From an uncultured Deferribacteraceae bacterium (GTDB taxonomy: Bacteria > Chrysiogenota > Deferribacteres > Deferribacterales > Mucispirillaceae): a DNA stretch of 34,890 bases. Of the stretch, positions 1 to 34,890 are shown piece after piece; positions within the stretch are counted from its first letter, which is position 1, and every line of letters begins with the position of its first letter. The stretch lies in NCBI GenBank assembly GCA_947039395.1, contig CAMQYS010000020.1:1-34890 (forward strand), read 5' to 3'. The translations under genes and the position numbers were made by a program. The notes below the pieces were generated by a model. It worked only from the letters and a program-made list of their open reading frames with translations, made no database searches and was not told where the DNA came from.

Positions 1-134
1 TACAGAGGGAAGAAGTTGTGTGTTGATGTAAAAAGTACTCTCGCTTATACAGAGGGAAGAAGTTGTGTGTTGATGTAAAAAGTACTCTCGCTTATACAGA
101 GGCAAGAAGTTGTGTGTTGAGGTAAAAAGTACTC
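1..134. repeat. 47-bp tandem repeat, about 2.9 copies
   Basis: Copies begin at 1, 48 and 95. The first two are identical over 47 bases; the third has two substitutions and diverges at its end. The units abut without spacers, so this is not a CRISPR array. The array continues to or beyond the left edge of the window. It lies downstream of the RCC1-repeat lipoprotein gene, which is read leftward. Confidence 0.93.
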
Positions 135-152
135 CCCTTAATTTAAGGGGAG
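132..152 (-). terminator. probable terminator of the RCC1-repeat lipoprotein gene
   Basis: A perfect 10-base inverted repeat (CTCCCCTTAA / TTAAGGGGAG) is separated by one base, so the real stem is slightly shorter. Read on the minus strand it is followed after three bases by a run of five T. It lies 67 bases past the stop codon of the lipoprotein gene. A second, weaker hairpin sits nearer the stop at about 191-212. Confidence 0.55.
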
Positions 153-218
153 CAAGTAAGTATAAAAATATAAAATCTGCTATAAGACATTATCTACCTT
201 TTACAAAGTAGATTGCGT

Positions 219-2354
219 TTAATGCCCGATACCAGCTAGAGGAAACATCATTTTTATCGGAACAACATGATAATCTTTATCTGTACCAACTTCATCTACA
301 CCTAAAAGCTTTAATGCTTTCTTATTCTCTCCCCATGTATATAAATTTCTATCATTTCCTAAAGCTATAGAACGATTTGCTCCAGCCCATATATCTAGCA
401 CCTTCGCAACATTAGGTATTGCAATCACAGTTGGGATATTATAACCCCCTGTTGATGATGGCACACTTAATAACTGTCCCTTAGAGTTATCACCCCATGC
501 AAACAGTTTCCCTTCTTTATCTATTGCGTATGAGTGAGAATATCCTGTAGCGATATCAACAATAATCTCCTTTCTATAAACTAGATCACCTTGTGTACCT
601 TTTCCTTGAAAAACTTTTATCGGCTGAAATTTATTCTTATCTTTATCAGATATCTCTTTATCATTACCTAACCCTAGCTGTCCTTTATTATTCTGTCCAA
701 GCGTATATAGTGAACCATCTTCTTTAATAATTAAAGTAAAGTTATCCCCAGCTGATGCAAATCTTACTCCTTCAACATAGCCGACATATGCACCACTTTC
801 TCCTCTTGGTGCATACATATACGGACTATAGAAAGAACTAAACCCATCTATTTTATATCCAGCACCGTAATAACTTCCTGTACCGCTTTCTATATCTGTT
901 ATATCGTCTTCACAGTTAGCTGTTTCTGATGCAACCTTATCACACTTACCTATTTGTCCGTGTGAGTTAGATCCGAAACTTGCAAGATTAGATGCCCATG
1001 TATTTCTAAACACTATATGATTTGTTCCCACTGCTAAAAACTGTGTATCTCCTTTCATAATTCCACCTCGTGGACCTTCAGAAGCATATCTAGGAATTTT
1101 AGAGTAATACATTGAACTGTTATCTCTACCCCATTGTGCAAGCACAGTGTTTATTACCGTACCACTATTAGCACCTGCTAGTTTATAGTTATTGTAAGCG
1201 AACGATTGATCGCCACCTGCTCCTATTGCATCAAAATACTCTGTAGTAGGGATATTAATATTACCTGTTGCCTCAATCGTACTTTCCATTTTTGAAACAG
1301 ATGTTGGAGTATTTTTATCAATTAATGTATCATCTCCTAACTGTCCTTTAGAGTTATCACCCCATGAATAAACTTTATAATTATTATCTAAACCACCAAC
1401 ATCTTTTCCATCACCTGCTAAAAGTAATGAATGATTTTTACCTGCTGAAACCTCTTTTATAAACCGAATATTTTTATTTTTTAAAATTGTTGGAGTTGTT
1501 AAATTGTCGTTACTACCCGTTCCTAACTGTCCGTTATTATTCACTCCATAAACATATAAAATATCACTCTTTATATCTGCGATTAATGTATGGTTATCTC
1601 CTATCGCTATTGAAAAGTTATCCTCATCAGATATTAATATAGAACCCTCATAATCGTCAATCTGCCTATCGCCCTCTAAAACATATAGTGATAATATATA
1701 TCTACCTGTTGATTGATCTGTAAAATCTATAGTTGTATCTAACGCACTATCTGTTGCGATAATCCCATCAATCGCATCTATAGAGTTAAATTTAGTAACT
1801 TGCCATTTGAAAGTTTTTGAGTTATCACTAGACACCGCTTTAAAATTCATAACATCATTTTTAGGTGTATCATGAGTTATTGAAGTTATTAATTTTGCTG
1901 ATATAATACTCTCATAAATAGTGATTTTCTTCACTCCTTTATACTCTTTATCTGTTGTATCATCTATCCATTTAGATAGAATTTTGTAATCGCCTGCACT
2001 CTCAAAAGATATTTGAATTTCATTTATATTATCAATACCATCTTTAAAAATTACACCTGTTGCTTCTGTGTTATCTAAGTTTAAAACTTTCCATTCAATC
2101 TCTTTACCTTGTAGATTATCTACAAGAAACATGTTATCATCTGTTCCTGTTGCTTTAAATATAAATGGAGTATTAATAATTAATCTCACATTACCACGAG
2201 TTATATTTAGAGATGTTAATACTTTTTCTCCTCCAACATCAACTTCCTCATCAGCTTTTTTTTCATCAAGAGATGAGCACGATATTAATATAAATGATGC
2301 CACTAATAAAAAAATAATTAATATAATAGAAAAATAAGACCTTGTTTTAATCAT
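219..2354 (-). CDS. lipoprotein with PKD/Ig-like segments and RCC1 beta-propeller repeats
   Basis: Predicted outer-membrane or surface lipoprotein of 711 residues. The N-terminus is a lipoprotein signal with lipobox LIS-Cys26, followed by serine rather than aspartate, which favours the outer membrane. Two Ig/PKD-like segments of about 90 residues follow (roughly 45-145 and 150-245). The rest carries RCC1-type repeats (VYSWGDNSKGQLG, LYTLGQNNKGQLGLG, LFAWGDNSKGQL and others), a family known to fold as a seven-bladed propeller. The repeats are unevenly spaced, with long inserts between blades. The ATG is preceded by AGGA at a suitable distance. The gene stands alone between terminators, behind a cobalamin riboswitch whose aptamer ends about 286 nt upstream of the start codon, which suggests B12-repressed expression. 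The ligand is unknown; B12 capture is a hypothesis from context only. Confidence 0.88.
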   Translation of the reverse strand: MIKTRSYFSIILIIFLLVASFILISCSSLDEKKADEEVDVGGEKVLTSLNITRGNVRLIINTPFIFKATGTDDNMFLVDNLQGKEIEWKVLNLDNTEATGVIFKDGIDNINEIQISFESAGDYKILSKWIDDTTDKEYKGVKKITIYESIISAKLITSITHDTPKNDVMNFKAVSSDNSKTFKWQVTKFNSIDAIDGIIATDSALDTTIDFTDQSTGRYILSLYVLEGDRQIDDYEGSILISDEDNFSIAIGDNHTLIADIKSDILYVYGVNNNGQLGTGSNDNLTTPTILKNKNIRFIKEVSAGKNHSLLLAGDGKDVGGLDNNYKVYSWGDNSKGQLGDDTLIDKNTPTSVSKMESTIEATGNINIPTTEYFDAIGAGGDQSFAYNNYKLAGANSGTVINTVLAQWGRDNSSMYYSKIPRYASEGPRGGIMKGDTQFLAVGTNHIVFRNTWASNLASFGSNSHGQIGKCDKVASETANCEDDITDIESGTGSYYGAGYKIDGFSSFYSPYMYAPRGESGAYVGYVEGVRFASAGDNFTLIIKEDGSLYTLGQNNKGQLGLGNDKEISDKDKNKFQPIKVFQGKGTQGDLVYRKEIIVDIATGYSHSYAIDKEGKLFAWGDNSKGQLLSVPSSTGGYNIPTVIAIPNVAKVLDIWAGANRSIALGNDRNLYTWGENKKALKLLGVDEVGTDKDYHVVPIKMMFPLAGIGH

Positions 2355-2640
2355 ATAAAAATCCTAATAAAATATAATATAGTGATTTGATAAATTAGAT
2401 AAAAAATCACAACGGTACGACTTAATTAAACACATTAATATAGATATTTCTTGAATAACTATATCGCAGTATCGCAATTAAAATATTAAGTTAGATTATT
2501 AATAAATATTAAATATTATTGAACTGTATTGCAAATTGATGCAAGAAACTATTCGTAATATTAAATATACGATAATTATAATTGATAATTAAAATTAATA
2601 ATCTTAATGAATTTAGATTGATCTAAAAGATGGATAATTT
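2355..2640 (-). other. AT-rich leader between cobalamin aptamer and RCC1-repeat lipoprotein
   Basis: About 286 nt of very AT-rich leader, presumably the expression platform of the riboswitch. A 7-bp inverted repeat (TTTAGAT/ATCTAAA) with a two-base gap lies just after the aptamer on the minus strand, but no clear T-tract follows. A degenerate direct repeat (TTGCGATA, CTGCGATA) is near 2463-2478. I see no convincing additional gene. Confidence 0.5.
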
Positions 2641-2838
2641 AATCATTAGGTCTTCCCTCCGAAGGATATAAGAATGAAGTTGAGTTCCTGACTAGTTACA
2701 TATCAAACTCTAATTTAGTTTGAATGCAATTTACAGTTGCGGGGGCAGTGTCGGACTTTCACCGAACTTCCTTTAACTTCTGATATAACTATACTATACT
2801 GATATCTTGAATGCAATAAGATATTACCTAAGACTCAA
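2641..2838 (-). ncRNA. cobalamin (B12) riboswitch
   Basis: The minus strand carries the hallmark core of the cobalamin aptamer: GGTGAAAGTCCG, then CACTGCCCCCGCAACTGTAA, then a local hairpin (CAAACT...AGTTTG), then the B12-box-like AGTCAGGAACTC. GTCTT near 2833-2829 can pair with AAGAC at 2654-2650 to close the element. These motifs are diagnostic of the AdoCbl/MeCbl riboswitch family, which usually represses B12 uptake or synthesis genes when cobalamin is abundant. The element sits between the terminator of the upstream gene and the RCC1-repeat lipoprotein, which is its only evident target. Exact edges are approximate. Confidence 0.92.
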
Positions 2839-2846
2839 AATAGTTA

Positions 2847-2874
2847 AATATAATTTAAAAAATAAAGTAATCAA
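2847..2874 (-). promoter_or_regulatory. sigma-70-type promoter for the riboswitch transcript
   Basis: On the minus strand TTGATT (2874-2869) is followed after 16 bases by TATATT (2852-2847). This places transcription start close to 2840, directly at the 5' edge of the cobalamin aptamer. The site lies just past the terminator of the preceding gene. In such AT-rich DNA, hexamer matches alone are weak; the position is the main support. Confidence 0.5.
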
Positions 2875-2962
2875 AACGATTAAATATTTAATAAAATTAT
2901 ATACGAATACTTTTATGCATAATATATAAACGATTAAATCTTTTATAAATATACACGCAAAA

Positions 2963-2993
2963 AAGAACCCCATGTGTTAAACATAGGGTTCTT
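2963..2993 (-). terminator. rho-independent terminator of the anchor/Kelch lipoprotein gene
   Basis: AAGAACCC (2963-2970) pairs with GGGTTCTT (2986-2993), with four further pairs inside after one mismatch and a five-base loop. On the minus strand it is followed by TTTT. It lies about 50 bases after the stop codon at 3045 and isolates that gene from the riboswitch transcript. Confidence 0.85.
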
Positions 2994-3044
2994 ATATTCT
3001 ATCCGATCTAGTTTACACTAGATTGAATTATTCAATTAATACAA

Positions 3045-6000
3045 TTACTTAGTTGCTCCATCCTCTAACGCTTTGTTAAAGAAAACACCTAATATATTCC
3101 AGTTATGGAACCATAAGTCACCAGATAATGTTTCTGATAAATTAAAGTTTAAGTAATCCGTTTTTAATTGTGTATAGACACTAAACGCATCACAAATAGT
3201 ATTTGTAGGCTCTTGAGAGCCATCAGTACCAATTGATACTGTACTACAAGTAGTATTCTCATCATCATTATTAAACAGTTTTGCTGGATCTAGGGTATAA
3301 AGTAAACCTTTCTCACCATTGTGTGTTCCACCATGTGGATCGTCTGTTCCATCACGTCCAGACGTAAGGAATAGTTTATTATCATAATAGTTAAATACAT
3401 GAACACCACGATCAGCAGGTCTATTCTCAATATGACGAAGATCAGACTCAACGTTTGTCGCTGATTCATTTGTTGATGGAGTCTCAGTACCTGCAACTAA
3501 GCGTGGTGTATTTTTCTGAAGTTCAGTCCATGTATATGTTTCATCTCTAATAACTTTCTTACCTTCCTCATCATAACGTGGTAACTCAAATGCCCATAAA
3601 TCATTTAATCCATAGAAGAATTTTCCATGTACTGGAGCCGCCGAATTCTCCATACCAGCACCACCATGCACTATCAAGTAAGGTATAGTAAGGTTCTTAG
3701 TACCAGACTTTCTTACAATTTCAGATACTATCAGAGCAGGACCATTTCTTTCTCTAGGTTTAGTTCCTTTTGCCGTAAGAGTCCTATATGTATTCTTATC
3801 AATATCATATTCAGTTACTTCAGAACGGTTTTTCTCACTATTTCCACCAAAGAAATATATTTTCCCTTTATACGCTGACATACTTATATAAGTATGTTGA
3901 TTACTATCTGGAGCAGGTCCTAAGTTAGTCCATGTACCATCAACACCAATGTTAGGATCATAAACATATAAATCATATCTGTAAGACGGACCATGACCAT
4001 TAAATCCAAGAGGATATAAATAAAGCTTACCATCGTATGCAATCAGTTTAGATTGCATAGCAAGATCATATTGACCCGCACCACTATTGCCTATGACCTT
4101 ATTGAATGGATTTTCACCAGCTGGGTTTAATATAACCCATTTATTACGTGAAGCATCATATTTACGTAATTTGTTATCTCCTTTAAATAGAGAGCCCTCG
4201 TTGCTCCTATGACTAGATCCTAAATAAGAGTAGACATCGTTTCCAATAACAACAAAATTACGTTCTAAAGTTGTAGTTGATACATTATTATCCTTTTCAA
4301 AGCCAGTCGTAGGTTTAGTCTCAAGTGCTTGATTAAAATCTTGCTCAGGATACATATACATAGTTGAGTTATCTTGAGTTGAACCTATAACATGTAATCT
4401 ATCAATAATCGAACCATTGGCATGCTTAACATTCAGATAAGCTCTATAATGATTTTCATGCTCCTTACCTACTTCTGTAGTAACGGGCCTTGTAGGTTTA
4501 AACTCTAATCTCATAAGACAAGATGCACCCGGATCTAATGATATTCCATTACATTCAGAAGATATTATCTTAATCGTTTGATTTGTATCTGTCACCATGT
4601 TTGTAAAATTATCTCTGTTAAAGTATTTGTTTATTAAAGCTACTCTATTACCTTTTGGCTGATCTTTTACAGCAACAAAACCTTCTGTTTTCCATTCTGA
4701 CTTAAATTCTTCCGCTACTACACTCTTGATAACTAAAGGGGTTATTCCATCATTAGTTAACGAAGCTACTAACGTTTTCGTCTCATTTGGTGCAACAACA
4801 CCGAATGATAGGTATTCGTTAAATAGTGTACCACGTCCAACAACTTGAATAATTTCATTATTTCTTAACCCAGTAGCTGTTCTATTATCAAAAATTGATA
4901 TATAGCCAGTTTTTTCAAGAGAGTTACGAGGTCTAAACACATAACCTAACGTACATGTATTACTCGTCCCTGTTCCAAGTGTACTTACACAAGCTTGATC
5001 GATATCATTATTCAATGTAAATGTAGCTAAATCTGTTGATGTAGTACCTAAACCAGAAATACCAACATCACCATTATTTGTTAATGTGATAAGAAACGTT
5101 GGAGATACTAACCCGATACCAGTAGTAGGATATGCAAATGATTTTGCGTTAATCTCTAAATCCTCTACAGGTGTTACTTTAGATATATCAACTAATGCTT
5201 CCACAGTGGTACCTGTTAAAGGTATAGTCATTCCTGTTGTTCCATTAGTAGGATCAACAAATCTAAGTACCACTCCAGTAGGTGTGTCACCAGCCGTTGC
5301 AGAACCTCTAAAATTAACATCTATGTAACAAATTGGATTATCAGTAGATAATGCCTCTGCATCAGCACATGTAGTAGTGTAGTTAAATTGTTGTCTTACG
5401 TTATCAGTACCACCCGATAATTCTATAGAAAATGGAAGGCCAGTACCAGTACTAGTACCGAACTCAACTTTTATACGTTTTGTAGCAGATAATATATTTT
5501 TTTCTGCTTGTAATACTACCTCATTAACTGATACGTTAGTACCAGCATCTGTGAAAATTTCTCTATCAGTAGTTCCTGATGCATTTCCCTTAACACTTAG
5601 GTATATACGCTCATTACCAGCTACAGCCATAAGGTAACCTACATGAGCCCCAGCGTCAGATGGAGAGAAGTTAACATTAAATTCACATAAATCAACTCCA
5701 TTTTCAGTATTATCAAGAACAAGATCACACGCTCCTCTATTTATTTGAATTGCTGGATTTGTTGACTCTAAACGATAGAACATTTCTGTTATATCTGGAC
5801 TAACATCTGTTCTTTTTAATTTCAACTTAGTAGTAGTAGTAGATAACCTACCTGCTTCTGTATCTGCAAGTTGTATAAATGAAGATATATCAGTATCATC
5901 ACTCTCTGTAAATACCATTAAATCAGAACCTTCTGGTATATGAGACTCTTTCTTCATCATGATAGTGCTTAGTGCTTTCTCATCACCTTTTGATATCTTA

Positions 6001-6812
6001 ACTGGTAAGTGTGAATAGATATATCCAACTGGCTCTATCTCATTTGAAGGAACTGCTGGTTTATAAAACAACTGTATTGAACAGCTATCTCCATATCTTA
6101 ACAATCCACAAGCTGATTCAATGCTTACTTCTCTATCAGATCCTGATATTATTGAACCACTTGCTTCATTACTAGATGCAACTACTGCCTCTGTTGCGTT
6201 TACAATTACTTCACTATCACCAAAATAGAAGTATTGAACAACTTCTGGTGATGATGTGTTTCCTAATGAAACATTATCAAATTTTATATCTTGATAGTCT
6301 GCAGAAACACTAAGCCCTTCTATCCCAGTATCCTCAAGCTGACCTGTAAAAGTTCTTGCTGAAAGAGCTAGTTGAACTGGAATAGCCGTTTCACTACCAA
6401 AAGTAAATTCAACAGAATACTCATCTCTATAAGTTTTTAACTGCTCTTTAGGTGATAATGTTACTGTAACCTCACAACTATCATTTGCTGCAAGGGTCTC
6501 AAGACATGAAGATCCTGTTATAAAAACATCATCATTACCGCCAACAAGCCCTGCCTTAACAAATTTTACTGGATTACCTGTAATATTTGTTAAGCTATAC
6601 CTTATTGGACCTTTCTCAACACCAACAAAGTTAAACTGCCCAAAACTAAGGTTATTAGTTTCTGCAACAACCTCACCAGGAAGCGTTTGCCCTTCAACTG
6701 GTACAAATCGCATACCAGAATCTTTTGCTGTTACGCCTGTTTTTTCACCACAGGCAATTAATACTATTGGCAATGCCATCATTACCAACATTTTTGAAAT
6801 TCTTGAAATCAT
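3045..6812 (-). CDS. large lipoprotein: choice-of-anchor modules plus C-terminal Kelch-like propeller
   Basis: Predicted outer-membrane lipoprotein of 1255 residues with lipobox LIA-Cys21. From about residue 40 to 830 it consists of repeated beta-sandwich modules of the choice-of-anchor/ASPM-SPD-2-Hydin type: each shows an F/V-G-x-V...N...G start, a conserved Cys pair in a CE/CxL context (for example ETLAANDSCEVTVTLSP and DPGASCLMRLEFKP) and a closing PxxP/G-Y strand. The C-terminal 400 residues contain Kelch-like blades (KIYFFGGNSEKNRSEVTEYD, KLRKYDASRNKWVIL, KLFLTSGRDGTDDPHGG), indicating a galactose-oxidase-like propeller. The ATG is preceded by AAAGGAG. A sigma-54-type promoter lies upstream at 7045-7059 and a strong terminator downstream, so it is probably monocistronic and co-regulated with flagella. 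The ligand is unknown; a surface adhesion or anchoring role is inference. Confidence 0.88.
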   Translation of the reverse strand: MISRISKMLVMMALPIVLIACGEKTGVTAKDSGMRFVPVEGQTLPGEVVAETNNLSFGQFNFVGVEKGPIRYSLTNITGNPVKFVKAGLVGGNDDVFITGSSCLETLAANDSCEVTVTLSPKEQLKTYRDEYSVEFTFGSETAIPVQLALSARTFTGQLEDTGIEGLSVSADYQDIKFDNVSLGNTSSPEVVQYFYFGDSEVIVNATEAVVASSNEASGSIISGSDREVSIESACGLLRYGDSCSIQLFYKPAVPSNEIEPVGYIYSHLPVKISKGDEKALSTIMMKKESHIPEGSDLMVFTESDDTDISSFIQLADTEAGRLSTTTTKLKLKRTDVSPDITEMFYRLESTNPAIQINRGACDLVLDNTENGVDLCEFNVNFSPSDAGAHVGYLMAVAGNERIYLSVKGNASGTTDREIFTDAGTNVSVNEVVLQAEKNILSATKRIKVEFGTSTGTGLPFSIELSGGTDNVRQQFNYTTTCADAEALSTDNPICYIDVNFRGSATAGDTPTGVVLRFVDPTNGTTGMTIPLTGTTVEALVDISKVTPVEDLEINAKSFAYPTTGIGLVSPTFLITLTNNGDVGISGLGTTSTDLATFTLNNDIDQACVSTLGTGTSNTCTLGYVFRPRNSLEKTGYISIFDNRTATGLRNNEIIQVVGRGTLFNEYLSFGVVAPNETKTLVASLTNDGITPLVIKSVVAEEFKSEWKTEGFVAVKDQPKGNRVALINKYFNRDNFTNMVTDTNQTIKIISSECNGISLDPGASCLMRLEFKPTRPVTTEVGKEHENHYRAYLNVKHANGSIIDRLHVIGSTQDNSTMYMYPEQDFNQALETKPTTGFEKDNNVSTTTLERNFVVIGNDVYSYLGSSHRSNEGSLFKGDNKLRKYDASRNKWVILNPAGENPFNKVIGNSGAGQYDLAMQSKLIAYDGKLYLYPLGFNGHGPSYRYDLYVYDPNIGVDGTWTNLGPAPDSNQHTYISMSAYKGKIYFFGGNSEKNRSEVTEYDIDKNTYRTLTAKGTKPRERNGPALIVSEIVRKSGTKNLTIPYLIVHGGAGMENSAAPVHGKFFYGLNDLWAFELPRYDEEGKKVIRDETYTWTELQKNTPRLVAGTETPSTNESATNVESDLRHIENRPADRGVHVFNYYDNKLFLTSGRDGTDDPHGGTHNGEKGLLYTLDPAKLFNNDDENTTCSTVSIGTDGSQEPTNTICDAFSVYTQLKTDYLNFNLSETLSGDLWFHNWNILGVFFNKALEDGATK

Positions 6813-7257
6813 AAATAATTCTCCTTTAAAATTATAATACTACCCATTTCATCAGACTGCTTCTATTCCTAATTAATAACTTAATCTCTACAATTACAAA
6901 ACAAGTCTAGTGTTATTAAAAACAAACTACCATATAAACCAAATATAACATAAATATGATATATGTTAATTTTAAATAAACACTACTCTCAATTCAAAAT
7001 ATTTTACTGATTTCTACTAAATTTATGATATATTGTACTACAACGCAAAACCAATGCCATAAACAGTATTCATCATTTGTTATCGTCACTATTAAAATAG
7101 ATTTAAAAACATACTTATTAATTTAAATTACAATATAATACATCGTATTTATAATGCAAATATTTATTCACATAGATAGTTGAATCTAAAATTAATTACA
7201 TACTTATTAACTATATAAACTATATTTTAATAGAAAAACAGCTCTATATAACAATAA
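6813..7257. other. intergenic region between fliQ and the anchor/Kelch lipoprotein
   Basis: 445 bases of AT-rich non-coding DNA. It holds the sigma-54-type promoter listed at 7045-7059. I see no clear terminator after fliQ and no additional gene. Confidence 0.6.
7045..7059 (-). promoter_or_regulatory. sigma-54 (RpoN) type promoter of the anchor/Kelch lipoprotein gene
   Basis: On the minus strand: TGGCAT, five bases (TGGTT), TTGC, with the invariant GG and GC exactly ten bases apart. This matches the -24/-12 consensus TGGCAC-N5-TTGC at nine of ten positions. Transcription would start near 7033, leaving a leader of about 220 nt before the start codon at 6812. The same TGGCAT form recurs upstream of flgB and of the gene at 32196. 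Confidence 0.72.
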
Positions 7258-7530
7258 TCACTTACCTACATAAAGATTTATATTACTTATTAATGCTACT
7301 GTATAATCTAAAACAGTGGATAACATCCACGGGAAAAAAATAGCTATCGCAACAACAATTGCAACTATTTTTGGAATGAATGTTAATGTCATCTCTTGAA
7401 TCTGAGTAACAGCTTGAAAAACTGACACAGCTAAACCAACTAATAAACCAAAAATAAGCATTGGTGCAGATACCAAAATTGACAGCTCTAAGGCTCGCAT
7501 AGTAAGTGCAACAGCTAAATCAGCATTCAC
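7258..7530 (-). CDS. fliQ: flagellar export gate protein FliQ
   Basis: FliQ is a small membrane subunit of the flagellar type III export gate and assembles with FliP and FliR. The product is 90 residues, normal for the family (about 89), with two hydrophobic hairpin helices (around 15-40 and 50-80) and the typical ALELSILVSAPMLIFGLLVGLAVSVFQAVTQIQE-like core, seen here in shorter runs such as VSVFQAVTQIQEMTLTF. The GTG at 7530 is chosen because AGGTGA lies five bases upstream; a GTG three codons earlier overlaps that Shine-Dalgarno sequence and is less likely. fliQ normally follows fliP directly; here a DUF305 gene and two long gaps separate them, and fliR, flhB and flhA do not follow. Confidence 0.95.
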   Translation of the reverse strand: MNADLAVALTMRALELSILVSAPMLIFGLLVGLAVSVFQAVTQIQEMTLTFIPKIVAIVVAIAIFFPWMLSTVLDYTVALISNINLYVGK

Positions 7531-7974
7531 TTTAATCACCTATATAATTATATTTTATCACATTATTCTACAAATAAAGTATACTGGTAAAGTAATTAAT
7601 AGTCAAGGACTACGACTATTAACTTTAATTGAATAATAATAAACTATTTTATAGGTATATTGTGATAATTCAAACTTCTTTTATACGATATTTATCATAC
7701 AAATATCATTACATTAAGCTTAGTACAGCAATATAATATATGATTACATTTCTATTAGAATTAATCATTCTTATAACTTAAAATACTGATAATACTCATC
7801 CCCACAATCTAAAAATTATTTTTGTGGTTTTATGCAGTGAGTAGAAATAATACACCTTAATGAAAAGAAACCTGCTTAATCATTTTTCAAGTAAATCCAG
7901 TAAAAATCCCCACAGATATTTGTGAGGATTTAGGATACTTATTTATATTAATAAAATATTATTAATAGCTAGAA
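7531..7974. other. intergenic region between the DUF305 gene and fliQ
   Basis: 444 bases. It contains the DUF305 terminator (7904-7931), a hairpin at 7802-7827 (CCACA...TGTGG with an inner AAAAAT/ATTTTT stem) and a perfect 9-bp inverted repeat (TTAATAGTC, nine-base loop, GACTATTAA) at 7596-7622, some 70 bases upstream of fliQ. The latter could be an operator or leader hairpin. No gene is seen. Confidence 0.5.
7904..7931 (-). terminator. rho-independent terminator of the DUF305 gene
   Basis: AAATCC (7904-7909) pairs with GGATTT (7926-7931), and CACA with TGTG inside after one mismatch; the loop is six bases. On the minus strand TTTTT follows immediately. It lies 44 bases past the DUF305 stop codon, so fliQ needs its own promoter or read-through. 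Confidence 0.8.
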
Positions 7975-8607
7975 TTACATATTTGAAAGCATTACCTTCA
8001 TATCTGCAATTTCTTTTTCTTGATCAACAATAATACGATTTGCAATCTCTTTTATAGTTTCATCTGTTGTAATAGTTAGAATAACTCTTGAGGCATCAAT
8101 AGCACCTTGATGATGAGGAATCATTCCCATAAGATAATCCTTATCCATATCGCCTGAAGCAGTAACACTATGCATATCTTTCATCATGTTCGCCATTACT
8201 TGTTGAGAATCTTTAGAAACTTTATCTACTGCTTTTTTATCATATTTAGTTGCTTTCTTATTTAACTTAATAATAACTTCACTAAACTCTTTCATCTCTT
8301 TATTTTGTGATGCAATAATACTAGTTGCTAACGTTCTTACAGCTTTATTCTTTCCATATTTTAAATACTCTTCAGATGATACAACAGCACCTTTGTGGTG
8401 TGGAATCATATTATAAAGAAAATCTATATCAGGATTATCTGACATTTGAAATTTTTGCTCCATCATCGGCATATGCATGAGCATCATTACTTTTTGACTA
8501 TCTCCTTTTTCAGAACTAGAACTAGACATAGGCATTTTAGCTTCCTTTCCATAACTAGGGGTTGAAACAACAAAAATCATCATTAACAATAACAGTAAAT
8601 TTTTCAC
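7975..8607 (-). CDS. exported DUF305 protein with two MIPHH motifs
   Basis: A periplasmic or exported protein of 210 residues with a cleavable-looking signal peptide (about residues 1-20). It carries two DUF305 half-repeats, each with the signature MIPHHxGA: His70-His71 and His165-His166. DUF305 proteins have a ferritin-like helical bundle and are often found near copper-handling genes; the paired histidines and many methionines (MMLMHMPMMEQKFQM) are compatible with metal binding, but the function is not established. The start is a GTG preceded by AAGGAGA; the overlapping ATG is out of frame and closed at once by TGA. The gene has its own terminator and sits as an insertion between fliP and fliQ, so it is probably not part of the flagellar apparatus. 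Confidence 0.88.
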   Translation of the reverse strand: MKNLLLLLMMIFVVSTPSYGKEAKMPMSSSSSEKGDSQKVMMLMHMPMMEQKFQMSDNPDIDFLYNMIPHHKGAVVSSEEYLKYGKNKAVRTLATSIIASQNKEMKEFSEVIIKLNKKATKYDKKAVDKVSKDSQQVMANMMKDMHSVTASGDMDKDYLMGMIPHHQGAIDASRVILTITTDETIKEIANRIIVDQEKEIADMKVMLSNM

Positions 8608-8700
8608 ATTTATCTCCTTTTTCTATAATTATCTTATTTAGGACACTATAGATCATATTTTAGTTCAATAGTAAAAAGTTTAATTATATTAATTATAAAA

Positions 8701-8829
8701 TAAAGTTAAGATTGATAGATCAGTTTTGCGAACATAAATAAATTATTTGAATAATAAAGTTAAGATTGATAGAGCAGTTTTGCGAACATAAATAAATTGT
8801 TTGAATAATAAAGTTCGTTAAAAACTGCT
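8701..8829. repeat. 54-bp tandem duplication with a hairpin-forming end
   Basis: Two copies (8701-8754 and 8755-8808) differ at about two positions, and a third begins with TAAAGTT at 8809. The second copy contains AGCAGTTTT...CGAAC (8773-8787), which can pair with GTTCG...AAAACTGCT (8813-8829), giving a stem of 9 plus 5 bp. The first copy carries almost the same arm, so two alternative foldings compete. The block lies between the end of fliP and the start of the DUF305 gene. Confidence 0.9.
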
Positions 8830-8875
8830 GAATTATAACGACTTACTTTAGTGAAAAAATAAATATACTAACATG

Positions 8876-9634
8876 TTAATAGTAACTCTTAACAAGTGCA
8901 GTTATAAGTAACGCCCAGCCATCAACTAATACAAATAATAGTATCTTAAACGGAACAGATATCATAACTGGAGGAAGCATCATCATACCCATCGCTAATA
9001 GAACCGATGAAATAACAAAATCTAATATTAAAAATGGTAAAAATAGTAAAAACCCTATCTGAAAAGCAACCTGAACTTCACTCATTACAAATGCACCTAA
9101 AACTACTAAATCTGGTATATCATCAACCGTACGTGGACGTTCTGACTTTGATAACTCTAAAAATAAAATTAAATCTTGTCTTCTTGTATTAGATATAAGA
9201 AATTTACGGACTGGTACTTTTGCACTCGCAAGTGCTTCTCTAAAAGTTATCTCCTCATTCATATATGGAGCTATCGCTGTACTGTTTACCTGAGCCAAAA
9301 CTGGTGTCATAATATAAAATGTTAGAAGTAATGCCATTCCTGCCATTATCTGATTAGGAGGCATCTGTGCCGTACCCATCGCTGTTCTAAGAAAATGAAA
9401 TACTATTATTATACGCGTAAAACATGTCATCAAGATAACTATAGATGGAGCTACTGCTAAAATTGTAAATATAAATATTATCTGTAATGATAACGCTACA
9501 TCACGTGGAGACTCCGCCTCACCTAAACCAAAATTGACCGAAGGAAAGGGAATCGTTTCTTGAGCATAAGATAAGCTCGAAAATAAAATAAGAAACAATG
9601 AGGATAGTAGAGAAACACAAATCTTATACTTCAT
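8876..9634 (-). CDS. fliP: flagellar export gate protein FliP
   Basis: FliP forms the pentameric core of the flagellar protein-export channel in the inner membrane. The 252-residue product has the usual cleaved signal peptide (to about SYA24), then four membrane segments with family signatures: PSIVILMTCFTRIIIVFHFLR near residues 63-83, the TAMGTAQMPPNQIMAG loop, and FLPFLILDFVISSVLLAMGMMMLPP toward the C-terminus (each longer than quoted motifs). Length and content are normal. It overlaps the end of fliO by four bases, showing translational coupling. It is the last gene of the motA-to-fliP block before the repeat-filled gap and the DUF305 insertion. Confidence 0.97.
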   Translation of the reverse strand: MKYKICVSLLSSLFLILFSSLSYAQETIPFPSVNFGLGEAESPRDVALSLQIIFIFTILAVAPSIVILMTCFTRIIIVFHFLRTAMGTAQMPPNQIMAGMALLLTFYIMTPVLAQVNSTAIAPYMNEEITFREALASAKVPVRKFLISNTRRQDLILFLELSKSERPRTVDDIPDLVVLGAFVMSEVQVAFQIGFLLFLPFLILDFVISSVLLAMGMMMLPPVMISVPFKILLFVLVDGWALLITALVKSYY

Positions 9635-10482
9635 CGCTTCTCTCTTAATGATTTTAACTTCTCTTCAACTATAGCATTACTTGTATTAATATCATCATCA
9701 ATGCTACTCTTCTTCTGAAAAAATGAGAAGTAACCTCCAAAATCTTGCTTCGATGTCATACCAACACGAATTTTAGTTGCCTCTTCATCATCAACAATTT
9801 TATCAATTAACGCCATATTATTATCTGTTACACCTATAACGTATATAATATCGCCTAACTCATAAAAATATAACGACTTTCTTAAATCAAGATCTACCTT
9901 ACCTAATAACCTACCTGTACCAGGAATATCTGTAAAAACCTGCTTCTTAAAATATCTGCGCATAAGCGAATAAGCAACAAGTATAATCGTTAAAACAATA
10001 CCTAATCCAAAAAGCATTCTAAAATATGAACCCGTTGTTGGAAGTGGATCAACTTTAGGTGGTACCGCTACTTGATTAATACCTATAGCTTCATCTAAAC
10101 CGATAGGCAAATGCCCATCCATATACGCTCCCGTTAAAGGAATTGATATAGTTATCTGCTTATCTGCTGATGTTAATAATGGTTTAATATAATCTGATGT
10201 ATATGTTACAATAAATTTTTTACGATCGTCAGTAACTGATATGTATGCTGACTCTAATGGAAGATCAAAAAAATCTTGTCTCTCAAATTCAAGTTTTTCT
10301 GCCGTTTCAAAACTTAATAAAAATGAATTTTTAGACTCTAATAAATCTAAGTTTGAGTATCCTCTATTAAATAAAATATTGAATACTATTTTATCCTGTA
10401 TAATCTCATACTTAATTTCAGCAGCAAAAGACATACTAACTGATATAAAAATAAACAGAAAAGTTGATAAGGATTTAGCCAT
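9631..10482 (-). CDS. fliO: flagellar biosynthesis protein FliO (FliO/FliZ family), with periplasmic N-terminal domain
   Basis: FliO is a scaffold that helps assemble the FliP-FliR core. The 283-residue product has a signal peptide (about 1-20), a periplasmic beta-rich region resembling an AMIN-type domain (about 22-120: it has the pattern VFNILFNRGY...FLLSFETAEKL), one membrane helix (about 155-175, FGLGIVLTIILVAYSLMRRY) and a cytoplasmic FliO domain (VDLDLRKSLYFYELGDIIYVIGVTDNN-like; the pattern R-K-S-L-Y...IGV is visible). E. coli FliO is about 120 residues, so this is the long form common in deltaproteobacteria. Start codon ATG lies inside the end of fliN with AAGGA upstream; position between fliN and fliP supports the assignment. 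Confidence 0.88.
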   Translation of the reverse strand: MAKSLSTFLFIFISVSMSFAAEIKYEIIQDKIVFNILFNRGYSNLDLLESKNSFLLSFETAEKLEFERQDFFDLPLESAYISVTDDRKKFIVTYTSDYIKPLLTSADKQITISIPLTGAYMDGHLPIGLDEAIGINQVAVPPKVDPLPTTGSYFRMLFGLGIVLTIILVAYSLMRRYFKKQVFTDIPGTGRLLGKVDLDLRKSLYFYELGDIIYVIGVTDNNMALIDKIVDDEEATKIRVGMTSKQDFGGYFSFFQKKSSIDDDINTSNAIVEEKLKSLREKR

Positions 10483-10759
10483 ACAGTCCTTCTTTAAACT
10501 TTTCTATCAACATCTCTTTAGATAAAATCTCTGTTATACGAATAGCAAGACGTTCATCTAAAACCATAATCTCGCCGTAGGCTAATGGCTTTAAATTAAC
10601 AAGAAAATCAACAGACTCTCCAGAAGTTTTTGCAAGACGAATTATTGTACCTGCTTCATATCTTAACATCTCTCCTACAGAAACTTTCTTTCTACCAAGT
10701 TCAATTGATATATCAAAAAGTACCTCTCCAAAAACTTCCTTTATCTCATCTCTTGTCAT
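10475..10759 (-). CDS. fliN: flagellar motor switch protein FliN
   Basis: FliN forms the lower C-ring of the switch complex and receives CheY-P signals with FliM. This product is 94 residues and consists almost wholly of the SpoA/FliN domain, with the family patterns ISIELGRKKVSVGEMLRYEAGTII (in part), VDFLVNLKPLAYGEIMVLDE and IRITEIL. The ATG at 10759 is preferred because GAGG lies seven bases upstream; a TTG two codons earlier is too close to it. It overlaps fliO by eight bases. fliM, which usually sits between fliL and fliN, is absent here. Confidence 0.94.
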   Translation of the reverse strand: MTRDEIKEVFGEVLFDISIELGRKKVSVGEMLRYEAGTIIRLAKTSGESVDFLVNLKPLAYGEIMVLDERLAIRITEILSKEMLIEKFKEGLYG

Positions 10760-10810
10760 AAGCAAACCTCAAATACTTCTTTTAAATTATATATCACAAA
10801 ACCAATAGAA

Positions 10811-11347
10811 CTACTGAACAACAAACTCTGTTATGTAAACATCATTTAATCTACCAGAAGTTAAAATAGAATTAATTCTTCTAACAAGTTCTTGTTTTAA
10901 AAAAACCTTGCCTTGAGATGTTGATATCTCCTCATATGTTTTTGCAGATAGTGTAGAGATTACAATATCTCTTATCATAGGAATACGTTGCTCTATCTCT
11001 CCTTGTAGGTCAGAATTATCTTCTGGAACATCAACAGCTAAGGCAAGTTTAAGATACCTGTTACCCGCTGGATCCATTAAATTTACTACAAATGATTCAA
11101 GACTAATCGTTACACCAGCCTCTGTAGGAGTATTTCTTCTATTGACAACAATTTCCTCACCAGTATCAGCTGCATCAACATTTATATCAATACCATCTTG
11201 CACACTCATATTTTTAGGAGATAATACAAACTTAAAAACAATAAAGCCTGCTACACCTAATATCACAAGAACAAGTATAAGCAAGATTACTAACATCTTT
11301 TTTGATCCCTGCTTTTTTTCTGATTCTGTCCCTTCTGTTTTCGCCAT
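10811..11347 (-). CDS. fliL: flagellar basal body-associated protein FliL
   Basis: FliL is a single-pass inner-membrane protein that surrounds or supports the stator units of the motor. The 178-residue product has a short lysine-rich cytoplasmic tail, one membrane helix (about 18-42, MLVILLILVLVILGVAGFIV) and a periplasmic stomatin/SPFH-like FliL domain, with SLESFVVNLMDPAGNRYLKL-type and IRDIVISTLSAKTYEEI-type signatures and the usual ending INxIL...V.DVYITEFVVQ. It lies between motB and fliN, as in many flagellar operons. The start ATG is preceded by GAGG. Confidence 0.95.
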   Translation of the reverse strand: MAKTEGTESEKKQGSKKMLVILLILVLVILGVAGFIVFKFVLSPKNMSVQDGIDINVDAADTGEEIVVNRRNTPTEAGVTISLESFVVNLMDPAGNRYLKLALAVDVPEDNSDLQGEIEQRIPMIRDIVISTLSAKTYEEISTSQGKVFLKQELVRRINSILTSGRLNDVYITEFVVQ

Positions 11348-11395
11348 TAATATACCTCATATATATGATTTTAAGTTAAATATAAATTCTACTTG

Positions 11396-12115
11396 TTACT
11401 CAAAAATGTTTTCACCAGCTGTTGATAGTTCTGGTGAAATTAAATTAATTTCAACCCTTCTATTTCTTGCTCTATTCTCACTTGTTATATTTGGAACGAG
11501 TGGATGATACTCTCCATATCCTGATGATGATAATCGTCTAGGATCAAAACCTTCCTCTGAAAAATAACGTACAACCGATACCGCTCTATCTGATGCTAAT
11601 TCCCAGTTAAAGAAACTATCTCTACCAACAGGAGTATCATCTGTATGTCCTTCAATATTAAGACTATATGGCGTTTCTTCAACTATCATTATAATCTTAT
11701 CAAGTATAGGTTTAGCTGACTCTAATAAACGAGCAGAATTTGTCGTAAAAAATACCGCATCCATAATACGAATTGAAATACCTTTATCTGTTTTTATAAT
11801 AGATATCATCTTCTCTAAGTTTTGCGATCTAACAGTATCTTCAAGAACCTCTTGAACGCGTTTTACTGAATCCTCAACTGCTTCTTTTGTGGCGATACGT
11901 GTAACTGTATTTATCTCTGCTAAATTAATCGGAGTTTGAAACTCAAGGATACCAACTCCACCTGCCATTACACCTAAAAATTGATATATCTTAACTTTAT
12001 CAAAATTAGCCATAGAAAGAAGCAGAACGAAAAACGTTAATAGTAACGTTACTAGATCTGAAAACGTTGTCATCCATTTTGGAGCCCCTTTAGGACATTT
12101 ACATTTTTTAGCCAT
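11396..12115 (-). CDS. motB: flagellar stator protein MotB
   Basis: MotB couples ion flow to torque and anchors the stator to peptidoglycan. The 239-residue product starts with the charged CKCPKGAPKWMTTFSD motif typical of deltaproteobacterial MotB, followed by the single membrane helix. Asp20 is the expected ion-carrying residue. From about 115 to 230 there is an OmpA-type peptidoglycan-binding domain, with FFTTNSARLLESAKPIL, NIEGHTDDTPVG and NRARNRRVEI. It follows motA by 37 bases and precedes fliL by 48, so the three form one transcription block. The ion used (H+ or Na+) cannot be decided with certainty from sequence alone. Confidence 0.97.
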   Translation of the reverse strand: MAKKCKCPKGAPKWMTTFSDLVTLLLTFFVLLLSMANFDKVKIYQFLGVMAGGVGILEFQTPINLAEINTVTRIATKEAVEDSVKRVQEVLEDTVRSQNLEKMISIIKTDKGISIRIMDAVFFTTNSARLLESAKPILDKIIMIVEETPYSLNIEGHTDDTPVGRDSFFNWELASDRAVSVVRYFSEEGFDPRRLSSSGYGEYHPLVPNITSENRARNRRVEINLISPELSTAGENIFE

Positions 12116-12152
12116 TGAAAACTGATCCCTTCTTATTTAGATATTAAATCAA

Positions 12153-12917
12153 TTAATCAAACTGCGATTTTCTAAGTGTTGGTTCAATAAAAACATTTAA
12201 TTTTTGCTCAACTATTCTAGGATTATCCCCTGCCTGAATAGCCATTATGCCCGCAAGCATAATTGTTTTCAATTGTTGTTCTTCTAATGATCTTGCTGCC
12301 AACTTAACTAATAATGGTTTAGCTATCATATTTGCTAGCACTGATCCATACATTGTTGTAATTAAGGCTACTGACATCGCTGGACCAACTGCTGTTGGAT
12401 CACTTAAGTTTAAAAGCATCGCAACTAACCCTATTAGAGTTCCAATCATACCCATCGCTGGACCCATATCTTCTAAAAATGATAGTAAACCAGCATTTTG
12501 CTCATGACGGTCTGCTATAGACTCTAACTCTTTCTCTAATATAACACGTATAACATCTGGCTCTGTACCATCAACTGCTAGACGAATACCTTTCTTTAGA
12601 AAGTCATCATCCATATTTTCCTCTTCTGATTCAAGGGAGAGAATACCATCTCTACGTGCTTTAATAGCAAAATCAACTAACTGTTCTATCAACGTTTGTG
12701 ATGAAAAAGAACCTGATATAAATGCTCGTGTTATTGCTTTTACACCTGAAATCAGCTTATTGATCGGCATACCAGCCATGATAATACCAGTTGTACCACC
12801 AACAGTAATTAGAAACGATGGAAAATCCATATATGGAGCAATACCTGCTCCTGTTACCATAGAACCGATAACCATACCAAATGCGATAAGCAAACCAATA
12901 ATAGTTCCAATATCCAT
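12153..12917 (-). CDS. motA: flagellar stator protein MotA (PomA-like)
   Basis: MotA is the ion-channel and torque-generating stator subunit, forming a pentamer around MotB. The 254-residue product has four membrane segments: DIGTIIGLLIAFGMVIGSM at the start, the second around residues 30-50 (FLITVGGTTGIIMAG), and the closing pair around 145-210 with LEDMGPAMGMIGTLIGLVAM and ALITTMYGSVLANMIAKPL, including the conserved prolines. A cytoplasmic loop lies between. The size matches the short PomA/MotA class. ATG at 12917 is chosen because GAGAGA lies upstream; a TTG five codons earlier overlaps that site. It is the first gene after the gap that follows rho. Confidence 0.96.
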   Translation of the reverse strand: MDIGTIIGLLIAFGMVIGSMVTGAGIAPYMDFPSFLITVGGTTGIIMAGMPINKLISGVKAITRAFISGSFSSQTLIEQLVDFAIKARRDGILSLESEEENMDDDFLKKGIRLAVDGTEPDVIRVILEKELESIADRHEQNAGLLSFLEDMGPAMGMIGTLIGLVAMLLNLSDPTAVGPAMSVALITTMYGSVLANMIAKPLLVKLAARSLEEQQLKTIMLAGIMAIQAGDNPRIVEQKLNVFIEPTLRKSQFD

Positions 12918-13281
12918 TACAGTCTCTCTCAATAAGTTATCTTATTAAACTACATATTACTAAGAAAACTTTAATCTATATATTTTCAACAATCAAAACA
13001 AAACATCAACTAAACAATATCGCTTAACACTCAAGCCAATAATTAATAACGAACTAAAATAGCTGAAACAAATATTTTTATACGTAAAACAATATCGCTT
13101 AACACTTAACCTATTTGTTACAATTAACTAAGCTATTACAGTAAACAGCTTTACATATAAAACTATATCGACAAATATATCACAATTAATAAATTGTAAA
13201 ACTTCCAATACCTCTATGTCACCCAACTAGCAATACTTATAAAATATTAAACAAACAATATCCATGCACTAATAAAATAAA
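12918..13281. other. intergenic region between rho and motA with a 20-base direct repeat
   Basis: About 360 bases, presumably with the promoter of the motA-to-fliP block. An identical 20-mer (AAACAATATCGCTTAACACT) occurs at 13012-13031 and 13087-13106, 75 bases apart, the second 170 bases upstream of motA. This could be a pair of operator sites or a decayed duplication. I find no hairpin with a T-tract after rho and no sigma-54 site with correct spacing. Confidence 0.6.
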
Positions 13282-14565
13282 TTATTTACCCATATTATTG
13301 AGGAACTCTTGATTAGATTTAGTACCTTTCATCTTATCTAATATAAATTCCATCGAATCAACAGCATTCATATTTGATAAAAATCTACGCAATATCCATA
13401 TTTTATTCTGTTCTTCTTGAGTATGAAGCATCTCTTCTTTTCTTGTACCAGATTTATTGATATCAATAGCTGGAAAAGTTCTTCTCTCTACTAATCTTCT
13501 ATCAAGATGAAGCTCCATATTACCAGTACCTTTAAATTCCTCAAATATAACTTCATCCATTCTGCTTCCAGTATCAACAAGTGCTGATGCGATAATAGAT
13601 AGTGATCCACCCTCTTCAATATTTCTTGCAGCACCAAAAAATCTTTTCGGTTTATGTAGTGCATTAGAGTCAACACCACCTGATAATACTTTACCACTTG
13701 ATGGCTCAACTGAATTATATGCCCTTGCTAATCTCGTTATTGAATCTAAGATAATAACTACATCAAACGCTTTTTCTACTAAACGTTTTGATCTATGTAA
13801 AACCATTTCTGCAACTTGAACATGTCGATATGCTGGCTCATCAAACGTTGATGATATAACCTCTATACGAATATTCTCACCTTTAGCTTCACCTTCCTTA
13901 ATAAGTTTAGCAACTGTCTTTTTAAAGTCAGTTACCTCCTCAGGACGCTCATCTATAAGAAGTAAAATCATATATACTTCTGGGTGATTTTTTGCAATTG
14001 CTGATGCGATTGATTTCATAAGAATTGTTTTACCAGTTTTAGGTGGAGCTACAATTAACGCTCTTTGACCTTTACCGATAGGAGTTATTAAGTTGATACA
14101 TCGTGTATCATACTTAGTCGCCTCATACTCAAGGTTTAACCTCTCCTCTGGAAATAATGGAGTTAAGTTTTCAAAAAGATATCGCACACGACTATGCTCT
14201 TGAAAATTTACTTTCTCTGCTTTTAGTAGTGCAAAATATTTCTCTAACTCTCTTGGAGGACGTATCTCTCCTTCAACTGTGTCACCGTTTCTAAGACCCA
14301 ACTTCTTTATTTGTGCAGGAGAAACATAGATATCATCTGGACCTGGAAGATAGTTATAGTCTGGCGATCTAAGAAACCCAAATCCATCAGGAAGGATATC
14401 TAAAACCCCTTGCCCATATATTTGGGTATTGCGGATACTTGTTGCTTTTAAAATTTCAAACATCAACTCCTGACGCAAAAAACTTGCCGCATTTTCAATC
14501 TCTAACTCTTCTGCTATACGCAACAACTCCTCGATTGAGTGTTTTTTTAGTTCTGTCAAATTCAC
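13282..14565 (-). CDS. rho: transcription termination factor Rho
   Basis: Rho is the hexameric RNA-dependent ATPase that ends transcription at many genes. The product is 427 residues (E. coli 419). It has the N-terminal helical Rho_N region (about 1-45), the cold-shock-like RNA-binding fold (about 48-120, with [20 protein letters not shown]) and the RecA-type ATPase. Walker A is APPKTGKT at 173-180; further signatures are [28 protein letters not shown], the Q/R-loop region [20 protein letters not shown] and [11 protein letters not shown]. The GTG at 14565 is preferred over upstream codons because GGAGTAA lies just before it and the protein then begins as the family does (NLTELKK). Its location inside a flagellar cluster, behind a repeat-filled leader, is unusual. 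Confidence 0.97.
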
Positions 14566-14895
14566 AAAATTACTCCATAGATTTTTATGATCTTTCAAAA
14601 GCATTGATAACTTTTTAAAACAATACATAATAACTAAATTATTTAACTAACAAATAATGATCACTTATTGATAATAAACTTTTGAGATTCTTTTTTGGAA
14701 ATAACCACTATCATTACATAGTAGAAAATATCGATATGTATGTCAAGTGTTAACTTACAAAACAGTACTCAACTTCTTCTCATCAATAATCTGTCTACTA
14801 TTAAACGCTAAAATAGTGTTTAATTATCCCTCATCAATAACTTGTCAACGACTAACCTCTACGATAGTTATCAACTTATTCTCACCCATAATTTG
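14566..14895 (-). other. region between ligA and rho, largely tandem repeat
   Basis: 330 bases containing the diverged 51-bp repeats described at 14743-14946 and an AT-rich leader of about 180 bases before rho. On the minus strand TTGACA near 14745-14740 could be a promoter element for rho, but no good -10 at the right distance stands out. Rho genes are often autoregulated through their leader; nothing specific for that is visible. Confidence 0.45.
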
Positions 14896-14946
14896 TCAAC
14901 TATTAACTGTTAAAATAGTATTTAACTCTCTCTCATCAATAACAGT
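14743..14946 (-). repeat. four diverged 51-bp tandem copies of the ligA 3' end
   Basis: The period of 51 bases is read from the motif TCATCAATA or its variants on the plus strand at 14780, 14831, 14882 and 14933. The rightmost copy is the last 16 codons plus stop of ligA; the other three follow the stop codon. Read in the ligA frame beyond the stop, the next copy keeps the pattern (QIMGENKLITIVEVSR, stop) against the ligA end (VIDERELNTILTVNS, stop). The unit is 17 codons, so the frame is preserved across copies. Confidence 0.82.
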
Positions 14947-16893
14947 TATACCTAACTCTAAGGCCTTCTTAAGTTTGCTACCAGCGTCACTTCCTGCTAA
15001 AAGATAGTCTGTGTTTTTACTTATAGAAGATGATACTCTAGCTCCGTATGATTCAATCAGATCCTTGTAGTACTGCCTTTCATGAGAAAGTTTGCCTGTT
15101 ATTACAAATGATTTATCTAATGCTGTCTTGTTTAAAAGATCAGTTTCTTTCTCAAACTTTAAACCGCTTGATCTTAATCGATCTACGACTTTTCTATTAA
15201 CGTCATCTTTAAAAAAATTGACTAATGTTGTTGCCGATCCACTACCTATGCCATGTATAGTAGATATATCCTCTTCCTTCGCATTCATTATGGTATCTAT
15301 ATCTGCAAACTGTTTTACTATCAATTTAGTAGCTGTTCTCCCAACATGTTTTATACCTATTGAGTATAACACTCTATGAAACGGTTGAGCTTTAGATTGT
15401 TCTATAGCCTCTAGAAGATTATCAACTGATTGTGCTTTCCATCCCTCTAATTTCAGAATTTCATCTCTATCTAGATGATAAATATCTGATATATCTTTTA
15501 GCAAATTATGTTCACTAAACTGCTCTACAACTTTCACACCGAAACCTCTTATATCCATCGCATCTCTTGATGCAAAGTGGAGAAGTCCACCTTTAACAAT
15601 CGCAGGGCAATCTCTATTTATGCAAAAATCTTTTACATCATTGATATCACTTCTTAAGGCATTACCACATACTGGACAGACCGTTGGAATCTCTATATCT
15701 CTACCATCTATATTTTCAATATCTCTATCTACTGATATAATTTTAGGGATAACCTCTCCACCCTTCTCTATGATAACAGTATCACCTAACTTTATCTCTA
15801 ATCTTTTAATTTCATCATTGTTATGTAATGTTGCTCGTCCGATTACCGATCCAGATAGTTGAACAGGCTCAAGCTCTGCAACTGGAGTTATAGCTCCTGT
15901 TCTTCCTACTTGATATGTTACAGATAAAAGTTTTGTTCTAGCTGATTCTGATTTATATTTATAACTTATTGCAAATCTAGGATATTTTGATGTGTGTCCT
16001 AACTCTTCTCTGATTGAGTAATCATTAACTTTCAACACAGCACCATCAAGCTCGTAATTTAGTTTATCTCTAATCTTTTCAATTTTAAATATAGAGTCCA
16101 TTATATCATCTGTTTCACTAAATTTAAAAATATTATCGTTCACAGGAAAACCTAACTTAGATAGATATAATATATCATCGTAATGGTTATTAAACTTTCT
16201 GCCTAAATCAAGTGAGTAGAGAAATAATTTTATTCCCCTTGCTAAAACCTTAGAACTATCTAACAGTTTTAAACTGCCTGCTGCTACATTTCTTGGATTA
16301 GCGAAAAGAGTTTCACCCTCTGCCTCTCTATCTATATTTAGCTTATTAAAGGTAGAGATCGGCATATACGCCTCTCCTCTAATTATAAGCTCTCTCTTAT
16401 CTTCAATCGTTTCAGGCAATACGCCTAAACATTTTATATTCTCAAAAATATCCTCACCTACAACACCATCGCCACGTGTTACAGCTTCAACTAAAACGCC
16501 ACCACTATATTTAATAGACACAGCAGCACCATCAATTTTAGGCTCTATAACAAACTCAATATGTTTAACATCAACATCAACAACTTTTTTTACCTTATCA
16601 ATAAAGTCTATAATGTCATCACGTGAATAAGAGTTCTCTAATGAGTACATACGTACTTGATGTTTAATCTTTTTATCCAACACAACAGAAGAGTTATCAA
16701 TATCACCTACAAGTTTAGTAGGAGATCTCTCACTAACTATATCAGGATTATCTTTCTCAAGATTCACCAACTCTTTATATAGTAGATCATAATCATAATC
16801 GGATATAACAGAAATATTATTTATATAATACTCCTGATTATATTTTTTAATCAAAGAAACTAACTCATTATATCTTGCTAAAATATTATCCAT
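14896..16893 (-). CDS. ligA: NAD-dependent DNA ligase LigA
   Basis: LigA seals nicks in DNA during replication and repair using NAD+. The 665-residue product matches the usual length. Domain Ia (about 1-70) has the YY...D.DYD.L pattern. The adenylation motif KIDG places the catalytic lysine at Lys119. The OB fold follows (VQLSGSVIGRATLHN, GDTVIIEKGGEVIPKI), then a four-cysteine zinc finger (CPVCGNALRS...CINRDCPAI), helix-hairpin-helix repeats and a C-terminal BRCT domain (about 590-665: SFVITGKL, GARVSSSISKNTDYLLAGSDAGSKLKKA-like). The ATG is preceded by AAGGTAGAT. Its last 16 codons form one unit of a tandem repeat that continues past the stop. It lies 29 bases after the U32 gene and is probably cotranscribed with it. 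Confidence 0.97.
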   Translation of the reverse strand: MDNILARYNELVSLIKKYNQEYYINNISVISDYDYDLLYKELVNLEKDNPDIVSERSPTKLVGDIDNSSVVLDKKIKHQVRMYSLENSYSRDDIIDFIDKVKKVVDVDVKHIEFVIEPKIDGAAVSIKYSGGVLVEAVTRGDGVVGEDIFENIKCLGVLPETIEDKRELIIRGEAYMPISTFNKLNIDREAEGETLFANPRNVAAGSLKLLDSSKVLARGIKLFLYSLDLGRKFNNHYDDILYLSKLGFPVNDNIFKFSETDDIMDSIFKIEKIRDKLNYELDGAVLKVNDYSIREELGHTSKYPRFAISYKYKSESARTKLLSVTYQVGRTGAITPVAELEPVQLSGSVIGRATLHNNDEIKRLEIKLGDTVIIEKGGEVIPKIISVDRDIENIDGRDIEIPTVCPVCGNALRSDINDVKDFCINRDCPAIVKGGLLHFASRDAMDIRGFGVKVVEQFSEHNLLKDISDIYHLDRDEILKLEGWKAQSVDNLLEAIEQSKAQPFHRVLYSIGIKHVGRTATKLIVKQFADIDTIMNAKEEDISTIHGIGSGSATTLVNFFKDDVNRKVVDRLRSSGLKFEKETDLLNKTALDKSFVITGKLSHERQYYKDLIESYGARVSSSISKNTDYLLAGSDAGSKLKKALELGITVIDERELNTILTVNS

Positions 16894-16922
16894 TATCTAC
16901 CTTTTTACAATTAAAAACTTTA

Positions 16923-18134
16923 TTATTCTGATAACTCTTTAAACTTAAGTAAAAGAGAACCATCTTCAATTTTTTTATCTGTTTTAATTTTATATCTATA
17001 ATTAGGACGGGTATTATCCTCTAAATTACCATCGACATTAACAAGCGCATCTATCTTTATTTTAGACTCTTTTAACTCTGGAGAGAAAATATCAATACTA
17101 TCTCCAACTGAAAACTTCGCTCTTGCAAGTATAGTTATCTCATCGTCTGTCGAACTCTCAACAGTAGCTAAAAATGATGCCGAATTATTTAATAGTGCAT
17201 TATCCTCATTGATAGCTTCATCATCTGCCTTGCCATCGTAGAAACCTGTAATATATCCTCTGTTAGATATTGCAGCTAATAAATCTATCCAACGCTTCTC
17301 TGCAACATAATCTAATCCCATCTCTTTAGCTCTATCTATCGCTGCTCTATAAACAGATGTAACTATTGATAGATACATCATTGATTTCATTCTACCTTCA
17401 ACCTTAGCTGATGCAATTCCCATATCGTATAATTCACCTATCTTCTCTATCATAGATAGGTCTTTTGAGTTATATAAATATGTACCCCTTTCATCTTCCT
17501 CTATCTCAAAAATACGATCTCTTCTTGTGTTTTCAACAAGATGATAATTCCATCTACAAGGCTGAGTACACTCACCATGATTTGCATCTTTACCGTTCAT
17601 ATATGAAGATATAAGACATCTACCAGACATAGATATACATATTGCACCATGCACAAAAACTTCTACCTCACATTTAGCCTTCTTGCAAATATTAATTAAA
17701 TCTTCTTTAAATATCTCTCTTGCCATAATAACTCTATCAGCACCTTGTGCTGCCCAAAAATTCACAGCTGATACATTTGTTGTATTAGCTTGAGTACTAA
17801 TTGATAAAGGTGTTTTTAAATTACTCTCTTTCGCTATATGAAATATACCAGGATCAGATATAATCAATCCATCAGGATTTAATTTATCCACATCTTTAAG
17901 ATATTTTTCTATTCCTTCAAGCTCTTCTGTTGTAGGAAATATATTTACCGTAACATACCCTTTCTTACCCTCTGAATGTAGATACTTTAATGCTTGCTCC
18001 ATTTCATCCATAGAAAAATTGCCAGCTGATGCTCTAAGTCCGTACTGTTTACCTGAAAAATAAACAGCGTCTGCTCCAAACTTTATCGCTGCCAACATCT
18101 TATAATAATTACCCGCAGGTGCTAATAGTTCCAT
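16923..18134 (-). CDS. U32 peptidase-family protein (TrhP/RlhA-like RNA hydroxylation)
   Basis: A 403-residue member of peptidase family U32. It opens with MELLAPAGN, has the family signature EVFVHGAICISMSGRC and a second cysteine cluster (GECTQPCRW), giving four cysteines probably involved in iron-sulfur cluster binding. The later part (about 320-400) is the small C-terminal beta domain. Characterised relatives such as TrhP (YegQ) and RlhA (YhbU-like group) take part in prephenate-dependent hydroxylation of tRNA U34 or 23S rRNA rather than proteolysis. Length and the compact C-terminus fit TrhP best, but the exact substrate is inference. The gene lies between the O-methyltransferase gene and ligA. 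In several bacteria TrmR-like O-methyltransferases act on the same hydroxylated uridine, which makes the neighbourhood meaningful. Confidence 0.87.
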   Translation of the reverse strand: MELLAPAGNYYKMLAAIKFGADAVYFSGKQYGLRASAGNFSMDEMEQALKYLHSEGKKGYVTVNIFPTTEELEGIEKYLKDVDKLNPDGLIISDPGIFHIAKESNLKTPLSISTQANTTNVSAVNFWAAQGADRVIMAREIFKEDLINICKKAKCEVEVFVHGAICISMSGRCLISSYMNGKDANHGECTQPCRWNYHLVENTRRDRIFEIEEDERGTYLYNSKDLSMIEKIGELYDMGIASAKVEGRMKSMMYLSIVTSVYRAAIDRAKEMGLDYVAEKRWIDLLAAISNRGYITGFYDGKADDEAINEDNALLNNSASFLATVESSTDDEITILARAKFSVGDSIDIFSPELKESKIKIDALVNVDGNLEDNTRPNYRYKIKTDKKIEDGSLLLKFKELSE

Positions 18135-18251
18135 ATATATTTCCTAATTCTCTTATAATTTTATTTTATCTACTCTACTTAATTTACCATACTTCTAACT
18201 ACTCTACTCTACAAATAGACTCAACTTAATCAATCTACTTCTATCTATATT

Positions 18252-18887
18252 CTATGACATACTCAACACTAATAATCCACCACTAACAGGGATTATCTGC
18301 ATAGATAATATATCTTTATCGTCTTTAAGCTCATTTAGAAAATTTAGCATCTCTTCTCTATTATTTCTATACTTATATGGTGTCTCCGATTCTTCACAAG
18401 CGATATATCCATAAACTAAAATATCATCGAAAATAATAACCGAATTAGCAGTTAATCTTGGCTTAATCTTATGATATAATGATCTGTACTCTCGTTTCAC
18501 AGAATCAATAAATGCAAAATCATAGAACCCTTCATCAACTGCTAAAAAACTTTCTCCACGCATTTGAAGTGTTGATACATTTATGTATGATTTAAAATAC
18601 TCTAAATGTATTAGATATCTCTCTAAATTGCCATCAATACAGATTATCTCTGTTTTGTCATATCCTTTCAAAATCGACAGGGTAGACATTCCTATACCTG
18701 AACCGATCTCAATTGATTTCTTTGGCTTCTTTATTGAAACTATATTACTTACAGCTATACAAGCGTTCTCCTCTAGTGATGGAACCTTATGTATATCTGC
18801 TAAATTTCTTAACTTAGTATAATCTGAATCATCAAACCTGCTCTTTAAAAAAACCTCTAAGATAGTTGGTGAAAAGAGTACATTCAT
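18252..18887 (-). CDS. class I SAM-dependent O-methyltransferase (possible TrmR-like)
   Basis: A 211-residue methyltransferase of the O-methyltransferase family 3 / TrmR type. Motif I is SIEIGSGIGMSTLSIL (about 60-75), motif II around IICIDGN, and the acidic DFAFIDSVKREY and IIFDDIL motifs follow, with the metal-binding-type aspartates of this family. TrmR methylates 5-hydroxyuridine in tRNA position 34, and the next gene downstream is a U32-family protein that may make that hydroxyl group. A tRNA wobble-modification pair is therefore a reasonable inference, but the family also includes small-molecule methyltransferases. The start overlaps the end of the MotE-like gene by four bases, so it is translated as part of the flagellar operon. 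Confidence 0.82.
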   Translation of the reverse strand: MNVLFSPTILEVFLKSRFDDSDYTKLRNLADIHKVPSLEENACIAVSNIVSIKKPKKSIEIGSGIGMSTLSILKGYDKTEIICIDGNLERYLIHLEYFKSYINVSTLQMRGESFLAVDEGFYDFAFIDSVKREYRSLYHKIKPRLTANSVIIFDDILVYGYIACEESETPYKYRNNREEMLNFLNELKDDKDILSMQIIPVSGGLLVLSMS

Positions 18888-19426
18888 CTTATTATCAAGG
18901 TAGGATTAATTTTTGGATGTAGCAAATCTGTTAGTTTTGATGCATATTCAGGATCAATTTTCCCCATCTCATTTAATATCTTACCAGCAGTCGCAGGTTT
19001 CATCTTTCTAAATATTGATGAGGTTGTACTTATATCGGTATTAACAAGAATGTTCGCTGCTTGTTTAGGTTTAGTTGATGAGTATAGCTCAACTAATCTA
19101 TCTATCTGAACATCTTTTGCACCTTCTAATTCTTTCAATTTTTCATCAACTTGTACACGTATACTGAAGATACTCTTCTCTCTTTCAACTATAGATGATT
19201 GTAACGCATTTAACTGCATCTCTCTCTCATTTAAATCTACTTCACGTTTATCAAGCGCTTGTCTACGTTTATCAAGTTCTTCTCTTATTTTATTCAGATC
19301 CATCACAGGTTCTGAGTCTACAGGAAATACTTGTGCCATTGCACTAAATGAAAAAAATAATGTGATTAAAAATATATTTAAAATCAATATATATGAAAAA
19401 TATTTTCTAATACGACCTATCTTCAT
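18884..19426 (-). CDS. MotE-like flagellar protein (MgtE N-domain type, exported coiled coil)
   Basis: A 180-residue protein with an N-terminal signal or anchor helix (about 10-30, ending SAMAQ), a long charged coiled coil (about 45-105, LDKRRQALDKREVDLNEREM and onward) and a C-terminal MgtE_N/MotE-type helical domain (YSSTKPKQAANILVNTD, IFRKMKPATAGKILNEMGKI). Proteins of this layout are regularly encoded right after fliJ in deltaproteobacteria and resemble MotE, a periplasmic motility chaperone for MotC in Sinorhizobium. A motility role is likely; the partner here is unknown. The ATG at 19426 is chosen over an adjacent GTG; GGGG lies six bases upstream. It overlaps fliJ by 20 bases and the methyltransferase by four. 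Confidence 0.8.
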   Translation of the reverse strand: MKIGRIRKYFSYILILNIFLITLFFSFSAMAQVFPVDSEPVMDLNKIREELDKRRQALDKREVDLNEREMQLNALQSSIVEREKSIFSIRVQVDEKLKELEGAKDVQIDRLVELYSSTKPKQAANILVNTDISTTSSIFRKMKPATAGKILNEMGKIDPEYASKLTDLLHPKINPTLIIR

Positions 19427-19862
19427 CACTTACCCCTTGTCTTAATATACTTAATTCATCATTTTCTCTTGCTTCTTTTGCCAACATATATGCTCTATAC
19501 TCTGCAACATGCTTATCTTTAAGTTTCTCCATGATTTTTAAATCTTGATACGCTTTATTAATTTTTATCTGTTGCAACTCAATAAGTTTAGTAAGCGATG
19601 CCATATCGTTAGTCACGCCATTTGCATCACCTTGCAAAACATTTATATATTTATCATATATATCGTTTATACCGAAATGTCCTTCTTTTATAAAATTATT
19701 CATCTCTATATTTTTAATATCTATAAGTCTATGAATAGAAGATCGTTTCTCCTCTAATGCTCGCATATTCATATTTAAACGTGATAGATAGTTCCTCTCT
19801 TTATCAAGAAAAACTTCTCTTACTCTTAAAACTTTCTCTAAACTAAATTCCCTCTTTACCAT
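19407..19862 (-). CDS. fliJ: flagellar export chaperone/ATPase stalk protein FliJ
   Basis: FliJ is the coiled-coil stalk that sits inside the FliI hexamer and cycles export chaperones. The 151-residue product has the typical start FSLEKVLRVREVFLDKERNYLSRL (in part), is helical and charged throughout without membrane segments, and is close to the family's usual length of about 147. It follows fliI by 23 bases and overlaps the MotE-like gene. FliJ is poorly conserved, so position directly after fliI carries much of the assignment. Confidence 0.88.
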   Translation of the reverse strand: MVKREFSLEKVLRVREVFLDKERNYLSRLNMNMRALEEKRSSIHRLIDIKNIEMNNFIKEGHFGINDIYDKYINVLQGDANGVTNDMASLTKLIELQQIKINKAYQDLKIMEKLKDKHVAEYRAYMLAKEARENDELSILRQGVSDEDRSY

Positions 19863-19885
19863 AAACTCTATACCCGTTAACTATA

Positions 19886-21190
19886 TTATGCGATGATAGA
19901 AGATAGTAATTGTTTTGTATCATCAAATGAAAATTTTTCCGTTATACCCTGCTTTAAAAATGAATTTATTTGAGCGATTTTATTGATTGATTGATCTATC
20001 TTAGGATTTGATCCTTTAACATATGCACCGATATTAATAATATCCTCTGCATCATTATATGTAGCAAGCAGATCCTTTAACATACCAACTTTCCTAAACT
20101 GATCTTCATCTATTACCTGTCGCATAACCCTTGATGCTGAAGATAAAACATTTATAGATGGATAATGGTTTTTTGCAGCAAGTGCTCTATCTAACACTAT
20201 ATGTCCATCTATTATAGATCTAACAGTATCCGCAATAGGATCATTCATATCATCACCTTCAACTAAAACTGCATACAATCCTGTTATAGATCCTTTGCCC
20301 TCAACTGAACCTGCTCGCTCTAAAAGTTTCGGTAGTAAACTATAAACCGATGGTGGATACGCTTTAGCTGTTGGTGGCTCTCCCACAGATAAACCTATCT
20401 CACGTTGAGCCATCGCAAGACGTGTTAATGAGTCCATCATCAATAGAACATCTTGTCCCTTATCTCTAAAATATTCTGCTATCGCTGTTGCTACAAACGG
20501 TGCAGCTCTTCTTGCTAATGCAGAATCATCTGATGTTGCAACAACTAAAACAGATCTCTTTAATCCCTCTTCGCCTAGATCATTTTTGATAAACTCTAAT
20601 AACTCTCTTCCTCTTTCCCCTATCAATGCGATAACATTAATATCAGCATTTGTGTTACGTGCAATCATTCCTAAAATTACAGATTTACCAACTCCTGAAC
20701 CTGCAAAAATACCCATACGTTGACCTTTACCAACTGTTAATAAGCCATCTATCGCTTTTATACCTGTTGAAATTGGAGTGGATATAATAGATCTTGATAA
20801 AGCATCTGGACAATCTGCATAGATAGGCATAGGCACTCCTTCAAGCTCTACTCCTAACTTATCCATCGGATCGCCAAACCCATTTAAAACTCTACCTAAA
20901 ATTGAATCCGATACTAAAACTGTATTACGTGATGAATCACTTATAACAATACTGCCTAAGCTTATATCTTCATTACCACCATATAACATGATAATAATTC
21001 TCTCATCCCTTACACCGATTATTTCACCTAGAATAAACTCGCCACTTAGCCTAAAAACTTTACACCTTGATCCGATACCAAGAAGTGGGCCATCAGCTTC
21101 AACAACTAACCCTGCAACTTTAGTAACCTTACCAGAAATTATAAACGGATATTCAGGTTTAATCTTTTTTATCAGAGATACATTCTTCAT
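19886..21190 (-). CDS. fliI: flagellum-specific export ATPase FliI
   Basis: FliI is the hexameric ATPase of the flagellar type III export apparatus, related to the F1 beta subunit. The 434-residue product has Walker A GSGVGKS at 164-170, the preceding MGIFA strand, the arm VNVIALIGERGRELLEFI (as NVIALIGERGRE), Walker B VLLMMDSLTRLAMAQREI and the family signature PPTAKAYPPSVYSLLPKLLER. Length is normal (E. coli 457, many others 430-440). It overlaps the 3' end of fliH by 32 bases, consistent with tight coupling of the ATPase and its regulator. The Shine-Dalgarno sequence is weak. Confidence 0.97.
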   Translation of the reverse strand: MKNVSLIKKIKPEYPFIISGKVTKVAGLVVEADGPLLGIGSRCKVFRLSGEFILGEIIGVRDERIIIMLYGGNEDISLGSIVISDSSRNTVLVSDSILGRVLNGFGDPMDKLGVELEGVPMPIYADCPDALSRSIISTPISTGIKAIDGLLTVGKGQRMGIFAGSGVGKSVILGMIARNTNADINVIALIGERGRELLEFIKNDLGEEGLKRSVLVVATSDDSALARRAAPFVATAIAEYFRDKGQDVLLMMDSLTRLAMAQREIGLSVGEPPTAKAYPPSVYSLLPKLLERAGSVEGKGSITGLYAVLVEGDDMNDPIADTVRSIIDGHIVLDRALAAKNHYPSINVLSSASRVMRQVIDEDQFRKVGMLKDLLATYNDAEDIINIGAYVKGSNPKIDQSINKIAQINSFLKQGITEKFSFDDTKQLLSSIIA

Positions 21191-22166
21191 CTATCTGTTT
21201 TTTTAAATCCTCTATCATTTTATCTGTATTTAAATCGACATCGCCGACCCTAGTATTAACCTTAACCGCTCCCTTTGATATTGATGTATCTGTTGAAACA
21301 ACATAATCAGGAAAAGCCTCTTTAACTGACTCTAAATCATCTGGATTAACAGAGAAAGATACATCTTGTAAATTAACTAAACGACTTAAATTAAGTTTGA
21401 TTAAATTAACAGCAAACTCATCATTTATTTTTCTTTCAGCACCTATAATAGATGAGACAAACCCAACAACTATATCTGCAACTTTATCATCAACACCACT
21501 CACGCTAGATGAAATACTTTTAAGCTCATCTAAAGACTCACTATTAAATGTGTTGATCTGTGCCATATAATCTTCTTTATTTGCTTCGTACTGAGAACTA
21601 ACTTCTTTCTCAACGATTGTTCTTGTTTCCTCTTTTGCATCAGCTACCGCTTTAGCCATCTGTTCGCTAAATTCTAGTCGAACTTTTTCAACCTCTTCTT
21701 CCTTACTTTTTATCAAACGTTCAAGCTCTTCTATCTTTGATTTATCTTCATCAGAAGAAACTGCTTGTTGCGAACTTTCTTCTTTTAGATTGCCAGTTAC
21801 AACTTTTTTCGGAAAATCTGGTTCATCTTCATTTGAATCAGAAAAAAACTCCGACTCAACAAATGAATCTTTATTAGCTACGTTACTATCTATTAAAACA
21901 ATTTTCTCGCCTATAGGGCCATCAGCTGCCTTTGCAATTCTTGATGGAGGAAGATACATATCATCTGTTACTTCATCCTCAACAGTAAATACAGCATCAG
22001 GTTCTTTATCTGTATCGTAATTAAAATTCTCTTGAACAGAAACATCCTCTTCAAAAGAAAATGAACGCAATTCATACTCAGATGTACCTAAAACTGATGA
22101 TGAATAAACAGGCAATTTATATGGTTTAAATTCTTTATTACTATCATTTATTATCTTATTTGACAT
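21159..22166 (-). CDS. fliH: flagellar assembly protein FliH, long acidic form
   Basis: FliH binds and regulates FliI and docks it to the C-ring through FliN. This product is 335 residues, while typical FliH proteins are about 230-260. Residues 1-150 are acidic and low-complexity (many D, E, S), followed by a coiled-coil glutamate-rich stretch (EELERLIKSKEEEVEKVRLE) and the C-terminal FliH/YscL domain (IVVGFVSSIIGAERKINDEF, DLESVKEAFPDYVVSTDTSISKGAVKV-like motif, ending with the usual VDLNTDKMIEDLKKQ). Position between fliG and fliI and the overlap with fliI support the call. The long N-terminal extension is the odd feature. Confidence 0.9.
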   Translation of the reverse strand: MSNKIINDSNKEFKPYKLPVYSSSVLGTSEYELRSFSFEEDVSVQENFNYDTDKEPDAVFTVEDEVTDDMYLPPSRIAKAADGPIGEKIVLIDSNVANKDSFVESEFFSDSNEDEPDFPKKVVTGNLKEESSQQAVSSDEDKSKIEELERLIKSKEEEVEKVRLEFSEQMAKAVADAKEETRTIVEKEVSSQYEANKEDYMAQINTFNSESLDELKSISSSVSGVDDKVADIVVGFVSSIIGAERKINDEFAVNLIKLNLSRLVNLQDVSFSVNPDDLESVKEAFPDYVVSTDTSISKGAVKVNTRVGDVDLNTDKMIEDLKKQIDEECISDKKD

Positions 22167-22508
22167 ATCGTTCCTATTATTAATAAATTAGAATTACAAG
22201 GTTGAAAAGTGATTGTATGAATACCAAAAACAATGTTTAAATTATAAACCAAACTACTCATCAAAATAACTACTATAACTAGCTATGAAAATTAGTTAAT
22301 AATTTAATTGTATAGATACCTTATAAAACCGTCAACTAAAACCAACGGTAAAAGTTAATCTAACAAACTACCCCAATTGACTAATTAATTAACTATCTAA
22401 CAAACTACCCCAATTGACTGATTAAATTAACTATCTAACAAACCACCCCAATTGACTAATTAATTAACTATCTAACAAACTACCCCAATTGACTGGAAAT
22501 GAAACAAT
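22167..22508. other. intergenic region between fliG and fliH
   Basis: 342 bases. The half next to fliG is the 37-bp tandem array listed separately. The half next to fliH is AT-rich; I see no terminator and no convincing promoter. It splits an otherwise contiguous fliF-fliG-fliH-fliI block. Confidence 0.55.
22361..22495. repeat. 37-38-bp tandem repeat, about 3.6 copies
   Basis: Copies begin with TAACAAAC at 22361, 22398, 22436 and 22473; the last is cut off after 23 bases. Each contains the palindrome CAATTG next to CCCC, and an ATTAATTAA stretch; one copy has a one-base insertion. The array begins 13 bases beyond the fliG stop codon and lies within the fliG-fliH gap. Confidence 0.93.
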
Positions 22509-23558
22509 TTAAATAAACTGTTCCTCATCACCACCACCGATTGAAATAACTCCATCTTCATCAAGCTCTCTAACTATTCCAACTATCTCATGCTGCGCTT
22601 TCTCAACATCTTTTAATCTGACAGGCCCCATGAAATCCATCTCTTCCTGCATAGTCTCAACAGCACGTTTTGACATATTCTCAAAAAACGCTTTCTTAGT
22701 CTCTTCATCTGCACCTTTAAGCGCAAACGTAAGAACTTTTTTGTCCACTCTTTTCAATATCTCTTGTATAGCAACAACACCTAATATACGAATATCATCA
22801 AATACAAACATCATATCTCTAATACGTGCTACTAGTTCTGGAGAATTTTTCTCTAATCTCTCCAACGTTGCCCTACTTGTCTGTCTATCCATACGGTTAA
22901 ATATCTCTGCAACCGATTTAACACCACCAACTTCAACATTATATGATGATAACGCCTCAAACTTATCTTCCAATACTTTAGAAAGCGTTTTAACAACAGA
23001 TGGAGATATATCTTGTAGATTAGCTATACGCACTGTAACCTCCGCCTTTAGCTCCTCAGGTAATTGTGCCATCGACTCTGCCGCATGTGATGGATCAAGA
23101 TGTGCTAATATCAACGCAATAGCTTGAGGATGCTCACTCATGATAAACTTAGCTAGCTGTTTCGGATCAACTCTTGTTAAAAAATCAAAACCTGTTGATT
23201 GTTCTAATAATTTAGTTAATCTATCTATTATTTTTCTTGCACGTTCAGGCCCTAACGATTTAATAAGAATAGCTTTTGCATACTCTAAGCCACCCTTAGA
23301 AATAAACTTCTTAGCTAGAAGCATATTGTAGAACTCTTCTACAACCTCATCTATCTGCTCTGGAGGAACAACTTTAGTTATAGCGATCTCTCTAGATAAA
23401 TCAGATACATCAGCGTCATCTAAAAACACCATTATCTTAGATGATAGCTCCTCGCCAAGTGCTACCATAAGAATAGCACCCTTACGCATATTAGGGCTAC
23501 TAGAAGCACCTGCATTTGGGCCAAGCCCTGCTAACTTTAGTAATTGAGCGTCATCCAT
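22509..23558 (-). CDS. fliG: flagellar motor switch protein FliG
   Basis: FliG connects the MS-ring to the C-ring and interacts with MotA to make torque. The 349-residue product has the N-terminal domain (about 25-110), the middle domain with the EHPQ motif at 142-145 followed by AIALILAHLDP, and the C-terminal charged torque helix region (MMFVFDDIRILGVVAIQEIL and FALKGADEETKKAFFENMSKRA), where the charged residues that contact MotA are present. Length is normal (E. coli 331). It is nine bases after fliF and almost certainly cotranscribed with it. Confidence 0.97.
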   Translation of the reverse strand: MDDAQLLKLAGLGPNAGASSSPNMRKGAILMVALGEELSSKIMVFLDDADVSDLSREIAITKVVPPEQIDEVVEEFYNMLLAKKFISKGGLEYAKAILIKSLGPERARKIIDRLTKLLEQSTGFDFLTRVDPKQLAKFIMSEHPQAIALILAHLDPSHAAESMAQLPEELKAEVTVRIANLQDISPSVVKTLSKVLEDKFEALSSYNVEVGGVKSVAEIFNRMDRQTSRATLERLEKNSPELVARIRDMMFVFDDIRILGVVAIQEILKRVDKKVLTFALKGADEETKKAFFENMSKRAVETMQEEMDFMGPVRLKDVEKAQHEIVGIVRELDEDGVISIGGGDEEQFI

Positions 23559-23567
23559 AGATATTCA

Positions 23568-25244
23568 CTAATTCCCCTTTATATAGGCCTTTAATAAGTT
23601 AGCAACCACTTCTGGATCCTCATTCGCCTGTTCCTCGATCTTCTTAAGCATAACTTTTGATTTAACCGCTTCGACATCTAACGGTACAGAATCTTCTAAC
23701 TCTGTCTCTATCTCACGCTCTAAATCAGCTAACGATTTAGGCATAGCACTATCGCCACCTATACTTAAATCTAGCCCTGCCAACTGTGCATCAAGAGCTG
23801 ATTCTCCTAAAAGATCATCATCAATCTCTCTTGCTACATCAAGACGACGAAGTATCGGTCTTATTGCTAAAAAGTAAAATAATATTAAAATCACAACCGC
23901 TGTTAAATATTTCATTCCTGAAAGTACTAATTGCATATTTTTCTCTCTCAACGATGCTAACCTACTAGCTACGCTTGTTGATCCGTCTGATGTATCAAAC
24001 GATATATTCGAAACCTCAATTACATCTCCTCGTGCTGGATCAAAACCCACCGCATATGCTATGTTCGACTTAATCTTAACTAAATCTTCATCCGTTCTTG
24101 CTTTACGTTCAATATTGCCAGCTGCATTCTCAACCTCTTGATGATCTAAGACAACAGAGATTGTCATACGTTTAACCTCTCCTCCAGTCTTCTCCTCACG
24201 TACAACTTTTTTACTGATCTCAAAATTTTGAGTTTCCTCTGTTTTATTGTATTCAGAAAGTATATTGTCTATCAAAATGTCTGGTTCAGCTAAATTAGAC
24301 TCAACTCCAGGTATTCCAGATGGACCTTGACCATAAGATTTTGAGGTAATCTCCAACGATTGTTGAGAACGTAATACCGGATTTGAATCAAAAACCTCTT
24401 CTAAAATCTCTCTTTTATTAAAGTCCATATTTAAATTGACTTTTGCAACAAACTTACCTTCACCTACGATCCTTGATAAAATATCATTCAACGATGACTC
24501 TTTTATCTTCTCTTCCTTACGTTGCTGTTCAAGCTGTGTTTGAGAAAGTAAAAAAGGTTGGTTTGCCTCTGTTAAAAACTCACTTAAAAGATTACCAGAT
24601 GTATCTACTATCTGAACATTCTCTGGCTTTAACCCTTTTACCGCCGCAGATACAAGATGACTAACTGCACGGATCTGTGCTTGAGTAAAGGTTATATTCG
24701 GCATAAACTTAATTACTACCGATGCTTTTGAATCCTCTTCTTCTACAGCAAATAATCTATCTTTTGGTACAGTTATCAATACTTTAGCCTCTGCAATCTC
24801 ACTCATAGAGGCTATCGTTGCAGATAACTCTCCTTGAAGTGCTCGCTGATAACTAACGTTTTGTTGCTGTTCTGTCATACCAAAACTTGCTGTATCAAAT
24901 AACTCAAATCCGATAGTATCTTCTTTCGGAAGACCTAATTCTGCTAACTTCACTCTTGTATTATATACAGCGTCAAAAGGAACTTCAACAGCATTGCCTG
25001 CATCTCCGTCCTTAATTATCTTGTACTTCATTCCATCTTCTGTCAAATATTCTACAACATCTTCTAAATCTTCATCAGAAATATTATTATACAACGTTTT
25101 ATAGCTCGGAGCATTAGCCCACAAAACAAGCACTGTAGTAGATATTACAACTGTTAATGTTGCGGCACCTAATGCCACCTTTTGAAGAAGTGATAATTTT
25201 TCAAACAGATTTAGAAACTGATTAGTGAAATCCTTTAATGCCAT
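23568..25244 (-). CDS. fliF: flagellar MS-ring protein FliF
   Basis: FliF forms the MS-ring on which the basal body is built. The 558-residue product has an N-terminal membrane helix (about 22-45), RBM1 and RBM2 periplasmic ring-building modules (NISDEDLEDVVEYL, AEAKVLITVPKDRLF, KASVVIKFMP), the variable loop, RBM3, a second membrane helix (about 455-475, MKYLTAVVILILFYFLAIRP) and a cytoplasmic tail that ends in the FliG-binding region (NEDPEVVANLLKAYIKGN). Length fits the family. It precedes fliG by nine bases and follows fliE by about 100. Confidence 0.97.
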   Translation of the reverse strand: MALKDFTNQFLNLFEKLSLLQKVALGAATLTVVISTTVLVLWANAPSYKTLYNNISDEDLEDVVEYLTEDGMKYKIIKDGDAGNAVEVPFDAVYNTRVKLAELGLPKEDTIGFELFDTASFGMTEQQQNVSYQRALQGELSATIASMSEIAEAKVLITVPKDRLFAVEEEDSKASVVIKFMPNITFTQAQIRAVSHLVSAAVKGLKPENVQIVDTSGNLLSEFLTEANQPFLLSQTQLEQQRKEEKIKESSLNDILSRIVGEGKFVAKVNLNMDFNKREILEEVFDSNPVLRSQQSLEITSKSYGQGPSGIPGVESNLAEPDILIDNILSEYNKTEETQNFEISKKVVREEKTGGEVKRMTISVVLDHQEVENAAGNIERKARTDEDLVKIKSNIAYAVGFDPARGDVIEVSNISFDTSDGSTSVASRLASLREKNMQLVLSGMKYLTAVVILILFYFLAIRPILRRLDVAREIDDDLLGESALDAQLAGLDLSIGGDSAMPKSLADLEREIETELEDSVPLDVEAVKSKVMLKKIEEQANEDPEVVANLLKAYIKGN

Positions 25245-25347
25245 CTGTAGATAGTACCTCCGCTTGTGCAGTAAGAGGAGAGGCGAAAAAGACTTTACTA
25301 CATAGATATATAGATTATAGTCAGGTAATTAAAAAGATAGTTAGACA

Positions 25348-25671
25348 CTAAATTTGAGTCTTAATAAGCTCTTGATATGCAGCTAATAGTTTATTACGAA
25401 CCTCTAATGTCATCTTTAAAGATGCATCAGCTTTCTGTAATGCTATCATTGTATCTGCAATATCCACACTACTGTCTCCGCTTAATGCCCTTTGAACAGA
25501 CTCTCGTGAATCGTGTTGAAGCGCATCAACATCAGTTAATGTAGACTCTAAAATCTCAGAAAAACTCATTCCTTCTGTTGCCTTATTTGAGTTAGTAGAG
25601 GTACCCTCACTTTGAGAGATATCTACACCCGAATTTGGAAACAAAATATCAAAGTTTTTAATATCTGACAT
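25348..25671 (-). CDS. fliE: flagellar hook-basal body protein FliE
   Basis: FliE links the MS-ring to the proximal rod and is the first exported rod component. The 107-residue product is normal in length. The C-terminal half has the family pattern: SFSEILESTLTDVDALQHDS, then a helix with ALSGDSSVDIADTMIALQKA, then DASLKMTLEVRNKLLAAYQE. The N-terminal 40 residues are variable and serine-rich. The ATG is preceded by GGAGA. It usually follows flgC within tens of bases; here a 507-base gap intervenes, so a separate promoter is possible. Confidence 0.95.
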   Translation of the reverse strand: MSDIKNFDILFPNSGVDISQSEGTSTNSNKATEGMSFSEILESTLTDVDALQHDSRESVQRALSGDSSVDIADTMIALQKADASLKMTLEVRNKLLAAYQELIKTQI

Positions 25672-26178
25672 AATCTTCTCCTCTTAAAAACACTATACAC
25701 CCATTCACTTCATTTAACAAGTTATTAATCTATTTTTAAACACAAAATACTCATCGTTATCAGATAACTATATAATAGATCGTAAATTATTTGATTTAGA
25801 TTAATAATAAATATACATAACTTACAAACATCTACCAATTAATCTATCTCTAAAAGTAAAAAAATCCACTCTAACAACAAGTTGAGTATCTTTTATCTGC
25901 TATAAGTTCTACTCATAATTTATTTTACTAAATAAGATTCTAAACAGCAATACAAACAATACAGTCTATAACAACTAAGTATACTATTTTTTTATAAGCT
26001 ATCTTCTATATACTTTAAAACTTAACAGATAACCTATAAATAATAAGCTATACTTCTAACAAAATATAAACAGTAAAATAAATATTTATCGTAATATTAC
26101 TTAGTTAAAAAACCTCTACTTAATCACAATATTAGCCATATATTACTATAGTTAAACTAAAACTCTCTAGTCATAAAC
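25672..26178. other. AT-rich gap between flgC and fliE
   Basis: 507 bases with no open reading frame of note, no tandem array and no convincing terminator or sigma-54 site. It interrupts a gene order (flgB-flgC-fliE) that is usually compact. Confidence 0.6.
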
Positions 26179-26586
26179 CTACTGTGCTCTACCAATTCCT
26201 AGTGCTGCATTTGCAAGCTGTTTTGCCGTTGTTATTGTTGATATATTTGCTTCGTAACTTCTTGCAGATTCAAGTAAATTAATCATCTCTTCAACAGGGC
26301 TTATATTTGGATATGCTACATATCCTTCCTCATTTGCATCAGGGTGTGATGGGTCATACTGCAATCTAGGAGGTTTTGTATCCTCATAAATTCTATCAAC
26401 TTGAACGCCACCTTTATGAACACCTTGTAAAACTTGCTTAAATATAACATTCTTTTTACGGTATGGACCACCATCTTCAGTTCTTGTTGTATTTGCATTA
26501 GCTAAGTTTGATGATAAAACCGACATTCTTATTCTCTGTGCCGATAAACCTGTTGCTGCCGTATCTAATATATTAAAAAAACTCAT
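26179..26586 (-). CDS. flgC: flagellar proximal rod protein FlgC
   Basis: FlgC is one of the proximal rod subunits. The 135-residue product carries the N-terminal rod/hook motif (FNILDTAATGLSAQRIRMSVLSSNLANANTTRT, in parts) with the ANxxTT element, the central PYRKKNVIFKQVL region and the C-terminal GYVAYPNISPVEEMINLLESAR, RSYEANIS helix typical of FlgC. Length is normal (E. coli 134). The ATG at 26586 has AGAGGTGA just upstream; an upstream GTG lies inside that Shine-Dalgarno sequence and is unlikely to be the start. Confidence 0.97.
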   Translation of the reverse strand: MSFFNILDTAATGLSAQRIRMSVLSSNLANANTTRTEDGGPYRKKNVIFKQVLQGVHKGGVQVDRIYEDTKPPRLQYDPSHPDANEEGYVAYPNISPVEEMINLLESARSYEANISTITTAKQLANAALGIGRAQ

Positions 26587-26744
26587 CTTAATCACCTCTA
26601 ATTCTTAATAAACATATCTCTCTTACTTTATTGATGGAAATATAATGTAATTCTTTCCTACCTATTACTTCTAATAGGAAAATATTTCCTCTAAACATAA
26701 AGGAGAAACAATAACCTTAAATATAATAACTGTAATATTAAATA

Positions 26745-27158
26745 TTATTGCGTTCTTGCAAGATCTACCATGCCACTTAGTTTTTTGCCAACTAGATCAG
26801 AGTACATCGTATATCTGATTGAAGTATCTGCTTGTTGGCTCATTTCATAATCAATATTCACATCATTTCCGTCGTTACGTAAAGATGGATTATTCTGAAA
26901 TCTAACGTGTTCACGAGCATCTAATGTTAGATCCTTGATCTGCATATGCTTACTGTTAGTTAGTGATAACTCTACTCTTTTCTTAGATTTCTCTAAATTG
27001 TAATTCTCCATAACTTCAGCAAACTCTAATTTAGTTGCTTTATAATCTGGAGTATCATTGTTTGCTATATTACGTGAAATAACACTATTCTTGACACTTA
27101 ATGCTTTTAACGCATACGCCATGTCATTTGCACCGTTTCTCTCAAAAAGTCCTAACAT
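26745..27158 (-). CDS. flgB: flagellar proximal rod protein FlgB
   Basis: FlgB is a proximal rod subunit. The 137-residue product has the rod motif (ALKALSVKNSVISRNIANNDTPDYKAT, in parts) with the NIANxxTPxY element near the N-terminus, and the C-terminal NDVNIDYEMSQQADTSIRYTM region. Length is normal. ATG at 27158 is preferred because GAGGG lies eight bases upstream; a GTG five codons earlier lies before that site. It is the first gene of the cluster, and a sigma-54-type promoter lies about 40 bases upstream. A 158-base gap separates it from flgC. Confidence 0.96.
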   Translation of the reverse strand: MLGLFERNGANDMAYALKALSVKNSVISRNIANNDTPDYKATKLEFAEVMENYNLEKSKKRVELSLTNSKHMQIKDLTLDAREHVRFQNNPSLRNDGNDVNIDYEMSQQADTSIRYTMYSDLVGKKLSGMVDLARTQ

Positions 27159-27197
27159 AGTTTTCGCCCTCACTATATCTTCGTTGCAACTCTAAAT

Positions 27198-27212
27198 GCA
27201 AATAACATGCCA
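27198..27212 (-). promoter_or_regulatory. sigma-54 (RpoN) type promoter of the flgB operon
   Basis: On the minus strand: TGGCAT, five bases (GTTAT), TTGC, with GG and GC ten bases apart. Transcription would start near 27187, about 29 bases before the flgB ATG at 27158. Sigma-54 control of rod and basal-body genes is well known in many proteobacteria, so both sequence and position support it. Confidence 0.82.
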
Positions 27213-27450
27213 ATGTAATGTTAAGTGGTTGAGTAGGAAAATGAGAAGTAAATAATATTAAGGATAGTAATTAGATAATATTTCAGCTAACAATTTGACA
27301 ACCTTTGATATCATAAGTAGATAACATCTAAGGTTTATAAAAAATAATTTTAAATTCAAAATATTTTCAAACTTTTTAAGGTATAAACTGTCGTGATATT
27401 AAAGTTTAATAAACTAAAACAGATTAATTTATTATTCTCCTCAAAATTGT

Positions 27451-27508
27451 TACTGGTGTTTTACGTTTCATAGTAAAGTTATTTTTTGAAGCGTAAAACA
27501 ACCCAGTA
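27451..27508. repeat. imperfect inverted repeat of about 20 bp
   Basis: TACTGG-GTTTTACG-TTC type arm at 27451-27469 pairs with the arm at 27488-27508, with one mismatch and a two-base bulge around an 18-base loop. It could form a long hairpin on either strand. No transposase gene or target duplication is visible, so the origin is unclear. Confidence 0.7.
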
Positions 27509-27601
27509 GCTTAGAAATCTAAAAATAATTTCCTATCAAATTAATAACCTTAAACTTAATCATTATTCAACTTTTACTATATTTTGCATAAAGAAGGGTT
27601 T

Positions 27602-27621
27602 AAAAAGTACAGCTACTTTTT
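27602..27621. repeat. perfect 8-bp hairpin at the edge of a GC-richer block
   Basis: AAAAAGTA, loop CAGC, TACTTTTT. The A and T runs on its flanks make it terminator-like in both directions, but no gene ends just before it on either strand. It could insulate the LRR pseudogene from upstream transcription. Confidence 0.5.
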
Positions 27622-27806
27622 GCTTGCGTAGAACTTATGGTGAACGGCAAAATTCACAACCCACTACTTGCTCGTTTGCGGTTGGTGGAGTTTGGTTTGC
27701 TTGTTAGTCGATTAATAAAATAAAATCTTGACAAAATATAGACTTTAATTGCAACCTATTGTTACAACATAAAGGATACATATAACTATGTGTACATATT
27801 ATTTTA

Positions 27807-28565
27807 ATGGAGAGTTATATCATTATTAAATTTCTCACTTCGAAAACTTTATGTTTACTGCTTCTTACTGCTGTAATTTCTACAGCTTATGCTGAAGATA
27901 AAATAACTAAGGCAGATGACAGTAGTAAAAACTGTGTAAGATTAACAATGCTGTAAAATGCAAAAACCCTCTGATTAATGAAGATATTCAACTTATAAAA
28001 CAATATGTACCAACTATCATATCTCTTGATTTAACCACTAATAAAGTGACGCCTATAATAACTCAAGAGCAACTAAATTCTTTTACCCAGCTTTTCCATG
28101 TTAGATAATTTATCAATTAATTAAGATGTCACTTCATTAGACTTAACTAACTTCTTAAAGATTACAAAATTATATGCAACAGGTGGTGTCAAAAATATTA
28201 CTGGGTTTGATAAAATTAAATCTAACCTAACTTTTTAAGCGTATCTAAAAGAAGTAATATACCACTTACTGATATAACTAATTTATCTAATTTAACTGAA
28301 TTGACATTACCTGATTACGTATTACGTAGTATGGAGAAATTAACAAAACTTGATATATCAACTATAGCACCTAACCTTACACATCTTTATTTATATCATA
28401 TAGGAAAATTAACAACACTTGATCTATCTAAGTTGACTAACCTTAAAGATATTTATTTAGATAAAATAGATACAGAAGACTATTAAGCAAATCACTTCTC
28501 TTAAAGATAGTGATATAACTATAAATTTAAGCTCTCAAGATATTGTTTATCCATCTGCTCCATGA
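27807..28565 (+). pseudogene. broken exported leucine-rich-repeat protein
   Basis: The remains of one gene can be followed across two alternating frames. It starts at ATG 27807 with a signal peptide (KTLCLLLLTAVISTAYA). The frame shifts near 27940 (continuing INNAVKCKNPLINEDIQLI), again near 28095 (SMLDNLSIN), meets an in-frame stop at 28122, goes on (DVTSLDLTNFLKITKLYATG), shifts near 28230 into LTDITNLSNLTELTLPDYV and the LRR-like KLTTLDLSKLTNLKDIYLD, and shifts once more near 28482 to end at 28563-28565 (SLKDSDITINLSSQDIVYPS). The xxLxxLxLxx pattern resembles internalin-type repeats. At least four frameshifts and one stop mean no full product can be made. Other long genes in the window are intact, which argues against sequencing error as the sole cause. 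A strong terminator follows at 28706. Confidence 0.8.
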
Positions 28566-28705
28566 TAGATATTTAGGATACTCAAAATATTGGGTATCAT
28601 ATTTCCATCTTGCGCTGCATCGTATACCATGTACTGCAATAAATATTTTCTTGATAGTTAAGTTCCCATACTTATCTATTAATGAAAGAAAAATAAGTAA
28701 CAGAG

Positions 28706-28730
28706 AGAATGCTAGATTATTTAGCATTCT
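28706..28730 (+). terminator. rho-independent terminator between the LRR pseudogene and the GLUG lipoprotein gene
   Basis: AGAATGCTA (28706-28714), loop GATTATT, TAGCATTCT (28722-28730): a perfect 9-bp stem followed on the plus strand by a run of T to 28735. The T-tract orients it to the LRR pseudogene. The same hairpin lies 23 bases past the stop of the convergent GLUG gene and may also stop transcripts from that side, although the minus-strand tail is less T-rich. Confidence 0.88.
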
Positions 28731-28752
28731 TTTTTATCTTCAATCGGTTAGG

Positions 28753-31626
28753 TTAGTCGGTATTCGTTATTTCTTTATTACCTTCTTTATTATTTACTAA
28801 TGTTGGATAATTTCCATCTTCTAAAATCTCCCACTTACCGCCCTCTTCATTCACTAGCCAACCAATAAAATTAGTTGATATCTTAAACTCATTTACATCA
28901 AGTTCATAGCCTCCAAGTTGACTAGTACCATTAGTTGGAGTTGTAGGTGCATACCAGTAGTTATTTATATATCTAGTTGTTGTTCCAAACTCATTACCAA
29001 TAATTGCTCCAGTATTTTTATCTGCTTCAATATCTCCATAACTAAATGAATGTGAAATTTCTAACTTATTGTTATTGATACCTTTAAAATAATTATCTCC
29101 AATAATTCCACCTGCTATACCCTTACTTTCAATATCTCCTACATTATAACTATCTGTTATCTTAACTAAAGCATTACGATTTGCAGTACCTTTATTGATA
29201 ATTGATCCGATAACACCACCTACATAATTATTTCTACTAGGAGTTACACTATCACTACTACTACTACTTATATCTCCTGTATTATAACTTTCACTTATAT
29301 TAAGACTAGAACCAAACCCAATAATACCACCCACTGTAACCATTGAAGCAGAAGTAATCGTTTCTATATCACCTATATTATAAGAATTATTTATATTAAC
29401 ATCTCTCTGACTCATTCCAATTATTCCACCGATGAAGACTTCAAAAATATCATTACTAACAGCACTATTTATCGTTAGTGATCCTTTGTTATGCGAATTA
29501 GTTATAAATGTCTCATCTGCTTTATTGTATCCAATAAAACCTCCTGTACAAGAATAGATAGCGTTACTATTAATTATTTCTCCAGCATTATAAGTGTCTA
29601 AAATAGTTACTGTTGAATCAGTATTATTCTCTCCTATAATCCCACCTGTATACTTATTGCCTGTTATAACTCCACTGTTGAAACTATTTCTTATCTCGGT
29701 TGTACCAAAAACGATATTTTGTCCAATAATACCACCTGTATGTTGAGAGTTACCAAATATTTCTCCGTTGTTATATGTATCTACTATCTCTAACAATTCA
29801 ACATTATCATTCTTTCCTATAATACCTCCTATTGAACCAGAATTAATAGTATTGTTACTTTCTATAACACCTGTATTAAATGTACCTCTTATAATAATAG
29901 AGCCACTAATATTTAACCCAATAACTCCACCGATAATATTACTACCTACTATATTTGCCTCATTTTTCGTATCTTCTATTATTAAAGTATCTATACCATT
30001 ACTATTGAAATAATTTTGTCCGATAATTCCACCTACAATACTATTATTACTAGATATCTTTCCTCTATTTGTTAAATTGTCTCCATTAATACTAAAACCA
30101 GTTGATTTTGCGATCCTACTACTACCAATAATACCGCCTATAGTATTGGTACCAACAGTAGTTGATTCTATAACATTACTCTTATCTAAGTTTTTCATCG
30201 TAATATTAGAATTATTTATTATTCCGATAAACCCACCGATAGTAATATTAACATTAGGGATAGAATTAGATCTTATTTTACCTGAATATCTTGAGTTTCT
30301 TATAAAAACTGTACGATTATGAATTATTGCTACAAAACCACCCATTATCATATCATCTTTAACACCTACAACTAAATTATTAGTGGTCAACTCTATATTA
30401 CTTGTTGAATTATCTATCGTAAATACATACTGAATAGTATCTATCGTATCAACTGTTCCAACTGTTCCAACAAAACTAGCTACATATTTATTTCCACTGA
30501 TTTTACCACCATCAAGTGTTAAATTTTTTATAGTTGTATCGCCTGTAACATTTTGAATTAATGCAGTAGCTATATCTGAAGTTATATCCTCATCTGTATT
30601 TATATTTAAGTTTTTTATGCTCTTATGATTTCCATCAAAAATACCAGTAAACTCTTTTATACCTTTAAAAGATTTATGATTCATATCAATATCAGATAAA
30701 AATAGAACATTCTTATCAACCATTGTCTGATCAGATAACCAAGCTAAGTTGGCAGGTGTTTTTATAAGATAGCTACCAAAAATATCCTTATCTGGTAAAG
30801 TTCTATCTTTTCCATTCCATGAAGTTGTCTCTTCTTTAAACGATATAGAAAAAGAGTATGTATCAGCTATCTTATTACTACTAGCTATATCTATTATCTC
30901 TATATCAAACTTAACAACTAACTTTTTATTAGCTTCTAAATCACCGCTTAACTCTGCACTTCCTAAAGTATATGTGATACCACTCTTTCTATCAAGCTCT
31001 ACACTTATCGCATTTACTAACTGATCAATAATAGTGTCGCTATCTTTACCAACCGAACTTATATTCTCAACACTGTAATTTAAATAACTGTTATCACTTA
31101 TGAAACTTTTACTATCAATACTATCAATAGTAAGCCTATCGCCTAGATAAAAATTAAGCTCAATATCTGTAGGAGGCACTTCATCTCCATTAAACTTTAT
31201 CACAAAATAATAGACACCTTCTACTCTACGACTACTAATCGTTTCTTTAATCTCTATATCAAATTTAATAACTAATTCTTCTTCATAGTCTACATCACCA
31301 CTAGAAATTACAGCATCTCCTAAATTATAAGTGGTATTAGTAGCTACATTCTTTATAGCTAACTCTGTTTCTATTGCATCATTTAACTCATCAACTATAG
31401 TTCCAATCTCTTTCCTTTCAGAATTTATCCCATTTATTTCTATACCATTAACATCATAGATTAAAGACTTATCCATACTTTCAAAATATTTACCATCAAC
31501 ACTATCAATAGTAAAATCACTACCTAAATAAAAGAAAGTTGCAGTAGATTTATCGATATTGTCAGAACATCCTTGACATATGACAATTATTAATAGCATC
31601 ACCCATAAAGGTAATACCTTTTTCAT
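28753..31626 (-). CDS. GLUG-repeat surface lipoprotein
   Basis: Predicted lipoprotein of 957 residues with a signal ending QG-Cys20-Ser, suggesting the outer membrane. Two homologous modules of about 120 residues follow (about 33-155 and 157-270); each begins FYLG(S/D)xxTIDS(V/I)D and contains YxLGxAxxS and a KFDIEI strand. A linker (AWLSDQTMVDKNVLFLSDIDM, in parts) leads to about twelve GLUG-type repeats (for example YNNGEIFGNSQHTGGIIGQN, FNSGVITGNKYTGGIIGEN, YNVGDIESKGIAGGIIGDN), a beta-solenoid motif also found in IgA1-protease-like and adhesin proteins. The last 50 residues have a GLUG-associated NYWYAPTT...W element. The ATG has GGAGGAT upstream. Adhesion or glycan contact is a guess. 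No promoter is obvious. Confidence 0.88.
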   Translation of the reverse strand: MKKVLPLWVMLLIIVICQGCSDNIDKSTATFFYLGSDFTIDSVDGKYFESMDKSLIYDVNGIEINGINSERKEIGTIVDELNDAIETELAIKNVATNTTYNLGDAVISSGDVDYEEELVIKFDIEIKETISSRRVEGVYYFVIKFNGDEVPPTDIELNFYLGDRLTIDSIDSKSFISDNSYLNYSVENISSVGKDSDTIIDQLVNAISVELDRKSGITYTLGSAELSGDLEANKKLVVKFDIEIIDIASSNKIADTYSFSISFKEETTSWNGKDRTLPDKDIFGSYLIKTPANLAWLSDQTMVDKNVLFLSDIDMNHKSFKGIKEFTGIFDGNHKSIKNLNINTDEDITSDIATALIQNVTGDTTIKNLTLDGGKISGNKYVASFVGTVGTVDTIDTIQYVFTIDNSTSNIELTTNNLVVGVKDDMIMGGFVAIIHNRTVFIRNSRYSGKIRSNSIPNVNITIGGFIGIINNSNITMKNLDKSNVIESTTVGTNTIGGIIGSSRIAKSTGFSINGDNLTNRGKISSNNSIVGGIIGQNYFNSNGIDTLIIEDTKNEANIVGSNIIGGVIGLNISGSIIIRGTFNTGVIESNNTINSGSIGGIIGKNDNVELLEIVDTYNNGEIFGNSQHTGGIIGQNIVFGTTEIRNSFNSGVITGNKYTGGIIGENNTDSTVTILDTYNAGEIINSNAIYSCTGGFIGYNKADETFITNSHNKGSLTINSAVSNDIFEVFIGGIIGMSQRDVNINNSYNIGDIETITSASMVTVGGIIGFGSSLNISESYNTGDISSSSSDSVTPSRNNYVGGVIGSIINKGTANRNALVKITDSYNVGDIESKGIAGGIIGDNYFKGINNNKLEISHSFSYGDIEADKNTGAIIGNEFGTTTRYINNYWYAPTTPTNGTSQLGGYELDVNEFKISTNFIGWLVNEEGGKWEILEDGNYPTLVNNKEGNKEITNTD

Positions 31627-32195
31627 AGTTACTAATCCTCCAACTCTTATAAATTTAAATGCATATATTTAAATAGTATTATATTGCAATACATGTGAAT
31701 TATCAATAATTATTCATAACTACTATATATTTATGCAAGTTGAAGTATAATATCAATCACGTTTATGAGGTTTTAAATAACTAATAACTTAAACCCTATA
31801 TCATTTCAGACTATTCTTATCCTATTTGGCATAATATTTGCTTATATTTTAAGCACAAATGTAGCGAAGTCTAGCTACAGTAACCATTTTCTAGTATTAA
31901 TGGGGCGAACACTCTTGCTCATGATTTTAAAAAGCTTTAATTATCAGTAGTAACAGATTTATCTCTAATATATGGATATTTATATCTATTATTAGTTTTT
32001 AGGTGGAAATAATTTCTCACTATTTGTGATAGATAGAGATTTATTCCACTAATTTTTAGATTATTTTAGATACAAATGTTATTAGTTAAAAATAAAATAG
32101 ATACAGTATAGCAACAGGTTAAAAATGAGTACGGCTAAAATATTTATAACTGTTATCTAATATAGTAAATGCAAGTCAACTTAGGAGGACGTATT
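31627..32195. other. divergent region between the GLUG gene and the unknown exported gene
   Basis: 569 bases. It contains the sigma-54-type site at 31827-31841 reading right, a short hairpin (GTAGC...GCTAC, 31861-31878) at the start of the predicted leader, and an imperfect inverted repeat (GGTTTTAA...TTAAACC) near 31772-31796. A possible 11-codon reading frame (MSTAKIFITVI) at 32124-32159 has an AGG upstream but is too short to claim as a gene. Confidence 0.55.
31827..31841 (+). promoter_or_regulatory. sigma-54 (RpoN) type promoter of the unknown two-gene operon
   Basis: TGGCAT, five bases (AATAT), TTGC, then TT; GG and GC are ten bases apart. It is the same TGGCAT variant as at 7045-7059 and 27198-27212. 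Transcription would start near 31853 and give a leader of about 340 nt before the start codon at 32196, which is long and leaves room for doubt about the target. Confidence 0.68.
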
Positions 32196-32783
32196 ATGTT
32201 TAAAGTAAGAAATTTCTTAAATTTTAAAGTTATAGGTTTAATGTTCTTATTCTCAATATTTTTAGGAATAAGTTTATTATCATCTGTTAACGCTTCAGAA
32301 CCAGTAGCAGAAGATTTTCAAGCAGGTTTTGGTGATTATCAAGAAGATGTAAGTTTAGAGGGCGATAATACTAGTTATCAAAATGTTTTTAAAATGAATT
32401 TGAATACGGAAGACTCTTCAATATTGTCATCAGAAGAACCTCTTGATGCCACAACAAAATTTAATAGACCTTTACCGTTACAATCAGCAGAAGTAACATG
32501 GGCTGATTATGGACCAAGGACAAATTGGCGTTTATTAGTTGAAGTAACAGTAATTGGTATGGCAGATCATGATAAAACAACACTTGCTTTCCAACCTACA
32601 AGAATTATATCTAGAGAATATGAATCTGATCACTATCACGGACTTTATAAAACCATATATCTCTTTGATTGCGGAACAATCTCTTACCCTGGTATAAAAA
32701 GATTTAGCTCACAACACACTGGTATAACTTATCCATATAACACAAAAACGGCATATCAAGAGTTCGAATTTACAAGTAACTAA
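32196..32783 (+). CDS. exported protein of unknown function
   Basis: A 195-residue protein I do not recognise. It has a long positively charged N-region and a hydrophobic core (VIGLMFLFSIFLGISLLSSV) with a likely signal-peptidase site at VNA-SE near residue 35. The mature part is polar; the second half looks beta-rich (SAEVTWADYGPRTNWRLLVE, then TTLAFQPTRIISREYESDHY) and contains one cysteine (FDCGT). The ATG at 32196 is chosen because TAGGAGGA lies seven bases upstream; an ATG nine codons earlier has no such site. It is followed by another plus-strand gene after 77 bases, and the sigma-54-type promoter upstream suggests co-regulation with flagella. Confidence 0.75.
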   Translation: MFKVRNFLNFKVIGLMFLFSIFLGISLLSSVNASEPVAEDFQAGFGDYQEDVSLEGDNTSYQNVFKMNLNTEDSSILSSEEPLDATTKFNRPLPLQSAEVTWADYGPRTNWRLLVEVTVIGMADHDKTTLAFQPTRIISREYESDHYHGLYKTIYLFDCGTISYPGIKRFSSQHTGITYPYNTKTAYQEFEFTSN

Positions 32784-32793
32784 AGATTAAAAC

Positions 32794-32832
32794 TATGCTC
32801 TGGTTAATGCTTTAAGTCCTAGCCAGAGTATA
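32794..32832 (+). promoter_or_regulatory. intercistronic hairpin
   Basis: TATGCTCTGG (32794-32803) pairs with CCAGAGTATA (32823-32832), ten pairs including one G-T, around a 19-base loop. It begins 10 bases after the stop of the exported protein gene and ends 28 bases before the next start. No T-tract follows, so it is more likely an RNA-processing or stabilising element than a terminator. Confidence 0.55.
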
Positions 32833-32860
32833 CATTATAAAATAACAAGGACATAACAAG

Positions 32861-33583
32861 ATGAATATTAAACAAAGCAACCCTTTAACAAATTTTTATA
32901 GACCAACTGGGATACCTAATAAAACAAATAGTAATGTTGATAATGCCGATAACACAAACAGTGTTTTTAATACAGAATTGACAAAAAGTGTTCTGATACG
33001 ACTGCCAACAGAAGAAGAAAAAGAAACTAGGATAGGTGGAGGTGGGATGAACAACATAACTTATGAATTAAGTTATGCTGAAAATTCTACTGATGAAAAT
33101 CCTATTATAAATGCAAAAGTAAGGGAAGATAACGGTTACGGTAAAGAGATTAATCAAACTATAAATATTAATGATATCGATCCACAAAACGCAACCGTTA
33201 TCGAACTAAGAGCATTATTAGCACATGCTAATCAAATCAAACCGCTTGATCCGTCAGAACTGTTAACTCTTTCGACTATCGGATATGAACACGGGTTACA
33301 AGGAACAAGTGGCAAACCAATTCATGACATGGGGCTTCATGATAGGTTTAATCCGATAGCATCTCTAGAAACCATGAAAGAGAGATATAGTGGATCTCCT
33401 ATTCAAGATATGCAAGATTCAGTAGATAGTATAATAGCGTTACTCGGCAAATTATCTAAGTTTGGAAAAAATGGTGATAATAATATTAAGACGATCTCTA
33501 ACTCTGTTGATGAGGTTGTTGATAATATCGCAACATCTATAGTAGATCAATTAAGCAAACCTTCGCAATTTAAAAAGAGTTGA
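32861..33583 (+). CDS. cytosolic or unconventionally exported protein of unknown function
   Basis: A 240-residue hydrophilic protein I do not recognise, without signal peptide, membrane segment or cysteine. The first 40 residues are rich in N, T, S and P and look disordered (NPLTNFYRPTGIPNKTNS), reminiscent of N-termini of flagellar or type III substrates, which is only a resemblance. A folded middle contains GKEINQTININDIDPQNAT and VIELRALLAHANQIKPLDPS, and a C-terminal helix follows (SVDSIIALLGKLSKF). AAGGA lies upstream of the ATG. It follows the exported protein gene and is probably cotranscribed from the sigma-54-type promoter, pointing to a motility-related or secreted role. Confidence 0.72.
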   Translation: MNIKQSNPLTNFYRPTGIPNKTNSNVDNADNTNSVFNTELTKSVLIRLPTEEEKETRIGGGGMNNITYELSYAENSTDENPIINAKVREDNGYGKEINQTININDIDPQNATVIELRALLAHANQIKPLDPSELLTLSTIGYEHGLQGTSGKPIHDMGLHDRFNPIASLETMKERYSGSPIQDMQDSVDSIIALLGKLSKFGKNGDNNIKTISNSVDEVVDNIATSIVDQLSKPSQFKKS

Positions 33584-33632
33584 TAATTTTAGTTGATAAA
33601 AAGTATGATAATTATATAAAAGATTTGAGTGA

Positions 33633-33725
33633 TATAGTTGATATGTTTGATTGATATAGTCGGCAGAAATAGCCAACTTTGATAATTATAATTGATATAG
33701 TCGGTGGAGACAGTAGGCAACTTTA
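33633..33725. repeat. diverged duplication downstream of the unknown operon
   Basis: Two related segments, each with TTGATATAGTCGG, a purine-rich stretch, and GCCAACTTT or GGCAACTTT, lie at about 33651-33686 and 33695-33731. AGT-GGC...GCC-ACT in the first can form a short hairpin. They follow the stop codon of the preceding gene by some 70 bases. Confidence 0.5.
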
Positions 33726-33752
33726 GAGGATAGAAAGAGATTGAAAAAAGAA

Positions 33753-33826
33753 TGGCGATGCAGGGAATTGAACCCCGGACCCTGCGGATATGAGCCGCAT
33801 GCTCTAACCAACTGAGCTACATCGCC
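33753..33826 (-). tRNA. tRNA-Met (CAU), elongator
   Basis: The minus strand folds as a tRNA: acceptor GGCGATG/CATCGCC, D-arm AGCTCAGTTGGTTAGAGC, anticodon stem TGCGG/CCGCA with loop CTCATAT (anticodon CAT), T-arm with GGTTCAATTCC and discriminator A. The 5' half GTAGCTCAGTTGGTTAGAGCA resembles elongator tRNA-Met rather than lysidine-modified Ile2, but the two can be confused. CCA is not encoded; a TTCTTTTTT run follows at once and may end the transcript. A TATAAT at 33844-33839 is placed for a separate promoter. Confidence 0.93.
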
Positions 33827-33878
33827 CTAACGACAACAATTATAAAACTACTGTCGCAACCCCTGTTCAAAAAAAGAA

Positions 33879-33901
33879 GCTAGTAATAATAAATAACTAG
33901 C
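33879..33901 (-). terminator. terminator after tRNA-fMet
   Basis: GCTAGT (33879-33884) pairs with ACTAGC (33896-33901) around an 11-base loop; on the minus strand CTTC and a run of seven T follow. It lies 31 bases past the tRNA-fMet 3' end and suggests the two tRNA genes are transcribed separately. Confidence 0.65.
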
Positions 33902-33932
33902 CACTATTGATTTGTCTGTACAAAATAAAAAA

Positions 33933-34006
33933 TTGCGGGGGCCGGATTTGAACCGACGACCTCCGGGTTATGAGCCCGATGAGCTACCATGCTGCTCTAC
34001 CCCGCG
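33933..34006 (-). tRNA. initiator tRNA-fMet (CAU)
   Basis: The minus strand reads CGCGGGGTAGAGCAGCATGG and onward, with the initiator hallmarks: an unpaired C1-A72 at the acceptor end, three consecutive G-C pairs in the anticodon stem (GGGCTCATAACCC) and CAT anticodon, GGTTCAAATCC T-arm and discriminator A. CCA is not encoded. It is nearly identical to the E. coli initiator in layout. Confidence 0.97.
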
Positions 34007-34033
34007 ATGTACTAGTCTTAAACTAGGAAGATT

Positions 34034-34062
34034 AAAATATACCAATTATGATATTATGTCAA
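34034..34062 (-). promoter_or_regulatory. sigma-70-type promoter of tRNA-fMet
   Basis: On the minus strand TTGACA (34062-34057), 17 bases, TATTTT (34039-34034), with TGG just before the -10. Start would be near 34027, about 20 bases ahead of the tRNA. Confidence 0.65.
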
Positions 34063-34119
34063 GTAATAATATTAACTAGAGATATATTCTATCAATAAAA
34101 TTGGTGAAAATCTTTATAC

Positions 34120-34148
34120 TTGATAATAAAAAATTAATCAGATACAAT
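34120..34148 (+). promoter_or_regulatory. sigma-70-type promoter of the hemolysin III-family gene
   Basis: TTGATA (34120-34125), 17 bases, TACAAT (34143-34148). A start near 34155 would leave a leader of about 30 bases before the ATG at 34186. Confidence 0.68.
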
Positions 34149-34185
34149 ACATCCAATTCAATTACAATAGGAGGACATTGATATT

Positions 34186-34842
34186 ATGGCTGATCATATA
34201 GTAAAAAAATATTCCTCTAAAGAAGAAACAGCTAATATTGTTACTCATGCAATAGGCATCTTATTTGCAATTACAGGGCTTGTTATGCTCGTTGTAATAT
34301 CTGCAATACATGGCGATGCATGGAAAGTCACTTCATCTGCTATCTATGGTGCATCTATGATAGCGTTATACACAGCATCAACTTTATATCATACTTTCAA
34401 AAATGAAAAAACTAAAAAAACTTTCAATGTTATAGATCATATATCAATCTACTATCTTATCGCTGGATCATACACTCCTTTTATGCTTGTCACACTAAGA
34501 GGTGGATGGGGTTGGAGTCTTTTTGGAGTTGTTTGGGCACTTGCAATAACTGGTACTATATTGAAATTGAAATTCGGAGATAGATTAAGAAAATTTTCAA
34601 ATATGATCTATATATTTATGGGTTGGCTAATTATTATTGCAATCAAACCAGTTGTGGACTCTCTAGATTCTAAAGGATTACTACTGCTATTTATTGGTGG
34701 AGTACTTTATACATCTGGAGTTATATTCTATAAATGGAAAACTCTACCTTATAATCACGCAATATGGCACCTATTTGTTCTAGCTGGAACAGTAACACAG
34801 TACTTTGCAATTCTGTATTATGTAGTATTAAGTGATAAGTGA
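34186..34842 (+). CDS. hemolysin III / PAQR-family membrane protein (TrhA/YqfA-like)
   Basis: A 218-residue protein with seven membrane segments and the conserved residues of the hemolysin III family, the bacterial arm of the PAQR superfamily: His21 in VTHAIG, Ser65 and His69 in ASTLYH, Asp84-His85 in IDHISIYYLIAGSYTP, and His191 and His195 in HAIWHLFVLAG. These His/Asp/Ser residues form a zinc site in PAQR proteins. Bacterial members have been linked to membrane-energetics homeostasis (TrhA); the name hemolysin is historical. Length is normal. GGAGGA lies 11 bases ahead of the ATG. The last three codons (Ser-Asp-Lys) and the stop are the first unit of a 7-bp tandem repeat. Confidence 0.93.
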   Translation: MADHIVKKYSSKEETANIVTHAIGILFAITGLVMLVVISAIHGDAWKVTSSAIYGASMIALYTASTLYHTFKNEKTKKTFNVIDHISIYYLIAGSYTPFMLVTLRGGWGWSLFGVVWALAITGTILKLKFGDRLRKFSNMIYIFMGWLIIIAIKPVVDSLDSKGLLLLFIGGVLYTSGVIFYKWKTLPYNHAIWHLFVLAGTVTQYFAILYYVVLSDK

Positions 34843-34890
34843 TAAGTGATAAGTGATAAGTGATAAGTGATAAGTGATAAGTGATAAGTG
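34831..34890 (+). repeat. 7-bp tandem repeat (AGTGATA), at least 8.5 copies
   Basis: Perfect AGTGATA units run from 34831 to the edge of the window, and the array may extend beyond. The first unit is coding: it supplies the end of the hemolysin III-family gene and its TGA. Because the unit contains TGA and TAA, all three frames close within about two units, so copy-number change would hardly alter the protein. Confidence 0.96.

Follow-up and report, generated by a model that had tools for sequence, protein, structure and literature searches.

BtuG, a lipoprotein with a seven-bladed propeller, binds vitamin B12, forms a complex with BtuB and is controlled by a riboswitch (PMC6143338, PMC10404256); it was found only in Bacteroidetes (Wexler et al., PMC6143338). 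The proteins BtuH (DUF4465), BtuJ and BtuK bind B12 as well (PMC8941943, PMC12751083, PMC13398666). Here, we describe a cobalamin riboswitch in front of a gene for an RCC1-repeat lipoprotein in a bacterium of the family Mucispirillaceae (phylum Deferribacterota). This protein resembles BtuG (BtuG2 of B. thetaiotaomicron, PDB 3DSM) in being a lipoprotein with a predicted seven-bladed beta-propeller, in its control by a B12 riboswitch and in its linkage to btuB, to which the gene is adjacent in Mucispirillum. It differs from BtuG in that it belongs to the RCC1-repeat family, has an extra N-terminal beta-sandwich region, occurs in Deferribacterota and is encoded by a monocistronic unit in its own genus. 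With BtuH, BtuJ and BtuK it has in common that these are riboswitch-linked lipoproteins accessory to BtuB, but their folds are other than that of the protein described here. The propellers of RCC1, UVR8 and RPGR share the fold and the sequence repeats, but these are eukaryotic nuclear or signalling proteins, whereas the present protein is a bacterial lipoprotein under B12 control. A preliminary description of the locus had regarded RCC1-repeat proteins as lying outside the usual riboswitch targets; in the open-access literature that we searched, no paper connected RCC1 proteins with cobalamin riboswitches, two Leptospira transcriptome papers mentioned RCC1, cobalamin and riboswitch without connecting them, and nothing relevant was found on RCC1 in combination with TonB-dependent receptors and lipoproteins.

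The window (the whole stretch of DNA analysed, 34,890 nucleotides) corresponds to a single contig (C20); the genome is 2.1 Mb in size and has a G+C content of 32%. Of its named relatives, uncultured Deferribacteraceae bins are the closest, with Mucispirillum as the sister genus. The whole genome contains only two cobalamin riboswitches. One of them lies in the window at positions 2661-2813 on the minus strand, where the Rfam covariance model RF00174 matched over its full length (1-189) with 45.6 bits (E = 1.7e-8), compared to a gathering score of 31.5 bits; the leaders of relatives scored 44.7-93.9 bits. The cobalamin aptamer proposed in the preliminary description was thus confirmed. The gene of the RCC1-repeat lipoprotein (219-2354, minus strand; 711 amino acids) follows behind a leader of approximately 300 nt. 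The terminator scan identified two intrinsic terminators on the minus strand, one belonging to the upstream Kelch-repeat lipoprotein gene (2963-2993; 13-bp stem, loop of 5, TTTT) and one behind the RCC1 lipoprotein gene (130-154; 11-bp stem, loop of 3, CTTTTT), so that the unit reads terminator, aptamer, leader, lipoprotein gene, terminator and is monocistronic. Since there are strong terminators on both sides, the riboswitch has a single gene to control, which agrees with the earlier claim that the lipoprotein gene is the only one downstream. Read-through from the Kelch gene was rejected because the terminator at 2993-2963 intervenes. A known or annotated B12 gene concealed in the leader would have spoken against the proposed pairing; the leader was examined for such a gene, none was there and this possibility was rejected. 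No further gene of note was found within the leader except for an upstream open reading frame (uORF) of 7 codons at 2623-2646, which had been missed before.

The contig stops 218 bases past the lipoprotein gene, and the region beyond the second terminator is outside the view of this assembly. A tandem repeat of 47 bp (2.9 copies, 1-134) at this contig end overlaps the terminator behind the RCC1 gene, and the assembly likely broke there. At the opposite contig end, the 7-bp repeat TAAGTGA is present in 8.9 perfect copies (34829-34890), and two intergenic tandem repeats were found in the flagellar cluster, with units of 37 bp (3.7 copies, 22358-22494) and 54 bp (2.2 copies, 8699-8815). The Kelch-repeat lipoprotein directly upstream of the riboswitch unit (3045-6812, minus strand) has 1255 amino acids, and its gene is retained, at least partly, beside the RCC1 gene in two other genomes of the genus (G001 and G002), so that the RCC1 gene has a conserved neighbour coding for another predicted propeller lipoprotein.

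Sequence reading of the leader revealed an expression-platform hairpin, CUUC-GGAGG-GAAG, with the Shine-Dalgarno sequence in its loop (2652-2664, minus strand). Four genomes of the genus share this motif without change, as do GLUG and some nrd leaders, and the RCC1 leaders of Mucispirillum carry the variant CUUC-GGGAG-GAAG. The fold of the hairpin is inferred from sequence alone, without covariation. The start codon of the uORF (2623-2646, minus strand; MIKLSIF and a stop codon) is located 9 nt past the GGAGG, and its translation is likewise inferred. In all 24 leaders of this platform type (13 RCC1, three GLUG-lipoprotein and eight nrdB leaders; loci L053-L064, L066-L068, L085-L087, L089, L092, L094, L098 and L100), the Shine-Dalgarno sequence behind the aptamer serves a uORF of 6-19 codons that starts 6-11 nt after the GGAGG, with the start of the main gene 99-344 nt farther downstream. 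In these leaders, a stretch of this kind would contain a start codon by chance with a probability of about 0.16; one nrd leader has GUG instead of AUG. As the leaders are related, the 24 cases are not independent of one another. Within the window's genus, the btuB leaders show equal spacing, and it places the start codon of btuB itself after the Shine-Dalgarno sequence. Codon-position counts showed no excess of synonymous changes in the uORF peptides and no sign of selection at the peptide level, and it appears that only the start, length and stop of the uORF are conserved, not the peptide. As the peptides look unselected, we infer that the act of translating the uORF matters, similar to ppe2 of M. 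tuberculosis, where a B12 riboswitch leader contains a translated short uORF required for expression of the downstream gene (PMC11260477). The B12 riboswitches of ppe2 and metE in this organism (PMC11260477) share the short uORF in the leader with the locus described here but differ in aptamer subtype and lineage, and here the uORF follows a Shine-Dalgarno hairpin platform common to RCC1, GLUG and nrd targets.

In the window, the lipoprotein gene starts 292 nt beyond the start of the uORF and 268 nt behind its stop codon. Because of the latter gap, direct re-initiation seems unlikely, and we infer that premature termination or decay of the untranslated leader is the likelier route. An AU-rich hairpin (GUGAUUU...AAAUCAC; 2382-2410, minus strand) is located shortly before the lipoprotein start; its pairs are kept in relatives through one-sided changes, and the evidence for it is weak. 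In the nrd leaders, a terminator-like hairpin between the uORF and nrdB was recognised by eye. Alternatively, the riboswitch may not govern the lipoprotein at all, with the uORF or the leader RNA being the true target and the lipoprotein promoter lying inside the leader of ~290 nt. In support of this explanation, the Shine-Dalgarno sequence serves the uORF and not the distant lipoprotein start, and promoter-like matches exist in the leader, yet fewer than in shuffled sequences. On the other hand, there is no alternative gene before the terminator, the stop codon of the uORF lies only 39-57 nt before the lipoprotein start at eight of the nine Mucispirillum loci, and the identical type of gene is found behind the leader at every one of the 13 loci described below. 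We thus consider an independent promoter very unlikely and regard the lipoprotein gene as the target of the riboswitch.

A further, weaker cobalamin riboswitch (23.9-34.8 bits) was detected before a GLUG-repeat lipoprotein gene near ffh in three relatives of the genus (L066:4792-5015, with the gene at 2839-4470 on the minus strand; L067:215-378, plus strand; L068:5315-5465, minus strand), and these leaders share the layout of Shine-Dalgarno hairpin and uORF. In the genome of the window, stop codons interrupt the GLUG gene (G000:C14:39098-40334), where no match to the riboswitch is left. The window itself encodes a 957-aa relative of the GLUG lipoprotein (28753-31626, minus strand; matches at G000:C20:30457-30828 and 29356-29661), before which no riboswitch was found by the Rfam search. 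Such GLUG lipoproteins, the function of which is unknown, form a large family in the genus.

The RCC1 lipoprotein was analysed using Pfam, repeat alignment, AlphaFold and Foldseek. Direct reading of the sequence showed a lipobox (ILIS-C, Cys26) behind a signal peptide, which is kept in the window's genus; the Mucispirillum orthologues have L-[SAF]-[SGT]-C or similar. An N-terminal, Ig-like beta-sandwich region (residues ~45-243) is followed by the RCC1-type propeller (residues 244-711), in which the alignment revealed seven RCC1 repeats; the Pfam family RCC1 (PF00415) matched with an E-value of 1.6e-41 and 141 bits versus a curated cut-off of 21.7. AlphaFold predicted a seven-bladed propeller for this domain with a pTM of 0.79 and low confidence for blades 4-5, and the model of the full-length lipoprotein was weaker (pTM of 0.67), both predictions being of moderate confidence overall. 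The best Foldseek matches were all RCC1-like propellers, with target-normalised TM-scores of up to 0.79 to UVR8 and RCC1-like domains. The RCC1 repeats and the seven-bladed propeller put forward in the preliminary description thus held, the repeats as a feature of the sequence and the blades as a model prediction that agrees with their number. The propeller is net acidic (52 D+E versus 44 K+R).

With regard to its relationship to BtuG, the profile of the lipoprotein retrieved only RCC1-type matches among the PDB chains and no BtuG structure. DUF5074, which we take to be the Pfam family of BtuG, was absent from the 14 genomes of relatives searched, and so was DUF4465 (BtuH; 0/14), so that we rejected the idea that these genomes encode BtuG or BtuH themselves. 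The protein is thus probably BtuG-like in function but is not BtuG, as by sequence it is a member of the RCC1 family.

Orthologues were surveyed in the 60 nearest genomes; one search pass used stricter filters and weak matches may have been missed. Among these genomes, clear full-length relatives of the lipoprotein were limited to the window's genus (G001-G003, 65-81% identity, G001 being truncated by a contig end) and Mucispirillum (G006-G013, 31-33% identity in the alignment). With the window included and both copies of G006 counted, this amounts to 13 loci in two genera, and at all of them the gene has its own cobalamin riboswitch immediately upstream; the aptamer is kept alongside the gene in all three of the other genomes of the window's genus. 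Conservation of the riboswitch without this gene in relatives, which would have refuted the proposed pairing, did not come true. No riboswitch was found near the RCC1 paralogues in the same Mucispirillum genomes, the closest one on any of their contigs being ~24 kb away and belonging to the nrd genes. The idea that the RCC1 aptamer was copied from the neighbouring btuB riboswitch was rejected, as the RCC1 aptamers are no nearer to the btuB aptamers (mean identity 0.41-0.46) than to the nrd aptamers (0.49-0.51); the deep branches of the tree are weakly supported.

The search of the relatives for btuB and btuF homologues revealed a linkage that is invisible in the window alone. At eight Mucispirillum loci (L056-L058 and L060-L064), the lipoprotein gene and a second riboswitch are divergently oriented; the contig reaches btuB at seven of these, stopping just past the second riboswitch at L057, and the full run btuB-tonB-btuF-btuD-btuC is visible behind the second riboswitch at six. 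At the ninth locus, L059, riboswitch, RCC1 lipoprotein, btuB (54 nt on) and tonB form a single operon on one strand. Thus, btuB adjoins the lipoprotein gene at 8/9 Mucispirillum loci, the remaining one (L057) being cut by the contig end. The uptake operon codes for a TonB-dependent receptor, TonB, a BtuF-type binding protein, an ABC ATPase and a FecCD-type permease. For the receptor of L060, the top matches among solved structures were all BtuB (phmmer E = 7.7e-30). The best NCBIfam models of receptor and binding protein were TonB-B12 (TIGR01779, E = 3e-56) and BtuF (E = 6e-24), respectively, both below their curated cut-offs, for the receptor in both genera; such scores are expected in a distant phylum. 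In the window's own genus, the lipoprotein gene is not beside btuB, the next genes in G002 and G003 being hemL and atp genes. The genome of the window also carries this uptake operon, behind its other riboswitch (L065); hence, it encodes the components for importing B12 across the outer membrane under the same type of control, but not adjacent to the lipoprotein gene.

This linkage also bears on the possibility that the lipoprotein is regulated by B12 but serves a different purpose at the cell surface, e.g. as an adhesin or exopolymer binder, and was recruited from the family's lipoproteins by capture of a riboswitch leader. Such a scenario is supported by the richness of the genus in RCC1- and GLUG-repeat lipoproteins, one GLUG lipoprotein having gained a riboswitch as well. 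The conservation of the pairing over two genera at only ~32% protein identity, the adjacency to btuB and the shared transcript with btuB at L059 argue against it, and we consider it very unlikely compared to a role in B12 uptake.

CbiD was not found in the window's genus, whereas proteins with B12-binding domains were, including one of 1105 amino acids, which is the length of MetH. Since the uptake operon and MetH are present and CbiD is missing, the bacterium likely imports B12, although the absence of CbiD alone is no proof for a lack of synthesis. The complete Mucispirillum genome (M. schaedleri, G005) contains CbiD and a riboswitch on its cbi operon but no RCC1 orthologue. This genome also has an nrd-type cobalamin riboswitch without nrd genes behind it (L084:7474-7646); a different gene is next, at ~560 nt, and the riboswitch is possibly an orphan left by gene loss. 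The lipoprotein is likewise absent from genus g2 (G004), which has a riboswitch-btuB operon, and is therefore not obligatory for uptake by BtuB. From its absence in G004 and G005, we infer that it is an accessory to uptake, as BtuG generally is for BtuB-type systems.

RCC1 propellers commonly act as protein-protein interaction platforms, and the lipoprotein may be a part of the B12 uptake machine that stabilises or gates BtuB without binding the vitamin, serving as its lid, scaffold or surface anchor in the manner of some partner lipoproteins of TonB receptors. The divergent or operonic arrangement with btuB fits this explanation equally well, the Foldseek matches are RCC1-Ran, RPGR and UVR8, and the BtuB operon of G004 exists without the lipoprotein. 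The fact that the riboswitch units are separate in the window's genus and the resemblance of a net acidic propeller lipoprotein to BtuG with its negative binding face speak against it but are only suggestive. In our opinion, this explanation is unlikely and the RCC1 lipoprotein is probably an independently evolved, BtuG-like B12-capture partner of BtuB that performs the same task as BtuG. The earlier proposal of such a capture system is thus supported by the linkage; binding of B12, exposure at the surface, complex formation with BtuB and the OFF direction of the switch remain inferences in the absence of binding or expression data.

According to this preferred reading, the riboswitch would permit expression of the mRNA at low intracellular cobalamin (the OFF-switch direction being inferred), and the cell would then make a seven-bladed RCC1 propeller that is presumably lipid-anchored at the surface of the outer membrane. 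The propeller would take up cobamides at the surface and pass them to BtuB, and import would proceed by BtuB together with TonB, BtuF and BtuCD, which are encoded in the separate riboswitch operon of the window's genome. At abundant cobalamin, the aptamer would bind the ligand and the unit would be switched off, probably by blocking the Shine-Dalgarno sequence of the 7-codon uORF rather than the start of the lipoprotein gene, and the untranslated leader may then be lost through termination or decay. The missing adjacency to btuB in the own genus, the lack of the protein in G004 and G005, the low confidence of blades 4-5 and the unselected uORF peptides weigh against this explanation. A bolder reading holds that the Mucispirillaceae possess a second, non-homologous solution to the task of BtuG, in which captured cobamides feed BtuB, and that the riboswitch gates translation of the uORF rather than that of the gene; taken jointly, we regard these claims as tentative and would, on balance, lean slightly against them.

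Surface capture lipoproteins such as BtuG had been called exclusive to Bacteroidetes. If our interpretation is correct, the existence of such a protein of RCC1 type in Deferribacterota would mean that high-affinity capture of B12 at the surface arose more than once. Propellers of this family, whose known partners are otherwise proteins, would acquire a cobamide-related ligand, and a new gene would be added to the targets of B12 riboswitches. The uORF pattern would provide a compact natural set for the study of riboswitch control via leader translation outside mycobacteria. B12 is contested in the gut, and the system would reveal the way in which the mucus-dwelling commensal Mucispirillum competes for this vitamin.
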